DNA from: Eubacterium sp.
GTDB lineage: Bacteria; Bacillota; Clostridia; Oscillospirales; Acutalibacteraceae
Assembly: GCA_017446095.1 (NCBI GenBank)
Contig: JAFSRN010000022.1
Coordinates: 1 to 64,000 of the forward strand
Length of the DNA stretch: 64,000 bases
Direction: 5' to 3'
The number at the start of each line of letters is the position of its first letter. Position 1 is the first letter of the stretch. Positions 1 through 64,000 of this stretch are shown in pieces. A program made the translations under genes and the position numbers. Under the pieces are notes generated by a model, which ran no database searches, was not told the origin of the DNA, and saw only the letters and a list, made by a program, of their open reading frames with translations.

Positions 1-81
1 ATTGAATAGACGGTGTCAATGCTTTCTTCGAAGATTTTTGAAAACATTTTCCCTATCTGGAAAGCCGCAGTACAGCGGATG

Positions 82-110
82 AAAAAAGCGGCCGGGAAAA
101 AACCGACCGC
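82..110 (-). terminator. Second terminator downstream of the tRNA operon
   Basis: On the minus strand the arms at 103-110 and 88-95 pair over 8 bp with one G-U, followed by six T (82-87). It lies after a first terminator at 160-199, so the tRNA operon ends in tandem terminators. The 50 bases between them hold only a weak hairpin (CCTGC/GCAGG), and I see no gene there. Confidence 0.75.
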
Positions 111-159
111 CGTGATGAGGTTCCTTCCTGCAGTTTTCCGCAGGTAACAGAGATGTATA

Positions 160-199
160 AGAAAAGAGCAACGCCCGATCTTGTAAAAGACCGGGCGTT
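160..199 (-). terminator. Terminator of tRNA-Val/Asp/Thr operon
   Basis: On the minus strand AACGCCCG (199-192) pairs with CGGGCGTT (177-170), and the T-rich tail GCTCTTTTC follows. It sits directly after tRNA-Thr. Confidence 0.75.
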
Positions 200-201
200 C
201 C

Positions 202-277
<76 letters not shown>

Positions 278-281
278 GTGC

Positions 282-358
282 TGGCGACCCAGAACGGGCT
301 CGAACCGTCGACCTCCAGCGTGACAGGCTGGCGTTCTAACCAACTGAACTACCGGGCC
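282..358 (-). tRNA. tRNA-Asp (GTC)
   Basis: Full cloverleaf on the minus strand, 77 nt with encoded CCA. The acceptor stem pairs GGCCCGG with CTGGGTC using two G-U pairs. The anticodon loop CTGTCAC lies between CCAGC and GCTGG, giving anticodon GTC. It is separated from tRNA-Thr by only 4 nt. Confidence 0.96.
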
Positions 359-380
359 ATTTGAACCATTCTTATGTATC

Positions 381-404
381 CCTAAGCAGGTTGCCCTGCT
401 TAGG
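381..404. other. Perfect inverted repeat between tRNA-Val and tRNA-Asp
   Basis: A perfect 10-bp inverted repeat (CCTAAGCAGG, 4-base spacer, CCTGCTTAGG) fills the spacer between tRNA-Val and tRNA-Asp. No T-run follows on the minus strand, so it does not look like a terminator. It may be a processing hairpin in the tRNA precursor (inference). Confidence 0.55.
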
Positions 405-408
405 AACT

Positions 409-484
409 TGGTGGGAACAACAGGGCTCGAACCTGTGACCCTCTGCTTGTAAGGCAGATGCTCTCCCAGCTGAGCTATGCTCCC
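409..484 (-). tRNA. tRNA-Val (TAC)
   Basis: Full cloverleaf on the minus strand, 76 nt with encoded CCA. The acceptor stem pairs GGGAGCA with TGTTCCC. The anticodon loop CTTACAA gives anticodon TAC, which reads GUA. It is the first gene of the operon. A GUA codon is also the likely specifier of the valS T-box at 20700-20921. Confidence 0.96.
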
Positions 485-510
485 ATATGTCGCTATTAGC
501 GACGGGTTAT

Positions 511-539
511 ATAATACAATAATATTAATTAAAAGTCAA
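511..539 (-). promoter_or_regulatory. Promoter of tRNA operon
   Basis: Minus strand: -35 TTGACT (539-534), 17-base spacer, -10 TATTAT (516-511). A perfect hairpin GTCGCT/AGCGAC (489-503) lies between the expected start point and tRNA-Val. Confidence 0.75.
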
Positions 540-560
540 CACTTTTTTTAAATTTTTTCT

Positions 561-1442
561 CTATTTCAAGGCTGAATCAATCAGCGCTTTGATGTCGTTA
601 CAGGTAAAAATGTACTTTTTGTTGCAGAAATGGCACTCAACCTCTGTGTCCTCGTTGGATTCTGCCATTTCGCGCAGATTGTCTGCGCCTGAACTGATAA
701 GCGCATTTTCAACGCGTTCTCTTGAGCAGTTGCACTTATAGGCGGTGACGCTCTCATCAAGCTTATCAATATCAAGCCCTTTCATCGCTTCCTTTGCGAT
801 ATCGTCGGCTGACATACCATTATCAAGCATCTCTGTTACAGACGGAATAGCACCGATGTTCTTTTCTATTTTGTCTATAACCTCATCCTCGCAACCGGGC
901 AGCAGCTGAATAATAAAACCGCCTGCGTGCTTAACAGTCAAATCGGGGTTAACAAGCACGCCCAGTGCGCATACGGACGGCGTCTGCTCGCTTGTTGCAA
1001 AGTAGTTTGTTATATCCACTGCAATTTCACCGCTTACAATCGGCGTTTGCCCGATATACGGCTCCTTCATGCCGATGTCCTTGATGACATACAGCTGACC
1101 GTTTGTGCCGACTGCGCCGCTTACGTCAAGCTTACCTTTTGCGTTAAACGGAATCTCAACAACAGGGTTCTGCACATAAGCGCGCGGATTGCCCTGCGAG
1201 TCGGAAACTGCAATCAGATCGCCTGCAGCACCGCCGCCGTTAATACGCAGAGTAACGCTGTCGTCCTTACCTTTGAGCATATTGCCCATCATAGAGGCAG
1301 CAGTGGTGAGCCTGCCGAGCGCCGCTGTAACGGTTGCAGATGTTTTGTGAATCTGTTCCATTTCTGCAATAACATCGGTGCTGTCTGTTGCAATAACAAA
1401 AGCACTGCCGTCCTGCATTATATATCTAACTATTTTACCCAT
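561..1442 (-). CDS. hslO: Redox-regulated chaperone Hsp33
   Basis: Cytosolic holdase chaperone of the Hsp33 family, which binds unfolding proteins under oxidative stress. With the chosen start it has 293 residues, the usual family length. The zinc/redox switch is at the C-terminus: C237 and C239 (CNC), then C270 and C273 (CHFC), the CxC...CxxC pattern that forms disulfides on activation. The ATG at 1442 (MGKIVRYI) has AAGGGG seven bases upstream, whereas the longer in-frame start at 1490 has no ribosome site. The start overlaps the methyltransferase stop, so the two are translationally coupled. No clear terminator follows before tRNA-Val. Confidence 0.95.
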   Translation of the reverse strand: MGKIVRYIMQDGSAFVIATDSTDVIAEMEQIHKTSATVTAALGRLTTAASMMGNMLKGKDDSVTLRINGGGAAGDLIAVSDSQGNPRAYVQNPVVEIPFNAKGKLDVSGAVGTNGQLYVIKDIGMKEPYIGQTPIVSGEIAVDITNYFATSEQTPSVCALGVLVNPDLTVKHAGGFIIQLLPGCEDEVIDKIEKNIGAIPSVTEMLDNGMSADDIAKEAMKGLDIDKLDESVTAYKCNCSRERVENALISSGADNLREMAESNEDTEVECHFCNKKYIFTCNDIKALIDSALK

Positions 1443-2181
1443 TGTCAGTCCCCTTCTTACAAACAAAATAGATGCGCTCACTGTCCTCACACGGCGGGTT
1501 GTCAGTCAGTTCGTCATACACGCCGATAAACTCAAAGCCTGTGTTAATAAGCGCTTCTTTTATAGATTCAATACTGTACGCGCGCTCGGTGACAACCTCG
1601 CTGAAGCGGTCGTAGTTTCTGCCGTTAAACACAAAGAAATCGAGGTAAATCTTAACAATATCATCTTCCTCATACTCGTTGTCCCAGGCAAGAAAGAAAT
1701 CGTCCTCGTCGTAAACAAAGGCGTTATCATTCAGCACTTCCCTGTGCTTGTACTGCGTGTTGACGTCAAAAACAAACACGCCGCCGTCTTTCATGCAGTC
1801 GTTAACGCACTTAAAGCACCTGATAACATCCTCAAAATCAATCAGGTGGTTAATTGCATCAAGCGAGCAAACACAGCAGTCAACGGAATACGGCAACTTA
1901 AATTTTGTCATATCCCCTTTTATAAAAGTTGCGTTTTCAATATTCTTTGAAGCGGCTACAGTCAGCATTTCGTCCGACAAATCGAGCCCTGTAACGCAGT
2001 AGCCCTGCTTTGCAAGGTACGCGCTTACGCTGCCCGTGCCGCAGGCAAGGTCAAGAACATCGCCGCCGCATTTGCCAAACCGTGAAAAAAAGCCAGAAAT
2101 GTACTCACTCCTGACTTTATAGTCAACATTATCGGTTAATGTGTCATAAAACTGCGCAAATGCGTTATAACTGCTCATCAT
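1435..2181 (-). CDS. Class I SAM-dependent methyltransferase
   Basis: 248-residue methyltransferase with a Rossmann-type SAM-binding domain. Motif I DLACGTGSV is near residues 43-51, followed by an acidic strand end (LDLSDEML) and an SLDAINHL motif IV-like segment. The C-terminus resembles the methyltransferase-25/11 group, for which the substrate cannot be told from sequence. It overlaps yerC upstream by 17 bases and hslO downstream by 8, so it is the middle gene of a three-gene operon. Two ATGs lie in tandem at the start (2181 and 2178); AGGA spacing favours the second. The true substrate is unknown. Confidence 0.85.
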   Translation of the reverse strand: MMSSYNAFAQFYDTLTDNVDYKVRSEYISGFFSRFGKCGGDVLDLACGTGSVSAYLAKQGYCVTGLDLSDEMLTVAASKNIENATFIKGDMTKFKLPYSVDCCVCSLDAINHLIDFEDVIRCFKCVNDCMKDGGVFVFDVNTQYKHREVLNDNAFVYDEDDFFLAWDNEYEEDDIVKIYLDFFVFNGRNYDRFSEVVTERAYSIESIKEALINTGFEFIGVYDELTDNPPCEDSERIYFVCKKGTDNG

Positions 2182-2473
2182 TTTCCTGCTGTAATCTTCC
2201 GAAAATTATGTCGTATCCGTCGCTGCCGTACTGAAGCGAACGGTTAACGCGGCTGATAGTTGCGGTTGACGCACCCGTTTCGTTAACAATGTCGGTATAC
2301 ACTCTTTTTTCAGACAGCATTTTAGCAACCGCAATACGCTGCGACAGCGTCTGGAGTTCCTGAACTGTGCATAAATCCTCAAAAAAAGCGTAGCACTCGT
2401 CTTTGTTTTCAAGCGACAGAATAGCGTCAAAAAGAAAATCAACGTTATTATTGTTAAGGAATTTATCTTTCAT
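2165..2473 (-). CDS. YerC/YecD family TrpR-related DNA-binding protein
   Basis: 102-residue helix-turn-helix protein of the YerC/YecD family, related to the Trp repressor. The core LCTVQELQTLSQRIAVAK followed by a segment around GASTATISRVNRSL (about 60-90) is the family signature, and the second part is the recognition HTH. It is first in the operon yerC-methyltransferase-hslO. The start has AGGAAG upstream. The promoter at 2503-2531 contains an imperfect palindrome (ACACATTAAAGTGT) between the -35 and -10, which could be an operator bound by this protein or another repressor (inference). The ligand, if any, is unknown. Confidence 0.9.
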   Translation of the reverse strand: MKDKFLNNNNVDFLFDAILSLENKDECYAFFEDLCTVQELQTLSQRIAVAKMLSEKRVYTDIVNETGASTATISRVNRSLQYGSDGYDIIFGRLQQENDEQL

Positions 2474-2502
2474 CTGACTTCCTCCAAAATAATCTGTTTA
2501 AT

Positions 2503-2531
2503 ATTTTAACACATTAAAGTGTGAATGTAAA
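2503..2531 (-). promoter_or_regulatory. Promoter of yerC operon with internal palindrome
   Basis: Minus strand: -35 TTTACA (2531-2526), 17-base spacer, -10 TAAAAT (2508-2503). The spacer includes the near-palindrome ACACATTAAAGTGT, a plausible repressor site. Confidence 0.6.
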
Positions 2532-2561
2532 GTAAAAAATCCCCGCCAAGCGAGGATTTTT
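2531..2561 (-). terminator. Terminator of beta-helix repeat protein
   Basis: A 12-bp stem (2550-2561 with 2535-2546, one G-U) with a 3-base loop, followed by T on the minus strand. It ends the 2588-4462 gene just before the yerC promoter. Confidence 0.8.
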
Positions 2562-2587
2562 ACATTTTACGCTGATTTAACAAGAAA

Positions 2588-4462
2588 TTAAGCGAAAAAC
2601 GGAAGCAGTGCAAGCGGATTGCGAATAAGCTTCCTCATCGGGTTGCTTAATTTTGAGCTTGAAAGCTGCTGATTGTTTGGATTTTCCGGGTTTTCGGGAT
2701 TTGTCTGATCATCCGGGTTAGTTGGGTCATCCGGATTTGTCGGATTATCCGGATTAGTCGGATCGTCCGGGTTCGTAGGATCATCCGGGTTTGTCGGATC
2801 ATCCGGGTTAGTTGGGTCGTCCGGGTTAGTTGGATCATCCGGATTAGTTGGATCATCCGGATTTGTCGGATTATCCGGATTAGTCGGATCGTCCGGATTT
2901 GTCGGGTCATCCGGGTTAGTCGGATCGTCCGGATTCGTCGGATCATCCGGGTTCGTCGGATCATCTGGATTTGTCGGATCATCCGGGTTAGTTGGATCGT
3001 CCGGGTTAGTCGGATCATCCGGTTTTGTCGGGTCATCCGGGTTAGTCGGATCATCCGGGTTAGTTGGATCGTCCGGATTCGTTGGATCATCCGGGTTCGT
3101 TGGATCGTCCGGTTTTGTCGGATCATCCGGGTTCGTTGGATCGTCCGGCTCTGTCGGCGTAGGAGTCGGTGTTGGTGCCGGCGCGCCGTAAACAGCAAGT
3201 TTAAACAGCGTCATTTTGCCCGATTCCCAATACGGGAACGTGGTGAGCTGTGCGTCGCTAACTGTAACCGACTGGTACTTGTACATATTGGTTGACAGAA
3301 GCTTTTTCTGTTCTGCAGTAAGGCTGAGCGCCGCAGGTGCTTTGTATCCGTCGGCAGTAAAGCCGCGGCGGATAATGATTGTGTTAGCGTAATTTTCAAT
3401 CTTATTATTCTTAATAGTCGGCGAAACTACGCTCAGCGCAGCGATTGCAAATGTGCGCGTTGCCTTGCCGGTGCCGACAAATGTGTTGCCGGAAATTACA
3501 GGATTCTTCCAGTTAAACGTACAGATTGCACCCTCGTAACCCTTAACTTTGGTAAACTTATTGTTAAGGATTTTAACGTTAGTGTGCATCATATTGTTTT
3601 TCTTGTTGTCCTGGCTGTACTTATGAGTGCCGATACCCTTGTTCATATTGCTGAAGGTACAGTTCTGGATAGTTACGCCAACGTTCGGCTTTTTATCCAT
3701 CTTACTCCATTTGTGGTTAAAACCGCCTGTTGCCTTGTCAGGAGTATCAAGGTTAATAGCCTCGCAAGTCTTTTCGCTATTGTACATATCGGCAAAAATG
3801 CACTTGTCAATCAAAACATTTTTACTTGCGTCAAGCTCAAAGTAGTGGCCGCCGCCGTTTTTGAATGTGATGTTCTTAAACGTGATGTTCTGGTTCTGCG
3901 CCATAATAATTGCACAGGCGTTATATTCCCTTTGCATTATAAAGTTAACTTTTCCCGTACCTAAAAACTTAACGTTTTTTGTGCCGTTATAGTTCCACAC
4001 AGCGCCTGTTTTATCGGCTTTTGACGGGCTGATAAGGCGGAAAAGCATGCCGTTTTTGTGAAGCTTTTTTGAGCCGGTATTCTTCGTCTTTTTAATATTA
4101 ACACCGTTCTGGAACTTGATGGTTACGTTTGACGGCACGTTAATGCAAATGGGCAGATTGTATGTACCCTTTTTAACGATGAGCGTTCCGCCGCCTGTTT
4201 TTTCAAAACGTTCCATATATGAACGGAAAAGATACCAATGCTTTGAATACTTGTTATAGGTTGAGTATTTAACCATCTTTTTGTTAAACGGCTTTGAGGA
4301 AGGCGAAATTGTGTAAGTCGGCTTCTTCGCAGCGTAAGCAAATGTCGGTTCAAAAAGTTCAATATCACTGAACATTGAAATCGGCACAACGATGGACACT
4401 AAGAGTGCAATTGCCAGTAAAACAGAGACAATTCTGGTGTTAGTATCTTTGCATTTTTCCAT
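2588..4462 (-). CDS. Secreted parallel beta-helix protein with PDDPTN repeat stalk
   Basis: Predicted exported protein of 624 residues. A signal peptide (positive start, then VSVLLAIALLVSIVV) is followed by a right-handed parallel beta-helix region at about 45-400. That region has repeated NVxIxNCxF-type rungs (for example VTIQNCTFSNM, VKILNNKF, PVISGNTF) as in pectate-lyase-like folds. Then comes a PTPTPTPT linker and about 27 copies of the hexapeptide PDDPTN, with a few K and N variants. The end, SNPMRKLIRNPLALLPFFA, is basic and hydrophobic with no LPxTG. The repeat should be an extended, very acidic stalk. Start ATG 4462 has AAGGAG eight bases upstream; a GTG nine bases earlier is less likely. 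Polysaccharide binding or cleavage is possible, but no catalytic residues are identified. Confidence 0.85.
   Translation of the reverse strand: MEKCKDTNTRIVSVLLAIALLVSIVVPISMFSDIELFEPTFAYAAKKPTYTISPSSKPFNKKMVKYSTYNKYSKHWYLFRSYMERFEKTGGGTLIVKKGTYNLPICINVPSNVTIKFQNGVNIKKTKNTGSKKLHKNGMLFRLISPSKADKTGAVWNYNGTKNVKFLGTGKVNFIMQREYNACAIIMAQNQNITFKNITFKNGGGHYFELDASKNVLIDKCIFADMYNSEKTCEAINLDTPDKATGGFNHKWSKMDKKPNVGVTIQNCTFSNMNKGIGTHKYSQDNKKNNMMHTNVKILNNKFTKVKGYEGAICTFNWKNPVISGNTFVGTGKATRTFAIAALSVVSPTIKNNKIENYANTIIIRRGFTADGYKAPAALSLTAEQKKLLSTNMYKYQSVTVSDAQLTTFPYWESGKMTLFKLAVYGAPAPTPTPTPTEPDDPTNPDDPTKPDDPTNPDDPTNPDDPTNPDDPTNPDDPTKPDDPTNPDDPTNPDDPTNPDDPTNPDDPTNPDDPTNPDDPTNPDDPTNPDNPTNPDDPTNPDDPTNPDDPTNPDDPTNPDDPTNPDDPTNPDNPTNPDDPTNPDDQTNPENPENPNNQQLSSSKLSNPMRKLIRNPLALLPFFA
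2690..3165 (-). repeat. In-frame 18-base tandem repeat encoding PDDPTN
   Basis: About 27 copies of an 18-base unit (plus strand like GGATCATCCGGGTTAGTC) run in frame inside the beta-helix protein gene. Copies differ mainly at third codon positions while the protein unit is nearly constant, so the repeat is old enough to have diverged or is homogenised at the protein level. Copy number is likely to vary between strains by slippage or recombination. Confidence 0.95.
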
Positions 4463-4474
4463 ACAGATCACTCC

Positions 4475-4520
4475 TTTTTCTTTATAATACTATTGTAACA
4501 TTTTATGAACAAAATGTAAA
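4475..4520 (-). promoter_or_regulatory. Promoter region of beta-helix protein
   Basis: Two overlapping candidates read on the minus strand: TTTACA-17-TACAAT and TTGTTC-17-TATTAT. I cannot tell which is used. Confidence 0.5.
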
Positions 4521-4523
4521 GAA

Positions 4524-4552
4524 GAAAACCCTCTGCAATACAGAAGATTTTC
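4524..4552. terminator. Weak terminator after lysA
   Basis: A 12-base imperfect stem with two G-U pairs (GAAAATCTTCTG with CAGAGGGTTTTC on the minus strand) and a 5-base loop. The minus tail TTCTTT is short; the plus side has six T. Confidence 0.5.
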
Positions 4553-4559
4553 TTTTTTA

Positions 4560-5834
4560 CTACTCAGCAATTAATTTGTCGTAAAAATCGAAGCAGTCAA
4601 ACGTTGCAAAGTAATCCTTTGGCGTTTCGGCACGTCTGATGAGCTGAACATCGCCGTTTTCCTTAAGCAGCAGTTCTGCGCTCTTAAGCTTGCCGTTATA
4701 GTTATAACCCATTGCAAAGCCGTGCGCGCCTGCATCGTGGATATAAAGAATGTCGCCCATCTCGACTTCAGGCAGTTCGCGGTCGATAGCAAACTTATCG
4801 TTATTCTCGCAAAGCGAGCCTGTAACGTCGTAAGTTTTAGTTGCAGGCGCATTCTCTTTACCGAGCACGGTAATGTGGTGGTAAGCGCCGTACATTGCAG
4901 GACGCATAAGGTTAACCGCGCAAGCGTCCACGCCGATATATTCCTTATGAGTGTGCTTTTCGTTAATAGCAGTAGTAACAAGCGCACCGTAAGGACCCAT
5001 CATATATCTGCCGAGTTCTGTGTAGATGCTTACGTCGTCAAGACCGTTTGCAACAAGAACTTCGTCGTAAACCTTGTGTACGCCTTCGCCGATAACTGCA
5101 ATGTCGTTGGGTTCCTGGTCAGGAAGATACGGGATACCGATACCGCCGGAAAGGTTGATAAAGCTGATGGAAACGCCGACCTTTTCCTTAATCTCAACAG
5201 CAAGGTTGAACAGCACGCGTGCAAGCTCTGGATAATACTCGTTAGTAACTGTGTTGCTTGCAAGGAACGAGTGCAGACCGAATTCCTTAACGCCCTTCGA
5301 CTTCATAATCGAAAACGCCTCAAAAATCTGCTCTTTAGTCATGCCGTACTTCGCGTCGCCGGGGTTGTCCATAATGCCGTTTGTAAGCACAAACACTCCG
5401 CCCGGATTGTAACGGCAGCTCATTTTTTCCGGCAGTTTGCCGCAAGCCTGCTCAACGAGGTCGATGTGTGTAATATCGTCAAGGTTGATAATACCGCCAA
5501 GGTCGTTGCAAAGCTTAAATTCATCAACAGGCGTATCGTTTGAGGAAAACATAATGTTGTCCCCTGTTGCGCCGATGGTGCGCGCAATCATAAGTTCGGT
5601 TTTAGATGAACAGTCGCAACCGCAGCCGTACTCCTGCAGAATCTTAATCAAAAACGGGTTCGGGGTAGCCTTTACCGCAAAGTATTCCTTGTAACCCCTG
5701 TTCCACGAAAACGCGTCTACAAGCGATTTTACGTTTGCCCTTATTCCCGCTTCGTCGTAAATATGAAACGGCGTCGGGTAGTCCTTAACTATCTCCTGCG
5801 CCTTTTCAAGCGTTAAAAACGGTGTTTTTGCCAT
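4560..5834 (-). CDS. lysA: Diaminopimelate decarboxylase (LysA family)
   Basis: PLP enzyme of fold type III, 424 residues, expected to turn meso-diaminopimelate into lysine. The PLP lysine is in YFAVKATPNP (about residue 53). A glycine loop INLSGGIGIPYL and the Cys-containing GSLCENNDKFA of the second active-site half are present. Two usually strict motifs differ: EPGR reads ELGR, and the C-terminal NYNSRPR-type segment reads NYNGKLK. The fold and cofactor sites are clear, but the substrate could deviate from diaminopimelate. It lies 20 bases after engB and is probably co-transcribed with lon and engB. Confidence 0.82.
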   Translation of the reverse strand: MAKTPFLTLEKAQEIVKDYPTPFHIYDEAGIRANVKSLVDAFSWNRGYKEYFAVKATPNPFLIKILQEYGCGCDCSSKTELMIARTIGATGDNIMFSSNDTPVDEFKLCNDLGGIINLDDITHIDLVEQACGKLPEKMSCRYNPGGVFVLTNGIMDNPGDAKYGMTKEQIFEAFSIMKSKGVKEFGLHSFLASNTVTNEYYPELARVLFNLAVEIKEKVGVSISFINLSGGIGIPYLPDQEPNDIAVIGEGVHKVYDEVLVANGLDDVSIYTELGRYMMGPYGALVTTAINEKHTHKEYIGVDACAVNLMRPAMYGAYHHITVLGKENAPATKTYDVTGSLCENNDKFAIDRELPEVEMGDILYIHDAGAHGFAMGYNYNGKLKSAELLLKENGDVQLIRRAETPKDYFATFDCFDFYDKLIAE

Positions 5835-5854
5835 ATACTTGTCCTCCTGATATT

Positions 5855-6433
5855 TTAAAGAGCCTGTTCGATGTACTTCTTAACCTCGTTAACGCCCTCG
5901 CCTGTCTGCGAAGAAAACGGAATAATCGGCACATCGCCCGCAATTTCAAGCTCTATTTTGCTGTCTGCAAGTCTTTTTTTGTATTCCTTAACCTTGAGCT
6001 TGTCGCTCTTAGTCATTACGATAATGAACGGTATGCCGCTCTGCTTCATAAACTCAATCATACCGAGGTCGTCCGCAGTCGGCTTGTGGCGCATATCAAT
6101 AAGCTGAACAACAAGCCTGAGGTTGCGCTCTGATTGGAAGTAGCCTTCCATAAGTTCTGCAAAACGTTCCTTTTCCTGCTTACTGATTTTAGCGTAGCCG
6201 TATCCGGGCAGGTCAACAAACTTAACGCCGTCTATGTCGTAAAAGTTAATTGTGATGGTTTTGCCGGGAACAGAGCTTACCCTCGCAAGCTGTTTGCGAT
6301 TGAAAATCTTGTTGAGCAGCGAACTTTTGCCAACATTGGAACGTCCTGCAAAGGCAATTTCTGCAGCGTCAGACTTTGGCAGTTGTGATGAAATGCCGTA
6401 TGCCTGTTCAAATTTTGCGTTGTTATAATTCAT
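5855..6433 (-). CDS. engB: Ribosome biogenesis GTPase EngB (YsxC)
   Basis: 192-residue TrmE-Era-like GTPase needed for assembly of the large ribosomal subunit. G1 GRSNVGKSS is at about 30-38, G3 DLPGYGYA at about 75-82, and G4 TKSDKLK at about 140-146. G2 is within the RVSSVPGKTITINFY segment typical of EngB. Its ATG overlaps the lon stop in an ATGA junction, the same lon-engB pairing seen in many Firmicutes (lonA-ysxC in Bacillus). Confidence 0.96.
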   Translation of the reverse strand: MNYNNAKFEQAYGISSQLPKSDAAEIAFAGRSNVGKSSLLNKIFNRKQLARVSSVPGKTITINFYDIDGVKFVDLPGYGYAKISKQEKERFAELMEGYFQSERNLRLVVQLIDMRHKPTADDLGMIEFMKQSGIPFIIVMTKSDKLKVKEYKKRLADSKIELEIAGDVPIIPFSSQTGEGVNEVKKYIEQAL

Positions 6434-8844
6434 ATCATTGCACCCTGCGAGCCTGTTGCAGCAGTCATCTCGGCGCTGTATGTAATGCTCGCTGCCGACT
6501 CGGTAATCGGATTCTTAACAAGCGCGTAAGTGATAACCTCGTCAAACGAGGAAACGGACACAAAATCAACCGCGCTTTTAACCTCGTCGCTGATTTCCGC
6601 AAGGTCCTTAACGTTATCCTCGGGAATAATCACCGTGCTGCAGCCTGCTTTATATGCAGCCATTGATTTTTCCTTAAGTCCGCCGATAGCAAGCGCCTTT
6701 CCTTTGAGCGAAATTTCGCCCGTCATCGCAACATCGGACTTAATCGCAATGCCTGTTAGTTCGCTGAGCAGCGCCGTTGTAATTGCAAGTCCTGCAGATG
6801 GACCGTCCTTCGGGATAGCCGCTTCAGGCGCGTGGATGTGAATATCCTTTGATTTATAGAAGTCGGGCTGAACGCCGTATATATCAGCCTTTGAGCGAAT
6901 GTAGGACACAGCGGTTTTTGCGCTTTCCTTCATTACGTCGCCGAGGCTGCCGGTGAGTTCGATTTTTCCCGTGCCGTCAAGCGCGGAAATCTCTATAGGA
7001 AGCATTGTTCCGCCCACCTGAGTCCAGGCAAGACCGTTAACTACACCGACCTGATTCGATTCGCTGATTACGTCAGGCGTGTACTTTTCAACGCCGAGGA
7101 AGTCGACGAGGTTATCGGCTGTAACTTTGACGGACTTCGCGCCGCCTTCAAGCCTGATAGTCGCCTTGCGGCAGATGGTCGCAATCTGCTTTTCAAGTCC
7201 GCGCACGCCTGCTTCACGCGTGTAGCGCTCAATAATCTTATCAATTGCGTCGTCGCTGATTTTAAGTTCACGACCTGTCTGCGAGTGACGCTTCATCTGC
7301 TTTTTAACAAGGTGGCGTTTGGCAATCTCAAACTTTTCCGTATGCGTGTACGAGTTAAGCTCAATAACTTCCATTCTGTCGTACAGAGGTGCGGAAATCG
7401 TTGAGGTGTCGTTTGCCGTGGTGATAAACAGCACCTTGCTCAAATCAACCGGAAAGTCGATATAGTGGTCGGTAAAGCTGTTGTTCTGCTCCGGGTCAAG
7501 CGCCTCAAGCAGTGCAGACGACGGGTCGCCCTTGTAGTCAGCGCCGACCTTATCAATCTCATCAAGCAGGATAATCGGGTTCATTGTTCCGCTTTTGATA
7601 ACAGCGTCAATAATTCTGCCCGTCATCGCGCCGATGTATGTTCTGCGGTGACCGCGGATTTCCGCCTCATCGTGAATACCGCCGAGCGCAACGCGCACAT
7701 ACTTACGGTTCATAGACTTCGCAAGTGACTTAACAATACTTGTTTTGCCGACGCCGGGCGGACCGTATAAGCAGAGAATCTGACCGTTAAACTGCGGATT
7801 GCGCTTTAAAACGGCAAGCGATTCAACGATTCTGTCCTTAACCTTCTCAAGTCCGTAATGGTCTTTATCAAGCGTTTTACGCGCTTTGTCAAGGTTGATG
7901 CTGTCCTTTGAATACTTGTCAAAAGGAATCTCAAGGCACTTGTCAAGGTAGTTCCTTACAACCGTGCCTTCGTGCGAGCCCGAGGGCATCTTCATAAGCT
8001 TATCGCACTCTTTAAGCAGCTTTTCGCGCACAGAGTCGTCGCACTTGAGTTCTGCAATCTTCTGCCTGTATTCGTCTGCTTCTTCAAGCGGATTATCGGT
8101 TTCGCCAAGTTCGTCGGAAATCACGCGCATTTCCTCGCGTAAAAAGTACTCGCGCTGACCTTTGTCAATCTCGCGCTGTACCTTTGCCTGAATTTCCGCT
8201 TCAAGGGAAAGAGTTTCATTCTCCCTTTTAAGAAGCGCAAGCACAGCAGCAATACGCTTTGTGGGATTAAACTCCTCAAGAATGCGCTGTTTGTCGAGAT
8301 AATCAAAGAATGAGTTAGCGCAGATAAAATCTGCAAGCTCGCTTGTATCGGTAATTGAGATAATCTTTGAGATGACCTCGTTTGAAATCTTGCTGAAGTT
8401 TGACGCATACGATTCAAACTCGTTCTTTACCGCCCTTGAATACGCAATGTCGCGCGGCGTCTGCGTGTGCTTAATCTCGTCACACGTAGCGTCAGCAACA
8501 CCTACAAGAAACGGCTTTTCCTGAATTATGGTAATAAGGTTTGCCCTGCTGATACCCTCAACAACAACGCGCAGGTTGTTTGAATTAGGCAGCCTAACAA
8601 GCTGCTTGATATCGCAAATAACGCCGATTTCAAACACATCAGCCATCTTTGGATTATCAACAGACGCGTCGCGCTGCGCAACAAGAAAAATCTTCTGATC
8701 CTTGTTCATAGCGTATTTGAGCGCAGAAATACTCTTCTTCCTTCCGACATCAAAGTGAAGCGTCATCTTCGGAAAAAGTACAAGTCCGCGAAGCGGTATT
8801 ACAGGAATTTCCTTGAATTGAGTTAAATCAATAATATTTTCCAT
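6430..8844 (-). CDS. lon: ATP-dependent Lon protease
   Basis: Soluble AAA+ protease, 804 residues from the chosen start. It has an N-terminal LAN substrate domain (starting PVIPLRGLVLFP), a coiled helical region, and Walker A GPPGVGKTS. The C-terminal Ser-Lys protease has S683 in PKDGPSAG and K726 in GGLKEK, 43 residues apart as in E. coli Lon. The ATG at 8844 has AGAGG before it, and a longer in-frame start upstream runs through the promoter. A strong promoter lies at 8873-8901. No CIRCE-type operator was seen. Confidence 0.97.
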   Translation of the reverse strand: MENIIDLTQFKEIPVIPLRGLVLFPKMTLHFDVGRKKSISALKYAMNKDQKIFLVAQRDASVDNPKMADVFEIGVICDIKQLVRLPNSNNLRVVVEGISRANLITIIQEKPFLVGVADATCDEIKHTQTPRDIAYSRAVKNEFESYASNFSKISNEVISKIISITDTSELADFICANSFFDYLDKQRILEEFNPTKRIAAVLALLKRENETLSLEAEIQAKVQREIDKGQREYFLREEMRVISDELGETDNPLEEADEYRQKIAELKCDDSVREKLLKECDKLMKMPSGSHEGTVVRNYLDKCLEIPFDKYSKDSINLDKARKTLDKDHYGLEKVKDRIVESLAVLKRNPQFNGQILCLYGPPGVGKTSIVKSLAKSMNRKYVRVALGGIHDEAEIRGHRRTYIGAMTGRIIDAVIKSGTMNPIILLDEIDKVGADYKGDPSSALLEALDPEQNNSFTDHYIDFPVDLSKVLFITTANDTSTISAPLYDRMEVIELNSYTHTEKFEIAKRHLVKKQMKRHSQTGRELKISDDAIDKIIERYTREAGVRGLEKQIATICRKATIRLEGGAKSVKVTADNLVDFLGVEKYTPDVISESNQVGVVNGLAWTQVGGTMLPIEISALDGTGKIELTGSLGDVMKESAKTAVSYIRSKADIYGVQPDFYKSKDIHIHAPEAAIPKDGPSAGLAITTALLSELTGIAIKSDVAMTGEISLKGKALAIGGLKEKSMAAYKAGCSTVIIPEDNVKDLAEISDEVKSAVDFVSVSSFDEVITYALVKNPITESAASITYSAEMTAATGSQGAMI

Positions 8845-8872
8845 AATAACCTCTAAAAAATTAATATTTGCT

Positions 8873-8901
8873 ATTATATAATAAAACTTATAAATATGCA
8901 A
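8873..8901 (-). promoter_or_regulatory. Promoter of lon-engB-lysA
   Basis: Minus strand: -35 TTGCAT (8901-8896), 17-base spacer, -10 TATAAT (8878-8873), about 30 bases ahead of the lon start. Confidence 0.8.
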
Positions 8902-8916
8902 GTATTATATTTTGGT

Positions 8917-8943
8917 AAAACAAAAGGCTGCCAAACGGCAGCC
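8917..8943 (-). terminator. Terminator after P-loop protein gene
   Basis: GGCTGCC/GGCAGCC stem with a 4-base loop and tail TTTTGTTTT on the minus strand. It separates the P-loop gene from the lon promoter. Confidence 0.9.
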
Positions 8944-8956
8944 CCCATTGATTAAG

Positions 8957-9373
8957 TTATATTTCTTCGCAGAAATCAAAAACTTCTACAGGCAGGTCTT
9001 CCTTATCACAGCTGATTGTGAAGCAGAAGTTAACGTCAGACGACTCGCTGAGATTTGACAGCATCTCAAAGAACTGCGGAAGTTCGTTGTAATCTCTGCC
9101 GACAATCTTGAATGTTGCGTCAACAAGAATATCTGTTACGTCATAGTTGCCTGCACATATACCTGCAAGGAAGCCGTAAAAAGCTTTGTGTCCTCTGATA
9201 GCATATGTATCGGTTTCTAAAAGGCGAGCCCTTGAAGATACATCATAAGTGAGCTTTGGTTCATTTTCAACACATACTACGTTACCGTCTGAATTCTCAA
9301 CGCAGGTGTTAACCATCTCAATTAATCTCTTTGTCTTTCCGGCACCTTTATTACCGATAATTAACTTTATCAT
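8957..9373 (-). CDS. Small P-loop ATP/GTP-binding protein, function unknown
   Basis: 138-residue protein with an N-terminal Walker A (GNKGAGKTK, 8-16) and a possible Walker B strand (DILVDATF, about 80-87). It has no further domain, so it is much shorter than usual ATPases. A good ribosome site (AGGAGG) precedes the ATG. It sits 44 bases downstream of pgi with no terminator between, so it is probably read with pgi, and it has its own terminator. Similar short proteins in Clostridia are sometimes labelled twitching motility or PilT-like on the basis of the P-loop alone; I would not assign that role. Confidence 0.75.
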   Translation of the reverse strand: MIKLIIGNKGAGKTKRLIEMVNTCVENSDGNVVCVENEPKLTYDVSSRARLLETDTYAIRGHKAFYGFLAGICAGNYDVTDILVDATFKIVGRDYNELPQFFEMLSNLSESSDVNFCFTISCDKEDLPVEVFDFCEEI

Positions 9374-9417
9374 TTTAATTCCTCCTAAATGGATCTAACT
9401 ATTTCATATCTATACTA

Positions 9418-10758
9418 TCATAAACCGAGTTTATTTTCAAGAGTTTTCTTTTCGTTTTCGTAACCCGGTTTGCCGAGAAGCGCAAACATATTCTTTTTAT
9501 AACTCTCTACGCCGGGCTGATTAAACGGGTTAACGCCCAGAATATAGCCTGAAATTGCACATGCCTTTTCAAAGAAATAGATAAGATAACCGATATTTTC
9601 CTCATCAATTTTGTCAACGTCAATGATAAGATTGCCCACGCCGCCGTCAGTATGCGCAAGCAGCGTGCCGAGCCTTGCTCTGTCGTTAACAAAACTGAGA
9701 TTTTCGCCTGCGAGGAAGTTAAGACCGTCGATATTGCCTTCCTGCTCGCCGATAACATAATCGCTCTGCGGCGCCTTGAAGTTAACAACAGTTTCAAACA
9801 TCAGGTTTGCGCCTGATTCCTGAATATACTGACCGAGTGAGTGAAGGTCTGTTGAGAATACGCAGGAGGTCGGGAATAAGCCCTTGCCGTCCTTGCCCTC
9901 GCTCTCGCCGAAAAGCTGCTTTAACCACTCGTTAAACATAGTCATACACGGCTCGTAGGAAACAAAGCATTCAAGCTTTTTGCCCTTGTTGTAGAAGCAG
10001 TTGCGCACAGCGGCATACTTTAAGCAGTCGTTAGCATTAATATCTTCGCTCACAAGCTCATTCTGCGCGTTCCTTGCACCTGCCATAAGCGCGTCAATGT
10101 CGATACCTGCAACAGCGATAGGAAGAAGTCCTACTGCTGTGAGAACGGAAAATCTGCCGCCTACATCGTCAGGCACAACAAAGGTTTCATAACACTCTGT
10201 ATCTGCAAGACCTTTAAGCGTGCCCTTTGCCTTATCAGTTGTGCAGAAGATGTGTTTTGCAGCCTCTTCCTTGGAATAACGGCTGTTAACGAGTTCCCTG
10301 AACACTCTGAAAGCGATAGCAGGTTCAGTCGTTGTGCCGCTCTTTGAAATAACGTTAACGCAGATATCCTTACCCTCGCACAGAGATACAATCTCATTAA
10401 GCGACTGCGGTGAAATAGAGTTGCCGATAAAGTAAATCTGCGGTGTGTCCTTTTTAAGAAGGTTATAGTTTGAAGATTTAAGCGCTTCAATTACAGCTCT
10501 TGCGCCGAGATATGAACCGCCGATGCCGATAACAATAAGAACGTCCGCATTATTCTTAATGTAATCAGCCGCTTTTTTAATGCGGGCAAACTCTTCCTTA
10601 TCGTAATCTGTGGGAAGCGTTACCCAGCCGAGGAAGTCGTTACCTTCCCCTGTTTTATTTGCCAGAGTCTGCATTGCCGAAACTGCCTTTGGTGCCATTG
10701 CAGTAAGCTCATTGGCAGTAACAACGCCCTCTGAATACTTTGTGTTGAGTTTAATCAT
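9418..10758 (-). CDS. pgi: Glucose-6-phosphate isomerase
   Basis: Cytosolic glycolytic isomerase, glucose-6-phosphate to fructose-6-phosphate, 446 residues, the short form common in Firmicutes. Signature pieces: [12 protein letters not shown] (about 77-88), [13 protein letters not shown] (SIS phosphate-binding loop), the [14 protein letters not shown] signature, and the C-terminal [20 protein letters not shown] with the catalytic lysine. The promoter is at 10802-10830. The downstream P-loop gene is probably co-transcribed. Confidence 0.97.
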
Positions 10759-10801
10759 GCTTTAAACCTCTTATCTGAGCTCTGCTCTGAAATTTTTATC
10801 T

Positions 10802-10830
10802 ATAATACTACAATCGGACAAAAAAATCAA
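10802..10830 (-). promoter_or_regulatory. Promoter of pgi
   Basis: Minus strand: -35 TTGATT (10830-10825), 17-base spacer, -10 TATTAT (10807-10802). Confidence 0.65.
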
Positions 10831-10837
10831 CATATAT

Positions 10838-11974
10838 TTATATTTTTAACAAAATATCACTAAATATAGTTGTTATGTCGATTTTTGCAATATCTGTTGG
10901 TGACACAAGGCTGATTTCGCCAATTTTACTTTCACCGCTCAAAACAGTGATTTTGCCAAGCGAATCGCCCTTCTTAACAGGTGCTGCAGTTTTGCTTAAA
11001 GATGTGTACTTGTAATTGATGTTATCGCTGCCCTTTTTAACAAGGAATTTGCTTGAAATGCTTGGAACGGGCTTTACAATCTTATCTTTACCGCCGGTCA
11101 CCTTAACTGCTTTGATCTTCTTTTTGTCAAGTTTCGGCTTTATAACCTCGTAATCGGCAAAGCCCATGTCAAGCAGTTTTGCTGCTGATTCAAAGCGATC
11201 TTCACTCGTTTCGCTACCGAGGATAACGGCAACAAGGTTCATACCGTCACGCCGTGCAGTAGCGGAAATGCAGAAGCCGGCATTAGAAGTTGTGCCCGTT
11301 TTAAGCCCTGTTATTCCGTTAAAGGTGTTTACAAGTTTGTTTGTGTTGTTTAGTTCCGTTTCGCCGCCGCGTAGTGAATCAAGCCACACGGTTGTGTATT
11401 TTTCCACAGTTTTATGCTTCATTACCTCGCAGGAAATCAGAGCAAGGTCGTAGGCGCAGGAATAGTGATTTGCAGCAGTGTCGTCAAGACCGTTGCAGTT
11501 TTCAAAATTAGTGTCGTTGCAGCCAAGTTCCTTCGCCCTGTCGTTCATCATCTTTACAAATCCTGAAACTGAGCCGCCGACGTGCTCGCCGAGCGCAGTG
11601 CAGGCGTCGTTTGCGCTTGCGATAATCACAGCTTTAAGCAGTTCTTCAACGGTCATTACTTCGCCCTGCTCAAGCCAGATTTGCGAGCCGCCCATTTTTA
11701 CCGCATCTGCGGATGCAGTAACTTTGTCTGTCATCTTAATTTTGCCGCTGTCAAGCGCTTCAAGCACAAGCAGAATCGTCATAATCTTTGTAACCGACGC
11801 AGGCGAAAGATGCTCTTTATCGTTCTTCTGATAAATAACATCGCCTGTATCCATACACATAAGAATTGCTGATTTTGCCTTGATTTCGTCATTGTCTGCG
11901 CCTTTTGCAAAGGCAGAAAACGGCGCAAATATCAACGCTGCGACTAGAATTATTGCTAATAAACATTTTTTCAT
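10838..11974 (-). CDS. D-alanyl-D-alanine carboxypeptidase (S11 family, DacF-like)
   Basis: Penicillin-binding protein of peptidase family S11 that trims the terminal D-Ala of peptidoglycan stems. A signal peptide (KKCLLAIILVAALIFAPFSAFA) is followed by the catalytic set: SVTK (SxxK), SAND (SxN) and KTGTT (KTG), in order and spacing. A C-terminal beta domain (PBP5-like) follows; a C-terminal amphipathic anchor is not obvious. Start choice is uncertain: GTG at 11983, ATG at 11980 and ATG at 11974 are in frame, and GGTGAT suits the last. It is divergent from mtaB. Sporulation (DacF) versus vegetative (DacA) role cannot be told apart here. Confidence 0.92.
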   Translation of the reverse strand: MKKCLLAIILVAALIFAPFSAFAKGADNDEIKAKSAILMCMDTGDVIYQKNDKEHLSPASVTKIMTILLVLEALDSGKIKMTDKVTASADAVKMGGSQIWLEQGEVMTVEELLKAVIIASANDACTALGEHVGGSVSGFVKMMNDRAKELGCNDTNFENCNGLDDTAANHYSCAYDLALISCEVMKHKTVEKYTTVWLDSLRGGETELNNTNKLVNTFNGITGLKTGTTSNAGFCISATARRDGMNLVAVILGSETSEDRFESAAKLLDMGFADYEVIKPKLDKKKIKAVKVTGGKDKIVKPVPSISSKFLVKKGSDNINYKYTSLSKTAAPVKKGDSLGKITVLSGESKIGEISLVSPTDIAKIDITTIFSDILLKI

Positions 11975-12006
11975 AATCATCACCAGTTATTTATATTCAT
12001 TAGTTG

Positions 12007-12035
12007 TTGTATTAATTCGGTTAATTTGTTATAAT
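12007..12035 (+). promoter_or_regulatory. Promoter of mtaB
   Basis: -35 TTGTAT (12007-12012), 17-base spacer, -10 TATAAT (12030-12035); AGAGG lies shortly before the mtaB ATG. Confidence 0.65.
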
Positions 12036-12061
12036 ACAGTAAATATTGAAAGAGGTATTTT

Positions 12062-13354
12062 ATGAAAGCGGCATTTTACACGCTTGGCTGCAAGGTCAAT
12101 CAATATGAAACTGAATATATGTCCGAGTTACTGTCAAAGGCAGGGTTTGAGATTGTTGCACCGTCAAAGGATGCGGATTACTATATAATCAATTCCTGCA
12201 CCGTCACTGCAACCGCTGACAAAAAAACACGGCAGAATGTGCGCAAATTCAAGCGCAAGCACCCGGGTTCTGTGGTAATACTCACCGGCTGCATGCCGCA
12301 GGCTTTCCCCGAGCAGGCGGAAGAACTTGAGCAAGCAGACATTGTACTTACAAACAAAAGTAACAACGAAATTCTTGATTTAATCAATCAGCACAGCTGC
12401 GACAAAAACAGGATTGTAAAAATTGATAAGCACGCAAAGGGCGACGAGTTTGCGGACTGCTCTATTGCTCACTTTTCCGAGCGTATACGCGCGTTTGTTA
12501 AGATTGAGGACGGCTGCGACAGATTCTGTTCTTACTGCATTATACCAACCTCGCGCGGCAGAGTGCGCTCAAAACCGCTTGAGAGCCTTAAAAACGAGGT
12601 TAAAACTTTAGGCGAAAACGGTATTAAAGAGATTGTGCTTGTGGGCATAAACCTTTCGTCTTACGGTAAGGGTGAGAATTTTGATATGGTAGACGCTGTG
12701 CGCGTTTGCGCGGAGGATAAAAACATCTCGCGCGTGAGACTCGGCTCGCTTGAACCCGACCACATCACAGACGAGGTTATTGAAGGTTTGGCGGCTATTG
12801 ACAAGTTCTGTCCGCAGTTCCACATATCGCTGCAAAGCGGCTGCGACAGAACGCTGAAGAATATGAACCGCCACTACACTGCTGCAGAGTACCGCGCGCT
12901 GTGCGAAAAACTGCGCGAAGTGTTTGACGACTGCACGCTTACAACGGACGTTATGGTGGGCTTCCACGATGAAACAGAACAGGACTTTGAGGAATCGCTG
13001 GCGTTTGTTAAGTCAATCAGGTTTGAGAAGGTTCACACCTTCCCCTACTCCGAGCGCGAAGGCACTGCAGCATCGCGTAAGGGCGACAATGTGCCGAAGC
13101 AGATTAAGGAAGAACGCGCGGCTGCAATGATTAAGCTTGCCGATGAAATGCGGCTTGATTACCTTAATTCCATTATCGGCAGCGATGTTGAAGTGCTTTT
13201 TGAAAACGAGATTAGCCACGGCATATATCAGGGCTATACCAAGAATTACGTGCCTGTCAGGCTTAAGAGTGACATTGATATAATCGGCAAGGAATTGACT
13301 GTTACGCTTACCGAAGTTGATGCTGAAAACGACTGCGTTATTGCATCGCTTTAA
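12062..13354 (+). CDS. mtaB: tRNA t6A37 methylthiotransferase MtaB
   Basis: Radical SAM methylthiotransferase that converts t6A37 to ms2t6A37 in tRNAs reading ANN codons. 430 residues with three domains: N-terminal UPF0004 domain with cluster cysteines (TLGCKVNQYE, NSCTV, TGCMPQ), a radical SAM core with CxxxCxxC in GCDRFCSYC, and a C-terminal TRAM-like segment (about 370-430). The TLGCKVNQYET start is diagnostic of MtaB rather than MiaB or RimO. It is a single plus-strand gene whose 3' end overlaps the convergent lipoprotein gene by 17 bases. Confidence 0.95.
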   Translation: MKAAFYTLGCKVNQYETEYMSELLSKAGFEIVAPSKDADYYIINSCTVTATADKKTRQNVRKFKRKHPGSVVILTGCMPQAFPEQAEELEQADIVLTNKSNNEILDLINQHSCDKNRIVKIDKHAKGDEFADCSIAHFSERIRAFVKIEDGCDRFCSYCIIPTSRGRVRSKPLESLKNEVKTLGENGIKEIVLVGINLSSYGKGENFDMVDAVRVCAEDKNISRVRLGSLEPDHITDEVIEGLAAIDKFCPQFHISLQSGCDRTLKNMNRHYTAAEYRALCEKLREVFDDCTLTTDVMVGFHDETEQDFEESLAFVKSIRFEKVHTFPYSEREGTAASRKGDNVPKQIKEERAAAMIKLADEMRLDYLNSIIGSDVEVLFENEISHGIYQGYTKNYVPVRLKSDIDIIGKELTVTLTEVDAENDCVIASL

Positions 13355-14564
13355 GCATATTTTCCACCTCTCTTTGGCATCTTTCTTCATTCAACGAACC
13401 GTATGAGAATATGTAAAAGCCGTCCACATCGTCAAGCTTTAACAGATAGGTAATCTGCCTTGCAATTATGTTGTCGCAGTTAACAAACTCATTCTTTATG
13501 CTGTCATCGTTCAACGCGGCGTATTTGTCGACCTTTCCAGCCTTGTACAGCGGCAAGCCGATGTACAGGTCGCAGTTAGTAAAGGAAATCCACTTTTTAA
13601 CCGTAAACATAAACGGTTGGTATGCGTTGCGAAAGCCGAAGTAAACCTGCGGGCAGATGTAATCGCAGTAGCCTTTTTCCGACGCCCACTTTTGCACGTC
13701 GGCGTACAGTGTGTTATAATCATTGTTAACATCGGCTGCAGGTGAAATGCCGAATTTAACGTCCTTATTTGCAGCTTTCACAGTGCTGTATACAGTTTTA
13801 ATCATATTGCTTACCCTGTCACGGCGGAAGTCGGCAAGCGACATATTACCTGCATTTTCCTTAAATTCCTTTGCATCTATCTTTTTAACGGTTGACGGAT
13901 AAAAATAATCGTCAAAGTGAATTGCTGTAATGCCGTAGTTTTCCGCTATCTCGCGCACACCGTTTGCAATAAGTTCGGTTACATCATCGCTTGCAGGGTT
14001 AAAGTAAATCCCCTTTTTGCAGGTGTAAACATTAGACTTTTTCTCCTTGCTTTTAAACCACTTCTTGGCAATATTATTATCGCACAGGGTGTTTACATCA
14101 TTCTTTGAACTGACGCGGTACGGATTTATCCACGCTTCAATGCCCAGTTTATACAGCTTTGCCGTTTCGCACATAACGGCAAGCGGATCAAAGTCAATTG
14201 CATCACCCTGCTTTGCGACAATATACTCGCTCGTCGGGAAATAAGCGGACTTATAAAACGCATCGGCAAAGGGGCGTACCTGCACGGTAACGGTGTTAAA
14301 GCCCATATCGCTGACTTTTTTAAATGCGGCATCAATTTCAGTTGCAAACTCAAATTCGCTTTTACCCTTAATCATCTCGGACAGTTCATAGTAAGTAAAC
14401 CACACGGATTTTACGCAGTCGCTTTTTACGGGCTTTGCATTTTGAGTAGTAGTACTTTGCTCGATTTGCTGGTTGTTTGAGCATCCGCATAGGAAAAAAA
14501 CAGCAATAATCAGTAAAATAATTATCTTTTTTATATTGAACACAACCTTTAAGTGTAGTATCAT
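13338..14564 (-). CDS. Lipoprotein, family 10 glycosylhydrolase-like (DUF187/GHL10)
   Basis: Predicted membrane-anchored lipoprotein. A hydrophobic leader IIILLIIAVFF is followed by a lipobox ending LCGC, then a Ser/Thr/Gln-rich linker, then a TIM-barrel domain beginning SVWFTYYELSEM, with FNTVTVQVRPFADAFY and IEAWINPYRV, typical of the GHL10 family that acts on cell-envelope glycans. About 408 residues from ATG 14564. That ATG lacks a ribosome site; a GTG at 14543 (VFNIKK) has AAAGG close by and would give a more normal lipoprotein leader. Its last 17 bases overlap mtaB on the other strand. The substrate is unknown. Confidence 0.82.
   Translation of the reverse strand: MILHLKVVFNIKKIIILLIIAVFFLCGCSNNQQIEQSTTTQNAKPVKSDCVKSVWFTYYELSEMIKGKSEFEFATEIDAAFKKVSDMGFNTVTVQVRPFADAFYKSAYFPTSEYIVAKQGDAIDFDPLAVMCETAKLYKLGIEAWINPYRVSSKNDVNTLCDNNIAKKWFKSKEKKSNVYTCKKGIYFNPASDDVTELIANGVREIAENYGITAIHFDDYFYPSTVKKIDAKEFKENAGNMSLADFRRDRVSNMIKTVYSTVKAANKDVKFGISPAADVNNDYNTLYADVQKWASEKGYCDYICPQVYFGFRNAYQPFMFTVKKWISFTNCDLYIGLPLYKAGKVDKYAALNDDSIKNEFVNCDNIIARQITYLLKLDDVDGFYIFSYGSLNEERCQREVENMLKAMQ
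14536..14564 (+). promoter_or_regulatory. Promoter of zinc-ribbon/lipoprotein pair
   Basis: -35 TTGAAC (14536-14541), 17-base spacer, -10 TATCAT (14559-14564). It lies inside the 5' end of the divergent minus-strand lipoprotein gene, so the two units share very little space. Confidence 0.55.
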
Positions 14565-14583
14565 AGTAAACAGAGGTGATTTT

Positions 14584-14874
14584 ATGGAATACAAAATCGG
14601 CAACTATAAAAGGATAAAAACTACGGGTGAAACCGTAAAGCTTACCTGCCCCAAGTGCGATAAGAAGGTTAACTTTTCCGTTTACTCAAACGGCGAGTTT
14701 AGGCTTAAGGCGGATTTTCCGTTTTACAAAAACGGCAACGTTTTCTTTATGGTATGCCCAGAGTGCGCTTCCGTTTTCGGCGTAGACGAGAACAAAGGTA
14801 AAAACCTTAAAAAGGGCGAAAAGCTTGCAATCGGCAACTTTGACCTTAAAGAACTTGAAAAGTTTGAAGTATAA
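14584..14874 (+). CDS. Small zinc-ribbon protein, function unknown
   Basis: 96-residue protein with two CxxC knuckles, CPKC (about 22-25) and CPEC (about 60-63), a probable zinc ribbon. It contains many Lys and Asn and no DNA-binding helix that I recognise. The ATG at 14584 has GAGGTGA at ideal spacing; an upstream in-frame start at 14473 would run back through the promoter and the neighbouring gene, and is rejected. A lipoprotein gene follows 19 bases downstream. The role is unknown. Confidence 0.8.
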   Translation: MEYKIGNYKRIKTTGETVKLTCPKCDKKVNFSVYSNGEFRLKADFPFYKNGNVFFMVCPECASVFGVDENKGKNLKKGEKLAIGNFDLKELEKFEV

Positions 14875-14893
14875 ATTTATATGAGGTAAGTAT

Positions 14894-15463
14894 ATGAAAA
14901 AATTACTTATATTTGTTTTATCCGCATTATTACTGCTGACGGCGTCTGCAGGCTGCGCAAACGATAAAAAAGGCAGCGAGGAAGCAAGCACTACCGAAGC
15001 AACTACATTAGACAAATCCGACAGCGATATCAAGCAAGGCAAACTTCGCGGCGACACGTATATTAACAAATCTCTTGGAATCAGAGTGTACGTTCCGTCA
15101 GGCTACACGCGTCAGGACTTCGGCGAGCTTGTGCTGAACCCTGACAACACCGAGCCCGAAACGCACGAATACTACCTTGCAAAGGGCGGCAAAAAGGCAA
15201 AGGCGATATTCATCGACATTGAGAATACAAATCTTGCTTCCACCGACGCATGGGTTAAGTCGTTTGAAGAAGCAAAGACTGAAAAAGCTGCTACAATAGG
15301 CAGCAAAGAATTCTCTGCTGTCAGCGTTACAAATGAAAAGATGAAAACAACCAAACTGATTTTCGGCTACGTTGATAAAGATAGGCTTTGCACAATCAAC
15401 TTTGAAAACATCGGTTACGACGAAGCGATGAAGATTATCAGCGATTATTTTGAAACAGAATAA
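14894..15463 (+). CDS. Predicted lipoprotein of unknown function
   Basis: 189-residue exported protein. A lysine start and hydrophobic core (LLIFVLSALLLLTA) lead to a lipobox ASAGC, with the anchored Cys near residue 21, then a charged Ser/Thr/Glu spacer and a compact alpha/beta domain of about 130 residues. ATG follows TGAGGT. It is second in a two-gene unit with the zinc-ribbon protein and ends at a shared bidirectional terminator. I do not recognise the domain; no catalytic motif is visible. Confidence 0.8.
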   Translation: MKKLLIFVLSALLLLTASAGCANDKKGSEEASTTEATTLDKSDSDIKQGKLRGDTYINKSLGIRVYVPSGYTRQDFGELVLNPDNTEPETHEYYLAKGGKKAKAIFIDIENTNLASTDAWVKSFEEAKTEKAATIGSKEFSAVSVTNEKMKTTKLIFGYVDKDRLCTINFENIGYDEAMKIISDYFETE

Positions 15464-15466
15464 ACC

Positions 15467-15497
15467 AAGGACTGCAAGAGTGACTTGCAGTCCTTTT
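15467..15497. terminator. Bidirectional terminator between lipoprotein gene and sigF
   Basis: Perfect 10-bp stem GGACTGCAAG/CTTGCAGTCC with a 5-base loop; TTTT on the plus side, TTGG on the minus side. It lies between the convergent lipoprotein and sigF genes and touches the sigF stop codon. Confidence 0.85.
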
Positions 15498-16149
15498 ATG
15501 TTGCCAATAATTCTCTTAATTTTTGCAGTACAGCGCGTTCCTTGCGCGATACCTGCACCTGCGAAATGCCAAGTAATTTTGCTGTATCCGTCTGTGTTTT
15601 GCCCTCAAAAAATCGCGATTTAATCAATGTTTGCTCGGATTTATCGAGTTTGAACATAGCCTCGCTGATACTTATACTGTCAAACATTCTATCCGTGTCA
15701 TCAACAGGAATATCCGCTTCCTCACTCATATCGTCGTAAATCACGCTGAGCGACTTAACCGGCGCCATAACCTCAAGCACTTCGTTCATTTCTCCTGTTT
15801 CCATATTGCAGATTTCGCACAGCTCACCGACAGTAGGTTCCCTGAAGTGCTTTAATTCAAACTCGTTTTGCTTTGTTTTAACAAATATGGCTTTTTCCTT
15901 GAGCGAGCGGGACACTTTGATACTACCGCCGTCGCGGAAAAGCCGCTTGATTTCCCCCATAATCACAGGCACGGCATATGTGGAAAACGCAAAACCCCTG
16001 CTCTCGTCAAAATTATCCACAGCTTTAACAAGCCCCAAGCACCCTGCCTGAAACAGGTCGTCGTACTCAACGCCGCGCCCTTTAAAACGTTTGGCGATTG
16101 AGTGAACAAGCGCGATGTTTTCAACTATGTAATCTTCCCTGTTTACCAC
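15496..16149 (-). CDS. sigF: RNA polymerase sporulation sigma factor SigF
   Basis: Forespore-specific sigma factor, 217 residues, of the SigB/F/G group. Region 2 (YDDLFQAGCLGLVKAVDNFD, FAFSTYAVPVIMGEI) is at about 30-75, region 3 is in the middle, and the region 4 HTH (AKLLGISQVQVSRKE) is at about 185-200. It is third in the operon spoIIAA-spoIIAB-sigF and overlaps spoIIAB by 7 bases, which settles SigF rather than SigG. It directs early forespore transcription after release from SpoIIAB. Its stop codon lies in the bidirectional terminator. Confidence 0.95.
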   Translation of the reverse strand: MVNREDYIVENIALVHSIAKRFKGRGVEYDDLFQAGCLGLVKAVDNFDESRGFAFSTYAVPVIMGEIKRLFRDGGSIKVSRSLKEKAIFVKTKQNEFELKHFREPTVGELCEICNMETGEMNEVLEVMAPVKSLSVIYDDMSEEADIPVDDTDRMFDSISISEAMFKLDKSEQTLIKSRFFEGKTQTDTAKLLGISQVQVSRKERAVLQKLRELLAT

Positions 16150-16580
16150 TTTGATTTACCGTAAATCCTTTTTGTGAGCGTTACGGTTGTGCCGCGCCCG
16201 ACGTGTGAAGTTACGCCGACTCTGTCGCAAAACGACTGCATAACGGTGAAGCCGAGACCGGCTCTGTCGCCGCCTAAAGTTGTATAAAGCGGTTGCATAG
16301 CGGAAGGAACATTCTCTATTCCTACGCCCATATCGCGTATTTTAATTTTTATCGTGCTGTTTTCCGTAATCTGTGCTGTTATATAAATTTTGCCCTCGCG
16401 TTCCATATATCCGTGCACGATAGAGTTGGTTACAGCCTCGCTTACTGCTGTTTTTAAGTCGGACAGCTCCTCAATAGTCGGGTCAAGTTGGGAAGCAAAG
16501 GCGGATACAACAGTCCTGCAAAATCCCTCGTTCACGCTTTTTGACGATACTGTGAGTTTAAACTCATTTATAATATTCAT
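16143..16580 (-). CDS. spoIIAB: Anti-sigma F factor / serine kinase SpoIIAB
   Basis: 145-residue GHKL-fold kinase that holds SigF inactive with ATP, and phosphorylates SpoIIAA. The Bergerat boxes are visible: N-box EAVTNSIVHGY (about 46-56), G1 DMGVGI (about 82-87), and G2 RAGLGFTVM (about 107-115). It sits 11 bases after spoIIAA and overlaps sigF. The length is as in Bacillus (146). Confidence 0.96.
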   Translation of the reverse strand: MNIINEFKLTVSSKSVNEGFCRTVVSAFASQLDPTIEELSDLKTAVSEAVTNSIVHGYMEREGKIYITAQITENSTIKIKIRDMGVGIENVPSAMQPLYTTLGGDRAGLGFTVMQSFCDRVGVTSHVGRGTTVTLTKRIYGKSKW

Positions 16581-16591
16581 TTATATTCCCC

Positions 16592-16906
16592 CTACTGTTT
16601 TTCTTTTAAGATTACAATGCTTGAAAGTCCGCTGATTTCCATCAGCTTTTTAGTCTGCTCTGTGATTCCGCGTACCTCAACGCTGCCTTTAAAGCTCTGC
16701 ATAAGGCGGTACCTGCCCATAATCAGACCTATACCCGAGGAATCCATAAAACTCACATTTTTAAAATCAAGTATCAGATGTTTGGGCTTTTTAAAACTGA
16801 CTACATTATCAATCTTTTCGCGTACAACTGCGGCTGAGTGGTGGTCGATTTCGCCTATAAGATATGCAACCATAAGGTCGCCGCTCGATTCAATGGTAAC
16901 GTTCAC
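16592..16906 (-). CDS. spoIIAA: Anti-anti-sigma factor SpoIIAA
   Basis: STAS-domain protein that, when unphosphorylated, pulls SpoIIAB off SigF. The phosphorylatable serine is in FMDSSGIGLIMGR. I start it at GTG 16906 (NVTIESSG...), which has GGAGAG seven bases upstream and gives about 104 residues. The longest reading frame starts at 16933 but would put the ribosome site inside the gene. It is first in the spoIIA operon. The folC terminator hairpin ends directly before the ribosome site (see 16921-16960), so either the promoter is within it or the hairpin is in the leader. Confidence 0.92.
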   Translation of the reverse strand: MNVTIESSGDLMVAYLIGEIDHHSAAVVREKIDNVVSFKKPKHLILDFKNVSFMDSSGIGLIMGRYRLMQSFKGSVEVRGITEQTKKLMEISGLSSIVILKEKQ

Positions 16907-16920
16907 ATAGCATCTCTCCA

Positions 16921-16960
16921 AAAAAATAATCAATCTGCTACTGTTATAACAGATTGATTA
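16921..16960 (-). terminator. Terminator of folC, abutting spoIIAA ribosome site
   Basis: Perfect 11-bp stem (16960-16950 with 16937-16927), 12-base loop, then TTTTTT (16926-16921) on the minus strand. The GGAGAG of spoIIAA follows directly. It may double as a leader element of the spoIIA operon. Confidence 0.8.
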
Positions 16961-16987
16961 CATATAATTTGCCGAAATATAAGATTT

Positions 16988-18049
16988 TTAAATTAAATTA
17001 TAAATTTCACGAATAAGATAAAACGAACCGCATATTAATGTAGGTTTGCAGGTTAGTGCATCTTCGGGATTGTCGCAAACAACTACATTGTTGCAATACT
17101 TCTTTGCAAGTTTACACAATTCATTTGCGCTGATTGCACGAGGATTGCTGACGTTAGTAGCAATTATTTTTTTGCACTTCGGCGCGATAACGGAAAGATA
17201 ACCGTCAACATCCTTGTCCTTCATCATACCGATTAGCGCAGTGTCACCGTTAACAAGAGGCTCAAGCGCTTTTGCAGCGGCAAGGTTGTGTCCGCCGTCA
17301 AGCAGCACGCCATTTTTATATTCCTGCCGCGCAGAAAGGCGTACAAGCGAGTTTACTGCATTTACATCAAGTTCCTTAAGAACGGCATTAACAAGGCTCA
17401 AATTATCGTTTAAACCGCCTGTAACAAGGCGTTTGCACCTGTCTTTGAAGATATGTGCAAGTTCATCGTTATACAATACACAAGTTCCGTTTTTGCGAAG
17501 GATACCCGACTTTTCCGCGGCAATATCTTCAATCATGCTGCCGAGAAAATCGGTGTGGTCAAGCGATATCGATGTTATAACAGACAAGTTTTCCGCTTCA
17601 ACATTTGTAGCGTCGCCCTTGCCGCCCATGCCGCATTCAACAACAGCATAATCAACGTTCTGCTGTGCAAAGTAAAGATACATAAGAGCAGTCAGGCACT
17701 CAAACTCCGTGCAGTCAGTGTCCATATCCTGCAACACTTTAGTTAATTTAACAAAATCCGATTTACCGATAAACTCACCGTTAATCTGAATCTGCTCGCG
17801 GTAATCGACTACCCAAGGTGAAGTAAACAGCCCGACTTTATATCCGCTGTCCTGCAACGCTTTTGCAATAGTTGCGGCTACTGTGCCCTTGCCGTTAGTA
17901 CCTGCAATGTGTATGATTTTGTACTTATTCTGCGGATTGTCAAGCGCGTCAAGGCACTTTATAATACGCTCAAGCCCCGGCTTAATGCCGAGGCTTTGCT
18001 TGTTAATAAGGTATTCAATTGCATCATCGTAAGTAACGATTTGTGCCAT
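16988..18049 (-). CDS. folC: Folylpolyglutamate synthase / dihydrofolate synthase (short form)
   Basis: Mur-ligase-family enzyme that adds glutamate to (dihydro)folate/dihydropteroate. The P-loop GTNGKGTVAA (about 50-59) and FTSPWVVDYREQI are classic FolC. The middle EcGMGGKGDATNV carries metal and ligand residues, and LLDGGHNLAAAKAL the C-terminal domain. At 353 residues it is roughly 70 shorter than usual, the loss falling between the central ATPase domain and the C-terminal domain. The start codon overlaps the valS stop by 1 base, so the genes are coupled. Confidence 0.9.
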   Translation of the reverse strand: MAQIVTYDDAIEYLINKQSLGIKPGLERIIKCLDALDNPQNKYKIIHIAGTNGKGTVAATIAKALQDSGYKVGLFTSPWVVDYREQIQINGEFIGKSDFVKLTKVLQDMDTDCTEFECLTALMYLYFAQQNVDYAVVECGMGGKGDATNVEAENLSVITSISLDHTDFLGSMIEDIAAEKSGILRKNGTCVLYNDELAHIFKDRCKRLVTGGLNDNLSLVNAVLKELDVNAVNSLVRLSARQEYKNGVLLDGGHNLAAAKALEPLVNGDTALIGMMKDKDVDGYLSVIAPKCKKIIATNVSNPRAISANELCKLAKKYCNNVVVCDNPEDALTCKPTLICGSFYLIREIYNLI

Positions 18050-20676
18050 TAACCGATTTCCTCAATTGATTTTTTTATCATTGCAATCTTTTCTTCAAGC
18101 TTTGCAGCGTCGTCCTTGTTCTGCTGAACAACCTTTTCAGGCGCTTTGTTTACAAAGCCCGGGTTAGAGAGCTTTTTGTTGATAAACGCAAGCTTATCCT
18201 CCGCCTGTGCGAGCTCTTTTTCAAGGCGCTTTTTCTCCGCCTCAAAGTCAACAAGGTCGCCGAGCGGAATATAAATCTTCGCATCGTCAGTAATGATAGT
18301 AACAACATTGCCGAGGTCGCCGAATGAACTGTCAACAGTAACCTCATTAGCGTATGCAAGGCGTTTGATAAAGTCTGTGCCGAAGGTAAATGTGTCGGTC
18401 TGCTCGGTTTCAACGTATACAGCAGACTTCTTGCTCGGCGGAATGTTCATCTCTGCACGGCGGTTTCTGATAGCGCGGATTGCAGACATAATCTTTTCCA
18501 TTTCGCTCTCTTCCGCCTTAAAGGAAAGCGCGTCGTCAAACTTGCACCAGTCGGAAATCATAATTGATTCGCAGTCGTGCGGAATTGCCTGATAGATTTC
18601 CTCGGTGATAAACGGCATAAACGGGTGTAGCAGCTTAAGGATGTTTGTAAGTACAAATACAAGCACTGCTTTAACGTTTTCTTTTGCCGTTTCGTCATCG
18701 CCCTGCAGGCGGATTTTTGCAATTTCAATGTACCAGTCACAGAAAACATCCCAGATGAAGTCGTAGAGTTTCTGTACTGCGATACCGAGTTCATACTTAT
18801 CAAGGTTATCCGTAACTTCAGCAGCAAGCGAGTTAACCTTCGAGAGAATCCACTTGTCCTCAATAAGAAGTTCGCTCGGCAGTCCCTTATACTCATAGCC
18901 TTCGCCGAGGTACATAAGCACAAATCTTGCAGCATTCCAAAGCTTATTTGCAAAGTTACGCGAAGCCTTAACCCTGTCGTCCGAAAAACGCATATCGTTG
19001 CCGGGTGAATTACCGGTAGCAAGCGTAAAGCGAAGCGCGTCTGCACCGTATTCGTCAATAACCTCAAGCGGGTCAATACCGTTGCCGAGGGACTTACTCA
19101 TCTTTCTGCCCTGCGCGTCGCGCACAAGACCGTGAATAAGAACTGTGTCAAACGGCACCTGACCTGTCTGCTCAAGGCCGGAGAACATCATCCTCATAAC
19201 CCAGAACGGAATAATGTCGTAGCCCGTTACAAGCGTATTTGTCGGGTAATATTTCTTGTAGTCCTCTGTTTCGTCAGGCCAACCCATGGTTGAGAATGGC
19301 CAGAGCGCAGATGAGAACCAAGTGTCAAGCGTATCGGGATCCTGATGGATATGCTCGCTGCCGCAATGCGCGCACTTTGTGGGCTCTTCCCTGCTTACAG
19401 TGATTTCGCCGCAGTCGTCGCAGTACCACGCAGGAATACGATGTCCCCACCACAGCTGACGGGAAATACACCAGTCGCGGATATTTTCAAGCCAGTGGAA
19501 ATACGTTTTTTCATATCTTTTAGGTACAAACTTTGTGTCGTCGTTCTTTACGGCGTCGATAGCAGGACCTGCAAGCGGCTTCATCTTAACGAACCACTGC
19601 TTGGAAACCTTTGGTTCAATAGTTGTGCCGCAGCGGTAGCAGGTGCCAACGTTGTGAGAATAATCCTCAATTTCAAGCAGCGCACCCTCTGCTTCAAGAT
19701 CCTCAACAATTGCCTTGCGGCACTCATATCTGTCCATACCGCTGTACCTGCCCCAGCCGTCCTTGATGTGTGCGTCATCAGTCATAACGTCTATAACTTC
19801 AAGGTTATGACGCAGACCTACTTCAAAGTCGTTGGGGTCGTGCGCAGGCGTGATTTTAACAACGCCGGTACCGAATTCGATATCAACGTAATCGTCTGCA
19901 ATAACGGGAATCTGGCGGTGTACAATCGGCAGATCAAGCATCTTGCCGATGTAGTCCTTATATCTCTCGTCGTTAGGGTTAACTGCAACTGCGGTATCAC
20001 CAAGCATAGTTTCCGGACGTGTGGTTGCAAGTTCAAGGTAACCCGAGCCGTCAACGAACGGGTACTTAAGATGCCAGAAGTGACCAGCCTGATCCTCATA
20101 CTCAACCTCTGCGTCGGAAATTGAGGTAAGGCAATGCGGGCACCAGTTTACAATGCGTTCACCGCGGTAAATCAAGCCTTTCTCGTAAAGGTTGTTAAAC
20201 ACCTCAACAACCGCCTTGTTGCAGCCGTCGTCAAGCGTAAAGCGCTCTCTGTCCCAGTCGCAGGATGAGCCCATCTTCTTTAACTGCTCAATGATTCTGC
20301 CGCCGTACTGGCGCTTCCATTCCCACGCGCGCTCAAGGAATTTTTCGCGTCCGATGTCCTCTTTTGAAATTCCTTCCTTGCGCATAGCCTCAACGATTTT
20401 AGCCTCGGTAGCGATAGACGCGTGGTCTGTACCGGGAAGCCAAAGCGTGTTATAGCCGTTCATACGGTGGAATCTGATAAGTATATCCTGCAGCGTGTTG
20501 TCAAGAGCGTGTCCCATATGAAGCTGACCCGTGATGTTCGGCGGCGGGATAACGATAGTATACGGTTCCTTTTCACTTTTAACATCAGCGTGAAAATATC
20601 CTTTTTCAATCCAGAACTGATAAGTCCTGTCCTCAAATGAAGTAGGATTATACTGTTTTTCAAGTTCCTTTGCCAT
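18049..20676 (-). CDS. valS: Valine-tRNA ligase
   Basis: Class I aminoacyl-tRNA synthetase that charges tRNA-Val; 875 residues as expected. HIGH appears as HMGH in [17 protein letters not shown] (about 45-61), and KMSKS in [11 protein letters not shown] (about 525-535). The editing CP1 domain is in between, the anticodon-binding domain follows, and a C-terminal coiled coil (about 805-870) begins [19 protein letters not shown]. It is controlled by a T-box leader (20700-20921) with its own terminator, so expression should rise when uncharged tRNA-Val builds up. folC is co-transcribed downstream. Confidence 0.98.
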
Positions 20677-20693
20677 AATAGTTCTCCTTTAAA

Positions 20694-20720
20694 AATAAAA
20701 ACCGCCTCACAATGAGGCGG
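20694..20720 (-). terminator. T-box intrinsic terminator of valS leader
   Basis: CCGCCTCA/TGAGGCGG stem with a 3-base loop, then TTTTTATTTTTA on the minus strand, directly before valS. It is the regulated terminator of the T-box. Confidence 0.93.
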
Positions 20721-20921
20721 AATAAATCCGTGGTACCACTCAAATTGCACTTACGTGCCACTCAAAGCCTTTAACGCAGGCGTACGAAACGGACTACTGC
20801 TACTTCACCCGTCTGGCTCATAAACTACCTTCACCCTGCAATTATGACGGCTTGCACCTTCCGCCGCCTCTCTGAAATAATTAACAGGATTACTCCTTTT
20901 AATCACAGCCGATAAATTATT
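20700..20921 (-). promoter_or_regulatory. T-box riboswitch, valS leader
   Basis: The conserved T-box bulge sequence AGTGGTACCACGG lies at 20740-20728 on the minus strand, and the terminator at 20720-20694 completes the switch. Stem I is closed by GGCT/AGCC (about 20910 and 20816) and has the distal-loop piece GGTGCAAGCC. The best specifier candidate is GTA (20828-20826) in AAGGTAGTTT on the 3' side of Stem I, i.e. a valine codon read by the tRNA-Val(TAC) encoded at 409-484. Motif, position and gene agree; the exact specifier is inferred. Confidence 0.93.
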
Positions 20922-20927
20922 GTAAAT

Positions 20928-20956
20928 ATAATAACAAATCGAAAATGATAAGTCAA
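20928..20956 (-). promoter_or_regulatory. Promoter of valS T-box transcript
   Basis: Minus strand: -35 TTGACT (20956-20951), 17-base spacer, -10 TATTAT (20933-20928), placing the start near 20921, just ahead of Stem I. Confidence 0.78.
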
Positions 20957-20982
20957 GAGTTGATTGCAACAATCGGCAAAAA

Positions 20983-21088
20983 GTAGGGGCGGATCTCTGC
21001 GCCGGCTCGCATATTTGTAGTAGTCGTTCACGAATGACCCGCATATCAAAGCAATACACAAAAAAGGCGATTCGTAAATCGCCCCTAC
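20983..21088. repeat. MITE-like intergenic repeat with GTAGGGGCG ends
   Basis: A 106-base element with 9-base terminal inverted repeats, GTAGGGGCG at the left and CGCCCCTAC at the right. An internal perfect hairpin GGCGATT-CGTA-AATCGCC (21066-21083) and a second imperfect hairpin (about 21022-21037) lie inside. It has no coding capacity. GTAGGGGCG-ended elements of this sort are, from memory, common between genes in gut Clostridia. It sits between the valS promoter and the repeat-protein gene. Confidence 0.6.
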
Positions 21089-21125
21089 ACAAAATAATTT
21101 TGGGAGAGCCTCCCCTGCAACATAC

Positions 21126-22760
21126 TCAAATAACTTTTATAACAAACGTTTTCTTAACTGTTTTTGCTTTATATGTCGCGTTGCCTGCAGCGGTGATTTT
21201 GACTGCCACTTTGTAAGTTCCGTTTTTCAAACCCTTCTTAACGGTGATTTTTCCGTTTTTAGCAACAGCAATTTTTTTACTGCCGCTTGCTTTCTTATAA
21301 GTCACCTTGCCTTTTGCGTTTTTGATTGATATGACATCCTTGCGCGCAAAAACAACATTCTTGTTCTTTATGGTTTTATACTTAATCTTTTTTGTTTTAC
21401 CCTTTGCGGTAAGCGGATTTGTCTTTTTAGCCAGTTTTGCAAGTTTGATTGTTTTAATTACTTTTCCGCAAACTGTACATTTGTATGTCTTTATGCCTGT
21501 CGAAGTATAAGTTGGCTTTTTGGTGACGGTGCCTTTGTCAGATTTATGACCAAGCGCGTTAACCGTCCTGTGTTCTCTTGCTAATTCGTATCCGCACGTT
21601 AAGCAATATTTAACGCTGTCATAAGAACCTCCGGCAGTACACGTAGGATTTATCACATTTTCGTCAAAAGTCACTGATGTACTATGCTCACAGGTAATTG
21701 ATTCAAACGGTATTGAATACTTTTTCGCGTACTGCTGCGCTGTTGAGTTTTCATAGCCTCTGATTTTTTTCGTGTTATAAAAAGTGTATTGGCTATCATA
21801 AATTTCACAATCAGGATTATAGATTGTGGCGCTGTCAAAAGCCGTGTAGTCAAATGCACTTCCTTCTATACATTCAACGTTATACGGTATAGTTATATCC
21901 GTAATTTTGCTGCACGCCAAAAATGAGTCTCGGCTAATACGTTTAACGCTAAACGGAATTACTGTTGCATTGCAACCGTAAAGCAACGTGTTTGTAGCCG
22001 TTTCAATAATTGCGTTGCAATCATTTCTGCTGTCATACACAGGGTTATCTTTATCAACAGTTATTGAAGAAACGCTGCTGCCCTTATCAAAATAGCCGCA
22101 CAAAAGAGCACCCTGACCTATTTCGGTAACGCTTGCAGGAATGTGTATTCCCGTAAGTGAACCGCAAAAGCCAAACGCGTGCGGACCTATGCTTGTTACA
22201 CCGTCGGGAATATTTATTGAAGTAAGATTTATGCATTCTGTAAACGCACTGTCGCCTATCTTTGTGACAGTATCGGGAATAACGGTGCTCTTGCATCCGA
22301 CAATAAGCTCGTTATCGGCAGTCTTAATAATCGCATTACAATTATCTCTGCTGTCATAAACCTTATTATACTTACTGACAATAATGCTTGAAAGATTATG
22401 ATCTACGCCTATTGCATAGTCGCCGATTTTTGTCACTGTAGAGGGAATCGTGATGCTCTCTAAATTTTCACAGAAACAGAAATTTCTCGCACCGATACCG
22501 GTAACGCCTTCTTTAACAATAATACTTTTAATTTCAGACTTATACGAAAGCGGACATTGCTTTGTGTACTCATAATCAGTCATATCGCCCGTGCCGCTGA
22601 TTGTGAGCGCGCCAGTAGATTCATCAAATGTGTAAGTTGTATTCTCGCCGCATTTACCGCTTGATTCAAGCGCGTATATAGTAAACGGCAGTGACATAAA
22701 AGTAGATATTATCAAAACTAATGATAATAAAACAGACAATATTTTTATATTTCTTTGCAT
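21126..22760 (-). CDS. BspA-like leucine-rich-repeat surface protein
   Basis: Exported 544-residue protein. A signal peptide (KILSVLLSLVLIISTF) is followed by a short beta domain (YTFDESTGALTISGTGDM), then LRR_5/BspA-type repeats at about 75-330 with the pattern ITIPSTVTKIGDYAI / INIPDGVTSIGPHAF / IHIPASVTEIGQGAL. Two nearly duplicated insert units contain VYDSRDNCNAIIKTA and VYDSRNDCNAIIETA. A Cys-rich zinc-like segment (CEHSTS, CLTCGYE, CTVCGK; about 360-430) leads to a strongly basic Lys-rich C-terminal domain (about 440-544) that may bind wall polymers. The ribosome site GGAGGA is clear. It is flanked by repeat elements on both sides, so probably accessory. Adhesion or binding is likely; the partner is unknown. 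Confidence 0.85.
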   Translation of the reverse strand: MQRNIKILSVLLSLVLIISTFMSLPFTIYALESSGKCGENTTYTFDESTGALTISGTGDMTDYEYTKQCPLSYKSEIKSIIVKEGVTGIGARNFCFCENLESITIPSTVTKIGDYAIGVDHNLSSIIVSKYNKVYDSRDNCNAIIKTADNELIVGCKSTVIPDTVTKIGDSAFTECINLTSINIPDGVTSIGPHAFGFCGSLTGIHIPASVTEIGQGALLCGYFDKGSSVSSITVDKDNPVYDSRNDCNAIIETATNTLLYGCNATVIPFSVKRISRDSFLACSKITDITIPYNVECIEGSAFDYTAFDSATIYNPDCEIYDSQYTFYNTKKIRGYENSTAQQYAKKYSIPFESITCEHSTSVTFDENVINPTCTAGGSYDSVKYCLTCGYELAREHRTVNALGHKSDKGTVTKKPTYTSTGIKTYKCTVCGKVIKTIKLAKLAKKTNPLTAKGKTKKIKYKTIKNKNVVFARKDVISIKNAKGKVTYKKASGSKKIAVAKNGKITVKKGLKNGTYKVAVKITAAGNATYKAKTVKKTFVIKVI

Positions 22761-22780
22761 TGTGCTCCTCCTCAGGATTT

Positions 22781-22834
22781 ACAATCCCTCCGCCTCGCCT
22801 GTGCTCGGCACCTCCCTTTACACAAGGGAGGCTT
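22781..22834. repeat. Short intergenic repeat with CCTCCCTT hairpin
   Basis: Upstream of the repeat-protein gene, the text ACAATCCCTCCGCCTCGCC...CCTCCCTTTACACAAGGGAGG has an 8-bp hairpin CCTCCCTT/AAGGGAGG (22811-22831) and the pyrimidine-rich look of a common small palindromic element of gut Clostridia (recognised from memory). A related GGGAG/CTCCC hairpin lies at 21103-21115 at the other end of the gene. Confidence 0.5.
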
Positions 22835-22921
22835 TATTATAATAAAAAAATATAGCTCAACTGTGTATTCACTTGTTAGTTTATTTGTCAGTTATATTTT
22901 ATCATCGATAAATGCTTTAGT

Positions 22922-22951
22922 CAAGAAAAATAGAGAGTCCGCAAACTCTCT
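22922..22951 (-). terminator. Terminator of the yicC-spoVM operon
   Basis: AGAGAGT/ACTCTCT stem with a 6-base loop, then ATTTTTCTTG on the minus strand, 9 bases after the spoVM stop codon. I read it as the end of the roughly 13-kb unit that begins at 36220. Confidence 0.85.
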
Positions 22952-22959
22952 AATCTGTA

Positions 22960-23049
22960 TTAGTCATTATATGTAATTTTCTTGATTTTAAACACTTTGC
23001 GAAGAATGGGCGCAAGAATTTTAGGACTTTTAATTAAAACGACTTTCAC
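22960..23049 (-). CDS. spoVM: SpoVM-like sporulation peptide
   Basis: A 29-residue peptide read from GTG 23049 with AGGGGTGA five bases upstream and a TAA stop. The sequence VKVVLIKSPKILAPILRK closely follows the Bacillus SpoVM plan (Lys-2, IKxPK, then an amphipathic helix ending in Arg/Lys). SpoVM sits on the positively curved outer forespore membrane and recruits SpoIVA for coat assembly. The position also fits: SpoVM is encoded next to thiN at the end of the same locus in Bacillus. The start lies 20 bases inside the end of the upstream membrane-protein gene. The peptide is so short that automated callers are likely to miss it. Confidence 0.88.
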   Translation of the reverse strand: MKVVLIKSPKILAPILRKVFKIKKITYND

Positions 23050-23218
23050 AACATTCACCCCTGCCTTTGCTCTTACAGCATATTAACCCAAGGATAATGA
23101 CTACAACGGCGAGGATTCGCGTTGTCCATACAGTCGGCAGGCAAAGTGCAACCGCACAGCCTGCGCCAAACGCAACATAAATAAGGTTTTTGTTGATTCT
23201 GTTCGGCTGATATTTCAT
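23030..23218 (-). CDS. Small two-helix membrane protein, function unknown
   Basis: 62-residue protein with two hydrophobic segments (LIYVAFGAGCAVALCLP and ILAVVVIILGLICC) and a basic Cys-containing tail. The ribosome site AAGGGGAGTGA is strong. It lies between thiN and spoVM and overlaps spoVM by 20 bases, so the two are probably translated together. Because SpoVM works at a membrane during engulfment, a role in sporulation is possible, but this is inference from position only. I do not recognise the family. Confidence 0.75.
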   Translation of the reverse strand: MKYQPNRINKNLIYVAFGAGCAVALCLPTVWTTRILAVVVIILGLICCKSKGRGECCESRFN

Positions 23219-23261
23219 AGTATCACTCCCCTTGTGTTAGTACATACTATGATTTTTCTGC

Positions 23262-23915
23262 TCAGTCGTTACTCTCAATTAAAAGCAATGTGCCTTTTTC
23301 GCAGGTGATTTTTGCAAATTCGCCCTCAACATAGTTACTTTGACCGAACTGGTCACCGAGTTTTATATTGAGTTTATCGGCACCGTAAAAGCCTGCAGTG
23401 TAGTGCGCGCCTTCAATCTGTACGCCTTCACAGTCGCCGAGGAAAGCAAAAAGTGAAAACCATTGGTAATCGCGGTTTACCGTGCCTTCGCCTTCGATAA
23501 GCGAAATGCGGTTGCTTTTATTAACAATAGTGCATTTAACGCCGCGTTTTCTGCAATAATCAAGGCAAAGAATATTCGAGTAGGTGTGGTCTGCCCTGCT
23601 GCCGATTGCACCTAAGACGGTAATCTGTGTGTACCCCTTGACCACTGCGTACTTTACTGCGGCAAAGGTATCCGTGCTGTCTTTTTCAACTTCAAGGCGG
23701 ATGATTTCGGCACACATTGTGTTATCAGGACTTGACGAGGAATCGTAGTCGCCGATTATAACATCGGGCTTTATGCCAAGTTCTTTGCATTTAAGATAGC
23801 CCGAGTCAGCGGCGATAATAAACGAATCGAGGTCAATGTTTGCGCCGATAAACTCTATATCGTCATTCGGCGCGCCCGATACGATTGTACATTTTTTAAC
23901 TACTTCTTTTGCCAT
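23262..23915 (-). CDS. thiN: Thiamine diphosphokinase
   Basis: Cytosolic kinase that makes thiamine diphosphate from thiamine and ATP; 217 residues. Family signatures: AADSGYLKCKELGIKPDVIIG (about 36-56), GDYDSSS, KDSTDTFAAVKYA (about 78-90), and LGAIGSRADHTYSNI (about 100-114). A C-terminal beta domain binds thiamine. It overlaps rsgA by 16 bases. In Bacillus thiN (yloS) also follows rsgA (with rpe in between) and precedes spoVM; rpe is absent here. Confidence 0.95.
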   Translation of the reverse strand: MAKEVVKKCTIVSGAPNDDIEFIGANIDLDSFIIAADSGYLKCKELGIKPDVIIGDYDSSSSPDNTMCAEIIRLEVEKDSTDTFAAVKYAVVKGYTQITVLGAIGSRADHTYSNILCLDYCRKRGVKCTIVNKSNRISLIEGEGTVNRDYQWFSLFAFLGDCEGVQIEGAHYTAGFYGADKLNIKLGDQFGQSNYVEGEFAKITCEKGTLLLIESND

Positions 23916-24790
23916 TCCTTAATATCTTTCACTTCATTATACATAGCGACATAGCTTTCGTGGCGCGATTTAGCGATTTTACCGCTTTCAACTGCCTCAA
24001 CCACCTTGCAGCCCTTGTCGTTAATATGCGAGCAATTTGTGTTGAACTTGCAGTCGTCGATATACGGTTCAAATTCCCTGAAGCAAAGCGGCAAATCCTC
24101 TTTATAAATCTTTTCGCACCGCTCGATGTCGAGGGACGAAAAGCCGGGCGTGTCCGCAATATAGCCGCCATCCGTTTTAAACAGCTCGCAGTGGCGCGTG
24201 GTGTGTTTACCTCTGCCAAGCTTCTTACTCGTTTCGCCGGTTTCAAGCTCAAGGTCGGGGAAAATCTGATTAAGAAGCGACGACTTGCCAACGCCTGTGT
24301 TGCCGCAAAAAGCAGAGATTTTGCCTTTAAGCAGCGCTCTTACCTCGGCAGAGCCCTCGCCCGTTGTGTTGTTACAGAGAATCACCTTAAAACCTGCGTT
24401 CTCGTAAATATCAATATACTGCTGATAGTCAACTTCAAGGTCGATTTTAGTCAGTACGATAACCGGTTCAATGTGCTTGTACTCGGCAATTGCAACCATT
24501 TTGTCGATAATCAGCGTGTTGATTTTAGGGTCAACGAAGGACGAAACGATGAACAGCTGATCAAGGTTTGCAAGCGGCGGACGAATCATAGAGTTTTTGC
24601 GTTCAAAAATCTTTTCTATCCGATTTTCCGCACAATTATCCTCATTAATCGAGATTTCCACATTGTCGCCGATGAGCGGTGTTATCTTCTGTTTTCTGAA
24701 ATTGCCGCGTGCTTTGCACTCATAAATGACATCATCGGCGTCTACATAGTAGAAGCCGCCGATGCCTTTAACAATTTTGCCAATTGCCAT
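23900..24790 (-). CDS. rsgA: Ribosome small subunit GTPase RsgA (YloQ/CpgA)
   Basis: Circularly permuted GTPase that acts late in 30S maturation; 296 residues. N-terminal OB domain at 1-70, then G4 (LTKIDL, about 117) before G1 (GNTGVGKSSLLN, about 168-179) and G3 (DTPGFSSL), the permuted order of this family. The C-terminal zinc domain has Cys and His residues (CKFNTNCSHINDKGC). It lies 11 bases after prkC. In Bacillus the same kinase-GTPase order is conserved. Confidence 0.96.
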   Translation of the reverse strand: MAIGKIVKGIGGFYYVDADDVIYECKARGNFRKQKITPLIGDNVEISINEDNCAENRIEKIFERKNSMIRPPLANLDQLFIVSSFVDPKINTLIIDKMVAIAEYKHIEPVIVLTKIDLEVDYQQYIDIYENAGFKVILCNNTTGEGSAEVRALLKGKISAFCGNTGVGKSSLLNQIFPDLELETGETSKKLGRGKHTTRHCELFKTDGGYIADTPGFSSLDIERCEKIYKEDLPLCFREFEPYIDDCKFNTNCSHINDKGCKVVEAVESGKIAKSRHESYVAMYNEVKDIKEWQKK

Positions 24791-24801
24791 AAATACCTCT
24801 T

Positions 24802-26889
24802 TTAAGGTGTTTTTGTGTCTTTATCTTTATTTTTGTCTTTGCTGTCTTTGTTATCTTTTTCGCTTGCAGTCTCGGTCTTTTCCTCAGCCTTGGTAACCGT
24901 GGTTTCCTTGTTGTAAGAGAATTTTGAGAAGTCGATTTTTTCCGACTTGTCGCTCTTACCGTCGGAGGAAATACTGTCTGTAGCGCCTGCGCCTGAAAGC
25001 GAAACGATAATTGTCTGCTCTTTCTTCGACTCGCCGGTTACGCTGATATACTGGCTTGTGCCGTTAAGAGTAACCTTTTGGTTCTTATAGGTTTCGCCGT
25101 CAACCTTAACGCGAAGAGTATCTGTTACATAATCGCCGTTTTCGTCAACGCACTTGGGCAGACGTACTGCGATTGAAACCTGAACTGCCTTTTCGGTAGT
25201 AGTGGTTGTAACGCCGGAAGAAATGACAACCTTAATAGAATCGGTTTCCTGTGCTACGGTGCCTGCAGCAGGTTCCTGCGAAAGAACTGTGCCCTTGGGG
25301 AATGCGCTGTCCTCTGTTACAAACGAAACGTTTTTGAAGCCGTACTTTTCAAGGAATGCCCTTGCGCCGCTCTGTGTAAGGCCGTAAACATCCGGCACCT
25401 TGAGAGATTTGATTACAGTGGTTGAAGGACCTGTTGAAAGATAGATAGTAATCTCTGTTGATGAGCTTACAACAGTGCCTGCTTTCGGCTCTGTGTAAAC
25501 TACCCTGCCGTCCTCAACCGTTTCGCTCGACATGGACAGCACCTTATAACTGGTTAGTTTGCTCTTTTCAAGCTGGTCTTTAGCCTGCGATTCCGTCAGA
25601 TTGTAAACATTAGGAACCTCTATATCGTCGGCTGAAACTGCAACAACAAGCGTTACTGTTGAGCCCTTTTGTACCTTTGTGCCTGCTTCAGGCTTTTGCT
25701 CAAGTACTATACCAGGAGTCTGGTCTTCGGTTTTCTTTGTTTCCTGAACAAACTCGTAGTCGTAAGCCTTGCTGTTGATAATCTCGTCATAGGACGCGCC
25801 TACAAAATTTTCAAGCTTAACGGTTGCTTTGCTTACGTTGTTGGTAACGAACATAATAAGCAGCACCATTGCAGCAGCAAGCAGGATTAAGCCGATAACG
25901 GACGCGGTGACAATTTTCTTCTTCCTGTCAGGGTCAGCGTACTCTTCCTCGTCCTCGTCGTCATACTCAGGTTCTGGCTGTGCAGCTTGAGCAATTTTGC
26001 CTGTGTTAACAACCTTGGTTGGATTGGAATCAGTCTTTGTAGCGTAGTTAAATGTAACGTTGGGGTTCTTGATAATCTCTTCAATATCAAGCAGCATTTC
26101 GGTTGCGGTCTGGTATCTGTCAAGCGCGTCCTTCTGCATAGCGTGAACGCAGATTTGCTCAAGGCCGAGCGGGATGTCAGCATTGATATCGGTAAGGCGC
26201 TTTGCGTCTGCCTGAAGCTGCATAAGCGCAACAGAAACGGCGCTGTCAGCCTCAAACGGAACTGTGCCTGCAAGCATTTCGTAAAGCACAACGCCGAGGG
26301 AGTAGATATCCGCTCTTTCGTCAGTTGTTTCGCCCTTTGCCTGCTCGGGCGCGATATAGTGAACAGAACCGATAGCCTGCTCTGTAAGCGTCTTTGTATC
26401 GCTTCTTGAAAAACGTGCAATACCGAAATCGGTAACTTTAATCTCGCCGTTTGAGAGCAGAATAATGTTCTGCGGCTTGATGTCGCGGTGAACGATGCCC
26501 TTATCGTGAGCGTGCTGCACTGCCTTAAGAATCTGAGTCATAAAGAACAGCGCGTCGTTCCATGTGATTGCACCCTGTTTGTTGATGTACTCTTTAAGCG
26601 TGATACCGTCGATGTATTCCATAACGATATACTGCAGCTTTTCGCCAAAGTTGACGTCGTACACCTTTACAATGTTCGGGTGCGACAGAAGCGCAATCGC
26701 TTTTGATTCATTCTTAAATCTTCTTTTAAACTCCTCGTTAGCGGCAAATTCGTCCTTAAGGATTTTAACGGCAACAATGCGGTCGTCAACGTTATCATAA
26801 GCTCTGTATACAACCGACATACCGCCTACGCCGATAATTTCCTGAACCTCGTATCTGCCATCGAGTCTTTTTCCAACATAGTTATCCAT
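24802..26889 (-). CDS. prkC: Ser/Thr protein kinase with PASTA domains (PrkC)
   Basis: Membrane eukaryotic-type kinase, 695 residues. The kinase domain (about 10-270) has the glycine loop GVGGMSVV, AVKIL, HRDIKPQNI and DFG. A linker rich in acidic residues precedes one TM segment (IGLILLAAAMVLLIMF). Three extracellular PASTA domains follow, starting KLENFVGAS, VPNVYNLTE and VPDVYGLTQ, then a Ser/Thr/Lys-rich tail. PASTA kinases sense muropeptides or lipid II and control wall growth and spore germination. It is paired with the phosphatase PrpC 5 bases upstream. Confidence 0.96.
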   Translation of the reverse strand: MDNYVGKRLDGRYEVQEIIGVGGMSVVYRAYDNVDDRIVAVKILKDEFAANEEFKRRFKNESKAIALLSHPNIVKVYDVNFGEKLQYIVMEYIDGITLKEYINKQGAITWNDALFFMTQILKAVQHAHDKGIVHRDIKPQNIILLSNGEIKVTDFGIARFSRSDTKTLTEQAIGSVHYIAPEQAKGETTDERADIYSLGVVLYEMLAGTVPFEADSAVSVALMQLQADAKRLTDINADIPLGLEQICVHAMQKDALDRYQTATEMLLDIEEIIKNPNVTFNYATKTDSNPTKVVNTGKIAQAAQPEPEYDDEDEEEYADPDRKKKIVTASVIGLILLAAAMVLLIMFVTNNVSKATVKLENFVGASYDEIINSKAYDYEFVQETKKTEDQTPGIVLEQKPEAGTKVQKGSTVTLVVAVSADDIEVPNVYNLTESQAKDQLEKSKLTSYKVLSMSSETVEDGRVVYTEPKAGTVVSSSTEITIYLSTGPSTTVIKSLKVPDVYGLTQSGARAFLEKYGFKNVSFVTEDSAFPKGTVLSQEPAAGTVAQETDSIKVVISSGVTTTTTEKAVQVSIAVRLPKCVDENGDYVTDTLRVKVDGETYKNQKVTLNGTSQYISVTGESKKEQTIIVSLSGAGATDSISSDGKSDKSEKIDFSKFSYNKETTVTKAEEKTETASEKDNKDSKDKNKDKDTKTP

Positions 26890-26894
26890 TTAAC

Positions 26895-27635
26895 TTACTC
26901 TCCAATATTAGTTTGTATAGCAACAACGGTGATATTATCGCCACCGCCGTTTTTATTCGCTCTTTTAACAAGACGGTCAGCAAATGCATAGTACTGTCCG
27001 TCCTTGATGTCCTCAAGCAGTTCCGCGTTTGAAACGTAGTTAGACAAACCGTCCGTGCAAAGAATCAGTGTGTCGCCGTCGTTGAGGTCAGCCTGCGCAA
27101 AGTCAATTTCAATCGCTTTATCTATGCCGACTGCTCGAGTGATAAGATTCTTGTTCGGGTGGTGCTCGGCTTCACTTTCGGTAATTTTGCCCCTGTTGAT
27201 TAAATCCTGCACAACAGAGTGGTCAGTTGTAAGCTGATTAAGACTGTCGCCCGACGCAATGTACGCCCTGCTGTCGCCGACGTGCGCAACAATAACGCTG
27301 CCGTTACGGACAATTGCGCATACAACGGTAGTACCCATTCCGTAGTACTCACTGTGGGAATCGGCAGTGTCGTAAACCTCAATATTAGCCGCGGTAATTG
27401 CAGAGTCAAGCAGGTTCTTAATTGAAGAATCACGCATTTTTGCATTGAAGCAGGAGGTGATTTTTTCGCTTATAACCTTAACGGCAAGTTTTGACGCGAA
27501 GTCGCCGCCTGCGTGACCGCCCATACCGTCGCAGACCACAGCCCACGCGATTTCGTTTGGCAGTTCGCCTACTGCGTATGCGTCCTGATTGCTCTCTCTG
27601 ATTTTACCTTTGTCTGTTTTTGCAACTATTTTCAA
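26895..27635 (-). CDS. prpC: PP2C-type protein phosphatase (PrpC/Stp)
   Basis: Mn-dependent Ser/Thr phosphatase that opposes PrkC; about 246 residues. PP2C motifs: DKGKIRESNQDAY near the N-terminus, WAVVCDGMGGHAGGD (metal Asp), VAHVGDSRAYI, and LCTDGLSNYV plus GGGDNITVV near the C-terminus. The family begins MKIVAKTDKG, which matches TTG 27635; GTG codons at 27644 and 27647 that overlap rlmN are alternatives. Start 27635 is 1 base past the rlmN stop. Confidence 0.94.
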   Translation of the reverse strand: MKIVAKTDKGKIRESNQDAYAVGELPNEIAWAVVCDGMGGHAGGDFASKLAVKVISEKITSCFNAKMRDSSIKNLLDSAITAANIEVYDTADSHSEYYGMGTTVVCAIVRNGSVIVAHVGDSRAYIASGDSLNQLTTDHSVVQDLINRGKITESEAEHHPNKNLITRAVGIDKAIEIDFAQADLNDGDTLILCTDGLSNYVSNAELLEDIKDGQYYAFADRLVKRANKNGGGDNITVVAIQTNIGE

Positions 27636-27636
27636 A

Positions 27637-28668
27637 TTAGTCACCACTTTTCTTTTTCCTGCGAAGCTGACCGCAGGATGCATTGATATCTTTACCAAGC
27701 GTTCTTCTTATTGTAGCATTAATTCCAAGCGATTTCAAGGTATCTTTAAAATTATTAATTACAGAATCTGAAGAACGCACGTTTCCTCTTTCTTCAACAT
27801 CATTAACGGGTATCAGATTAACGTGAGCGCCGAAGCCTTTAAGCTTTTCTGCAAGTGCTTTTGCGCACGCTTCGCTGTCATTTACGCCGTTAATCAGTGT
27901 GTATTCAAACGACACTCTGCGCGATGTTTTTTGCGCATATTCCTTGCAAGCGCTGATAATTTCATCCACGCCCCACTTATCGTTAACAGGCATCATCTTT
28001 GAGCGCATATCGTCAAACGGCGCGTGCAGCGACAGTGTGAGCGTTACGGGAATGTTCTCGTCCATAAGCCTGAAAATTCCCGGCACAACGCCGCAGGTGG
28101 AAACGGTTATGTCACGAAGCGAAATGTTAATTCCCTTTTCGTCGTTCACGGTGCGCATAAACTTTACGACATTGTCGTAATTATCAAGCGGTTCGCCAAT
28201 GCCCATCATAACGATGTGGGAAATACGCACACCGAGGTCGTTTTGCGCCGAGTGTATCTGGCTTTCCATCTCTGCAGACAGCAGGTTGCGCTTGAAGCCT
28301 GCAAGTGTGGACGCGCAGAATTTGCACCCCATTTTGCAGCCGACCTGGCTTGAAATGCAGATTGTGTAACCGTACTTGTACTTCATCACAACTGACTCAA
28401 CATATTCGCCGTCGTACAGCCTGAACAGGTACTTTACCGTGCCGTCGATTTTTGAGACATATTTATCCTCAATCTCACAGGTAGCTATAAAGTAATTCTC
28501 GCAAAGCTTCGCACGCAGGTCTTTTGAGAGGTTTGTCATCTCGTCAAGCGAGTTAACGCCCTCTTTATGTAGCCATCGATAAATCTGCTCTGTGCGGAAT
28601 TTCGGCAGATTCAGTTTTGATATTTCGTCTGACAGTTCGTCAAACGTAAGTGATTTTATTTCAGTCAT
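27637..28668 (-). CDS. rlmN: 23S rRNA A2503 / tRNA A37 C2-methyltransferase RlmN
   Basis: Radical SAM dual-specificity methyltransferase; 343 residues. The CxxxCxxC cluster motif is in GCKMGCKFCAST (about 113-124), GEPLDNY follows, and the essential C-terminal Cys lies in NASCGQLR. The ATG at 28668 overlaps the rsmB stop by 8 bases. A TTG 12 bases earlier could also serve. Confidence 0.96.
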   Translation of the reverse strand: MTEIKSLTFDELSDEISKLNLPKFRTEQIYRWLHKEGVNSLDEMTNLSKDLRAKLCENYFIATCEIEDKYVSKIDGTVKYLFRLYDGEYVESVVMKYKYGYTICISSQVGCKMGCKFCASTLAGFKRNLLSAEMESQIHSAQNDLGVRISHIVMMGIGEPLDNYDNVVKFMRTVNDEKGINISLRDITVSTCGVVPGIFRLMDENIPVTLTLSLHAPFDDMRSKMMPVNDKWGVDEIISACKEYAQKTSRRVSFEYTLINGVNDSEACAKALAEKLKGFGAHVNLIPVNDVEERGNVRSSDSVINNFKDTLKSLGINATIRRTLGKDINASCGQLRRKKKSGD

Positions 28669-29908
28669 CAGTCTTTTCAATCACGGCATAGTAAAAACCG
28701 TCGCCGCCGTCTGCAGTCGGGAATATCGTTTTATCGTAAAGCAGCTTGTAACCGCTTTGCTCGTCAATAAACCTCTGCACAACCTTTTCATTTTCACGCT
28801 TATTGAGCGTGCAGGTGGAATAAACTATTCTGCCGCCCTGCTTTAAATATTCAGCAGAGGTTGTGAGTATTCTATACTGAATTTCGGGCAGTTCTTTTAT
28901 GCTGTCAAGGTCTTTGTAGCGGATTTCCGGCTTGCGCCTGATAATGCCGAAGCCCGAACACGGTACATCGCAGAGTATTCTGTCAGCCAGTGGCACATTT
29001 TCGCTGTGCTCGCAAGCGTCGTTAACAGCGGCAACAACTTTGGTTAAGCCAAGCCGCTTTGCGCCGTCATCTATGAGCTTAACGCGGTGCGGGTACAGGT
29101 CGTATGCATAAACAGTGCCTGTGTTATTCATAAACTCCGCAAGCGTAAACGTCTTTCCGCCGGGCGCAGAACAGAAATCAATAACCGTATCGCCCTGCTG
29201 CACATCGAGTGCAGTAGCGCAGGTAAACGAGCTTAAGTCCTCTATGTGAAACAAACCGTCAACAAAGGGCTTACAGTTGCTCAAATCAAACGCAGATGTT
29301 ATGCGCACAACGCCACCGATAACCTCACCGTTTATGCCGCAGTTCTGCAGCTCGTACAGCAATTCATCAGCCGTAACATACAGTGTGTTCGGCACCGCAA
29401 ACACAGGCGGTTTGCCGTTAATGGCGGATAGTATTGAAAGCGTATTCTCTGCGCCGTACATTTTGTTCCACATATTTATAAGATGCTCGGGGCAGGAAAA
29501 ACGAACGCTCAAATCTTCGATTTTATTTATATCAACGCGGTTGCCGTCAACCTTGCGAAGCACCGCATTAATAAGCTTTTTGTAGTAACCCAGCCCGACC
29601 TCGCCTGCGAGTTCAACTGCGGTATTAATCGCCGCGCTGTCCGGCACCTTATCCATAAAGTAAAGCTGATAAGCGCCGATATACAGCAAAAGCATTACCT
29701 TGCGTTTAGGCTTTGTGGTAAGGTGTTGCTCAAGCAGGTAGTCAAGCGTAATTTTGCGTTCGCAAACGCCGTAAACAAGGCTTGATACAAACGCTTTGTT
29801 TTTACTGTCCACGCCGTCAAGCGCTTTATCAACGGCAATGTTTGAATATGCGCCGTCCTTAAATACGCTGTCAAGCACTTCAAATGCAATAAGCCGTGCG
29901 TTTTTCAT
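28661..29908 (-). CDS. rsmB: 16S rRNA m5C967 methyltransferase RsmB
   Basis: 415-residue RNA cytosine-5 methyltransferase. An N-terminal NusB-like RNA-binding domain (1-130) is followed by the SAM-binding domain with FCSAPGGKTFTLAE (motif I). The two catalytic cysteines are in DVPCSGFGIIRR and YSTCTLNKREN. It lies between the metallopeptidase and rlmN, with a 4-base ATGA overlap upstream. In Bacillus the neighbours are yloM/rsmB and yloN/rlmN. Confidence 0.96.
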   Translation of the reverse strand: MKNARLIAFEVLDSVFKDGAYSNIAVDKALDGVDSKNKAFVSSLVYGVCERKITLDYLLEQHLTTKPKRKVMLLLYIGAYQLYFMDKVPDSAAINTAVELAGEVGLGYYKKLINAVLRKVDGNRVDINKIEDLSVRFSCPEHLINMWNKMYGAENTLSILSAINGKPPVFAVPNTLYVTADELLYELQNCGINGEVIGGVVRITSAFDLSNCKPFVDGLFHIEDLSSFTCATALDVQQGDTVIDFCSAPGGKTFTLAEFMNNTGTVYAYDLYPHRVKLIDDGAKRLGLTKVVAAVNDACEHSENVPLADRILCDVPCSGFGIIRRKPEIRYKDLDSIKELPEIQYRILTTSAEYLKQGGRIVYSTCTLNKRENEKVVQRFIDEQSGYKLLYDKTIFPTADGGDGFYYAVIEKTDD

Positions 29909-30603
29909 CGTCTGCGCTCGCCGATTTTAATCATAATAAGGAATCTCAATATTGCTGCAAGCGCAGTTGCAAGGGCTGCAACATATGTAAGCGCAGCTGC
30001 AGAAAGCACCTTCTTTGCGCCGACATATTCATCCGGTGCAAGGAAGTTATTTGCCTGAATAGTTTCAAGCGCGCGCTTGCTTGCATTAAACTCAATAGGC
30101 AGCGTAGCAAGCTGAAAAAATGCTACAAAAGCATAAAGAATTACGCCGATATACGCAAGAGTTGCGCTGTTGATAGCCAGACCTATAAAGCAAAGCGGAA
30201 TGCCGATAGACGTGCCTATGCGCGTTGCAGGTATAACCGCATTCCTTAAAGAAAGCGGAAAGTAATCGTTTGCGTGTTGGCAGGCGTGACCTGCTTCATG
30301 GCAGGCAATGCCGATTGCCGCAACACTTCTGGAATCAAACACGCCCTGCGAAAGGCAGATTGTATTTGTTGACGGGTCGTAGTGGTCAGTAAGATTGCCG
30401 TCTATGCGCCTGATAGCAACATTGTTAATGCCGTTAAGCTGCAGCAGTCTGTATGCCGCGTCTGCGCCCGTCATTCCGCTGCGCGACATAATGCGCGAGT
30501 ATTTATTGTAGTTGGATTTAACCTTAGCCTCGCAAATCAAAGCAAATATGAACGCAGGCAATATAACTATTGCGGAAACTAAATATGCGTAATTGTAATA
30601 CAT
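29905..30603 (-). CDS. Membrane zinc metallopeptidase (YugP family)
   Basis: 232-residue membrane protein with an N-terminal hydrophobic helix (LVSAIVILPAFIFALIC), the zinc motif HEAGH in IACHEAGHACQHA (about 105-117), and further helices (about 130-175 and 195-225). It belongs to the DUF-type neutral zinc metallopeptidase family with Bacillus YugP. It is inserted between fmt and rsmB, where Bacillus has nothing. The substrate is unknown; a role in membrane protein quality control is the usual guess. Confidence 0.88.
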   Translation of the reverse strand: MYYNYAYLVSAIVILPAFIFALICEAKVKSNYNKYSRIMSRSGMTGADAAYRLLQLNGINNVAIRRIDGNLTDHYDPSTNTICLSQGVFDSRSVAAIGIACHEAGHACQHANDYFPLSLRNAVIPATRIGTSIGIPLCFIGLAINSATLAYIGVILYAFVAFFQLATLPIEFNASKRALETIQANNFLAPDEYVGAKKVLSAAALTYVAALATALAAILRFLIMIKIGERRR

Positions 30604-31542
30604 TTAATCAACTCCTTCAAACAGAGTTCCTGTTTTTATAGGATTACCTGCAAGGTAAGCGGATGCGCTCATACGTTTTTTACCCTCAGGCTGAAGTTCA
30701 AGAATTTCAAGGCAATTGCCGTCGCCGCAGCAGACAATGAGTCGCTTGTCGCTGCAGACAACCTCGCCTGCTTTTGCCGCACAAGGAAAATCAACATGTA
30801 TTGTTTTGTGGATTTTGATACGCTTGCCGTTAAGTGATGCGAGCGCAACTGGCCAGGTCTGCAAACCGCGTACTTTGTTATGAACTGCGTCGGCAGGTTG
30901 AGTAAAATCAATCGCGCAGTCTGCCTTTGTAAGCATACGCGCATAGCCGAAATCGCCCTGCGGCTGCGGTGTCCTGACAGCAGTGCCTGCCGCAATCATA
31001 TCTATTGTATCAATAAGCGCCTTTGCGCCTATTTCCGACAGTCTGTCAAACAACTCTGCAGAGGTTTCGTCCTCGCCAATCGGGGTGGTAACAACGTTTA
31101 GCATATCGCCTGTGTCAAGCCCCTCATCCATCTGCATAACGGTTACGCCTGATTCTTTGTCACCGTTTAGAACAGCCCACTGAATAGGCGCCGCGCCGCG
31201 GTATTTTGGAAGCAATGATGCGTGAACGTTAACCGATCCGTACTTTGCAGACTCAAGCACCTCTTTTGGCAAAATCTTGCCGTATGCAACAACCACGTTG
31301 AGGTCTGCGCTGAGGCTTCTGATTATATCTGCTGTATCGGAATCCTTAACCCTCTGCGGCTGATATACGGGAATACCGTATTCCAACGCCGTTTGCTTAA
31401 CGGGCGGCGGTGTGATTATCTGCTTCCTGCCGACAGGTTTGTCCGGCTGTGAGAATACTGCCGCAACGTCGTGACCTGCGTCAACAAGCGCTTTAAGGCA
31501 CGGGACCGCAAAATCGGGCGTGCCCATAAAAACAATACGCAT
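30604..31542 (-). CDS. fmt: Methionyl-tRNA formyltransferase
   Basis: Adds a formyl group to initiator Met-tRNA from 10-formyl-THF. 312 residues: N-terminal formyltransferase domain with FMGTPDFAVPCLKAL and the signature HASLLPKYRGAAPIQWA (catalytic N, H, D region), plus a C-terminal tRNA-binding OB domain. It overlaps def by 1 base (TGATG), the usual def-fmt pairing. Confidence 0.97.
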   Translation of the reverse strand: MRIVFMGTPDFAVPCLKALVDAGHDVAAVFSQPDKPVGRKQIITPPPVKQTALEYGIPVYQPQRVKDSDTADIIRSLSADLNVVVAYGKILPKEVLESAKYGSVNVHASLLPKYRGAAPIQWAVLNGDKESGVTVMQMDEGLDTGDMLNVVTTPIGEDETSAELFDRLSEIGAKALIDTIDMIAAGTAVRTPQPQGDFGYARMLTKADCAIDFTQPADAVHNKVRGLQTWPVALASLNGKRIKIHKTIHVDFPCAAKAGEVVCSDKRLIVCCGDGNCLEILELQPEGKKRMSASAYLAGNPIKTGTLFEGVD

Positions 31543-31991
31543 CAGGCATTCTCCTTAACGGTTTTTTCTGTAAACAGTATGCCTTCAAGGTGGTCAAGTT
31601 CGTGGCAGAAGCACCTTGCTTTAAGCTCTTCGCCTGTGTAGATGTGCCACTTACCGTGCCTGTCCTGCGCCTTGACCTGCACCTTTGCAGGGCGCACGGT
31701 TACGCCGTACTGACCGGGTAACGACAGGCAGCCTTCAGACTCCCTCTGCTCGCCTTCCGCCTTTGTAATTTCGGGATTTACAAGTTCAATAGGTCCGTCG
31801 CCTACGTCGATAACAACAACGCGGCGCAGCATACCGACCTGCACAGCGGCAAGGCCTACGCCCTCCGCATCGTACATTGTGTCGAACATATCGTCAATAA
31901 GCACTGCGAGTCTGTCGTCAAATTTTTCAACTTTTCTGCTTTTTTTTGCAAGAATCGGGTCGCCGACCTTTACTATATTTCTTAATGCCAT
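31542..31991 (-). CDS. def: Peptide deformylase
   Basis: Metal hydrolase that removes the N-formyl group from new proteins; 149 residues. Motif 1 EGVGLAAVQVG, motif 2 EGCLSLPGQ (metal Cys), motif 3 CHELDHLEGILF (HExxH-type metal and catalytic Glu). It ends into fmt and follows priA by 19 bases. Confidence 0.97.
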   Translation of the reverse strand: MALRNIVKVGDPILAKKSRKVEKFDDRLAVLIDDMFDTMYDAEGVGLAAVQVGMLRRVVVIDVGDGPIELVNPEITKAEGEQRESEGCLSLPGQYGVTVRPAKVQVKAQDRHGKWHIYTGEELKARCFCHELDHLEGILFTEKTVKENA

Positions 31992-32010
31992 AATTCCTCA
32001 AATCCTTCAC

Positions 32011-34230
32011 TCAGGAAATATCGTTAGGGTTAATGTCAACACTGATGCTGACCTGTTTATATTCTTTGTTTTTAGTTATGATTTTAAGTATTTCCGTAAC
32101 CATAGAGCGCACGTTTTCGGAATTCTTACATTTAAGCGCAAGACGGTAGCGGAAATGGTTGTTTATTTTTGATATTTTGGACGGTGTGGGTCCGAGTACA
32201 ACGAGTTTAACTTCGCTGTATTTTTCTTTGTTGAGGCGCACAAGCTCGTCAAAAAACGCCTTTGCGCACAGCGCGGTTTTATTTTCGTCCTCGCTTGTAA
32301 ACGAAACAGAGATAAGATCGCAGTACGGCGGGTAAATCATAAGGCGGCGCATCTCAATTTCGCTTTCGTAGAAGCCTTTGTAGTCCTGATCGGAAGCGTA
32401 GATAATCGTATCGTTATACGGGTTAATCGTCTGTATAACGGCTTTGCCCTTAACGTTTCTGCGCCCTGCCCTGCCGACTACCTGCGTTATCAGATCAAAC
32501 GATTTTTCAGACGCGGTGTAGCTTTCGTCGTACAACGAGTTATCAGCATTCACAACGCCAACAAGCGTAACGTTATCAAAGTCAAGCCCTTTTGCAACCA
32601 TCTGCGTGCCGATTAAAATATCGTAGTCACCTGCGGCAAACGCGTCCAGAATCTTCTGGTGCGAGAACTTTGTGGTGGTTGTATCGGCATCCATACGCAC
32701 AATGCGCGCAGTCGGGAAAGCCTTATACAGCTCGTCCTCAATACGCTGCGTGCCGAAACCGCTGTACCTAACAGAATCGCTGCCGCACTCGGGGCAGATG
32801 TTATCAAGCGGTTTGGTAAAGCCGCAGTAGTGGCACACAAGGCGGTTATTGTAACTGTGATAAGTAAGCGATATTGAGCAGTTTGGGCACATTACAATGT
32901 GACCGCACTTGTTGCAAGCAATAAACGTGTTATAGCCGCGGCGGTTAATAAGCAGAATGGTCTGCTTGCCGCTGTCAAGATTTTCCTGAATAAGGTTTTT
33001 GAGCGTGGCGGAAAGCGGCGTTTTGTTGCCGTTTCGCGCCTCGCGCTTCATATCAACGGTTATAACGTCGGGCAAGTCCGCGTCGCCGTAGCGTTCACTT
33101 AACTCACAAAGAACGTATTTGCCTTTTTTTGCGTTAGAGTATGCCTCAATGCTCGGCGTGGCGGAAGTCATCAAAAACAGCGCTTTGTTGTAGCCTGCTC
33201 TGAAGCGTGCAACGTCCTTTGTGTTGTAGCGCGGCGTGCGTTCAGATTTGTAGGTATGCTCTTGTTCCTCGTCCATAATAATAAGACCGAGGTTGTGAAG
33301 CGGTGCAAAAATCGCAGAGCGAGTGCCTATAACTATCTTCGCGTCCCCTCTGTCGGCGCGTTTATATTCGTCGTTGCGCTCGCCGATAGAAAGCCCGCTG
33401 TGGATAACCGCGCACTTGCTGCCGTAACGCTTATGAAAAATCGCAAGCGTCTGCGGTGTTAGCGAAATCTCGGGCACAAGCACTATGGCGTCCTTGCCGC
33501 TGTTGATTGCATCGTCAATCAGTTTTAAGTAAACCTGCGTTTTGCCGCTGCCGGTTACGCCGTAAAGCAAGCCCGTTCCGCCGCCGTTTTGCATCATATT
33601 TGCATAAGTGCTGTAAGCGTTCTGCTGTTCTGCAGAAAGCTCAATCGGCGTTTGCTCGCCTTCGGTAACATCGGCATAAGGCGTGGTTAACACTTCGCGC
33701 TTATAAAACTCAACAATGCCGTTTTTCTCAAGGTTTTTGAGCACTGTCATGCCAACGCTGCAAAATTCGCAAACCTCGTTTGCAGATGCACTGCCAACGT
33801 CAAGCAGCAAATCGCAAACGGTCTTTTGCTTTTTGGTAACGCCAAGCAGCACATCCTCGCTGTCGTCAACAAGGCGAACCATACGCTCGCTCTTGCCTTT
33901 AAACTTGCCGTAGCCGCGCGGCAGCATTTGTTTTAAGCAGTCGTAAGTAGTGCAAAAACATCTTTCACGCAACCAGAGTGCAAGGCTTACCATCTCATCG
34001 ATAAGGACTTTTTTATCAATGCTGTGAATGAATTTTAACTTGTCCGTATTGCCGTTTTTAAGCGCCACAACAATACCGCTGCGCAGCACGTTGCCTGCGC
34101 CGAAAGGCACCTTAACGTCATAGCCGACTTCAATCTTATCGGCAAATTCGGCAGGTACTGCATAACTGTAATCGGTGTCAAAACTGAAAAAGGTCTTATC
34201 AACGGCAATTTCAGCAATAAGGTTATTCAT
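32011..34230 (-). CDS. priA: Primosomal protein N', replication restart helicase PriA
   Basis: Superfamily 2 helicase that reloads the replisome at stalled forks; 739 residues. N-terminal DNA-binding domain, Walker A GVTGSGKTQ, Walker B IIMDEEQEH, and a zinc domain with four CxxC pairs (CNKCG, CPNC, CHYCG, CPECG; about 435-480), then the C-terminal helicase and CTD. The stop/start junction with rpoZ overlaps by 1 base. Confidence 0.97.
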   Translation of the reverse strand: MNNLIAEIAVDKTFFSFDTDYSYAVPAEFADKIEVGYDVKVPFGAGNVLRSGIVVALKNGNTDKLKFIHSIDKKVLIDEMVSLALWLRERCFCTTYDCLKQMLPRGYGKFKGKSERMVRLVDDSEDVLLGVTKKQKTVCDLLLDVGSASANEVCEFCSVGMTVLKNLEKNGIVEFYKREVLTTPYADVTEGEQTPIELSAEQQNAYSTYANMMQNGGGTGLLYGVTGSGKTQVYLKLIDDAINSGKDAIVLVPEISLTPQTLAIFHKRYGSKCAVIHSGLSIGERNDEYKRADRGDAKIVIGTRSAIFAPLHNLGLIIMDEEQEHTYKSERTPRYNTKDVARFRAGYNKALFLMTSATPSIEAYSNAKKGKYVLCELSERYGDADLPDVITVDMKREARNGNKTPLSATLKNLIQENLDSGKQTILLINRRGYNTFIACNKCGHIVMCPNCSISLTYHSYNNRLVCHYCGFTKPLDNICPECGSDSVRYSGFGTQRIEDELYKAFPTARIVRMDADTTTTKFSHQKILDAFAAGDYDILIGTQMVAKGLDFDNVTLVGVVNADNSLYDESYTASEKSFDLITQVVGRAGRRNVKGKAVIQTINPYNDTIIYASDQDYKGFYESEIEMRRLMIYPPYCDLISVSFTSEDENKTALCAKAFFDELVRLNKEKYSEVKLVVLGPTPSKISKINNHFRYRLALKCKNSENVRSMVTEILKIITKNKEYKQVSISVDINPNDIS

Positions 34231-34439
34231 TATACATTTTTGATTTCGTCAGGTTCCTGAACAATATACTTGCCGTTGCAGATTTCATCAATCGCGGTGG
34301 AAACAGTCTTTTCTTCAATATGTTCCTCACGTTCGATAGCTTCATCTCTGATTTCTCTTGCTCTTTTAGCAGTGCCGATTACAAGGCTGTAACGGCTGTT
34401 AACGTTTGCAAGCATTTTCTTTAAATCCGGGTTAAACAT
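34230..34439 (-). CDS. rpoZ: RNA polymerase omega subunit
   Basis: 69-residue small subunit that helps assemble RNA polymerase. The core NSRYSLVIGTAKRAREI is the conserved omega motif (about 14-30), followed by an acidic helix and SVSTAIDEICNGKY-like segment. It lies 12 bases after gmk and before priA as in other Firmicutes; coaBC, usually between rpoZ and priA, is absent. Confidence 0.92.
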   Translation of the reverse strand: MFNPDLKKMLANVNSRYSLVIGTAKRAREIRDEAIEREEHIEEKTVSTAIDEICNGKYIVQEPDEIKNV

Positions 34440-34451
34440 AGTGGTTCTCCT

Positions 34452-35033
34452 TTATTTATCATTACGAACAGCAAGTTCGTCGTTTAATATGTTATTGATT
34501 GTTTCAACACAATCTTCAAGCACATCGTTTACAACGTTGTATTTGTAAAGCGATGACATTTCCATTTCGTACTCGGCAGCACGGATACGGTTTTCTATAT
34601 CCTCGTGGCTGTCGGTGCTGCGTTTGTGCAGCCTTCTGCGAAGTTCGTCAAGGCTTGGCGGCGAGAGGAAAATTGATACGCAGTCAGGTATCATTTTCAT
34701 TATATTCTGCGCGCCTTCAACCTCGATTATAAGAAAACAGATTTTACCTTTGGCAATCGCTTTTTCCACTCCCTCAACAGGTGTGCCGTAGTAGCAGTTA
34801 TTGTAGCGCGCGTACTCAAGCAGCTTGCCGTCGTTAATCATCTGTAAAAACTCGTCGTCTGTTTTAAAGTAGTAATTGACGCCGTTAATCTCACCTTCGC
34901 GCGGCTTGCGCGTGGTGGCGGAAACGGATTCAACAATATCGCTTCTTATCTTTTTAAGTTCAGCAAAAACGGTGTCCTTACCGCAGCCGCTGGGGGCAGA
35001 CATTACAACAAGCAATCCGCATTTATTTTCCAT
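34452..35033 (-). CDS. gmk: Guanylate kinase
   Basis: Phosphorylates GMP to GDP; 193 residues. P-loop SAPSGCGKDT, GMP-binding SVSATTRKPREGE and NYYF, LIIEVEGAQNI, and LRRRLHKRSTDS (lid arginines). Start at ATG 35033 (MENKCG), which has GGAGG 6 bases upstream; a longer in-frame start at 35063 would overlap remA and lacks a site. Confidence 0.96.
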   Translation of the reverse strand: MENKCGLLVVMSAPSGCGKDTVFAELKKIRSDIVESVSATTRKPREGEINGVNYYFKTDDEFLQMINDGKLLEYARYNNCYYGTPVEGVEKAIAKGKICFLIIEVEGAQNIMKMIPDCVSIFLSPPSLDELRRRLHKRSTDSHEDIENRIRAAEYEMEMSSLYKYNVVNDVLEDCVETINNILNDELAVRNDK

Positions 35034-35034
35034 A

Positions 35035-35274
35035 TCAGACCTCCGAATTAAACCTGCTTTCAATTTGTGTAAGTTCCATATAACTTAAAATTACGTTATC
35101 TGAATCTGTGATTATAACACTCTTTGTTTTTCTGCCGTGGGTTGCGTCGATAAGAGTTCCGTTTTCCTTACTCTTTTGCACCATACGCTTTACAGGCGCA
35201 GATTCGGGCGAAACGATTGATATAACTCTGTCGGCATTAACAAGATTGCCGAAGCCTATATTAACTAATACCAT
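35035..35274 (-). CDS. remA: RemA/DUF370 DNA-binding regulator
   Basis: 79-residue member of the RemA family, the regulator of biofilm matrix and osmoprotection genes in Bacillus. Signature: NIGFGNLVNADRVISIVSPES near the N-terminus and ATHGRKTKSVIITDS in the middle. It lies between yicC and gmk exactly as in Bacillus (ylzA). In this organism its targets are unknown. Confidence 0.93.
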   Translation of the reverse strand: MVLVNIGFGNLVNADRVISIVSPESAPVKRMVQKSKENGTLIDATHGRKTKSVIITDSDNVILSYMELTQIESRFNSEV

Positions 35275-35285
35275 AATTATTCCTC

Positions 35286-36164
35286 TTACTCGATGTTCTG
35301 AACCTGCTCTCTGATTTTTTCAATCTCGCTTTTGATGTCAACCACTTTGCGTGCAATTTCAACATCATTAGCCTTTGAGCCGATAGTATTAGCCTCGCGG
35401 TTGATTTCCTGAATAAGGAAGTCCATCTTCCTGCCGACAGCCTCTTCGGATTCAAGGAACTTTTCAAGCTGTGCGATGTGTGAGCGCAGGCGTACGGTTT
35501 CTTCCGCAACTGCAACCTTATCGGCATAGATTGCAACTTCCTGAATCATACGCGCTTCGTCGATAGAAACGTCGCCTATGAGTTCATGCACACGGGCAGT
35601 AAGTTTATCGTTGTACTCGCGAACGGTTTCCGGTGAGCGTTCCTCAATGAACGAAACGCAGTCAAGAATGTAGTGAGCGCGGGAAAGAATATCTTCTTTC
35701 ATCTTTTCGCCCTCAACCTCGCGCATTGAAATAAACTTTTCAAGCGCTTCGTCACAGACTGTTTTAACGAATTTTGTAATTTTTTCCTCGTCCTCTTCGT
35801 CCTTTCTTACAATAAGAACATCGGGAAATCTGCTGATGGTGGAAGCGCCGTAATCTTCTTTAAGACCGTAGGTGCTGCCAAGCTCTTTAAGCGCCTTTAC
35901 ATATGCGCTTGCAAGCGTGTTGTTAACAACAATGTCAGCCGATTCGGTATTAAGCGCTTCAATACCGACAAAGCAGTCTACCTTGCCACGGGCAACCTTT
36001 GAGCCGATATAGGACTTAATCTTATCGTCAAGAAAGCCGTATGCTCGCGGTATTCTTGAAGAAAACTCAAAATACCTGTGGTTTACTGATTTTAATTCAA
36101 CAGTAATTATATAGCCGTCAATTTCCTCAACAGCTCTGCCGAAGCCTGTCATTGATTTAATCAT
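35286..36164 (-). CDS. YicC/YloC family endoribonuclease
   Basis: 292-residue protein of the YicC family, recently described as endoribonucleases in E. coli and Bacillus. Family ends are both clear: MIKSMTGFGRA at the start and GSKANDVEIARKVVDIKSEIEKIREQ at the end. It is the first gene of the long operon and has GGAGG before the ATG. Cellular targets are unknown here. Confidence 0.93.
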   Translation of the reverse strand: MIKSMTGFGRAVEEIDGYIITVELKSVNHRYFEFSSRIPRAYGFLDDKIKSYIGSKVARGKVDCFVGIEALNTESADIVVNNTLASAYVKALKELGSTYGLKEDYGASTISRFPDVLIVRKDEEDEEKITKFVKTVCDEALEKFISMREVEGEKMKEDILSRAHYILDCVSFIEERSPETVREYNDKLTARVHELIGDVSIDEARMIQEVAIYADKVAVAEETVRLRSHIAQLEKFLESEEAVGRKMDFLIQEINREANTIGSKANDVEIARKVVDIKSEIEKIREQVQNIE

Positions 36165-36191
36165 AGTGACGCCTCCTTATAAATTATAATT

Positions 36192-36220
36192 ATTATAGTT
36201 ATCTTCAACTTACAGGTCAA
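36192..36220 (-). promoter_or_regulatory. Promoter of the yicC-spoVM operon
   Basis: Minus strand: -35 TTGACC (36220-36215), 17-base spacer, -10 TATAAT (36197-36192). No terminator was seen between it and 22951. Confidence 0.82.
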
Positions 36221-36271
36221 TAGTTTGTTAACAATTAGTTTACAAATTTAATAATATATTTACAAATAAGG

Positions 36272-36297
36272 TAAAACAGAGGGCGTTAATGCCCTCT
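36272..36297 (-). terminator. Terminator of der-plsY
   Basis: AGAGGGC/GCCCTCT stem with a 6-base loop, tail GTTTTACC on the minus strand, 8 bases after the plsY stop. Confidence 0.8.
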
Positions 36298-36304
36298 GCA
36301 ATAA

Positions 36305-36973
36305 TCAATGTTTAAATTTATGCTTCTTTTCCTTCTTTTTAAAAGTAATCTTATTTTCCTTGTGTTCAAGAAGGTTAACAATATTTTCCTTGTGCTTAAC
36401 TATAACGATAACAGAAAATACAAGTGCGATTACCGTCAGCGGAATACTTAAGTAAAACGCAAATGTGTATATGGGATAGAATATCGCCATAAGTATTGAG
36501 CCGAGGCTAACATACTGCGTTACCGCAACGGTTATGATGAACATTGCAAGCAGTATAAGCGCGATTCGCCAATCCACAAGGAACACCATTCCGCCGCTTG
36601 TAGCGACGCCTTTGCCACCCTTGAACTTGAAGAAGCACGGATAGATGTGACCGATAACGCAGAAAAAGCCTGCAAATGACTTGAGCATAATAGTTGCGTT
36701 ATCGCCGAAAAGCTTGTAGCCTGTGAGTTCCTTTTCCTTAATCATAAGAAAAGCAATCAGAATAGCGATTCCGACCTTTGCCATATCGCCGATAATCGTC
36801 AGCACCGCAAACGCCTTGCCGTAATTGCGCAGCATATTTGTTGAGCCTGCGTTGCCGCTGCCGTGGCTGCGTACATCATCGTGCTTAATGCGAGTAGACA
36901 GAATTACGCCGAAGTTAAGGCTGCCGAGCAGATACGAAATAATTGCTACCAAAATCAACTTGAAGATTGTCAT
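36305..36973 (-). CDS. plsY: Glycerol-3-phosphate acyltransferase PlsY
   Basis: Integral membrane enzyme that makes lysophosphatidic acid from acyl phosphate and glycerol-3-phosphate. 222 residues with about five helices; conserved loops SYLLGSLNFG, SHGSGNAGSTNMLRNYG (about 36-52) and FKGGKGVATSGG (about 117-128). The C-terminal tail is Lys-rich. It overlaps der by 4 bases (ATGA), a common pair in Firmicutes. Confidence 0.96.
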   Translation of the reverse strand: MTIFKLILVAIISYLLGSLNFGVILSTRIKHDDVRSHGSGNAGSTNMLRNYGKAFAVLTIIGDMAKVGIAILIAFLMIKEKELTGYKLFGDNATIMLKSFAGFFCVIGHIYPCFFKFKGGKGVATSGGMVFLVDWRIALILLAMFIITVAVTQYVSLGSILMAIFYPIYTFAFYLSIPLTVIALVFSVIVIVKHKENIVNLLEHKENKITFKKKEKKHKFKH

Positions 36974-38301
36974 TTTCCGCCCTCACCCCGTTCTCTGATG
37001 ATAAATCTTATCGGCGTGCCGTCAAGACCGAATATTTCGCGTATCTGATTTTCAAGATACCTCTGGTATGAGAAGTGGAACAGGTCGGCGCGGTTTACAA
37101 AGAATACGAATGTAGGCGGCCTTGTGGAAGCCTGAGTCATATAGTAAATCTTGAGCCTTCTGCCCTTATCCGTAGGCGGCTGAACTCGTGCTGTTGCAGT
37201 TGTAAGCACCTCGTTTAGCTTGCCTGTGGAAATACGCATTGAGTTTTGCGAGTGAACAAAAACAATCATTTCAAAAAGCTTGTCAATCCTCTGCCCTGTT
37301 TTGGCAGAGATAAACATAATCGGTGCGTATGACATAAACGAAAAGTCAACTGCAAGCTTTTCCCTGAATTCCTTCATCGTGTTGCCGTCTTTTTCGATAG
37401 CATCCCACTTGTTTACAGCGATAATGCACGCCTTGCCTTGCTCAAGAGCAATGCCTGCAACCTTGCTGTCCTGCTCGGTAAAGCCTTCCGTCGCGTCAAT
37501 CATAATAACGCAGACGTTTGCGCGCTCAACGCTCATTCTCGCGCGGATAATCGAGTATTTTTCTATATCATCGTTAACGCGGCTCTTGCGGCGCAGTCCG
37601 GCTGTGTCAATAAAGTTGAACTTGCCGTACTCATTTTCGATATAAGTATCGGTAGCGTCGCGCGTTGTGCCGGCAATGTCTGACACAATGGCTCTGTCCT
37701 GACCGCTGATTTTGTTAACAAGCGAGGATTTACCTGCATTCGGCTTGCCTATAACAGCAACGTTGATGATTTCTTCATCCTCCTCGTCGTCATCGCTCTG
37801 CTCGGGGAAATACTTGATGATTTCATCAAGCAAATCGCCTGTGCCGTGGCCGTGAACGGATGAAACAGCAATCGGGTCGCCGATGCCGAGATTGTAGAAT
37901 TCGTAAAACTCAGGGTCGGGCTCGCCGATTTTGTCGCACTTATTAACGCAAAGCACAACTGGTTTGTTGCTGCGCATAAGCATTGCGGCAACCTCCTGGT
38001 CACTTGCAACAACGCCGCAGTGAAGGTCGCATACAAGGACAATAACATCAGCCGTATCAATGGCAATCTGCGCCTGTGCACGCATCTGCTTCAAAATAAC
38101 ATCGTCGCTGTACGGCTCAATGCCGCCCGTATCAACAAGCAGAAAATGGCGGTTAAGCCATTCGCAGTCGCCGTAAATTCTGTCGCGCGTAACGCCGGGT
38201 GTATCATCAACAATGGACATCCGTGCGCCGATAAGTTTATTAAAAAGTGTTGATTTGCCAACGTTAGGTCTGCCGACGATGGCAACTACAGGTTTTGGCA
38301 T
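36970..38301 (-). CDS. der: Ribosome-associated GTPase Der (EngA)
   Basis: Two-GTPase-domain protein needed for 50S assembly; 443 residues. First P-loop GRPNVGKST (about 10-18) with DTPGVTRDRIYG; second GKPNAGKSS (about 185-193) with DIAGTTRDATDT, and NKCDK/NKWDA G4 motifs. A KH-like C-terminal domain ends FIIRERGEGGK. AAGGGTGGT precedes the ATG. Confidence 0.97.
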   Translation of the reverse strand: MPKPVVAIVGRPNVGKSTLFNKLIGARMSIVDDTPGVTRDRIYGDCEWLNRHFLLVDTGGIEPYSDDVILKQMRAQAQIAIDTADVIVLVCDLHCGVVASDQEVAAMLMRSNKPVVLCVNKCDKIGEPDPEFYEFYNLGIGDPIAVSSVHGHGTGDLLDEIIKYFPEQSDDDEEDEEIINVAVIGKPNAGKSSLVNKISGQDRAIVSDIAGTTRDATDTYIENEYGKFNFIDTAGLRRKSRVNDDIEKYSIIRARMSVERANVCVIMIDATEGFTEQDSKVAGIALEQGKACIIAVNKWDAIEKDGNTMKEFREKLAVDFSFMSYAPIMFISAKTGQRIDKLFEMIVFVHSQNSMRISTGKLNEVLTTATARVQPPTDKGRRLKIYYMTQASTRPPTFVFFVNRADLFHFSYQRYLENQIREIFGLDGTPIRFIIRERGEGGK

Positions 38302-38330
38302 AAAATCACCACCCTTTCATAATCTGATTA

Positions 38331-38360
38331 CAACAAGAAAGGCGGCTAAAAACAGCCGCC
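38331..38360 (-). terminator. Terminator of yceD-rpmF
   Basis: GGCGGCT/AGCCGCC stem with a 6-base A-rich loop (plus strand), minus tail TTTCTTGTTG; it follows the rpmF stop by 11 bases. Confidence 0.8.
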
Positions 38361-38371
38361 GTTACTTGATA

Positions 38372-38551
38372 TTAGTCAACTTCAATTACTTCTTTTCCGT
38401 TGTAGTAACCGCAGCTCGGGCAAACCCTGTGCGGTACTGTGTACTCAGAGCAATTCGGGCACTTTACAAGTGTCGGCGCAGTTGCCTTCCAGACACTTGA
38501 TCTTCTCTTATTCTTTCTTGTCTTTGAAGTTCTTCTAGCAGGTACAGCCAT
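38372..38551 (-). CDS. rpmF: 50S ribosomal protein L32
   Basis: 59-residue ribosomal protein. It starts [18 protein letters not shown], as L32 does, and has two zinc CxxC pairs, CPNC (about 31-34) and CPSC (about 44-47). AGGAGGAAGAAAA precedes the ATG. It follows the DUF177 gene by 42 bases, the near-universal yceD-rpmF pairing. Confidence 0.97.
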
Positions 38552-38593
38552 TTTTCTTCCTCCTTATTATCAAAAACTAAAATCGTTAATTTA

Positions 38594-39094
38594 CTAATCA
38601 TCCAGCAACTGCAGCAGCGCCGCCATACGCGGGTCAACATCTTTTGCACAGTCGCATGAACCTTCGTTAAGATTCTTGCCGCACTTCGGACAAATGCCTT
38701 TGCAGTCCTCGCTGCACAGCATTTTTTGCGGCAGAAACAGTTGAATTTCCTGATAAATAAAATCGTCAAGATCAAGCTTGCAGCCATCGATAACTACGAA
38801 ATCGTCAAAATCATCGTCCTCATTTTCAAGCTTTTCAACAGCGATTTTGTTAATATCAAAGGAATATTCCCTTTCAAAATCCTCGGCACATCTGTCGCAC
38901 ACGCCGAAGAAATCAAAGCGTACATTCAAATCGAGGTAAACAACGTCTGCTTTACAGTAAGCTTTACCCTTGACGTCAACACCGTTTTTGAGTGGTTGGT
39001 AGGTGCTGTATTCAAAGTCGTCAAACTTGATGTTTGTATCAATATTGATAACTTCATTGTCAAAATTGAATAAGTTTGTAAAATCGAGTTGCAT
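38594..39094 (-). CDS. yceD: YceD/DUF177 family protein (23S rRNA accumulation)
   Basis: 166-residue DUF177 protein. Two Cys pairs: CDRCAEDF (about 65-72) and, at the end, CPKCGKNLNEGSCDC (about 135-149), with the typical DPRMAALLQLL finish. In other bacteria it affects 23S rRNA levels and is made with L32. It has a strong promoter (39131-39159). Confidence 0.9.
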   Translation of the reverse strand: MQLDFTNLFNFDNEVINIDTNIKFDDFEYSTYQPLKNGVDVKGKAYCKADVVYLDLNVRFDFFGVCDRCAEDFEREYSFDINKIAVEKLENEDDDFDDFVVIDGCKLDLDDFIYQEIQLFLPQKMLCSEDCKGICPKCGKNLNEGSCDCAKDVDPRMAALLQLLDD

Positions 39095-39130
39095 ACAAAA
39101 TACCCCAATTATGCACTTTGCACTTAATGT

Positions 39131-39159
39131 ATTATATATACAGAAACTGCTTTTGTCAA
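39131..39159 (-). promoter_or_regulatory. Promoter of yceD-rpmF
   Basis: Minus strand: consensus -35 TTGACA (39159-39154), 17-base spacer, -10 TATAAT (39136-39131). Confidence 0.85.
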
Positions 39160-39180
39160 TAGTAAAATCTTAAATTAACT

Positions 39181-39211
39181 AAAAATACTACGGGTGGGAC
39201 AGTACCCACCC
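39181..39211 (-). terminator. Terminator of tig-clpP-clpX
   Basis: GGGTGGG/CCCACCC stem with a 6-base loop, minus tail GTAGTATTTTTA, just after the clpX stop. Confidence 0.8.
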
Positions 39212-39217
39212 ATAATT

Positions 39218-40507
39218 TTATGCTTTTTTAAGTTTATCCTGTGTGAGCTGAATCGGCTCGCGCTTTTTGTTAGTCCTGATAAGCGGCTGTGTGTTGCTGC
39301 GAACGGAATCCTCCGTAACCACAATTTTTTCAATCGTGTAGTCGGAAGGTACTCTGTACATCAAATCACCGAGCACCGCTTCAAACACAGAGCGAAGTCC
39401 CCTTGCGCCCGTCTTTCTTTCAAGCGTGATTTCAGCCATAGCCTCAAGCGCGCCGTCCTGGAACTGAAGTTCAACATTGTCCATTTCAAAAAGCTTTGTG
39501 TACTGCTTAACAATTGAGTTTTTAGGCTCTGTCATAATGCGGACAAGTGCGTCCTTATCAAGGTCGCTGAGTACCGAAACAACAGGGATTCTGCCGATAA
39601 GTTCAGGGATAAGACCGTACTTAACAAGGTCGTGCTGCGTGATATTTTTAAGGATTTCTTCCTGCTCGAGCTTGTTCTTTTCCATATCCGATCCGAAGCC
39701 GAGCGAACCTCTGCCAAGGCGATTTTCGATAATCCTCTCAATACCGTCAAACGCGCCGCCGCAGATAAACAGAATGTTTGTTGTGTCAATCTGAATATAA
39801 TCCTGCTGCGGATGCTTACGTCCGCCGCCGGGCGGAACGTTTGCCTGCGTGCCTTCAAGGATCTTGAGCAGTGCCTGCTGTACGCCCTCGCCGCTTACGT
39901 CACGTGTGATTGAACGGTTTTCGCTCTTGCGCGAAATCTTATCAATCTCATCAACGTAAATAATACCTCTTTCAGCCTTTTCAATATCAAAATCGGCTGC
40001 CTGAATAAGGCGCAAAAGAATATTTTCCACATCCTCGCCGACATAGCCTGCTTCGGTAAGCGTGGTAGCGTCGGCAATAGCAAACGGAACGTTGAGGATT
40101 TTAGCAAGCGTCTGCGCAAGCATTGTCTTGCCGACACCGGTAGGACCGAGCAGAAGAATGTTGCTCTTCTGCAGCTCAACGTCGCCCTTGCCCTCGTAAA
40201 AGATACGCTTGTAATGGTTGTATACGGCAACGGAAAGAGTCTTTTTTGCATCCTCCTGACCGATAACGTACTCATCAAGCTTTTCCTTGATTTCCATAGG
40301 CTTGAGAAGCGTGATGTCGCCCATAACCTCTGAAGCGGAACTGTGGTTTTCCGCTGCGTCCTGCGCACGCATTAAGTCATTGCAAAGCGCAATACACTCG
40401 TCGCAGATAAATACGCCGTCCGGACCCTCGATGAGCCTGTAAACCATTGATTCACTTTTACCGCAGAAAGAACATTTTGCCGTATGACCCATATCGTTTC
40501 TGTTCAT
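39218..40507 (-). CDS. clpX: ATP-dependent Clp protease ATPase subunit ClpX
   Basis: AAA+ unfoldase that feeds ClpP; 429 residues. N-terminal zinc-binding domain with CSFCGK and CDEC (about 12-40). Walker [10 protein letters not shown] (about 120-128), YVDEIDKI, the pore loop GYVGED, and the ClpP-binding IGF-type loop written here as LGF in GRGSLGFGS. It lies 10 bases after clpP. Confidence 0.97.
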
Positions 40508-40517
40508 CAGTTACCCC

Positions 40518-41111
40518 TTATCTTTTGTCGATTACCTTGTCAACAAGACCGTATTCCATAGCTTCCTGCGCGGTCATCCAGTTGTCTCTGTCGGTATCTT
40601 TAACAAGAGTTTCGTAATCTTTGCCGGTGTTTTCAGCAAGGATTCTGTTAAGTTTTTCCTTGGTTTTAACAAGGTTTCTTGCAGCGATTTCAACATCAGT
40701 AGTCTGACCTGTAATACCGCTGCCGCCAACGAGCGGCTGATGAATCAGAATCTCACTGTTTGGAAGCGCAATACGCTTGCCCTTTGTGCCGCTTGAAAGC
40801 AGGAACGCGCCCATGCTTGCAGCCATACCTACGCAGATTGTGGAAACATCGCACTTGATGTAATTCATTGTGTCGTAGATAGCCATGCCTGCGGTAACAG
40901 AGCCGCCGGGTGAATTGATGTAAAGCGAAATATCTTTGTCGCTATCCTGACTTTCAAGGAACAGAAGCTGTGCTACAACGAGCGAAGCGGTGTTATCGTC
41001 AACCTGGTCGGAAAGAACGATAATTCTGTCTGACAGAAGTCTTGAAAAGATGTCTACGCTTCTTTCGCCTGCGCTTGACTGTTCAATAACATATGGTACT
41101 AAAGATGCCAT
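40518..41111 (-). CDS. clpP: ATP-dependent Clp protease proteolytic subunit ClpP
   Basis: Serine protease core of 197 residues. The catalytic triad is S99 (GMAASMGAF), H124 (ILIHQPL) and the Asp in DTDRDNWM near 173. Order tig-clpP-clpX is the conserved arrangement in many Clostridia. Confidence 0.98.
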
Positions 41112-41155
41112 AAAATCACTATCCTTTAAAATTATTATTGCAAATCAAAATGGCT

Positions 41156-42439
41156 TTATGCCTTTTTTGCGCTGTCAACAATAAGGTCAACAGCCTTTCT
41201 TGTTTTAATATCGTTTTCAAGCTGCTTGGTAGGAACTGCTGCTTTAATCTGCTCTGCATCCATACCGTACTGCTCTGCGAGTTTGTCAACCTCTGCAGCA
41301 ACCTCATCTTCGGTTGCTTCAATGCCCTCTGCCTTAACGATTTCTTCAAGAGCAAGAGCAACCTTAACCTGCTGTGCTGCACCCTCTTCAAACTGCTTTT
41401 TGAAGTCGTCCATTGTCTGACCGAGGTACTGCAGGTATGTGTTAACGTCAATACCCTGCATCTGAAGTCTGTAGCCGTAATCCTGAACAAGCTCGTCAAC
41501 CTTCTGGTCGTTCATGCACTGCGGAACTTCTGCTTCCATATTATCGATAACCTGCTCGATAAGAGCGTTTTCAAACTCTCTCTTTGCGTCCTCAGCCTTC
41601 TTTTCGCTGATCTGCTTTGCAAGCTTTTCCTTGAGCTCGTCAAGAGTTTCAACTTCCTCGTCAACGTCCTTTGCAAATTCGTCGTCAAGCTCGGGAAGTT
41701 CCTTCTTCTTGATTTCGTGAATCTTGCACTTGAACACAGCCTCTTTACCTGCAAGGTCAGCCTGATATTCATCCGGGAAGGTAACATTTACGTCAAACTC
41801 ATCGTCAACGCTGTGACCTGCAACCTGCTCTTCAAAACCGGGGATGAATGAACCTGAACCGAGTTCAAGCGGATAATTCTCGCCCTTGCCGCCGTCAAAT
41901 GCTTCGCCGTCAACAAAGCCTTCAAAGTCGATTTCAGCAGTGTCGCCCATCTCTGCAGGTCTGTCCTCAACAGAAACAAGTCTGCTGTTTCTCTCCTGCA
42001 TATTCTTAAGTTCTTCGGCAACGTCATCGTCAGTAGCTTCGGTTTCGCCGTATTCTGCAGTAAGTCCCTTGTACTCGCCGAGCTTAACCTCGGGATATAC
42101 GGTAACCTTCATCTTCATTTCAACGCCCTCTTCCTTGCTCATAACAGGTACGTCAAGGTCGAACGGCTGGTCAACTACGCGAAGTTCAGACTCGTCAATA
42201 GCAGCCTGAACAGCCTCGGGATATACGATTTCAAGCGCGTCCTCAAAGAACACACCTGCGCCGTATGCCTTTTCAATCATACCCATAGGTGCCTTGCCTT
42301 TGCGGAAGCCCGGAAGCTGGATTGACTTTCTCTGGCGCATATAAGCAGACTTACAAGCGTCTGTAAAAGTCTGCGCGTCTACAGTAACTTCAATCTCGTA
42401 AACATTTGTATCAACTTTATTTGATGATTTAAGTGCCAT
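41156..42439 (-). CDS. tig: Trigger factor
   Basis: Ribosome-bound chaperone and peptidyl-prolyl isomerase; 427 residues. The ribosome-docking signature PGFRKGKAP is at about 44-52, the FKBP-like PPIase domain in the middle (DTAEIDFEGFVDGEAFDGG), and the helical C-terminal arms (about 260-425) rich in Glu and Gln. First gene of the tig-clpP-clpX unit, promoter at 42486-42514. Confidence 0.97.
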   Translation of the reverse strand: MALKSSNKVDTNVYEIEVTVDAQTFTDACKSAYMRQRKSIQLPGFRKGKAPMGMIEKAYGAGVFFEDALEIVYPEAVQAAIDESELRVVDQPFDLDVPVMSKEEGVEMKMKVTVYPEVKLGEYKGLTAEYGETEATDDDVAEELKNMQERNSRLVSVEDRPAEMGDTAEIDFEGFVDGEAFDGGKGENYPLELGSGSFIPGFEEQVAGHSVDDEFDVNVTFPDEYQADLAGKEAVFKCKIHEIKKKELPELDDEFAKDVDEEVETLDELKEKLAKQISEKKAEDAKREFENALIEQVIDNMEAEVPQCMNDQKVDELVQDYGYRLQMQGIDVNTYLQYLGQTMDDFKKQFEEGAAQQVKVALALEEIVKAEGIEATEDEVAAEVDKLAEQYGMDAEQIKAAVPTKQLENDIKTRKAVDLIVDSAKKA

Positions 42440-42485
42440 TGGAATGACCCTCCTTAATAATATTATAATTTATATACGGGTTAGC

Positions 42486-42514
42486 ATTATAACATAAGAG
42501 TTGAAAAATTACAA
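42486..42514 (-). promoter_or_regulatory. Promoter of tig-clpP-clpX
   Basis: Minus strand: -35 TTGTAA (42514-42509), 17-base spacer, -10 TATAAT (42491-42486). Confidence 0.7.
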
Positions 42515-42531
42515 CATTTTTTTGGATTTTT

Positions 42532-43215
42532 TCACCGTTTAATAAGTTTTGGCATAAAACCGAGCCTGTCGCACGAGATTAACCCGAAGTCGCAGCCGTC
42601 GATATTGTCGTCAATCGCAAAGCGCGCCGCCGCACCGTGAAGATGACCGTAATAGCATTTTTTGATGCCGTAATCGCTGATAACCTGCATAATTTCGTCG
42701 CACTTGCTGTCCGTTGTAACAGGCGGATAATGCAGGAATAACAACTTTTCATCGCACGTTGCGCTGTCAAGGGACATCTTAATTCTGCCCACTTCCCTGT
42801 TAAGCACCTTTTCATCGTGCTGTTCGGTGCTGTCAAAAAGCCAACCGCGGCTGCCGCAGACCGACACACCGTCCACTTCAAAAGAATTGTTTTGCAGAAT
42901 ACTGATTGAATCAAAGCCGTTATCTGCGATAAACTGATTCATCTTTGTCAGCGTGTTCCACCAGTAGTCGTGGTTACCTTTGATGATAATCTTTTTGCCG
43001 TTAAGGCTGTCTATAAACGCAAAGTCGGCGCGAAGCTCATCAAAATTCATCGCCCAGCTGATATCGCCTGCAATTACAACAGTATCGTCTGCCGTTATTA
43101 ACTTGTTCCAGTTTTTTTCAATCCTGCCGACATAATCCTCCCATCCCGGGAAAGAGTCCATTGGCTTATCAGTGCCAAAGGACAGATGCGTATCGGCAAT
43201 AGCAAATAATGACAT
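42532..43215 (-). CDS. Metallophosphoesterase
   Basis: 227-residue calcineurin-like phosphoesterase. The metal motifs are ADTHLSF (D-x-H, about 6-12), VVIAGDISWAM (GD), IIKGNHDYWW (GNHD, about 78-87), LFLHYPP (H) and YYGHLHG (GHxH). Length and motif order match the YkuE-like single-domain group; no membrane anchor. The substrate is unknown. No good terminator separates it from the tig promoter. Confidence 0.9.
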   Translation of the reverse strand: MSLFAIADTHLSFGTDKPMDSFPGWEDYVGRIEKNWNKLITADDTVVIAGDISWAMNFDELRADFAFIDSLNGKKIIIKGNHDYWWNTLTKMNQFIADNGFDSISILQNNSFEVDGVSVCGSRGWLFDSTEQHDEKVLNREVGRIKMSLDSATCDEKLLFLHYPPVTTDSKCDEIMQVISDYGIKKCYYGHLHGAAARFAIDDNIDGCDFGLISCDRLGFMPKLIKR

Positions 43216-43273
43216 AGAACCACCGTATAATTAAACGTAATCTACAAACACTAAAATCGAAAGGGGTGTTTTT

Positions 43274-43447
43274 ATGGATAAAGAAATCAGAGGAATTTCC
43301 TGCGAGGTTAAGAACTGTGTGTTCCACAACAAAAACAACAACTGCACTGCAAACCGCATAAAAGTCGGCAATCCGCAGGCAACTCATGAAAGTGAAACGA
43401 AGTGCGAAACCTTTGAATGCTGCGAAAATCCAAGTAACTACGAATAA
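43274..43447 (+). CDS. DUF1540 small Cys-rich protein
   Basis: 57-residue protein with six cysteines (C10, C15, C24, C44, C49, C50) in the DUF1540 pattern (SCEVKNCVFHNK...CxAxxIxVG...TKCETFEC). AAGGGG lies 7 bases before the ATG. It stands alone on the plus strand, divergent from the phosphoesterase gene and with its own terminator. Its function is not known; such proteins are widespread in spore-forming Clostridia and probably bind metal. Confidence 0.9.
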   Translation: MDKEIRGISCEVKNCVFHNKNNNCTANRIKVGNPQATHESETKCETFECCENPSNYE

Positions 43448-43454
43448 GAAAACA

Positions 43455-43480
43455 GGAGGGTTTGCGCCCTCCGTTTTTTA
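43455..43480. terminator. Bidirectional terminator between DUF1540 gene and thrC
   Basis: GGAGGG/CCCTCC stem with a short loop; GTTTTTTA on the plus side and TGTTTTCTTA on the minus side. It serves both convergent genes. Confidence 0.88.
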
Positions 43481-44977
43481 TTATAATTCGAGAAGTTTAA
43501 ACACCATTTCGCTCATATTCTCTTTATCGCACACATCGGTAAAGCGAACCTGCTTATCCTTGAGCGCTTTAAGCGGTGCAGGCACTTCCACGCCCGTTAC
43601 CTTATTGAGTTCGTCAACGGTTTCAAACTCGTCAAGCGCGCAGTCGTCAGAGCCGTTAACGGCGCAAAGAACGCTCTTTGAGAACTTGTACGGCGAAGCG
43701 GTTGAGTCAATAACAGTCGGGATGTCGTCGCCCGTTTCGGCAACATAGTTTTCGTAAACCTGAACTGCAACTGCGGTGTGAGTATCGCAGAGATAGTTAA
43801 GCTCTTTTTCGTACTTATGAATGGTGTTGCTTACAGACGCTTCATCACAGAAACCAGCGTCAAAAATCTGCTGAATTGTGAGCATAAGTTCCTCTGTAAT
43901 TACATATCTGCCGCAATCGTTAAGGCTGTTCATAAGGTTAACCACAAGCTTATCGTCCTCACCGCTCATATGGTACAGAAGTCGCTCAAGATTTGAGGAA
44001 ATAAGGATGTCCATCGAAGGCGAAGTTGTGGTATAAAACTGCCGGTTTTTATCGTATTCACCGGACTTTAAGAAGTCTGTAAGAATGTTGTTTGAGTTAG
44101 ACGCGCAAACAAGCTTTTTAATCGGAAGTCCCATCTTTTTAGCATAGTAACCTGCAAGGATATTGCCGAAGTTACCCGTTGGAACAACAGCGTTAATCTC
44201 ATCACCGAGCGCAATTCTGCCCTGCTGAATGAGGTCTGCATACGCAGAAAAATAGTACACAATCTGCGGCACAAGTCTGCCCCAGTTAATGGAGTTTGCA
44301 GATGAGAACATCATATTCTTTTTAGCAAGTTCTGCCTTGATTTCGTCGTTAGTAAATATAGATTTAACCGAGCTCTGTGCGTCGTCAAAATTACCGTTAA
44401 TAGCGCACACAGCAACGTTATTACCTTCCTGCGTAGTCATTTGCAGCTTCTGCATAGGCGACACGCCGTTAACGGGATAGAACACGAGAATTTTAGTGTT
44501 TTCAACATCCTTAAAGCCTTCAAGCGCAGCCTTGCCTGTATCGCCGGAAGTAGCAACAAGAATAACAATCGTCTTGCCGTCAGCAGTCTTTTTGGCGGAA
44601 ACAGTCATAAGATACGGCAGAAGCTGAAGCGCCATATCCTTAAATGCACAGGTGGGTCCGTGCCAGAGTTCAAGGATGTTTTCGTTACCGTTTACGTTTA
44701 CAACGGGTGCAATCTTTGCGCTTGAAAACTTGCTTGCGGCATATGCGCCGTTAACGCAGTAATCAAGTTCATCTTCCGTAAAGTCGGTAAGATATTCCTT
44801 AAGCACGGTTTTTGCCCTTGTGATATAGTCCATTTCGACCATAGAGTTGATTTTATCAAGCGAAAACTGCGGAATCTCGCAAGGTACAAAAAGACCGCCT
44901 TCCTCGCTGATTCCCTGTGCGATTGCCTTTGCGGCAGACACCTTGATATTTTTATTCCTTGTTGAAGTATAAAGCAT
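43481..44977 (-). CDS. thrC: Threonine synthase
   Basis: PLP enzyme, last step of threonine synthesis from O-phosphohomoserine; 498 residues, the long form. The PLP lysine is in TCAFKDMALQLLPY (about 112-125), the substrate loop in VATSGDTGKAALEGF (about 143-157), and VPTGNFGNILAGYYAKKMG (about 263-281) binds the cofactor phosphate. It starts MLYTSTRNKN as is typical. It stands alone, without its usual hom or thrB neighbours. Confidence 0.96.
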   Translation of the reverse strand: MLYTSTRNKNIKVSAAKAIAQGISEEGGLFVPCEIPQFSLDKINSMVEMDYITRAKTVLKEYLTDFTEDELDYCVNGAYAASKFSSAKIAPVVNVNGNENILELWHGPTCAFKDMALQLLPYLMTVSAKKTADGKTIVILVATSGDTGKAALEGFKDVENTKILVFYPVNGVSPMQKLQMTTQEGNNVAVCAINGNFDDAQSSVKSIFTNDEIKAELAKKNMMFSSANSINWGRLVPQIVYYFSAYADLIQQGRIALGDEINAVVPTGNFGNILAGYYAKKMGLPIKKLVCASNSNNILTDFLKSGEYDKNRQFYTTTSPSMDILISSNLERLLYHMSGEDDKLVVNLMNSLNDCGRYVITEELMLTIQQIFDAGFCDEASVSNTIHKYEKELNYLCDTHTAVAVQVYENYVAETGDDIPTVIDSTASPYKFSKSVLCAVNGSDDCALDEFETVDELNKVTGVEVPAPLKALKDKQVRFTDVCDKENMSEMVFKLLEL

Positions 44978-45013
44978 AGTTTTATCTCCTGTAGTGAAGT
45001 TTACCTGTATATT

Positions 45014-45367
45014 TTAATCTAATTGAAAAGCATTTTCAAGATGTTTAACGGATTTTATTTTGCCGTCCTTGCAAATTACCTCTATAACGTCAAATCTCGG
45101 CTGCAAATCGGTAGGGTTGCGCATTAAATACATCTGTGCTGCAGCAATCATTTTTTGCTGTTTTGAGTAAGTTACAAACTCTTTTGGAGAGGCAATTGAG
45201 TTTTCATCGCGCATTTTAACCTCAACAAAAACGATGTATTTTTTATTTTTAACTATTATATCAATTTCGCCGAATTTGCAGGAATAGTTGTAATCAACAA
45301 GCTTATAGTGCTTTTTCTTAAGATATTCTGTTGCTTTTAGTTCTGCGTATTTACCACGGTTGTTCAT
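45014..45367 (-). CDS. UPF0102 / YraN endonuclease-like protein
   Basis: 117-residue protein of the YraN family with a restriction-endonuclease-like fold. Core motifs: [10 protein letters not shown] (about 33-42) and FVEVKMRDE (about 47-55), the D...ExK catalytic pattern. It follows rnhB with a 4-base ATGA overlap, the common rnhB-yraN pairing. Biological substrate is unknown. Confidence 0.92.
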
Positions 45368-45993
45368 TTTTTATTGTACCACGTTTTTAAAAATGACTGG
45401 CGGTGAAGCTCGCACGGACCGTATTCATCAAGCATCTGATAGTGCAGCTTTGTGCCGTAGCCCTTATGCTTTTCAAACTGATACTGCGGATATTTTTCAG
45501 CCATTTCAAGCATATATCTGTCCCTTGTGACCTTTGCGAGAATTGATGCAGCGGCAATGGACATTGACTTGCCATCGCCCTTGACAATGCACTCTGCCGG
45601 AATGTCAAGCGGCGGTATTCTGTTGCCGTCAATCATAGCGTAATCGGCAGGAATATCAAGCCCCTCAACCGCCCTTTTCATAGCAAGATAAGTAGCCTGC
45701 AGGATGTTGAGCTCGTCAATCTCTTTTTCGCTTGCAGTCGCTATAGAATACGACAGCGCTTCCTCTTTAATCACGTCAATAAGTGCTTCGCGCTTCTTTT
45801 CCGTAAGTTTTTTTGAGTCGTTAACCCCGCTGATAATATGACCTTTGGGAAGTATAACAGCAGCAGCGCAAACGGGACCTGCAAGCGGTCCCCTGCCGGC
45901 TTCGTCAACACCGCACACACAGGTGTAGCCTTTGGCAAGAGCGCTATTCTCATATAACAGCCAGTCGATAGTTTCAATTTCTTTATTCATCAC
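45364..45993 (-). CDS. rnhB: Ribonuclease HII
   Basis: Cleaves RNA in RNA-DNA hybrids and single ribonucleotides in DNA; 209 residues. The catalytic DE..D set starts [15 protein letters not shown], with further acids in AMIDGNRIP and ILAKVTRDR. It overlaps rbgA by 4 bases and yraN by 4 bases, one tight unit. Confidence 0.97.
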
Positions 45994-46853
45994 GGTAACT
46001 CCAATGTGATTCTTCCGAGTTTTCCGCCGCGGAATTCATCTGCAACGATTACAGCGGCACGCTCATAATCAATTTCGCCGCCCTTGATGAGGAATCCGCG
46101 CTTTTTGCCGATAAGCTCAAGGATTTCCCAGCCCTGTAAACCTTCAACGGAATCAAGCTTATAGCGCTCTTCAATCGCCTGAGGACGCGTTTTTGCAAGA
46201 GTTTCAAGCAGTCTGCAGGCAAGCGTTTCCTGGTCGGTTACTTCGTCCTTAATTGAGCCGATAAACGCAAGCTTGTCGCCGACTTCGGGATCGTCGAACT
46301 TTGGCCAAAGTACGCCGGGCGTGTCAAGCAGCTCAATTCCGTTACCTACAACAAACCATTGGTTCTGGCGCGTGACGCCTGCCTTGTCGGCAACCTTAGC
46401 CTTTGCGTTTTTGCCCATGCGATTAATAAACGAGGATTTGCCCGTGTTCGGGATACCCACAACCATAAGTCGCAGGGGCTTATTCTTCATACCCTTGCTT
46501 TCATTTTTTGCGATTACATCTGCCAGGGCGGACTTAACCGTTTCGTCAAACTTATTAAGTCCTTTACCTGTGCGGCAGTCTACTGCAAGGGCATAAAAGC
46601 CGCGCTCCTTAAAGTGTTTAAGCCAGATTGAAGTGGCGGTCTGGTTTGCCACATCGCATTTATTCAGCAGAATAATACGCGGTTTATTCTTGATTATGTC
46701 GTCAAGTTCGGGGTTGCTCGAGCTTTTTGGCACGCGTGCGTCGACAATCTCTACAACGCCGTCAACAAGGATAAGGCTCTCTTTAATAAGACGCCTTGTT
46801 TTTGCCATATGCCCCGGAAACCACTGAACGTTCTGTTTAATATATTCAGGCAT
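45990..46853 (-). CDS. rbgA: Ribosome biogenesis GTPase YlqF (RbgA)
   Basis: Circularly permuted GTPase for 50S assembly; 287 residues. G4 NKCDV comes first (about 63-67), then G1 [12 protein letters not shown] (about 128-139) and G3 DTPGVLWP. N-terminal [12 protein letters not shown] is diagnostic. It lies between rplS and rnhB as in Bacillus (rplS-ylqF-rnhB). Confidence 0.97.
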
Positions 46854-46871
46854 AATATACCTACCTAAAAA

Positions 46872-46903
46872 CTAATTAAAACGCCCCACACTGTGAGGCG
46901 TTT
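46872..46903 (-). terminator. Terminator after rplS
   Basis: Imperfect stem AAACGCCTC/GGGGCGTTT with tail TTTTAATT on the minus strand, between rplS and rbgA. Read-through would give the rplS-rbgA-rnhB-yraN message. Confidence 0.72.
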
Positions 46904-46913
46904 ATAAGAATTA

Positions 46914-47258
46914 TTATCTGATGTCTTCCTTAACCTTAGCAGCCTTACCAACTCTGTCACGAAGATAGTAGAGCTTAGCGCGGCGAACCTTACCCTTACG
47001 GATAACCTTAACGTCAACAACGTTGGGTGAGTGAAGCGGGAATACACGCTCGATACCTACGCCGTAAGAAATGCGACGAACGGTAAAGGTTTCGGATACG
47101 CCCGAACCCTTTTTAGCGATAACTGTACCCTCGAACATCTGAATTCTTTCTCTTGAACCCTCACGGATATTAACCGAAACACGAACGGTGTCACCGATAT
47201 TGAACTTCGGTGCGTTATCCTTAACGGAGTCCTGTGCAATAATTTTAAGTGCGTCCAT
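46914..47258 (-). CDS. rplS: 50S ribosomal protein L19
   Basis: 114-residue ribosomal protein. [36 protein letters not shown] and the C-terminal [21 protein letters not shown] are standard L19. AGGAGG precedes the ATG, behind a 118-base leader (47259-47376). Confidence 0.98.
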
Positions 47259-47376
47259 TTTATTTCCTCCTTAATTTTTATATGATGTTCTTATCAGGAG
47301 TCTGACATTGGACCATCCTCTAAAATGCGTAACGCTCGCATTTTACGCGCAGACAGAGTAATCTGCGGCTAAATGC
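47259..47376 (-). promoter_or_regulatory. L19 (rplS) 5' leader, probable autoregulatory RNA
   Basis: A 118-base untranslated leader in front of rplS. It contains a perfect hairpin TAAAATGCG/CGCATTTTA around 47321-47345 and a second hairpin GCAGA/TCTGC region at 47346-47369. An L19 leader element is known in Firmicutes. I see the position and hairpins but did not test the consensus. Confidence 0.55.
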
Positions 47377-47382
47377 TGATAT

Positions 47383-47411
47383 ATAATAACACAAAGTTAT
47401 TATAATGTCAA
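47383..47411 (-). promoter_or_regulatory. Promoter of rplS
   Basis: Minus strand: -35 TTGACA (47411-47406), 17-base spacer, -10 TATTAT (47388-47383). Confidence 0.8.
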
Positions 47412-47419
47412 ATGTTTTT

Positions 47420-48085
47420 TTATTTATATTCTTCAAGGTCGCCTGTAAGCAGCCTGATACGCGATATACTTTTCCATTCAAAATCCATATCAATAATGCG
47501 GAGTATTGTGTCAAACAACAGTGACGGATTGAGGTTTTTATCAGGACCTGCAAGCAGACGTGTGTTAAGCACAACCTCGTCACCGCGAACAGAAATATTA
47601 TATGACACGATGAAGTCCTTGATATTGGTTTCCTTAAGTATTCTGCGTTTGCCCTTTTTGCCCTTTTTGAGCGCCATAATCTCATCGCTGTCAAGTACAG
47701 CCTTAATCTTTTCAAGCGCAGTTTCGTTATCTTTAAACTCAAACTTGTACACATAGTCGCTGTACATAATATCATGGCTGTCCATAAAGTCATCGTATAC
47801 ATCGACAATGCGTATACCCTGCGGCAGGGATTCGTTCATCCGCCGCTTGATTTCGTCGTAAGGTATATTCTCAAGTATGCGGATATCAACATTTTCGCAA
47901 AGGCTTTCAACACCGAGGGACAGCGGAAGCGAAAAGCTCATAAACGGGTGCGGATTAAAGCCCTCTGTAAACCAAAGCGGAATTTTAGCACGCGCAAACG
48001 CTCTTGAAAACACACGGTTTGTATCAAGGTGGCTGATATATTTTGCCTGGTCGGTCTTTGAAAAACGAAGTCTAATCTCTTGCAT
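47420..48085 (-). CDS. TIGR03936 family radical SAM-linked protein (DUF2344)
   Basis: 221-residue DUF2344 protein. The family core is LRFSKTDQAKYISHLD and FTEGFNPHPFMSFSLPLSLG (about 5-55). It always accompanies the TIGR03960 radical SAM protein, here overlapping it by 14 bases, and sometimes is fused to it. Joint function is unknown; RNA modification has been suggested. Confidence 0.92.
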   Translation of the reverse strand: MQEIRLRFSKTDQAKYISHLDTNRVFSRAFARAKIPLWFTEGFNPHPFMSFSLPLSLGVESLCENVDIRILENIPYDEIKRRMNESLPQGIRIVDVYDDFMDSHDIMYSDYVYKFEFKDNETALEKIKAVLDSDEIMALKKGKKGKRRILKETNIKDFIVSYNISVRGDEVVLNTRLLAGPDKNLNPSLLFDTILRIIDMDFEWKSISRIRLLTGDLEEYK

Positions 48086-49913
48086 CGCAGTGACCTCCGT
48101 TTAACATATTTGCACCGCAACCTGCGCACTTTATGCGGCAGTGCGGCGTGGTTTTGTTTTCGTGAGCGCGCTTATTTTCCAGTTCAAGGAACTTCCTGCT
48201 GACGCCGTAGTCAAGATGATCCCACGGCAGAACCTCACTGAAATCGCGCGTGCGCTGCGTGTAAAACAGCGGGTCTATGCCGTTTTCCTCAAACGACTGC
48301 ATCCATGCGTCAAAGTTGAACTTATCATCCCAGGAATCAAACTTGCAGCCCTTTTTAAACGCGGAATAAAGCACCTTGCCGAGCCGTCTGTCGCCGCGCG
48401 CGAGCACGCCCTCAAGCAGAGATGTAGGTGTTTCGTGGAAAGAAACTTTTATCTTGCGCGAAGGTATACTTTCAAGCAAATGCTTTTGCTTTGCTTTTAG
48501 CGAATCCATTGTGTCCTCGGGTTCCCACTGGAACGGAGTGAACGGCTTTGGTATAAACGATGCGCAGGATATGGACACCTGCACGCCACTGCCCTTTGTG
48601 TTGGGGTTTTTGCCGAAAGTGTGAACAACCTTCATACCCAGGTCGGCAATACCTTCAATATCCTCCATAGTTTCCGTAGGAAGTCCCATCATAAAATACA
48701 GCTTAACAGAAGTCCAGCCGTTATCAAACGCCTTGTTGCAAGTATTTATAACCTCATCCTCGGTAACATTCTTATTGATAACGTCGCGCAGCCGCTGCGT
48801 ACCAGCCTCGGGCGCAAAGGTAAGTCCGCTTTTGCGCACCTTGTTGAGCTTGTCCACAAGCTCGTCGGAAAAATTATCAACACGCAGACTCGGAAGCGAA
48901 AGATTGATTTTATCCTTAACAGTCCAGTCAATAAGCGAGTTCAGCATATTGTCAACATCGCTGTGGTCGGATGTAGATAGCGAGCACAGCGACAGCTCAT
49001 CGTAACCTGTTGAATCAATAAGCGCCTTGCTCTGCCTGTTGATTGTTTCAACACTTTTTTCGCGTATAGGGCGGTAAATGAAGCCTGCCTGGCAGAAGCG
49101 GCACCCGCGTATGCAGCCCCTGAAAATCTCTGTGGTTGCTCTGTCAAACACAATATTTACAAACGGCACAACGAACTTATCGGGATAATAAACCGTGTTC
49201 ATATCCGCGATAACAGTCTTTTTTACCTTTGCAGGCGCGCCGTGCGTGGGCGTAATCGACTGCAGCGTGCCGTCGTCGTTGTACTTATCCTCGTAGAAAG
49301 ACGGAACATAAATACCGTCAATATCCTTTGCTTTGAGCAAAAACTCCTGCTTGGTTGCGCCGTTTTGCTTGCACTCTTTTAGTAGGTCAAGCACCTCGTT
49401 TGTGCTCTCTTCCCCTTCGCCAAGGAAGATAATGTCTACAAAATCGCACATCGGTTCCGGATTGCAGGTGCAGGGACCGCCGACAGCGATAATCGGCGTA
49501 AGCGCTTCCCTTTCCTTTGCAAGCACGGGAAGTCCTGCAAGGTCGAGCATATTAAGCACGTTAGTGTAGCAAAGCTCGTACTGCAGCGTGAAGCCGACCA
49601 TATCAAAATTCTTGATGTAGTCGCCCGATTCAAGTGCAAAAAGCGGCACGCCGTTTTTACGCATAAGTTCTTCCATATCGGTATCAGGCGCGAATACTCG
49701 CTCGCACCAAGCGTCGTCACGCTCGTTAACAACGCCGTAAAGTATCTTCATACCGAGGTGGCTCATACCTATTTCATATGTATCGGGAAAACAAAAGGCA
49801 TAGCGCAAATCGACCTTGTCTGCGTCTTTAACCACGCTGTTAAGCTCGCCGCCCGTATAGCGAGCAGGCTTTTGCACATATTGCAGCAGTTTTTCAACTT
49901 CTTTTTTTATCAT
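48072..49913 (-). CDS. TIGR03960 family B12-binding-type radical SAM protein
   Basis: 613-residue enzyme. An N-terminal B12-binding-like region (FPDTYEIGMSHLGMKILYG) is followed by the radical SAM core with CxxxCxxC in RGCIRGCRFCQAGF (about 260-275). The C-terminal end is Cys-rich (CRIKCAGCGANM, about 595-607) and may hold another metal site. Partner of the DUF2344 protein downstream; the start overlaps the protease gene by 20 bases. Substrate is unknown. Confidence 0.92.
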   Translation of the reverse strand: MIKKEVEKLLQYVQKPARYTGGELNSVVKDADKVDLRYAFCFPDTYEIGMSHLGMKILYGVVNERDDAWCERVFAPDTDMEELMRKNGVPLFALESGDYIKNFDMVGFTLQYELCYTNVLNMLDLAGLPVLAKEREALTPIIAVGGPCTCNPEPMCDFVDIIFLGEGEESTNEVLDLLKECKQNGATKQEFLLKAKDIDGIYVPSFYEDKYNDDGTLQSITPTHGAPAKVKKTVIADMNTVYYPDKFVVPFVNIVFDRATTEIFRGCIRGCRFCQAGFIYRPIREKSVETINRQSKALIDSTGYDELSLCSLSTSDHSDVDNMLNSLIDWTVKDKINLSLPSLRVDNFSDELVDKLNKVRKSGLTFAPEAGTQRLRDVINKNVTEDEVINTCNKAFDNGWTSVKLYFMMGLPTETMEDIEGIADLGMKVVHTFGKNPNTKGSGVQVSISCASFIPKPFTPFQWEPEDTMDSLKAKQKHLLESIPSRKIKVSFHETPTSLLEGVLARGDRRLGKVLYSAFKKGCKFDSWDDKFNFDAWMQSFEENGIDPLFYTQRTRDFSEVLPWDHLDYGVSRKFLELENKRAHENKTTPHCRIKCAGCGANMLNGGHCDARD

Positions 49914-50454
49914 ACAAACCTCTGAAATTTATAAAATAAAATACAATGTATATAACAATCATTATAAGGGAAATATTGCGCAAAATCAATGCTGCAGCGA
50001 GCAAAACGGCTGTTGTGATTGCAGACACGGCAACCGTGATTTTATAAGCAACGTCGCAGTTAAACACCAAGCAAGCAAGCACGTTGAGCGACCTTCCGCC
50101 GTCGAGCGGATACACAGGTAAGACGTTAACAAGTGCAAGCGCAAAGTTGATTTCGCGCTGAACGTTAAATAGCACAAACAGCAGGTTAACCGCAACGCCG
50201 CAAAGGAGGAATATGAGTTCCTGCAGCGGACAAAGCTGCGCCGACTGCTTCATCCCGATTCCGTAATACGAAACGGTGATTAATTCTATCTTACCGCCAA
50301 ATATCATAATGGCGAGTATATGCCCGATTTCGTGCAGCGAGGAGAACACAACAAGCCATAACAGGCTGTTGTTGCCCACTAATAGCGAAAGAAAAATTAT
50401 GAGAAGAAACGAAAATTCGATTCTGAACCTGATATTAAACAACGTAAACGCCAC
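49894..50454 (-). CDS. Site-2 protease family protein (SpoIVFB-like)
   Basis: 186-residue intramembrane metalloprotease of family M50. Zinc motif HEIGH in SSLHEIGHILAIM (about 39-51) and the second metal motif NVLPVYPLDGGRSL (about 107-120) lie between hydrophobic helices. GTG 50454 has GGTGA upstream. In Clostridia a SpoIVFB-type protease is often next to the TIGR03960 gene, which supports pro-SigK processing, but the paired SpoIVFA or BofA is not seen here, so the substrate is inferred. Confidence 0.8.
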   Translation of the reverse strand: MAFTLFNIRFRIEFSFLLIIFLSLLVGNNSLLWLVVFSSLHEIGHILAIMIFGGKIELITVSYYGIGMKQSAQLCPLQELIFLLCGVAVNLLFVLFNVQREINFALALVNVLPVYPLDGGRSLNVLACLVFNCDVAYKITVAVSAITTAVLLAAALILRNISLIMIVIYIVFYFINFRGLYDKKRS

Positions 50455-50494
50455 AGTATCACCATAAATTGATACGGTGACAAAGCGCGGATAA

Positions 50495-50905
50495 TTACTT
50501 GTTTTTATCCAGATAGCTCTGCAAAATCATAACGGCAGACACGGCGTCCACAGTCTGCTTGCGCTTTTTGCCGCTGACGTTATTCTGACTCAGAACATTG
50601 TGCGCCATAACGGTTGTAAGGCGTTCATCCTGATACTCAATAGGAACGTCACATTCTGCGCATAAAGCGTCGCCGAGGGCTTTACATTCGTCGCAGCGAT
50701 AGCCGTAAGAGCCGTCCATATTACGCGGCAAGCCGATAATAATCTTTGACGGCTGTTCTTTATTAACGATTTCCGCAATTTTTGCAACGAGTTTTGGCAT
50801 ATACGTTTCGGTAATAACGCTGTGAGGCGACGCAAGCATTCCCCTTACGTCTGACATTGCGATGCCCGTGCGCGTATCGCCGTAATCAATTGCCATAAGT
50901 TTCAT
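50495..50905 (-). CDS. ruvX: YqgF / RuvX Holliday-junction resolvase-like
   Basis: 136-residue RNase H-fold protein. MAIDYGDTRTGIAMSD at the start carries the first catalytic Asp; the IIGLPRNMDGS and YQDERLTT motifs follow. In E. coli the family processes pre-16S rRNA. It lies downstream of the PBP gene and of its terminator. Confidence 0.93.
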   Translation of the reverse strand: MKLMAIDYGDTRTGIAMSDVRGMLASPHSVITETYMPKLVAKIAEIVNKEQPSKIIIGLPRNMDGSYGYRCDECKALGDALCAECDVPIEYQDERLTTVMAHNVLSQNNVSGKKRKQTVDAVSAVMILQSYLDKNK

Positions 50906-50912
50906 AATAACC

Positions 50913-50954
50913 CTTTCTAAAAGAACGGAAAACCGAAAACTCGATTTTCCGTTC
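50913..50954 (-). terminator. Terminator of class A PBP gene
   Basis: GAACGGAAAA/TTTTCCGTTC perfect stem with a 12-base loop, tail TTTTAGAAAG on the minus strand, directly upstream of the ruvX ribosome site. Confidence 0.85.
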
Positions 50955-50961
50955 CCAAAAA

Positions 50962-53472
50962 CTAATTAGTCTTTTTATCCTCAACAGGCTTTGCGTCATT
51001 GCCGGATGGAGCAACAGCGGAAGTGCTTGGCTGAGTCTGTGTTTCTGTTACTGCAGAGGTCTGCGGCTGCGTAACTGTAGGCGCAGGTGCAGTAGAGTTG
51101 TTACTTCTTGTGGTACTGTTCGACTTTGTCGATGATTCCTTTGTGGACGAAGGCTCGGTTGTAGGCGGAACGTAGGTTGTTGTACCCGGAAGGTTATCCT
51201 TATCGTACCAGCCGTACATGTTACTGCCTGTGCAGATTTTACCGTTGTGCGGGCTGTACTGCAGCTGAACAATGCCGTCAGGCTGCTTGAACTCGTACTT
51301 CTTAACGCCCTTCTTTTCGTAAATATTCTGCATTACGAGATTCCAGAGCGTACCGCTTGGATTGTAGGAAAGGTTGTATACAACTTCTTTAGGTGTATCG
51401 TAGCCGTACCAAACGCCTGCAATGTATTCAGGTGTGCCGCCCATGAACCAACGGTCCTTATCCTCGGTTGTTGTACCTGTTTTGCCGTAGCACTGGATAC
51501 CGCTGAGCTTGTAGTACATACCTGTACCCTCTGTCATAACGGTCTGCAGCAGCTTGTTCATAATGCCTGCTGTGTCCTCAGAGAGTGCGGCTTCCTTGGT
51601 TTCCTCAGGCTTCTTTTCAATAATAACGTTGCCCTGCGAGTCCTCAATCTTATAGTAAGCGTAGCCCTCGTAGTAGTAACCGCCGTTACCGAATGCCTGG
51701 TATGCGGTAGTCATTTCAAGCGTTGTAACGCCGTTTGTCAAAGCGCCGGTAGCCATAGGCGCGTAGTTTTCGTCCTGAACGTCAAGCGTGGAGATGTGGA
51801 ATCTGCTTGTGATGTAGTCGTAAGAATACGACGGGCCAATCATATCAAGCGTTCTTGCAGCGATGGTGTTCATCGAGTTCGCAAGACCTTTCTGGATTGA
51901 AACCGTGCCGTTTGAGTAAACGCCGCCTTCGTTGGTAGGCCACGGCTCGCCGTCCGGCAAAGTCATAAGCGGTGCGTCCTTAACAGGCGTTGACCAGTAA
52001 ATCTTTGTATCCTTATCCTGCAGACTCTTTTCAAGCGCAGGTCCGTAAACGGAAAGAGGCTTGATTGTAGAACCGGGCTGACGCGTTGACTGCGATGCAC
52101 GGTTGAGGGTACGGTTCGCCTTCTTTTTGCCCGTACCGCCGACAATGCCGAGGATTCTGCCCTTGTAGTTCATTACTACGCACGCACCCTGAACGGTTTC
52201 GTCAGGCATTCTGCGGTAGTTAACATAAACGTCCTCAATAGCGTCCTGAACGTCAAAGTCGATAGCAGAGTAAATCTTGAGTCCGCCGCCGTAAATCATA
52301 TCCCTTGACTTCTTGGCGCTGTAACCCATCTTCTGCAGGTCGTCGATAACCTCTTCAATAACATAGTCCGTGTAGTAAGAGTTGATCGCCTGCTTGCCCT
52401 TTTTCTTGTTCTTATTCTTAACGGTTGAACCCTTGTAATTTTTAGAGTTCGTGTAAACCATTTCGTAATTAATAGCTTCGTTATACTGACTTTCGGTGAT
52501 AAAGCCCTTTTCCTTCATCTTACCGAGAATCCAGCGGCGCCTTGAAACATTGTTTTCAGGGTTAAGCTGGTCGGGATTGGTAAGCGGATCGTAACGTGAA
52601 GGATACTGCGTAATCGCAGCGAGGCACGCACATTCTGCAATGTTAAGATTTTCAACATCCTTACCGAAGTAGGTTTCCGCCGCGGTTCTGACCCCGTAGC
52701 AGCCGTTTGAAAGGTAGATTGTGTTGAGGTACGCCTCAATAATCTCGTCCTTTGAATAGTGCTTTTCAATATTTAGTGCGGAAAGTATCTCATTAAACTT
52801 ACGAACGAAGGTAACGTCGTTCTGGTCTGTAAGGTTCTTAATCAGCTGCTGCGTGATTGTTGAACCGCCCTGACCCTGATTGCCGCGTACAAGGATTACG
52901 CCGCCGACACGCCGCCAGTCAACACCGTGGTGAGTCTGAAAACGCTCGTCCTCGCAGGCAATAAATGCAAGCGGAAGATACTTGGGCATCTCTTTTTTGG
53001 AGAGCCAGATACGGTTTTCCTCACCGTGCAGACGTGTGATTTCCACAGGCTTTTTCTTATTATTCTTCTCATAGCCGTAAATAAACGAAGTCTGGTTCTG
53101 GCTGTATTTTTCCTTATCAAGGTCAAAAACAGGGTCGCCGTTAATAACGCTTATGCCGTAAATAGCAATAACCGATGAGCACACAACGGCAACAACGCCG
53201 ACAACCATAATGAGTGCAAGCAGTGTTTTGCCGAGTTTGCCGAAGAACGAGGCTGCTGCGCTTTTCTCCTTAACCGCAGTCTTTTTAGGCGGCTTCTGCT
53301 TTGGTGCAGGCTTTCTGTTGCGTGTGCCGCGGTCGGAACGTTTTTCGGAATTCCTGACATTGTAAGAACTCGGAAGGTTGCCCTTGCGCTGCTTGTCCTT
53401 GTCATCATTATAAACTTGTTGCGAATTATTCATAAAAGATTCGAGTAAATCATCATAATTCTTGGAAGCCAT
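50962..53472 (-). CDS. Class A penicillin-binding protein (PBP1A-like)
   Basis: Bifunctional peptidoglycan glycosyltransferase/transpeptidase; 836 residues. A basic Lys/Pro-rich cytoplasmic tail is followed by one TM segment (about 83-107). The GT51 domain has CEDERFQTHHGVDW and GGSTITQQLIKN (about 170-210). The transpeptidase set is STRQPGSTIKPL (SxxK), ANSMNT (SxN) and GKTGTT (KTG). The end is a Ser/Thr/Pro/Gln-rich linker of about 70 residues. Membrane-bound, outer face. Confidence 0.96.
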   Translation of the reverse strand: MASKNYDDLLESFMNNSQQVYNDDKDKQRKGNLPSSYNVRNSEKRSDRGTRNRKPAPKQKPPKKTAVKEKSAAASFFGKLGKTLLALIMVVGVVAVVCSSVIAIYGISVINGDPVFDLDKEKYSQNQTSFIYGYEKNNKKKPVEITRLHGEENRIWLSKKEMPKYLPLAFIACEDERFQTHHGVDWRRVGGVILVRGNQGQGGSTITQQLIKNLTDQNDVTFVRKFNEILSALNIEKHYSKDEIIEAYLNTIYLSNGCYGVRTAAETYFGKDVENLNIAECACLAAITQYPSRYDPLTNPDQLNPENNVSRRRWILGKMKEKGFITESQYNEAINYEMVYTNSKNYKGSTVKNKNKKKGKQAINSYYTDYVIEEVIDDLQKMGYSAKKSRDMIYGGGLKIYSAIDFDVQDAIEDVYVNYRRMPDETVQGACVVMNYKGRILGIVGGTGKKKANRTLNRASQSTRQPGSTIKPLSVYGPALEKSLQDKDTKIYWSTPVKDAPLMTLPDGEPWPTNEGGVYSNGTVSIQKGLANSMNTIAARTLDMIGPSYSYDYITSRFHISTLDVQDENYAPMATGALTNGVTTLEMTTAYQAFGNGGYYYEGYAYYKIEDSQGNVIIEKKPEETKEAALSEDTAGIMNKLLQTVMTEGTGMYYKLSGIQCYGKTGTTTEDKDRWFMGGTPEYIAGVWYGYDTPKEVVYNLSYNPSGTLWNLVMQNIYEKKGVKKYEFKQPDGIVQLQYSPHNGKICTGSNMYGWYDKDNLPGTTTYVPPTTEPSSTKESSTKSNSTTRSNNSTAPAPTVTQPQTSAVTETQTQPSTSAVAPSGNDAKPVEDKKTN

Positions 53473-53566
53473 AAGATATCTCCTTAAATTTACTGCCTTA
53501 TATTATAATATATTACAACGAAAAAATAAAGAAAAAATTACAAAAATTAATAATTGTTTACAATTT

Positions 53567-54448
53567 TTAGGGAAAATTTATCTTTCTGGCACGTTTTTTA
53601 TTCATTTCTACGTACCGTGTTTTGACAATTACGTCGTCATACGTCTTTTTAGCCCTGATGAACACCCAGTAGGTCTGGTGGCATCTGCGGCACTTTGCAG
53701 CGCCTTTGAACGCCTTGTTCTGCACCGTGTATTCCCCGCTGTTGCGCAGTTTTTTGCCGCACTTCGGACAGGCAAGTTCGGCTTCATCTACCTTAAAAAC
53801 GGATGAATCAAGCGACGTGATGTAGTACGGCTTAAACAGCAGCCTTTCAAAAAATGAGGAATCGCATTGCTTGACATATGCATTAAGCTTGTCCTTATCA
53901 TACACGCGCTTAAAGCACTCTGCAGTGACATAGCAGTCGGCAAGCGCTCTGTGCAGCTTCTCTATGTCAATCTCAACGCCAAATTCCTCTGCGCATTTTG
54001 ACAGCGCAATCTGGTTGTTTTTATGTTCTTCGTCACGCTCAACAAAAGCCATGCAGTATTTTTGCACATCGCAGTAATTGCGCATAAAATCGACCTTGCA
54101 GTTGCCGAAATGCTGCAGGAAATTGCCTGAAAGAACGTATAAGTCGGAATTGCTCCAGCTCATAAAGACATTGTCATCGCCTGCGCCCCACCTTGCAAAA
54201 TCGGAAAATGCGTCCTTAAAACGAATACCGTTTTCCTTAAGTTCCTCGTTGGTAATGCCGGTGAGGTTTTTGCATCTGCCGGACAGCTTTTTGGTGAGTT
54301 CAGGCGTAATCATCTGCTTGAAAGTGTCGACTATATTTAATTTTTCGTCAAGCTTAACAGCGCCGATTTCAATAATCTCGTTCATAAAATTATGGACGAT
54401 ATGGCTGTAAGCATTGTTCCATTCAAAGTCAAAAATAATATAGTACAC
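53567..54448 (-). CDS. DnaQ-like 3'-5' exonuclease with C-terminal zinc ribbon
   Basis: 293-residue DEDDh exonuclease. Exo I is IIFDFEWN (D7, E9) and Exo III is LHRALADCYVT (H and D, about 165-175). The middle Exo II Asp is in MSWSNSDLYVL. An unusual C-terminal zinc ribbon has CPKCGKKL and CRRCHQTY (about 228-265), probably for nucleic-acid binding. DNA versus RNA substrate is unclear. Confidence 0.88.
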   Translation of the reverse strand: MYYIIFDFEWNNAYSHIVHNFMNEIIEIGAVKLDEKLNIVDTFKQMITPELTKKLSGRCKNLTGITNEELKENGIRFKDAFSDFARWGAGDDNVFMSWSNSDLYVLSGNFLQHFGNCKVDFMRNYCDVQKYCMAFVERDEEHKNNQIALSKCAEEFGVEIDIEKLHRALADCYVTAECFKRVYDKDKLNAYVKQCDSSFFERLLFKPYYITSLDSSVFKVDEAELACPKCGKKLRNSGEYTVQNKAFKGAAKCRRCHQTYWVFIRAKKTYDDVIVKTRYVEMNKKRARKINFP

Positions 54449-54483
54449 GTTTTATCCTCAAAAGTTCAAACCTATTGAACCAA

Positions 54484-54519
54484 TAAAAAACAGCCTTGCA
54501 ACTGCAAAATTGCAAGGCT
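54484..54519 (-). terminator. Terminator of secG
   Basis: AGCCTTGCAA/TTGCAAGGCT perfect stem with an 8-base loop, tail GTTTTTTATT on the minus strand. Confidence 0.92.
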
Positions 54520-54531
54520 ACTTACTGAATG

Positions 54532-54780
54532 TTAAACAAAAAGGAATACAAGAAATGCTGCAAGTACTACAACAAAGAAGAGTACTATTAAGTACTTTGT
54601 AAGTCTTTCAAGTTTGCCTTCGATTGTTCTGCCTTTAGACCTGTTGTCAAAGTTATTTGCACCGCCTGTGATAGCGCCCGAAAGGTTTTGTGAACGACCT
54701 TCCTGCATAAGAACTACAACAGTAATAACAATTGATGCAACGATAAGTACGCCGCCGAATACATAATGATACCAAAGCAT
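54532..54780 (-). CDS. secG: Preprotein translocase subunit SecG
   Basis: 82-residue membrane protein of the Sec channel with two hydrophobic helices (VLIVASIVITVVVLMQEG and LIVLFFVVVLAAFLVFL) and the conserved LMQEGRSQNLSGAI loop. GGAGG precedes the ATG. Promoter at 54835-54863. Confidence 0.95.
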   Translation of the reverse strand: MLWYHYVFGGVLIVASIVITVVVLMQEGRSQNLSGAITGGANNFDNRSKGRTIEGKLERLTKYLIVLFFVVVLAAFLVFLFV

Positions 54781-54834
54781 AATTAATCCTCCGAATTATA
54801 TAAAAGTCAATAATCTATAATTTTACGCCCGTTA

Positions 54835-54863
54835 ATTATAGCACAAGTGATATTATAATGCAA
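54835..54863 (-). promoter_or_regulatory. Promoter of secG
   Basis: Minus strand: -35 TTGCAT (54863-54858), 17-base spacer, -10 TATAAT (54840-54835). Confidence 0.8.
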
Positions 54864-54879
54864 GTATTTTTTTCAATTA

Positions 54880-57120
54880 TTAAAATGTGATTTGTGCGGT
54901 GTTGTCGGCAGGACTCGGAAGTGCGCCCGCTGCAGGCAGATTCTTTGTCCTGAAGCGCCATGCTTTTTCAAACTCGCCTTCCTGATAAAAATGCATAGAT
55001 TCAAGCACGTGCTTTTTCTTTTGCGTCATAACGGACACGCCGATTGTATCCTTTGTGGTTTTGGCTGCAAGCGCGCCTGTGTTGAGCAGCAGCATCCTGC
55101 CGCTTGACGAGCAAAGCACGAGTTCGGTATCTTCTTCAATGTACTCACAGGCAACAAGCGGTACCTTGTCGGAATACGCTTTAAGCAGCTTTTTGCGGTT
55201 AGTTTTGGTCTGATAAGCAGAGATGTCAACCTTCGCAATCTTGCCGTTTTCAAACGCAAAAATCATATAGCCCTTGTACTCGTGAATTACGCAGATATAT
55301 ACAGTTTTTTCGTCGGGCTCCATGCCTAGCTTTGTGGCAACATATGTGCCGAGAAGCGATGCCTTGGAGTCTGCAAAATCGTCAACCTTTGCTTTGTATA
55401 CCTGCGCTTTATCTGTAAAGGCAAGGATTTCGTCGCGGTTTGAGCACTCGAATACACGCTGAACCTCGTCGCCCTCTTTAACCTTCTGGTCTCCTGACAT
55501 ACGCAGGTTTGCCGTGCGGATTTTGTTGAGGTAACCCTCTTTGGTGATAAACAGAGTAACGGGATAATCAGGCACTTCAACAACTGCATTGTCGTCAAAC
55601 TGCTCAACTTCGTAGAGAATCTGCGTTTTCCTTTCGCCCGAATACTTTGCGCTGACCTCCGTGAGTTCCTTGATGATAATCTTCTTGAGCTTGTTCTTGC
55701 TTGCAAGGATACCCTCAAGTTCGGCAATCTCTTTTTTAAGCGTTTCAATATCCTTGGTGCGCTTTAAGATGTACTCTTTATTGAGGTGGCGGAGTTTGAT
55801 TTCCGCAACAAATTCAGCCTGAAGCTTGTCGATACCAAAGCCAATCATAAGGTTTGGTACAACGTCGGATTCCGACTCTGTGCCGCGGATAATCTTAATT
55901 GCTTTGTCGATGTCAAGCAGTATCTTTTCAAGACCTTCAAGCAGGTGCAGCCTGTCCGCCTTTTTATTAAGCGTAAACTGCGTTCTGCGGCGTACGCACT
56001 CAAGGCGGAAGTCAATCCACTCTTTGAGTATTGAGTTAACGCCGAGCACCTTCGGCGTGCCTTTGATAAGCACGTTGAAGTTGCAGGAAAATGCGTCCTC
56101 AAGCGGAGTCATCTTATATAGCTTCGCCATAAGCTTGTCGGGGTCAGTTCCCCTCTTGAGGTCAAGCGTGATGCGCAGACCTTTGAGGTCGGTTTCGTCA
56201 CGGATGTCGGACAGTTCCCTAACTTTATTAGATTTAACCAGCTCAACAATTTTGTCGATAATCGCTTCGGAAGTGGTAGTAGGCGGAATCTCCGTTATAT
56301 CAATGCAGTTGTACGACTTATCATAAGTGTACTTTGCGCGCACCTTAACAGAGCCCCTGCCGGTGGAATAAATCTTTTCAAATTCTTCCTTATCATAGAT
56401 AACGTAACCGCCGCCGACGAAATCGGGCGCAAGCAGCGTTTCCGAAATCTCGTGGTCGGGATTCTTGATAAGAGCAATCGTAGTTTCGCAGAGCTCGCCA
56501 AGGTTAAACGATGCGATTGAGGAAGCCATTCCTACTGCGATACCCGTTGTTACGTTAGACAGAATTGACGGGAACGTTACGGGCAGCAGCGTAGGCTCTT
56601 TCATCGTGTTATCGTAGTTGTCGACAAAGTCAACCGTGTCCTTGTTGATATCCTCAAACAGTTCTTTTGAAATAGGCGCTAACTTCGCCTCTGTGTAACG
56701 CGAAGCGGCGTACATCATATTTTTTGAATACGCTTTACCGAAGTTACCCTTCGACTCAACGTATGGGTAAAGCAGGCTTTCATTACCGCGCGACAGACGA
56801 ATCATCGTCTCGTAAATCGAAGCGTCGCCGTGCGGATTAAGCTGCATTGTTCTGCCGACGATGTTTGCGCTTTTTACCGTGCCGCCCTGCAGCAAGCCCA
56901 TATTGTACATAGTGTACAGCAGCTTCCTGTGTGAGGGCTTGAAGCCGTCGATTTCCGGAATTGCACGGGAAATAATTACGCTCATCGCGTAAGGCATAAA
57001 GTTTTCTTTTAAAGTATCGGTAACCTGTTCGTCCTTAATGCTGCCTGCGCCCTGAATGTGGACGTTATCAGCAAGCGGATTAACAGCAGTTTCGGGTGTA
57101 TTCTTTTTTCTTCTTGCCAT
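54880..57120 (-). CDS. Type II DNA topoisomerase subunit A (GyrA/ParC family, divergent)
   Basis: 746-residue DNA-cleaving subunit. The catalytic Tyr is in AASRYTEAKL (about 130-139), the winged-helix NPHGDASIYETMIRLS (about 94-109) is the drug-binding region, and MKEPTLLPVTFPSIL and IAVGMAS follow. The C-terminal beta-pinwheel (about 520-720) lacks the Gln-rich GyrA box (QRRGGKG), which points to a decatenase (ParC-like) rather than a supercoiling gyrase. It lies 12 bases after the B subunit. The set differs from the usual Clostridial gyrase, which is presumably elsewhere. Confidence 0.9.
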   Translation of the reverse strand: MARRKKNTPETAVNPLADNVHIQGAGSIKDEQVTDTLKENFMPYAMSVIISRAIPEIDGFKPSHRKLLYTMYNMGLLQGGTVKSANIVGRTMQLNPHGDASIYETMIRLSRGNESLLYPYVESKGNFGKAYSKNMMYAASRYTEAKLAPISKELFEDINKDTVDFVDNYDNTMKEPTLLPVTFPSILSNVTTGIAVGMASSIASFNLGELCETTIALIKNPDHEISETLLAPDFVGGGYVIYDKEEFEKIYSTGRGSVKVRAKYTYDKSYNCIDITEIPPTTTSEAIIDKIVELVKSNKVRELSDIRDETDLKGLRITLDLKRGTDPDKLMAKLYKMTPLEDAFSCNFNVLIKGTPKVLGVNSILKEWIDFRLECVRRRTQFTLNKKADRLHLLEGLEKILLDIDKAIKIIRGTESESDVVPNLMIGFGIDKLQAEFVAEIKLRHLNKEYILKRTKDIETLKKEIAELEGILASKNKLKKIIIKELTEVSAKYSGERKTQILYEVEQFDDNAVVEVPDYPVTLFITKEGYLNKIRTANLRMSGDQKVKEGDEVQRVFECSNRDEILAFTDKAQVYKAKVDDFADSKASLLGTYVATKLGMEPDEKTVYICVIHEYKGYMIFAFENGKIAKVDISAYQTKTNRKKLLKAYSDKVPLVACEYIEEDTELVLCSSSGRMLLLNTGALAAKTTKDTIGVSVMTQKKKHVLESMHFYQEGEFEKAWRFRTKNLPAAGALPSPADNTAQITF

Positions 57121-57132
57121 AATAATACCCCC

Positions 57133-59115
57133 TTACGATACGTCTGCGGCATCAAGATACAGATGCCCGTAGTTTGATATGAATTCGCGCCTGTCCTCAA
57201 GATTATCACCGAGAAGCAGGTCAAATATTTCGCTTGTTGCTTCAGCGTCGCTCGGCGTAACCTTAATCAGCCTGCGAGTTGCAGGATTCATAGTGGTAAG
57301 GCTCATCATCTCCGCCTCGTTTTCGCCAAGACCCTTTGAACGCTGAACTGTGTACTTTTTGTCGCCGATTTCCTTGCGGATTTCGTCCATCTCAACTTCG
57401 TTATACGCAAAATAAGTCTGGTCTTTGCAGGTAACTTCGTATAGCGGCGACTCTGCGATAAACACCTTGCCCTCCTCAATGAGCTTGGGCATAAGGCGGT
57501 AAATCATTGTGAGAATAAGTGTTCTGATATGGAAGCCGTCAACGTCGGCATCGGTACAAATCATAATCTTGTTCCAACGCAGAGCGTCCATATCGAAAAG
57601 CGAAACGTCCTTTGCAGCCTTGCTTTTAACCTCAACGCCGCAACCGAGAACCTTGATTAGATCGGTGATGATTTCACTCTTAAAAATCTTGTCGTAATCG
57701 GACTTAAGGCAGTTGAGAATTTTACCCCTTACAGGCATAAGCGCCTGGAAGTTCGCGTCGCGCGCCTGCTTGCAGGCGCCGAGAGCGGAATCACCCTCTA
57801 CAATAAATATTTCGCGTTCGCTTACGTCCTTTGAGCGGCAGTCAACAAACTTCTGGATACGGTTGGTCATATCGACCTTCGCCTGCAGCGTTGTTTTAAG
57901 GTTTTTCCTCGTCTTTTCCGCCTTAACGCGCGAGCGCATATTAATAAGAATCTGGTCGGCAATCTTGTCCGCGTCCATCTTATTTTCAATAAAATAGATT
58001 TCAAGCTGCTTGCGGAAGAAGTCCGTCATAGCTTCCTGAATAAACTTGTTTGTTATCGCCTTTTTTGTCTGGTTTTCGTAAGATGTCTGCGTTGAAAAGC
58101 TTGACACAACAAAGATTATGCACTCTTCAACGTCCTGAATATTAACCTGCGGGTCAGTTTTATTAAACTTATTATTCGCCTTCATATACGCGTTAATCTG
58201 GTTAACAAACGCGCTGCGAAAAGCCTTCTCCGGCGCACCGCCGTGCTCAAGAAAGCTTGAGTTGTGGTAGTATTCTTTAACCTGCGTTTTTTGCGAAAAT
58301 GCAAGCGCAGCCTTGATTTTTAGCTTGTAGGTGTCAAGGTCTTCCCTGTCCTTGCCTTCGCGGTCACACTCCCAGTACTGCGGTGTGGTAAATGCGGTTT
58401 CGCCGGCAAGCTCTTTAACGTAATCCTGAATACCGTTTTCATAGCAGTATTCCGTGGTTTCAAACTGAGATGCGCTCGTCTGGTTTTTGAACACAAACTT
58501 TATGCCGTCGTTAACGATTGCCTGATGCTTCATTGTCTGCAAAAAGTATTCAGGCTGAACGTTAATATCAGTAAACACCTTGAGGTCGGGCTTCCACCTG
58601 ATTTTTGTGCCGGTGTCGCCGCGCCTGCCGTAAGGCTCTTTTGTAAGTCCTCCGATATTTTCGCCCTTTTCAAAATGAAGCGTGTACTTGAAGCCGTCGC
58701 GCTTGATTTCCGCATCCATATACTCACTCGCAAACTGCGTAGCGCAGAGTCCGAGACCGTTAAGTCCAAGTGAATACTGGTAGTTGGAAGCGCTGTTATT
58801 ATCGTACTTACCGCCTGCATAGAGCGTGCAGAACAGCAGTTTCCAGTTCCATTCATCTTCGTTTTTATTGAACTCTACGGGGATGCCGCGGCCAAAGTCC
58901 TGCACCTCAACAGAGCCGTCAAGAAAACGCGTAACAACAATTTTGTTACCGTGGCCTTCACGCGCCTCATCTATAGAGTTACTCATAATCTCAAATATAG
59001 AGTGCTGGCAGCCCTCAATGCCGTCTGAACCGAATATAACAGCAGGACGAAGTCTGACCTGATCAGCACCTTTTAACGACTTAATACTGTCGTTACCGTA
59101 AGCCTTTTTTGCCAT
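57133..59115 (-). CDS. Type II DNA topoisomerase subunit B (GyrB/ParE family, divergent)
   Basis: ATPase/toprim subunit, 660 residues from ATG 59115, which has GGAGGA upstream. GHKL ATPase: RLRPAVIFGSDG, EIMSNSIDEA and the GLNGLGLCAT loop. Toprim: EGDSALGACKQARD and CTDADVDGFHIRTL (metal acids), then QRSKGLGENEAEMM. The usual RPGMYIGS reads RPAVIFGS, a mark of the divergent group. Pairs with the A subunit downstream. Confidence 0.92.
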   Translation of the reverse strand: MAKKAYGNDSIKSLKGADQVRLRPAVIFGSDGIEGCQHSIFEIMSNSIDEAREGHGNKIVVTRFLDGSVEVQDFGRGIPVEFNKNEDEWNWKLLFCTLYAGGKYDNNSASNYQYSLGLNGLGLCATQFASEYMDAEIKRDGFKYTLHFEKGENIGGLTKEPYGRRGDTGTKIRWKPDLKVFTDINVQPEYFLQTMKHQAIVNDGIKFVFKNQTSASQFETTEYCYENGIQDYVKELAGETAFTTPQYWECDREGKDREDLDTYKLKIKAALAFSQKTQVKEYYHNSSFLEHGGAPEKAFRSAFVNQINAYMKANNKFNKTDPQVNIQDVEECIIFVVSSFSTQTSYENQTKKAITNKFIQEAMTDFFRKQLEIYFIENKMDADKIADQILINMRSRVKAEKTRKNLKTTLQAKVDMTNRIQKFVDCRSKDVSEREIFIVEGDSALGACKQARDANFQALMPVRGKILNCLKSDYDKIFKSEIITDLIKVLGCGVEVKSKAAKDVSLFDMDALRWNKIMICTDADVDGFHIRTLILTMIYRLMPKLIEEGKVFIAESPLYEVTCKDQTYFAYNEVEMDEIRKEIGDKKYTVQRSKGLGENEAEMMSLTTMNPATRRLIKVTPSDAEATSEIFDLLLGDNLEDRREFISNYGHLYLDAADVS

Positions 59116-59150
59116 AAGATTCCTCCATAAGAAGTGTACATACATTGTCA

Positions 59151-59180
59151 ATTATACAATATGTTGTATATAAAAGTCAA
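59151..59180 (-). promoter_or_regulatory. Promoter of topoisomerase operon
   Basis: Minus strand: -35 TTGACT (59180-59175), 18-base spacer, -10 TATAAT (59156-59151). Confidence 0.75.
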
Positions 59181-59233
59181 GAATGAAATTATATTTTAAT
59201 TATAATATCTGCTTTGCACTAAAATTGTCGCAT

Positions 59234-59265
59234 AAACAAAAAACGGACAGCATAGCGCTGCCCGT
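59234..59265 (-). terminator. Terminator of acidic peptide gene
   Basis: ACGGGCAGC/GCTGTCCGT stem (one G-U) with a 5-base loop and tail TTTTTGTTT on the minus strand, 13 bases after the peptide stop. Confidence 0.88.
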
Positions 59266-59277
59266 AAATGTATTAAT

Positions 59278-59394
59278 TCAGATCTGACCGCTTGTGTCGC
59301 CGTCCTCAAGTCCGCCTTCGGTACTTGTGGTAAGCACGTCAACTTCGTCATATAACTCAAGTTCTACTGATGGTGTTTCATATCTTTCTTTCAC
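59278..59394 (-). CDS. Small acidic peptide (38 aa), function unknown
   Basis: 38-residue peptide from GTG 59394, with GGGAGTG upstream at good spacing and TGA stop. It begins KERYETPSVELELYDE, continues DVLTTSTEGG, and ends DGDTSGQI, with 11 acidic and 2 basic residues and no cysteine. A consensus promoter at 59428-59456 and a strong terminator at 59234-59265 make a complete single-gene unit, which is hard to explain by chance. Short peptides with YExPxxE and a DVxTTS segment recur, from memory, in gut Clostridia, and some are suspected peptide precursors; no modifying enzyme or transporter is adjacent. I cannot assign a function. Confidence 0.78.
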   Translation of the reverse strand: MKERYETPSVELELYDEVDVLTTSTEGGLEDGDTSGQI

Positions 59395-59427
59395 AATATT
59401 CACTCCCAAACAAATTATTACGCTTAT

Positions 59428-59456
59428 ATTATACAACTTTTGCAATATTTCGTCAA
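59428..59456 (-). promoter_or_regulatory. Promoter of acidic peptide gene
   Basis: Minus strand: -35 TTGACG (59456-59451), 17-base spacer, -10 TATAAT (59433-59428). Confidence 0.82.
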
Positions 59457-59541
59457 GTGTCGATTAAAAGAAAATACATAATGCCTGTTACAAAAAACAG
59501 ACCACAATAGTGATTTATCAGAAAGCTGAAAGTATCCGTTT

Positions 59542-60087
59542 TTATCTTATTTTTAAAACAGGACTATTTTTATGATAGCGGTCCACTAAAGAAACAAAAT
59601 TAGTAAAATCTTTAAACATCGGATCGTAAAAGCTTTCGGTAATATTAATATTAAGTTTTTCCATAGAACCAAAAATTTCAATTAAAGCGTTAAAAATTAT
59701 TTTACTATAATTATTATCGAGCATTTCTTTAACATATGCTCTTATTAAGACGCCAAAACCTAATCTATAAACATATTCATTATCAATTCCTTCTTCTTCT
59801 TTTTCTTCCTCTGTCATAGAATCATAATAATCAAACCCGCCCCAATCTTCATGGCGCGTATAATCAGGAAAGTTTTCTGCAATTGGATCGTTGTACAAAT
59901 AATCATATTTACTTGCAACTTCTACTGCTTTTTCTTCAAAACTAAAATACAATTCCTCCGTATCTGTTATATTTGAATTGATAATTTTTTTCTCATATTC
60001 TTCACATATCGCTTTAACAGCGAGAAACGGAACTTCTTCGTAGTATTCTTTTTTTTCGGGTAATTCAATCGTTATCGTTTTCTTCAT
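59542..60087 (-). CDS. AT-rich orphan protein, function unknown
   Basis: 181-residue acidic protein, rich in Glu, Tyr, Asn and Ile, with no signal peptide or membrane helix. A strongly charged stretch (MTEEEKEEEG, about 90-100) lies in the middle. Codon use is clearly more AT-rich than in neighbouring genes, which suggests recent transfer or an accessory locus. AAAGGA fits ATG 60087 better than the ATG 9 bases earlier. I do not recognise any domain. It stands between the peptide gene and the tRNA-like repeats, with no terminator visible after it. Confidence 0.7.
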   Translation of the reverse strand: MKKTITIELPEKKEYYEEVPFLAVKAICEEYEKKIINSNITDTEELYFSFEEKAVEVASKYDYLYNDPIAENFPDYTRHEDWGGFDYYDSMTEEEKEEEGIDNEYVYRLGFGVLIRAYVKEMLDNNYSKIIFNALIEIFGSMEKLNINITESFYDPMFKDFTNFVSLVDRYHKNSPVLKIR

Positions 60088-60116
60088 TTTATTCATTTCC
60101 TTTCGTTATTGATTAC

Positions 60117-60374
60117 ACATATAATTATATAATAGATTATAAAAAATAACAAGTATTTTGTAGTTTGCACAAAAAATCGCACATAAAAAATGCAACAAAT
60201 CTTAATTTTCTCACCTCTACTTTATTTACTGTTATTGTACCTGAAATAAGCGAAAAAAAGCGTATTTACGCAATATTTTAAATTGCCTCACTTTTTGCCT
60301 CATAAATTCGCTGTTATAAGCGACAATAAGCGGTTAAATAAGTAATAAAAAGGTAATGTTGCATTGATGAAAAG
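60117..60374. other. AT-rich intergenic stretch, no gene seen
   Basis: About 258 bases upstream of the orphan gene and downstream of the repeats. A GAGGTGA ribosome-site-like sequence occurs on the minus strand near 60217 but no convincing start or reading frame follows. The stretch ends at the hairpin at 60375-60420. Confidence 0.5.
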
Positions 60375-60420
60375 CAAAAAAACAACCATTATGCACAATA
60401 TATAGTGTAAAATGGCTGTT
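60375..60420. terminator. Terminator-like hairpin at the end of the repeats
   Basis: AACAGCCATT/AATGGTTGTT 10-bp stem with one G-U and a T-run on both strands. It closes the tRNA-Trp/repeat region on the minus strand. Confidence 0.75.
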
Positions 60421-60425
60421 TTTTA

Positions 60426-60597
60426 TGGCAGGGGCAGAAGGACTTGTTCTCGCCTGCCGGCTCGGTCGGTGCTTCTGAACACAAGTGTTCAGAGGTCTCC
60501 ACCGGAGACCCGCACCCCTCGATACGCTTCGCATGCCTTGGTTCAAGCATATTTAGTCAATGTCGCAAAAAAAGACCGCAACTGCGGTCTTTTTTTA
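60426..60597 (-). repeat. 172-base tandem repeat unit 1 (tRNA-Trp-derived)
   Basis: The first of two tandem 172-base copies. It starts (plus strand) with the same 21 bases as the 3' end of tRNA-Trp and then continues with a different sequence holding two perfect hairpins. It ends with a copy of the tRNA terminator (60567-60597). It differs from unit 2 at two positions only (60523 and 60536). On the minus strand, 60519-60426 forms a 94-base segment with a tRNA-like acceptor and CCA. See unit 2 for the fold. Confidence 0.92.
60567..60597 (-). terminator. Terminator copy inside repeat
   Basis: AAAGACCGC-AACT-GCGGTCTTT hairpin with 7 T; an exact copy of the one after tRNA-Trp. It would end transcripts of the unit 2 tRNA-like segment. 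Confidence 0.85.
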
Positions 60598-60769
60598 TGG
60601 CAGGGGCAGAAGGACTTGTTCTCGCCTGCCGGCTCGGTCGGTGCTTCTGAACACAAGTGTTCAGAGGTCTCCACCGGAGACCCGCACCCCTCGACACGCT
60701 TCGCATGTCTTGGTTCAAGCATATTTAGTCAATGTCGCAAAAAAAGACCGCAACTGCGGTCTTTTTTTA
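60598..60769 (-). repeat. 172-base tandem repeat unit 2 (tRNA-Trp-derived)
   Basis: Second copy, adjoining tRNA-Trp. On the minus strand 60691-60598 (94 bases) begins AGGGGTG and ends TGCCCCT-G-CCA, so the two ends can form the same 7-bp stem as tRNA-Trp. Between them lie the perfect hairpins GGTCTCC/GGAGACC (60666-60682) and TCTGAACA/TGTTCAGA (60646-60665) and a G+C-rich segment. The T-arm of the tRNA is not preserved. The unit ends at the tRNA terminator copy. Confidence 0.92.
60739..60769 (-). terminator. Terminator of tRNA-Trp
   Basis: AAAGACCGC-AACT-GCGGTCTTT hairpin with 7 T on the minus strand, directly after the tRNA CCA end. Confidence 0.92.
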
Positions 60770-60845
60770 TGGCAGGGGCAGAAGGACTTGAACCCTCGGC
60801 ACGCGGTTTTGGAGACCGCTGCTCTACCAACTGAGCTATACCCCT
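60770..60845 (-). tRNA. tRNA-Trp (CCA)
   Basis: Full cloverleaf on the minus strand, 76 nt with encoded CCA. Acceptor AGGGGTA/TGCCCCT (one G-U), anticodon loop CTCCAAA between GCGGT and ACCGC giving anticodon CCA. Its last 21 bases are repeated in the two units downstream. Confidence 0.96.
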
Positions 60846-60914
60846 GTATAGAATCAAAAATTAGCATCGCTACTTTTTGATTTGAATAATCTGCTCTTGA
60901 TAAGCAACGCAAAT

Positions 60915-60943
60915 AATATAACAAATTTCAACTGCAATTGCAA
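60915..60943 (-). promoter_or_regulatory. Promoter of tRNA-Trp
   Basis: Minus strand: -35 TTGCAA (60943-60938), 17-base spacer, -10 TATATT (60920-60915). A leader of about 60 bases precedes the tRNA. Confidence 0.7.
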
Positions 60944-60972
60944 GTGTTTTTTGAAAATAATTTAAATACTTA

Positions 60973-61001
60973 TTGCAAATCGCCATATAATGTGTTATAT
61001 T
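60973..61001 (+). promoter_or_regulatory. Promoter of hydrogenase maturation operon
   Basis: -35 TTGCAA (60973-60978), 17-base spacer, -10 TATATT (60996-61001). It is divergent from the tRNA-Trp promoter, about 30 bases away. Confidence 0.7.
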
Positions 61002-61007
61002 ATTAAC

Positions 61008-61103
61008 AATCTGACGGAAAGCAGATACTGACCGAAAGATGCAAAACAATCAGTTTAACTGCATCTACGGGTGCAGTTATTTTTATTTGAAAGGAATTTT
61101 ATT
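61008..61103 (+). promoter_or_regulatory. Leader with mutually exclusive hairpins (putative attenuator)
   Basis: The leader holds a terminator hairpin (AACTGCATC 61057-61065, loop TACG, GGTGCAGTT 61070-61078) followed by ATTTTTATTT. An upstream segment AGATGCA (61037-61043) can pair with TGCATCT (61060-61066), which would break the terminator. Upstream of that are two similar pieces, CTGACGGAAAGCAG and CTGACCGAAAGATG. This is the layout of a riboswitch or protein-controlled attenuator; I do not recognise a known class. Confidence 0.6.
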
Positions 61104-61349
61104 ATGGAAACAAGAGTAGCGGTTATCGGAATTATCGTTGAAGAAATGGAAAGCGTTGGCGAGCTTAACAACATCCTTTCCGAATACGGCGACTACATCA
61201 TCGGCAGAATGGGTATTCCCTATGCTAAAAAAGGCATCAACTGCATCACTGTAGTTGTTGACGCTGAAAGCGACAGGATTAACACCCTTTGCGGCAAGAT
61301 CGGCAAGCTTGACGGCGTGTCGACAAAGGCTGCGTTCAGCAATGTATAA
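61104..61349 (+). CDS. TM1266-family iron-only hydrogenase system regulator
   Basis: 81-residue ACT-like (NikR C-terminal type) protein. It matches the family found next to hydE/hydG in Clostridia and Thermotoga: RVAVIGIIVEEMESVGELN, YIIGRMGIPY, and a TLCGKIGKLDGVSTKAAF end. Start ATG 61104 has AAAGGA upstream. It overlaps hydE by 8 bases. The ligand is unknown; a redox, metal or nucleotide signal is possible. Confidence 0.92.
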   Translation: METRVAVIGIIVEEMESVGELNNILSEYGDYIIGRMGIPYAKKGINCITVVVDAESDRINTLCGKIGKLDGVSTKAAFSNV

Positions 61350-62385
61350 CGGATTAATCGACAGGCTTGAACGCGACTGCGTGCTGACGTTTGATGAGTA
61401 CCTTACGCTGATTGAACACCGCGACGAGTGCAGAGATTACCTTGCACAAAAAGCTGCCGCGGTGCGCGACAGAATTTACGGCAAGCGTGTGTTTATACGC
61501 GGGCTGATTGAGTTCAGCAACTACTGCAAAAACAACTGCTATTACTGCGGTATACGCGCTGAGAACAGGAATTTGCAGCGTTACAGGCTGACTGTTGATG
61601 AAATACTGAATTGCGCTGACAGCGGGTACTCGCTTGGCTTTCGCACCTTTGTGCTGCAGGGCGGCGAGGATACGCATTACAGCGACGAGGACTTTTGCAA
61701 AGTTATCACAACTATAAAACAAAAGTACCCCGAATGTGCTGTTACGCTATCGCTTGGCGAAAGGTCGTTTGAGTCATACAAGGCGCTGAAAGAAGCAGGC
61801 GCGGACAGGTATTTGCTACGGCACGAAACGTGCAACAAAGAGCATTACGAAAAGCTGCACCCTGCGGCTATGAGTTATGCAAACCGTATGCGCTGCATTG
61901 ACGATCTGAAGTCGCTTGGATATCAAGTTGGCGTGGGGTTTATGGTGGGTTCGCCTTACCAGACAAACGACGACCTTGCAAACGAAATGCTGTTTATCAA
62001 GCAGGTTAATCCGCAGATGGTCGGCATTGGTCCGTTCATCCCCCACCGCGACACACCGTTTGGCGACAGAACGGCAGGAACGGCAGAGCTGACAACATTT
62101 ATGCTGTCACTCATCAGGCTGACATTGCCGAACGTGCTTTTGCCTGCAACAACGGCTCTTGGCACGATTGACCCGATGGGGCGCGAAAAAGGCATTATGG
62201 CAGGTGCAAACGTGCTGATGCCGAACTTATCCCCTGCCGACGCAAAAAGCAAGTATATGCTGTATGACGGCAAAATCTGTACAGGCGATGAGGCGGCGCA
62301 GTGCGTTGAATGTTTAAAACTAAGAATAGAAAAAACCGGCTGCCACATTGTGACAGACCGCGGAGATTACATAAATCAGAGGTAG
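61342..62385 (+). CDS. hydE: [FeFe]-hydrogenase H-cluster maturase HydE
   Basis: Radical SAM enzyme that helps build the diiron site of [FeFe]-hydrogenase; about 347 residues from ATG 61342. CxxxCxxC is in NYCKNNCYYCGIRA (about 63-76), then SLGFRTFVLQGGED and the barrel. The longer in-frame start at 61255 lies inside the upstream gene and is rejected. It overlaps the TM1266-like gene and ends 3 bases before hydG. Confidence 0.95.
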   Translation: MYNGLIDRLERDCVLTFDEYLTLIEHRDECRDYLAQKAAAVRDRIYGKRVFIRGLIEFSNYCKNNCYYCGIRAENRNLQRYRLTVDEILNCADSGYSLGFRTFVLQGGEDTHYSDEDFCKVITTIKQKYPECAVTLSLGERSFESYKALKEAGADRYLLRHETCNKEHYEKLHPAAMSYANRMRCIDDLKSLGYQVGVGFMVGSPYQTNDDLANEMLFIKQVNPQMVGIGPFIPHRDTPFGDRTAGTAELTTFMLSLIRLTLPNVLLPATTALGTIDPMGREKGIMAGANVLMPNLSPADAKSKYMLYDGKICTGDEAAQCVECLKLRIEKTGCHIVTDRGDYINQR

Positions 62386-62388
62386 AAT

Positions 62389-63807
62389 ATGGAATACAAT
62401 CCCAAATCACTAAAGGCGGAAGAATTTATTAACGACGGCGAAATACGCGACACAATCGCATATGCCCAGGCACACAAGAACGACACCGCTTTAATTGACA
62501 AAATCATTGAAAAAGCGAAGCTGCGTAAAGGTCTTGACCACCGCGAGGCAAGTGTTTTGCTTGCTTGCGACGATGAAGAAAAGGTTAAAGAAATCTACGA
62601 CCTTGCAGAGCAGATTAAGAAGGATTTTTACGGCAACAGAATCGTGCTGTTTGCGCCGCTGTACCTCAGCAACTACTGCGTAAACGGCTGCCTTTACTGC
62701 CCGTATCACCTAAAAAACAAGACAATTCCGCGTAAAAAGCTTACGCAGGAAGAGGTTGCAAAAGAGGTTATTGCGCTGCAGGATATGGGGCACAAGCGCC
62801 TTGCGATTGAAGCCGGCGAGGACCCTGTCAACAATCCGATTGAGTACATACTTGACTGCATCAACACGATTTACTCAATCAAGCACAAAAACGGCGCTAT
62901 TCGCCGTGTAAACGTTAATATCGCGGCTACGACTGTTGAGAATTACAAAAAACTCAAGGACGCAGGAATCGGCACATATATTCTGTTTCAGGAAACATAC
63001 AACAAAAAGAACTACGAATACCTGCATCCGACCGGACCGAAGCACAACTACGACTACCATACAGAGGCTATGGACAGGGCTATGGAAGGCGGCATTGACG
63101 ATGTTGGTATCGGCGTACTGTTCGGGCTTGACAACTATCAGTACGAATTTGCAGGACTGCTCATGCACGCAGAGCATCTTGAAGCTGTACACGGCGTCGG
63201 TCCGCATACAATCAGCGTACCGCGCGTTAAGCACGCAGACGACATCGATCCAAATGAGTTTGACAATTCGCTCAGCGATGAGATGTTCTGCAAGATTGCG
63301 GCATGCATACGAATTGCCGTGCCGTACACGGGTATGATTATCTCCACGAGAGAGAGTCAGGAAGTACGTGAGAAGATTATCCGCCTCGGCGTTAGCCAGA
63401 TTAGCGGCGCATCAAGGACTTCGGTAGGCGGTTACACGGAAAAAGAGCGTCCGCACGACACAGAGCAGTTTGACGTATCGGACAACAGAACGCTTGATGA
63501 GGTTGTAAACTGGCTGATGCGCAACGACTACATCCCCTCTTTCTGCACAGCGTGCTACCGCGAAGGCAGAACGGGCGACAGATTTATGGCGCTTTGCAAA
63601 TCGGGACAGATTCAGAACTGCTGCCATCCTAATGCGCTGATGACGCTTAAGGAATTCCTTATGGACTACGCTACAGAGGACACAAGGAAAATCGGCGAAG
63701 CGATGATTGAAAAGGAAATCGCAAATATCCCCAAAGAAAAGGTGCAGAACATAGTAAGAGAACGCCTTGTAAAAATTGAGCAGGGCGACAGAGATTTCAG
63801 ATTTTAG
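62389..63807 (+). CDS. hydG: [FeFe]-hydrogenase H-cluster maturase HydG
   Basis: Radical SAM tyrosine lyase that makes the CO and cyanide ligands of the H-cluster; 472 residues. The radical SAM CxxxCxxC is in NYCVNGCLYCPYH (about 98-110). The C-terminal cluster motif CTACYREGRTGDRF and NCCHPNA (about 386-423) holds the auxiliary iron-sulfur site. ATG is 3 bases after the hydE stop. Confidence 0.97.
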   Translation: MEYNPKSLKAEEFINDGEIRDTIAYAQAHKNDTALIDKIIEKAKLRKGLDHREASVLLACDDEEKVKEIYDLAEQIKKDFYGNRIVLFAPLYLSNYCVNGCLYCPYHLKNKTIPRKKLTQEEVAKEVIALQDMGHKRLAIEAGEDPVNNPIEYILDCINTIYSIKHKNGAIRRVNVNIAATTVENYKKLKDAGIGTYILFQETYNKKNYEYLHPTGPKHNYDYHTEAMDRAMEGGIDDVGIGVLFGLDNYQYEFAGLLMHAEHLEAVHGVGPHTISVPRVKHADDIDPNEFDNSLSDEMFCKIAACIRIAVPYTGMIISTRESQEVREKIIRLGVSQISGASRTSVGGYTEKERPHDTEQFDVSDNRTLDEVVNWLMRNDYIPSFCTACYREGRTGDRFMALCKSGQIQNCCHPNALMTLKEFLMDYATEDTRKIGEAMIEKEIANIPKEKVQNIVRERLVKIEQGDRDFRF

Positions 63808-63815
63808 GTGACAAT

Positions 63816-64000
63816 ATGGGACTTAACGACACCCCGTCTGCAGAGAGGATACATATTGGCTTTTTCGGCTTGCGCAACGCCGGCAAAAGTTCGCTTGTAA
63901 ACAGGATTGCAAATCAGGATATCTCTGTTGTAAGTGAGGTAAAAGGCACCACCACAGACCCTGTGCGCAAGACTATGGAACTGCTGCCGCTCGGCGCTGT
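63816..64000 (+). CDS. hydF: [FeFe]-hydrogenase maturation GTPase HydF (5' part)
   Basis: The first 61 residues of a GTPase are present, cut by the window end. IHIGFFGLRNAGKSSLVNRI gives the P-loop and KGTTTDPVRKTMELLP the switch region, as in HydF, the scaffold that assembles the diiron subcluster. AGGTGA precedes the ATG, 8 bases after hydG, completing the TM1266-hydE-hydG-hydF order. Confidence 0.9.
   Translation, partial: MGLNDTPSAERIHIGFFGLRNAGKSSLVNRIANQDISVVSEVKGTTTDPVRKTMELLPLGA

Follow-up and report, generated by a model that had tools for sequence, protein, structure and literature searches.

Two tandem units behind a clostridial tRNA-Trp gene are probably spare tRNA ends entered by a dispersed structured repeat

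Each of the two tandem units that lie downstream of tRNA-Trp in the window (the whole 64,000-nucleotide stretch analysed, from Eubacterium sp. contig JAFSRN010000022.1) is probably a spare tRNA-Trp 3' end with its terminator, into whose T-loop a small mobile repeat, structured and non-autonomous, inserted before the unit was duplicated in tandem. The repeat itself is dispersed and multi-copy, with a conserved three-way-junction fold. It appears to be a widespread structured family in gut and rumen Clostridia and in some phages; the family and its anatomy appear to be new, of a kind (intragenic palindromic repeats) that is already known.

A repeat search placed the two direct repeats of 172 nt, which are 99% identical, at 60419-60590 (unit 1) and 60591-60762 (unit 2); these and all the features below are on the minus strand. 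The intact tRNA-Trp (anticodon CCA; ARAGORN, and Rfam tRNA at 66 bits) at 60770-60845 is the source of the duplicated 3' end. Copies of its last 21 nt, including CCA, were found from the sequence and the repeat search at 60598-60618 and 60426-60446, and a 28-nt piece comprising the tRNA-Trp 3' end and the next bases is present in three copies, each 172 nt from the next. Two terminator-like hairpins, each a perfect inverted repeat with 14-nt arms, were located, one directly 3' of tRNA-Trp (60739-60768) and the other, with a T run, beyond the tRNA end next to the second repeat copy (60567-60596); past the tRNA end of unit 1 there is, by eye, a different hairpin-like stretch. Immediately before the two tRNA ends are the repeat copies, GTGC...GAGAA, at 60447-60515 (copy 1) and 60619-60687 (copy 2). 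They are identical, and the covariance model scored each at 89.6 bits (E 1.1e-15); the model match for copy 1, 60447-60519, takes in flanking target bases, and that for copy 2 is 60619-60691. Upstream of the core in unit 1 is a short hairpin (60516-60546), judged by eye and against the cassettes of relatives to be an imperfect inverted plus direct copy of the tRNA-Trp variable loop and the 5' half of the T-arm; it ends in the GAGGG target, and its counterpart in unit 2 is at 60688-60718. The only differences between the units, 60523 T/60695 C and 60536 C/60708 T, fall in this small hairpin and thus in neither repeat copy. A preliminary description of this DNA had given the same layout, namely two 172-base units with two differences outside a 94-nt tRNA-like segment, each unit with the tRNA-Trp end and a terminator, and had proposed that a block of tRNA end and terminator was duplicated; all of this is supported. 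The hairpins that it placed within the segment are also real, as the 172-nt unit (-63.9 kcal/mol, z -3.38) folded better than all 200 of its shuffles; the 94-nt piece by itself is less striking (z -2.23, with 6 of 200 shuffles as good). Elsewhere in the window, a T-box leader is found at 20710-20915 on the minus strand (Rfam, 130 bits).

The repeat has sharp edges: over 134 distinct copies, the base at -1 is G in 91%, and the first base after GAGA is C or A in 99%. The copies are 62-72 nt long, apart from four longer ones and a shorter subfamily of 56-58 nt. Stem P1 (GGTGC/GCACC) surrounds hairpins H1 and H2 and is followed by GACCGA, a 3-bp hairpin H3, and GAGA; the fold is, in short, a three-way junction plus a small 3' hairpin. 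Over 83 copies, 95.7% of cells were paired, both sides had changed in 16 of 22 pairs, and the covariation score was 0.328, as against 0.098 when shuffled and at most 0.042 when slid. H2 varies in both length and sequence with its pairing mostly kept, and the shorter subfamily, which lacks it, retains P1, H1, H3, and the 3' module. That module, GACCGA..GAGA, is mostly unpaired and nearly invariant; its invariance, together with its retention where H2 has gone, suggests that it is recognized by something. Inspection of the aligned copies revealed no terminal inverted repeats. Constraint on an RNA strand should favour G-U over A-C mismatches. Excluding the two outermost H2 pairs, the stems contained 16 G-T and 13 A-C mismatches; this near-equality points to constraint on DNA or to a palindrome-correcting mutational process and argues against a clear RNA strand, and the constraint on the fold thus looks to be DNA-level or mutational rather than clearly RNA. 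Relative to co-directional neighbour genes, 26 copies found with a loose 3' pattern were sense and 31 antisense.

A BLAST search with a 131-nt query matched about 70 nt of the unit in 17 of 98 genomes, including its own, several of them multi-copy; among 28 relatives' loci scanned, only one (L006) holds tRNAs. The covariance model detected the repeat in 40 of 394 genomes, representing 29 of the 168 genera of the order. No more than 12 candidates were scored per genome, so that copy numbers are lower bounds. In genome G361 a copy rides as a passenger of a larger repeat in 11 of 12 loci, which means that copy number overstates transposition. In its own genome, the model found the two window copies only. 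The 3' part of the core is present in at least 120 stretches of genome contigs (79 of the 80 listed are labelled as Clostridia- or Bacillota-type, and the exception is a 4.2-kb contig with an Alistipes label) and in 14 viral contigs; two Ruminococcus phages match by BLAST. One of the genomes that matched this pattern is that of Eubacterium coprostanoligenes ATCC 51222. An exact 28-mer of the core was absent from the viral contigs, and plasmids gave no match to the repeat. Neither the window nor 20 loci from relatives gave the repeat a match to an Rfam family at gathering score; no published description turned up in the available parts of the literature searched, in which six core strings likewise did not occur. 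The core is therefore found in many genomes with strong covariation, and not in one genome only without covariation in relatives, the outcome that the preliminary description had named as counting against a functional reading; its view of the core as structured, conserved, and part of a family is borne out. One locus (L230, about 1495-1865) contains a head-to-tail array of 63-nt repeat units joined as GAGAA|TGCGGG.

The T-loop of tRNA-Trp appears to have been a repeated target. Besides the window, six loci (L006, L007, L108, L163, L196, and L217) have the repeat at the same point, and five variants are present among the seven: L006 equals L108, L163 equals L196, and L217 carries the subfamily without H2. 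Several independent insertions are the simplest account of five variants at one point. L007 and L196 are partial tRNA copies beginning near the anticodon loop, whereas the remaining T-loop loci are cassettes with an imperfect inverted plus direct T-arm copy (by eye); in L006 the tRNA part has degraded to about 7 nt. All of the T-loop copies sit in redundant, that is, partial or duplicate, tRNA-Trp ends, and no intact RNA gene with the repeat was seen. Insertion into the sole working tRNA gene would presumably be lethal, so that insertions in redundant copies of a gene end would be those that survive. Unequal crossing-over between copies of the tRNA end may then have generated the 172-bp tandem. 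Spare ends of this kind recur in relatives. A survey of tRNA-Trp matched 49 of 80 genomes, and in 10 of the 30 loci examined, the window included, a further tRNA-Trp 3' end occurs within 350 bp. The other nine contain different structured inserts, two kinds of which we named types B and C. Nothing but tRNAs reached the Rfam gathering score in 15 loci with other inserts. Type B, a third structured insert without an Rfam match, occupies the tRNA-Trp cassette, where GGAC- and -GTCC arms enclose it (L252, L261, L263, and L266). Because the covariance model of the repeat misses both types, the CC-RGT-GG hairpin tip that they have in common is considered a by-eye resemblance only.

Insertion sites were compared with empty ones by matching joined flanks to the collected loci; 40 copies had junction-spanning matches of varying quality. 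In the best filled and empty pairs, L068 (96.7%) and L032 (93%), RGG-N became RGG-GTGC...GAGAC, with the loss of one base; at the T-loop copy in L007, GAGGGTTCAAG became GAGG-repeat-CCAAG, with two or three bases lost. On the evidence of these pairs, the repeat is seen to enter after RGG, replacing about one base at the best sites, without target duplication. Exact 14-nt direct repeats flanked no copies except those at tRNA-Trp. For the phage copy in L158, the empty-site search gave no match, and for that in L035 the only full matches were in the same two phages, four others covering 14-20% of the query. A preference for hairpin loops as targets was entertained, as the flanks pair better (-13.58) than permuted partners do (-12.06, sd 0.31); it is not claimed because dinucleotide-shuffled right flanks were not exceeded (-13.40 versus -13.02, sd 0.28).

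Copies also lie within genes. Seven ORFs with a Pfam domain read through a copy in frame, all seven copies being sense: a relaxase (L016), a C5 methylase (L157), a ParA-like protein (L189), a topoisomerase (L193), two TnpV proteins (L018 and L229), and a DUF7768 protein (L165). In L018 and L165 the copy precedes the matched part of the domain. For L016 and L157, homologous loci without the repeat were found at 70-76% identity. Two ORFs with seemingly uninterrupted Pfam domains (L128 and L076) contained the loose 3' pattern, taken as chance, and were left out; also uncounted were ORFs without a Pfam match and those in L011, L017, and L019, in which the repeat is antisense and upstream of the domain. 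The sense bias of the coding copies was considered as a sign of insertion at the RNA level and rejected, since intergenic copies are unbiased.

Candidates for the activity that moves the repeat were sought by comparing carrier with non-carrier genomes; the latter, some of which could contain weak copies, were defined by BLAST or by the model search after filtering. A Y1 transposase is encoded by 14 of 22 carriers versus 9 of 24 non-carriers, RVT_1 by 9 of 22 versus 8 of 24, and IS110 by 3 of 22 versus 1 of 24. The eight carriers lacking Y1 include G074, in which the repeat has at least 12 copies. Because each is missing from many carriers, RAYT, reverse transcriptase, and IS110 were rejected as required mobilisers. 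REP elements bear tag motifs. Ends of the form GTGCG...AC are group II intron-like; such an origin was dropped because the best empty sites hold an extra base and RVT_1 is absent from 13 of 22 carriers. No transposase family adjoins many copies. Six ORF clusters recur near copies in at least four loci, including a phage methylase (seven loci) and a tyrosine integrase (four loci, 174-2035 nt away). Within the loci collected, there was no autonomous copy with a gene inside, for example in place of H2: the 5' module is followed by the 3' module within 95 nt in 175 of 184 cases, at 98, 116, 158, and 443 nt in four, and not within 6 kb in five. The repeat may be mobile at the DNA level, possibly in the form of a folded single strand, and may depend on enzymes provided in trans. 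In the viral contig of L163 (456-1703 and 10179-11213), a partial tRNA-Trp adjoins a tyrosine integrase gene, and the contig also encodes a CI-type repressor and a protein with a reverse transcriptase domain.

Counting against a mobile repeat are the detection of just two copies in its own genome, the passenger copies of G361, the degraded tRNA part of L006, and the failure to find a mobiliser, terminal inverted repeat, target duplication, or autonomous copy. Alternatively, the dispersed copies could be RNA genes of a functional family of small regulatory or antisense RNAs, with transcription behind tRNA-Trp followed by processing at the CCA end. A strongly covarying fold, a unit that out-folds its shuffles, a terminator-like hairpin in each unit, and the fact that relatives, too, have structured inserts after tRNA-Trp would all suit such a family, but we consider it improbable: G-T and A-C mismatches are about equally frequent in the stems, copies lie in either orientation to their neighbours and within coding ORFs, and there is no match in Rfam. 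Another proposal is that covariation arose without selection, palindrome-correcting template switches keeping hairpins perfect in an otherwise inert repeat spread by recombination and phages. Its mismatches would be strand-symmetric, as they are, and a hairpin 2 that changes in length and sequence yet remains mostly paired is what such switches would leave. Template switching does not, however, account for a mostly unpaired 3' module that is nearly invariant, nor for a subfamily that has lost H2 and kept P1, H1, and that module, and we judge this explanation unlikely.

The preliminary description had spoken of a remodelled tRNA 3' end with a new middle sequence, possibly serving as a tRNA mimic or decoy. 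The tRNA-Trp end with its CCA is indeed there; the middle, however, is a copy of about 69 nt of the dispersed repeat. The proposed acceptor stem is missing from the predicted fold, in which the 5' AGGGG is unpaired with the CCCCT of the tRNA end. In sequence terms, AGGGG joins the end of the T-stem in the tRNA copy to the base with which the inserted repeat begins, and its likeness to an acceptor stem is therefore coincidental. ARAGORN and Rfam detect only the real tRNA-Trp, and the core resides mostly away from tRNAs (27 of the 28 relatives' loci scanned have none), the tRNA part being missing from most of the other copies listed. The mimic was dropped for want of a second detected tRNA and of acceptor pairing, and a tRNA-like molecule built from the tRNA-Trp end is very improbable indeed. 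If integrative elements target tRNA-Trp in the genus, the units might alternatively be scars, attachment sites that such elements left behind. In G455, G469, and G001, the contig that bears the full gene also has partial tRNA-Trp copies, about 10-14 kb away from it; the tyrosine integrase of L163 adjoins a partial tRNA-Trp; and the partial tRNA copies of L007 and L196 have the repeat in their T-loops. Yet the cassette of L163 is found on the far side of the attachment copy and its terminator rather than between that copy and the integrase, and for this reason a phage attachment site was dropped as the origin of the cassette. Moreover, the one ORF searched to the left of the units (59542-60096) has no Pfam match, and similar units at 5' gene ends (purA and tRNA-Pro) would be left unexplained. 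We therefore regard scars, too, as improbable, and prefer entry of a mobile repeat into a spare tRNA end.

Units of gene end plus structured repeat are not confined to tRNA-Trp. Type C is a structured repeat of ~110 nt with a conserved core of 24-27 nt; among 80 genomes from the genus, 34 matched a type C query, many of them by the ~27-nt core alone. It adjoins fragments of neighbouring tRNA genes: tRNA-Leu (24 nt, exact, in L276; near-exact by eye in L284), tRNA-Pro (L277, L278, L292, and L297), tRNA-Met (L299, 115 nt), and tRNA-Ser (L296, 18 nt). An exact repeat of at least 15 nt was absent, though, in 13 of the 26 copies tested. L279/L298 and L299 hold type C twice. In L295 (about 860-1060), a type B insert near tRNA-Glu seems by eye to have a type C repeat nested in its hairpin tip, and this insert is followed by 12 nt that match, also by eye, the tRNA-Glu 3' part. 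Units upstream of purA combine a start region and the gene's first ~36 nt with type C (L281, 1-1679, from contig C2 of the window's own genome, and L300-L306), with the intact purA of L281 at 402-1679 (Pfam Adenylsucc_synt). At least one false purA start precedes the gene in each of seven species. The false start agrees with its own species' gene at 33-35 of 35 bases, versus a mean of 30.0 of 35 with the genes of other species; the 30 bases upstream of it match at just 9-28. Unequal exchange with concerted evolution would explain this matching, and there may also be a functional need for the false start to match its own gene. The window could tentatively be seen as one case of a general class, in which an essential gene has its end duplicated in a process coupled to the insertion of a small structured element, and persists next to units, sometimes tandem, of gene end plus element; the class would take in three structured repeats, at the tRNA-Trp 3' end and, for type C, at tRNA-Leu, -Pro, -Met, and -Ser and purA. 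We consider a class this broad rather doubtful.

The repeat is of interest because it seems to move without terminal repeats or target duplication, writing short peptides into proteins of mobile elements, and because units of gene end plus structured repeat beside essential genes offer a handle on joint insertion, duplication, and concerted evolution at tRNA genes. Its closest parallels include the Rickettsia palindromic elements (RPE), which, in the part of the source available, are small palindromic mobile repeats of 105-146 bp with 12-bp terminal inverted repeats, found in intergenic regions, in frame in protein genes, and also in RNA genes (PMC2229807). The repeat described here is likewise small, palindromic, intergenic, and in frame within protein genes, but it is about 56-72 nt, with few longer copies, and by inspection has no terminal inverted repeat. 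It further differs from RPE in its three-way junction and fixed 3' module, in its hosts (Clostridia and phages), and in residing within spare tRNA-gene ends. REP/REPIN sequences with their RAYT (Y1) are also short, hairpin-forming, and dispersed, according to the available portions of PMC3116915 and PMC2817692, whereas 8 of the 22 carriers here have no Y1 transposase. MITEs such as Correia/NEMIS, RUP, and ERIC share the non-autonomous, dispersed, structured, intergenic plus intragenic character (as far as Table 1 of PMC2229807 describes them); the repeat differs from classical MITEs in that inspection showed no terminal inverted repeat, the target is not duplicated, and the loci collected yielded no parent transposon. 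Repeated hairpins are described in the accessible part of one report as invading sponge mitochondrial genomes (PMC2800124); the repeat here, however, is bacterial, with a conserved three-way junction and 3' module.
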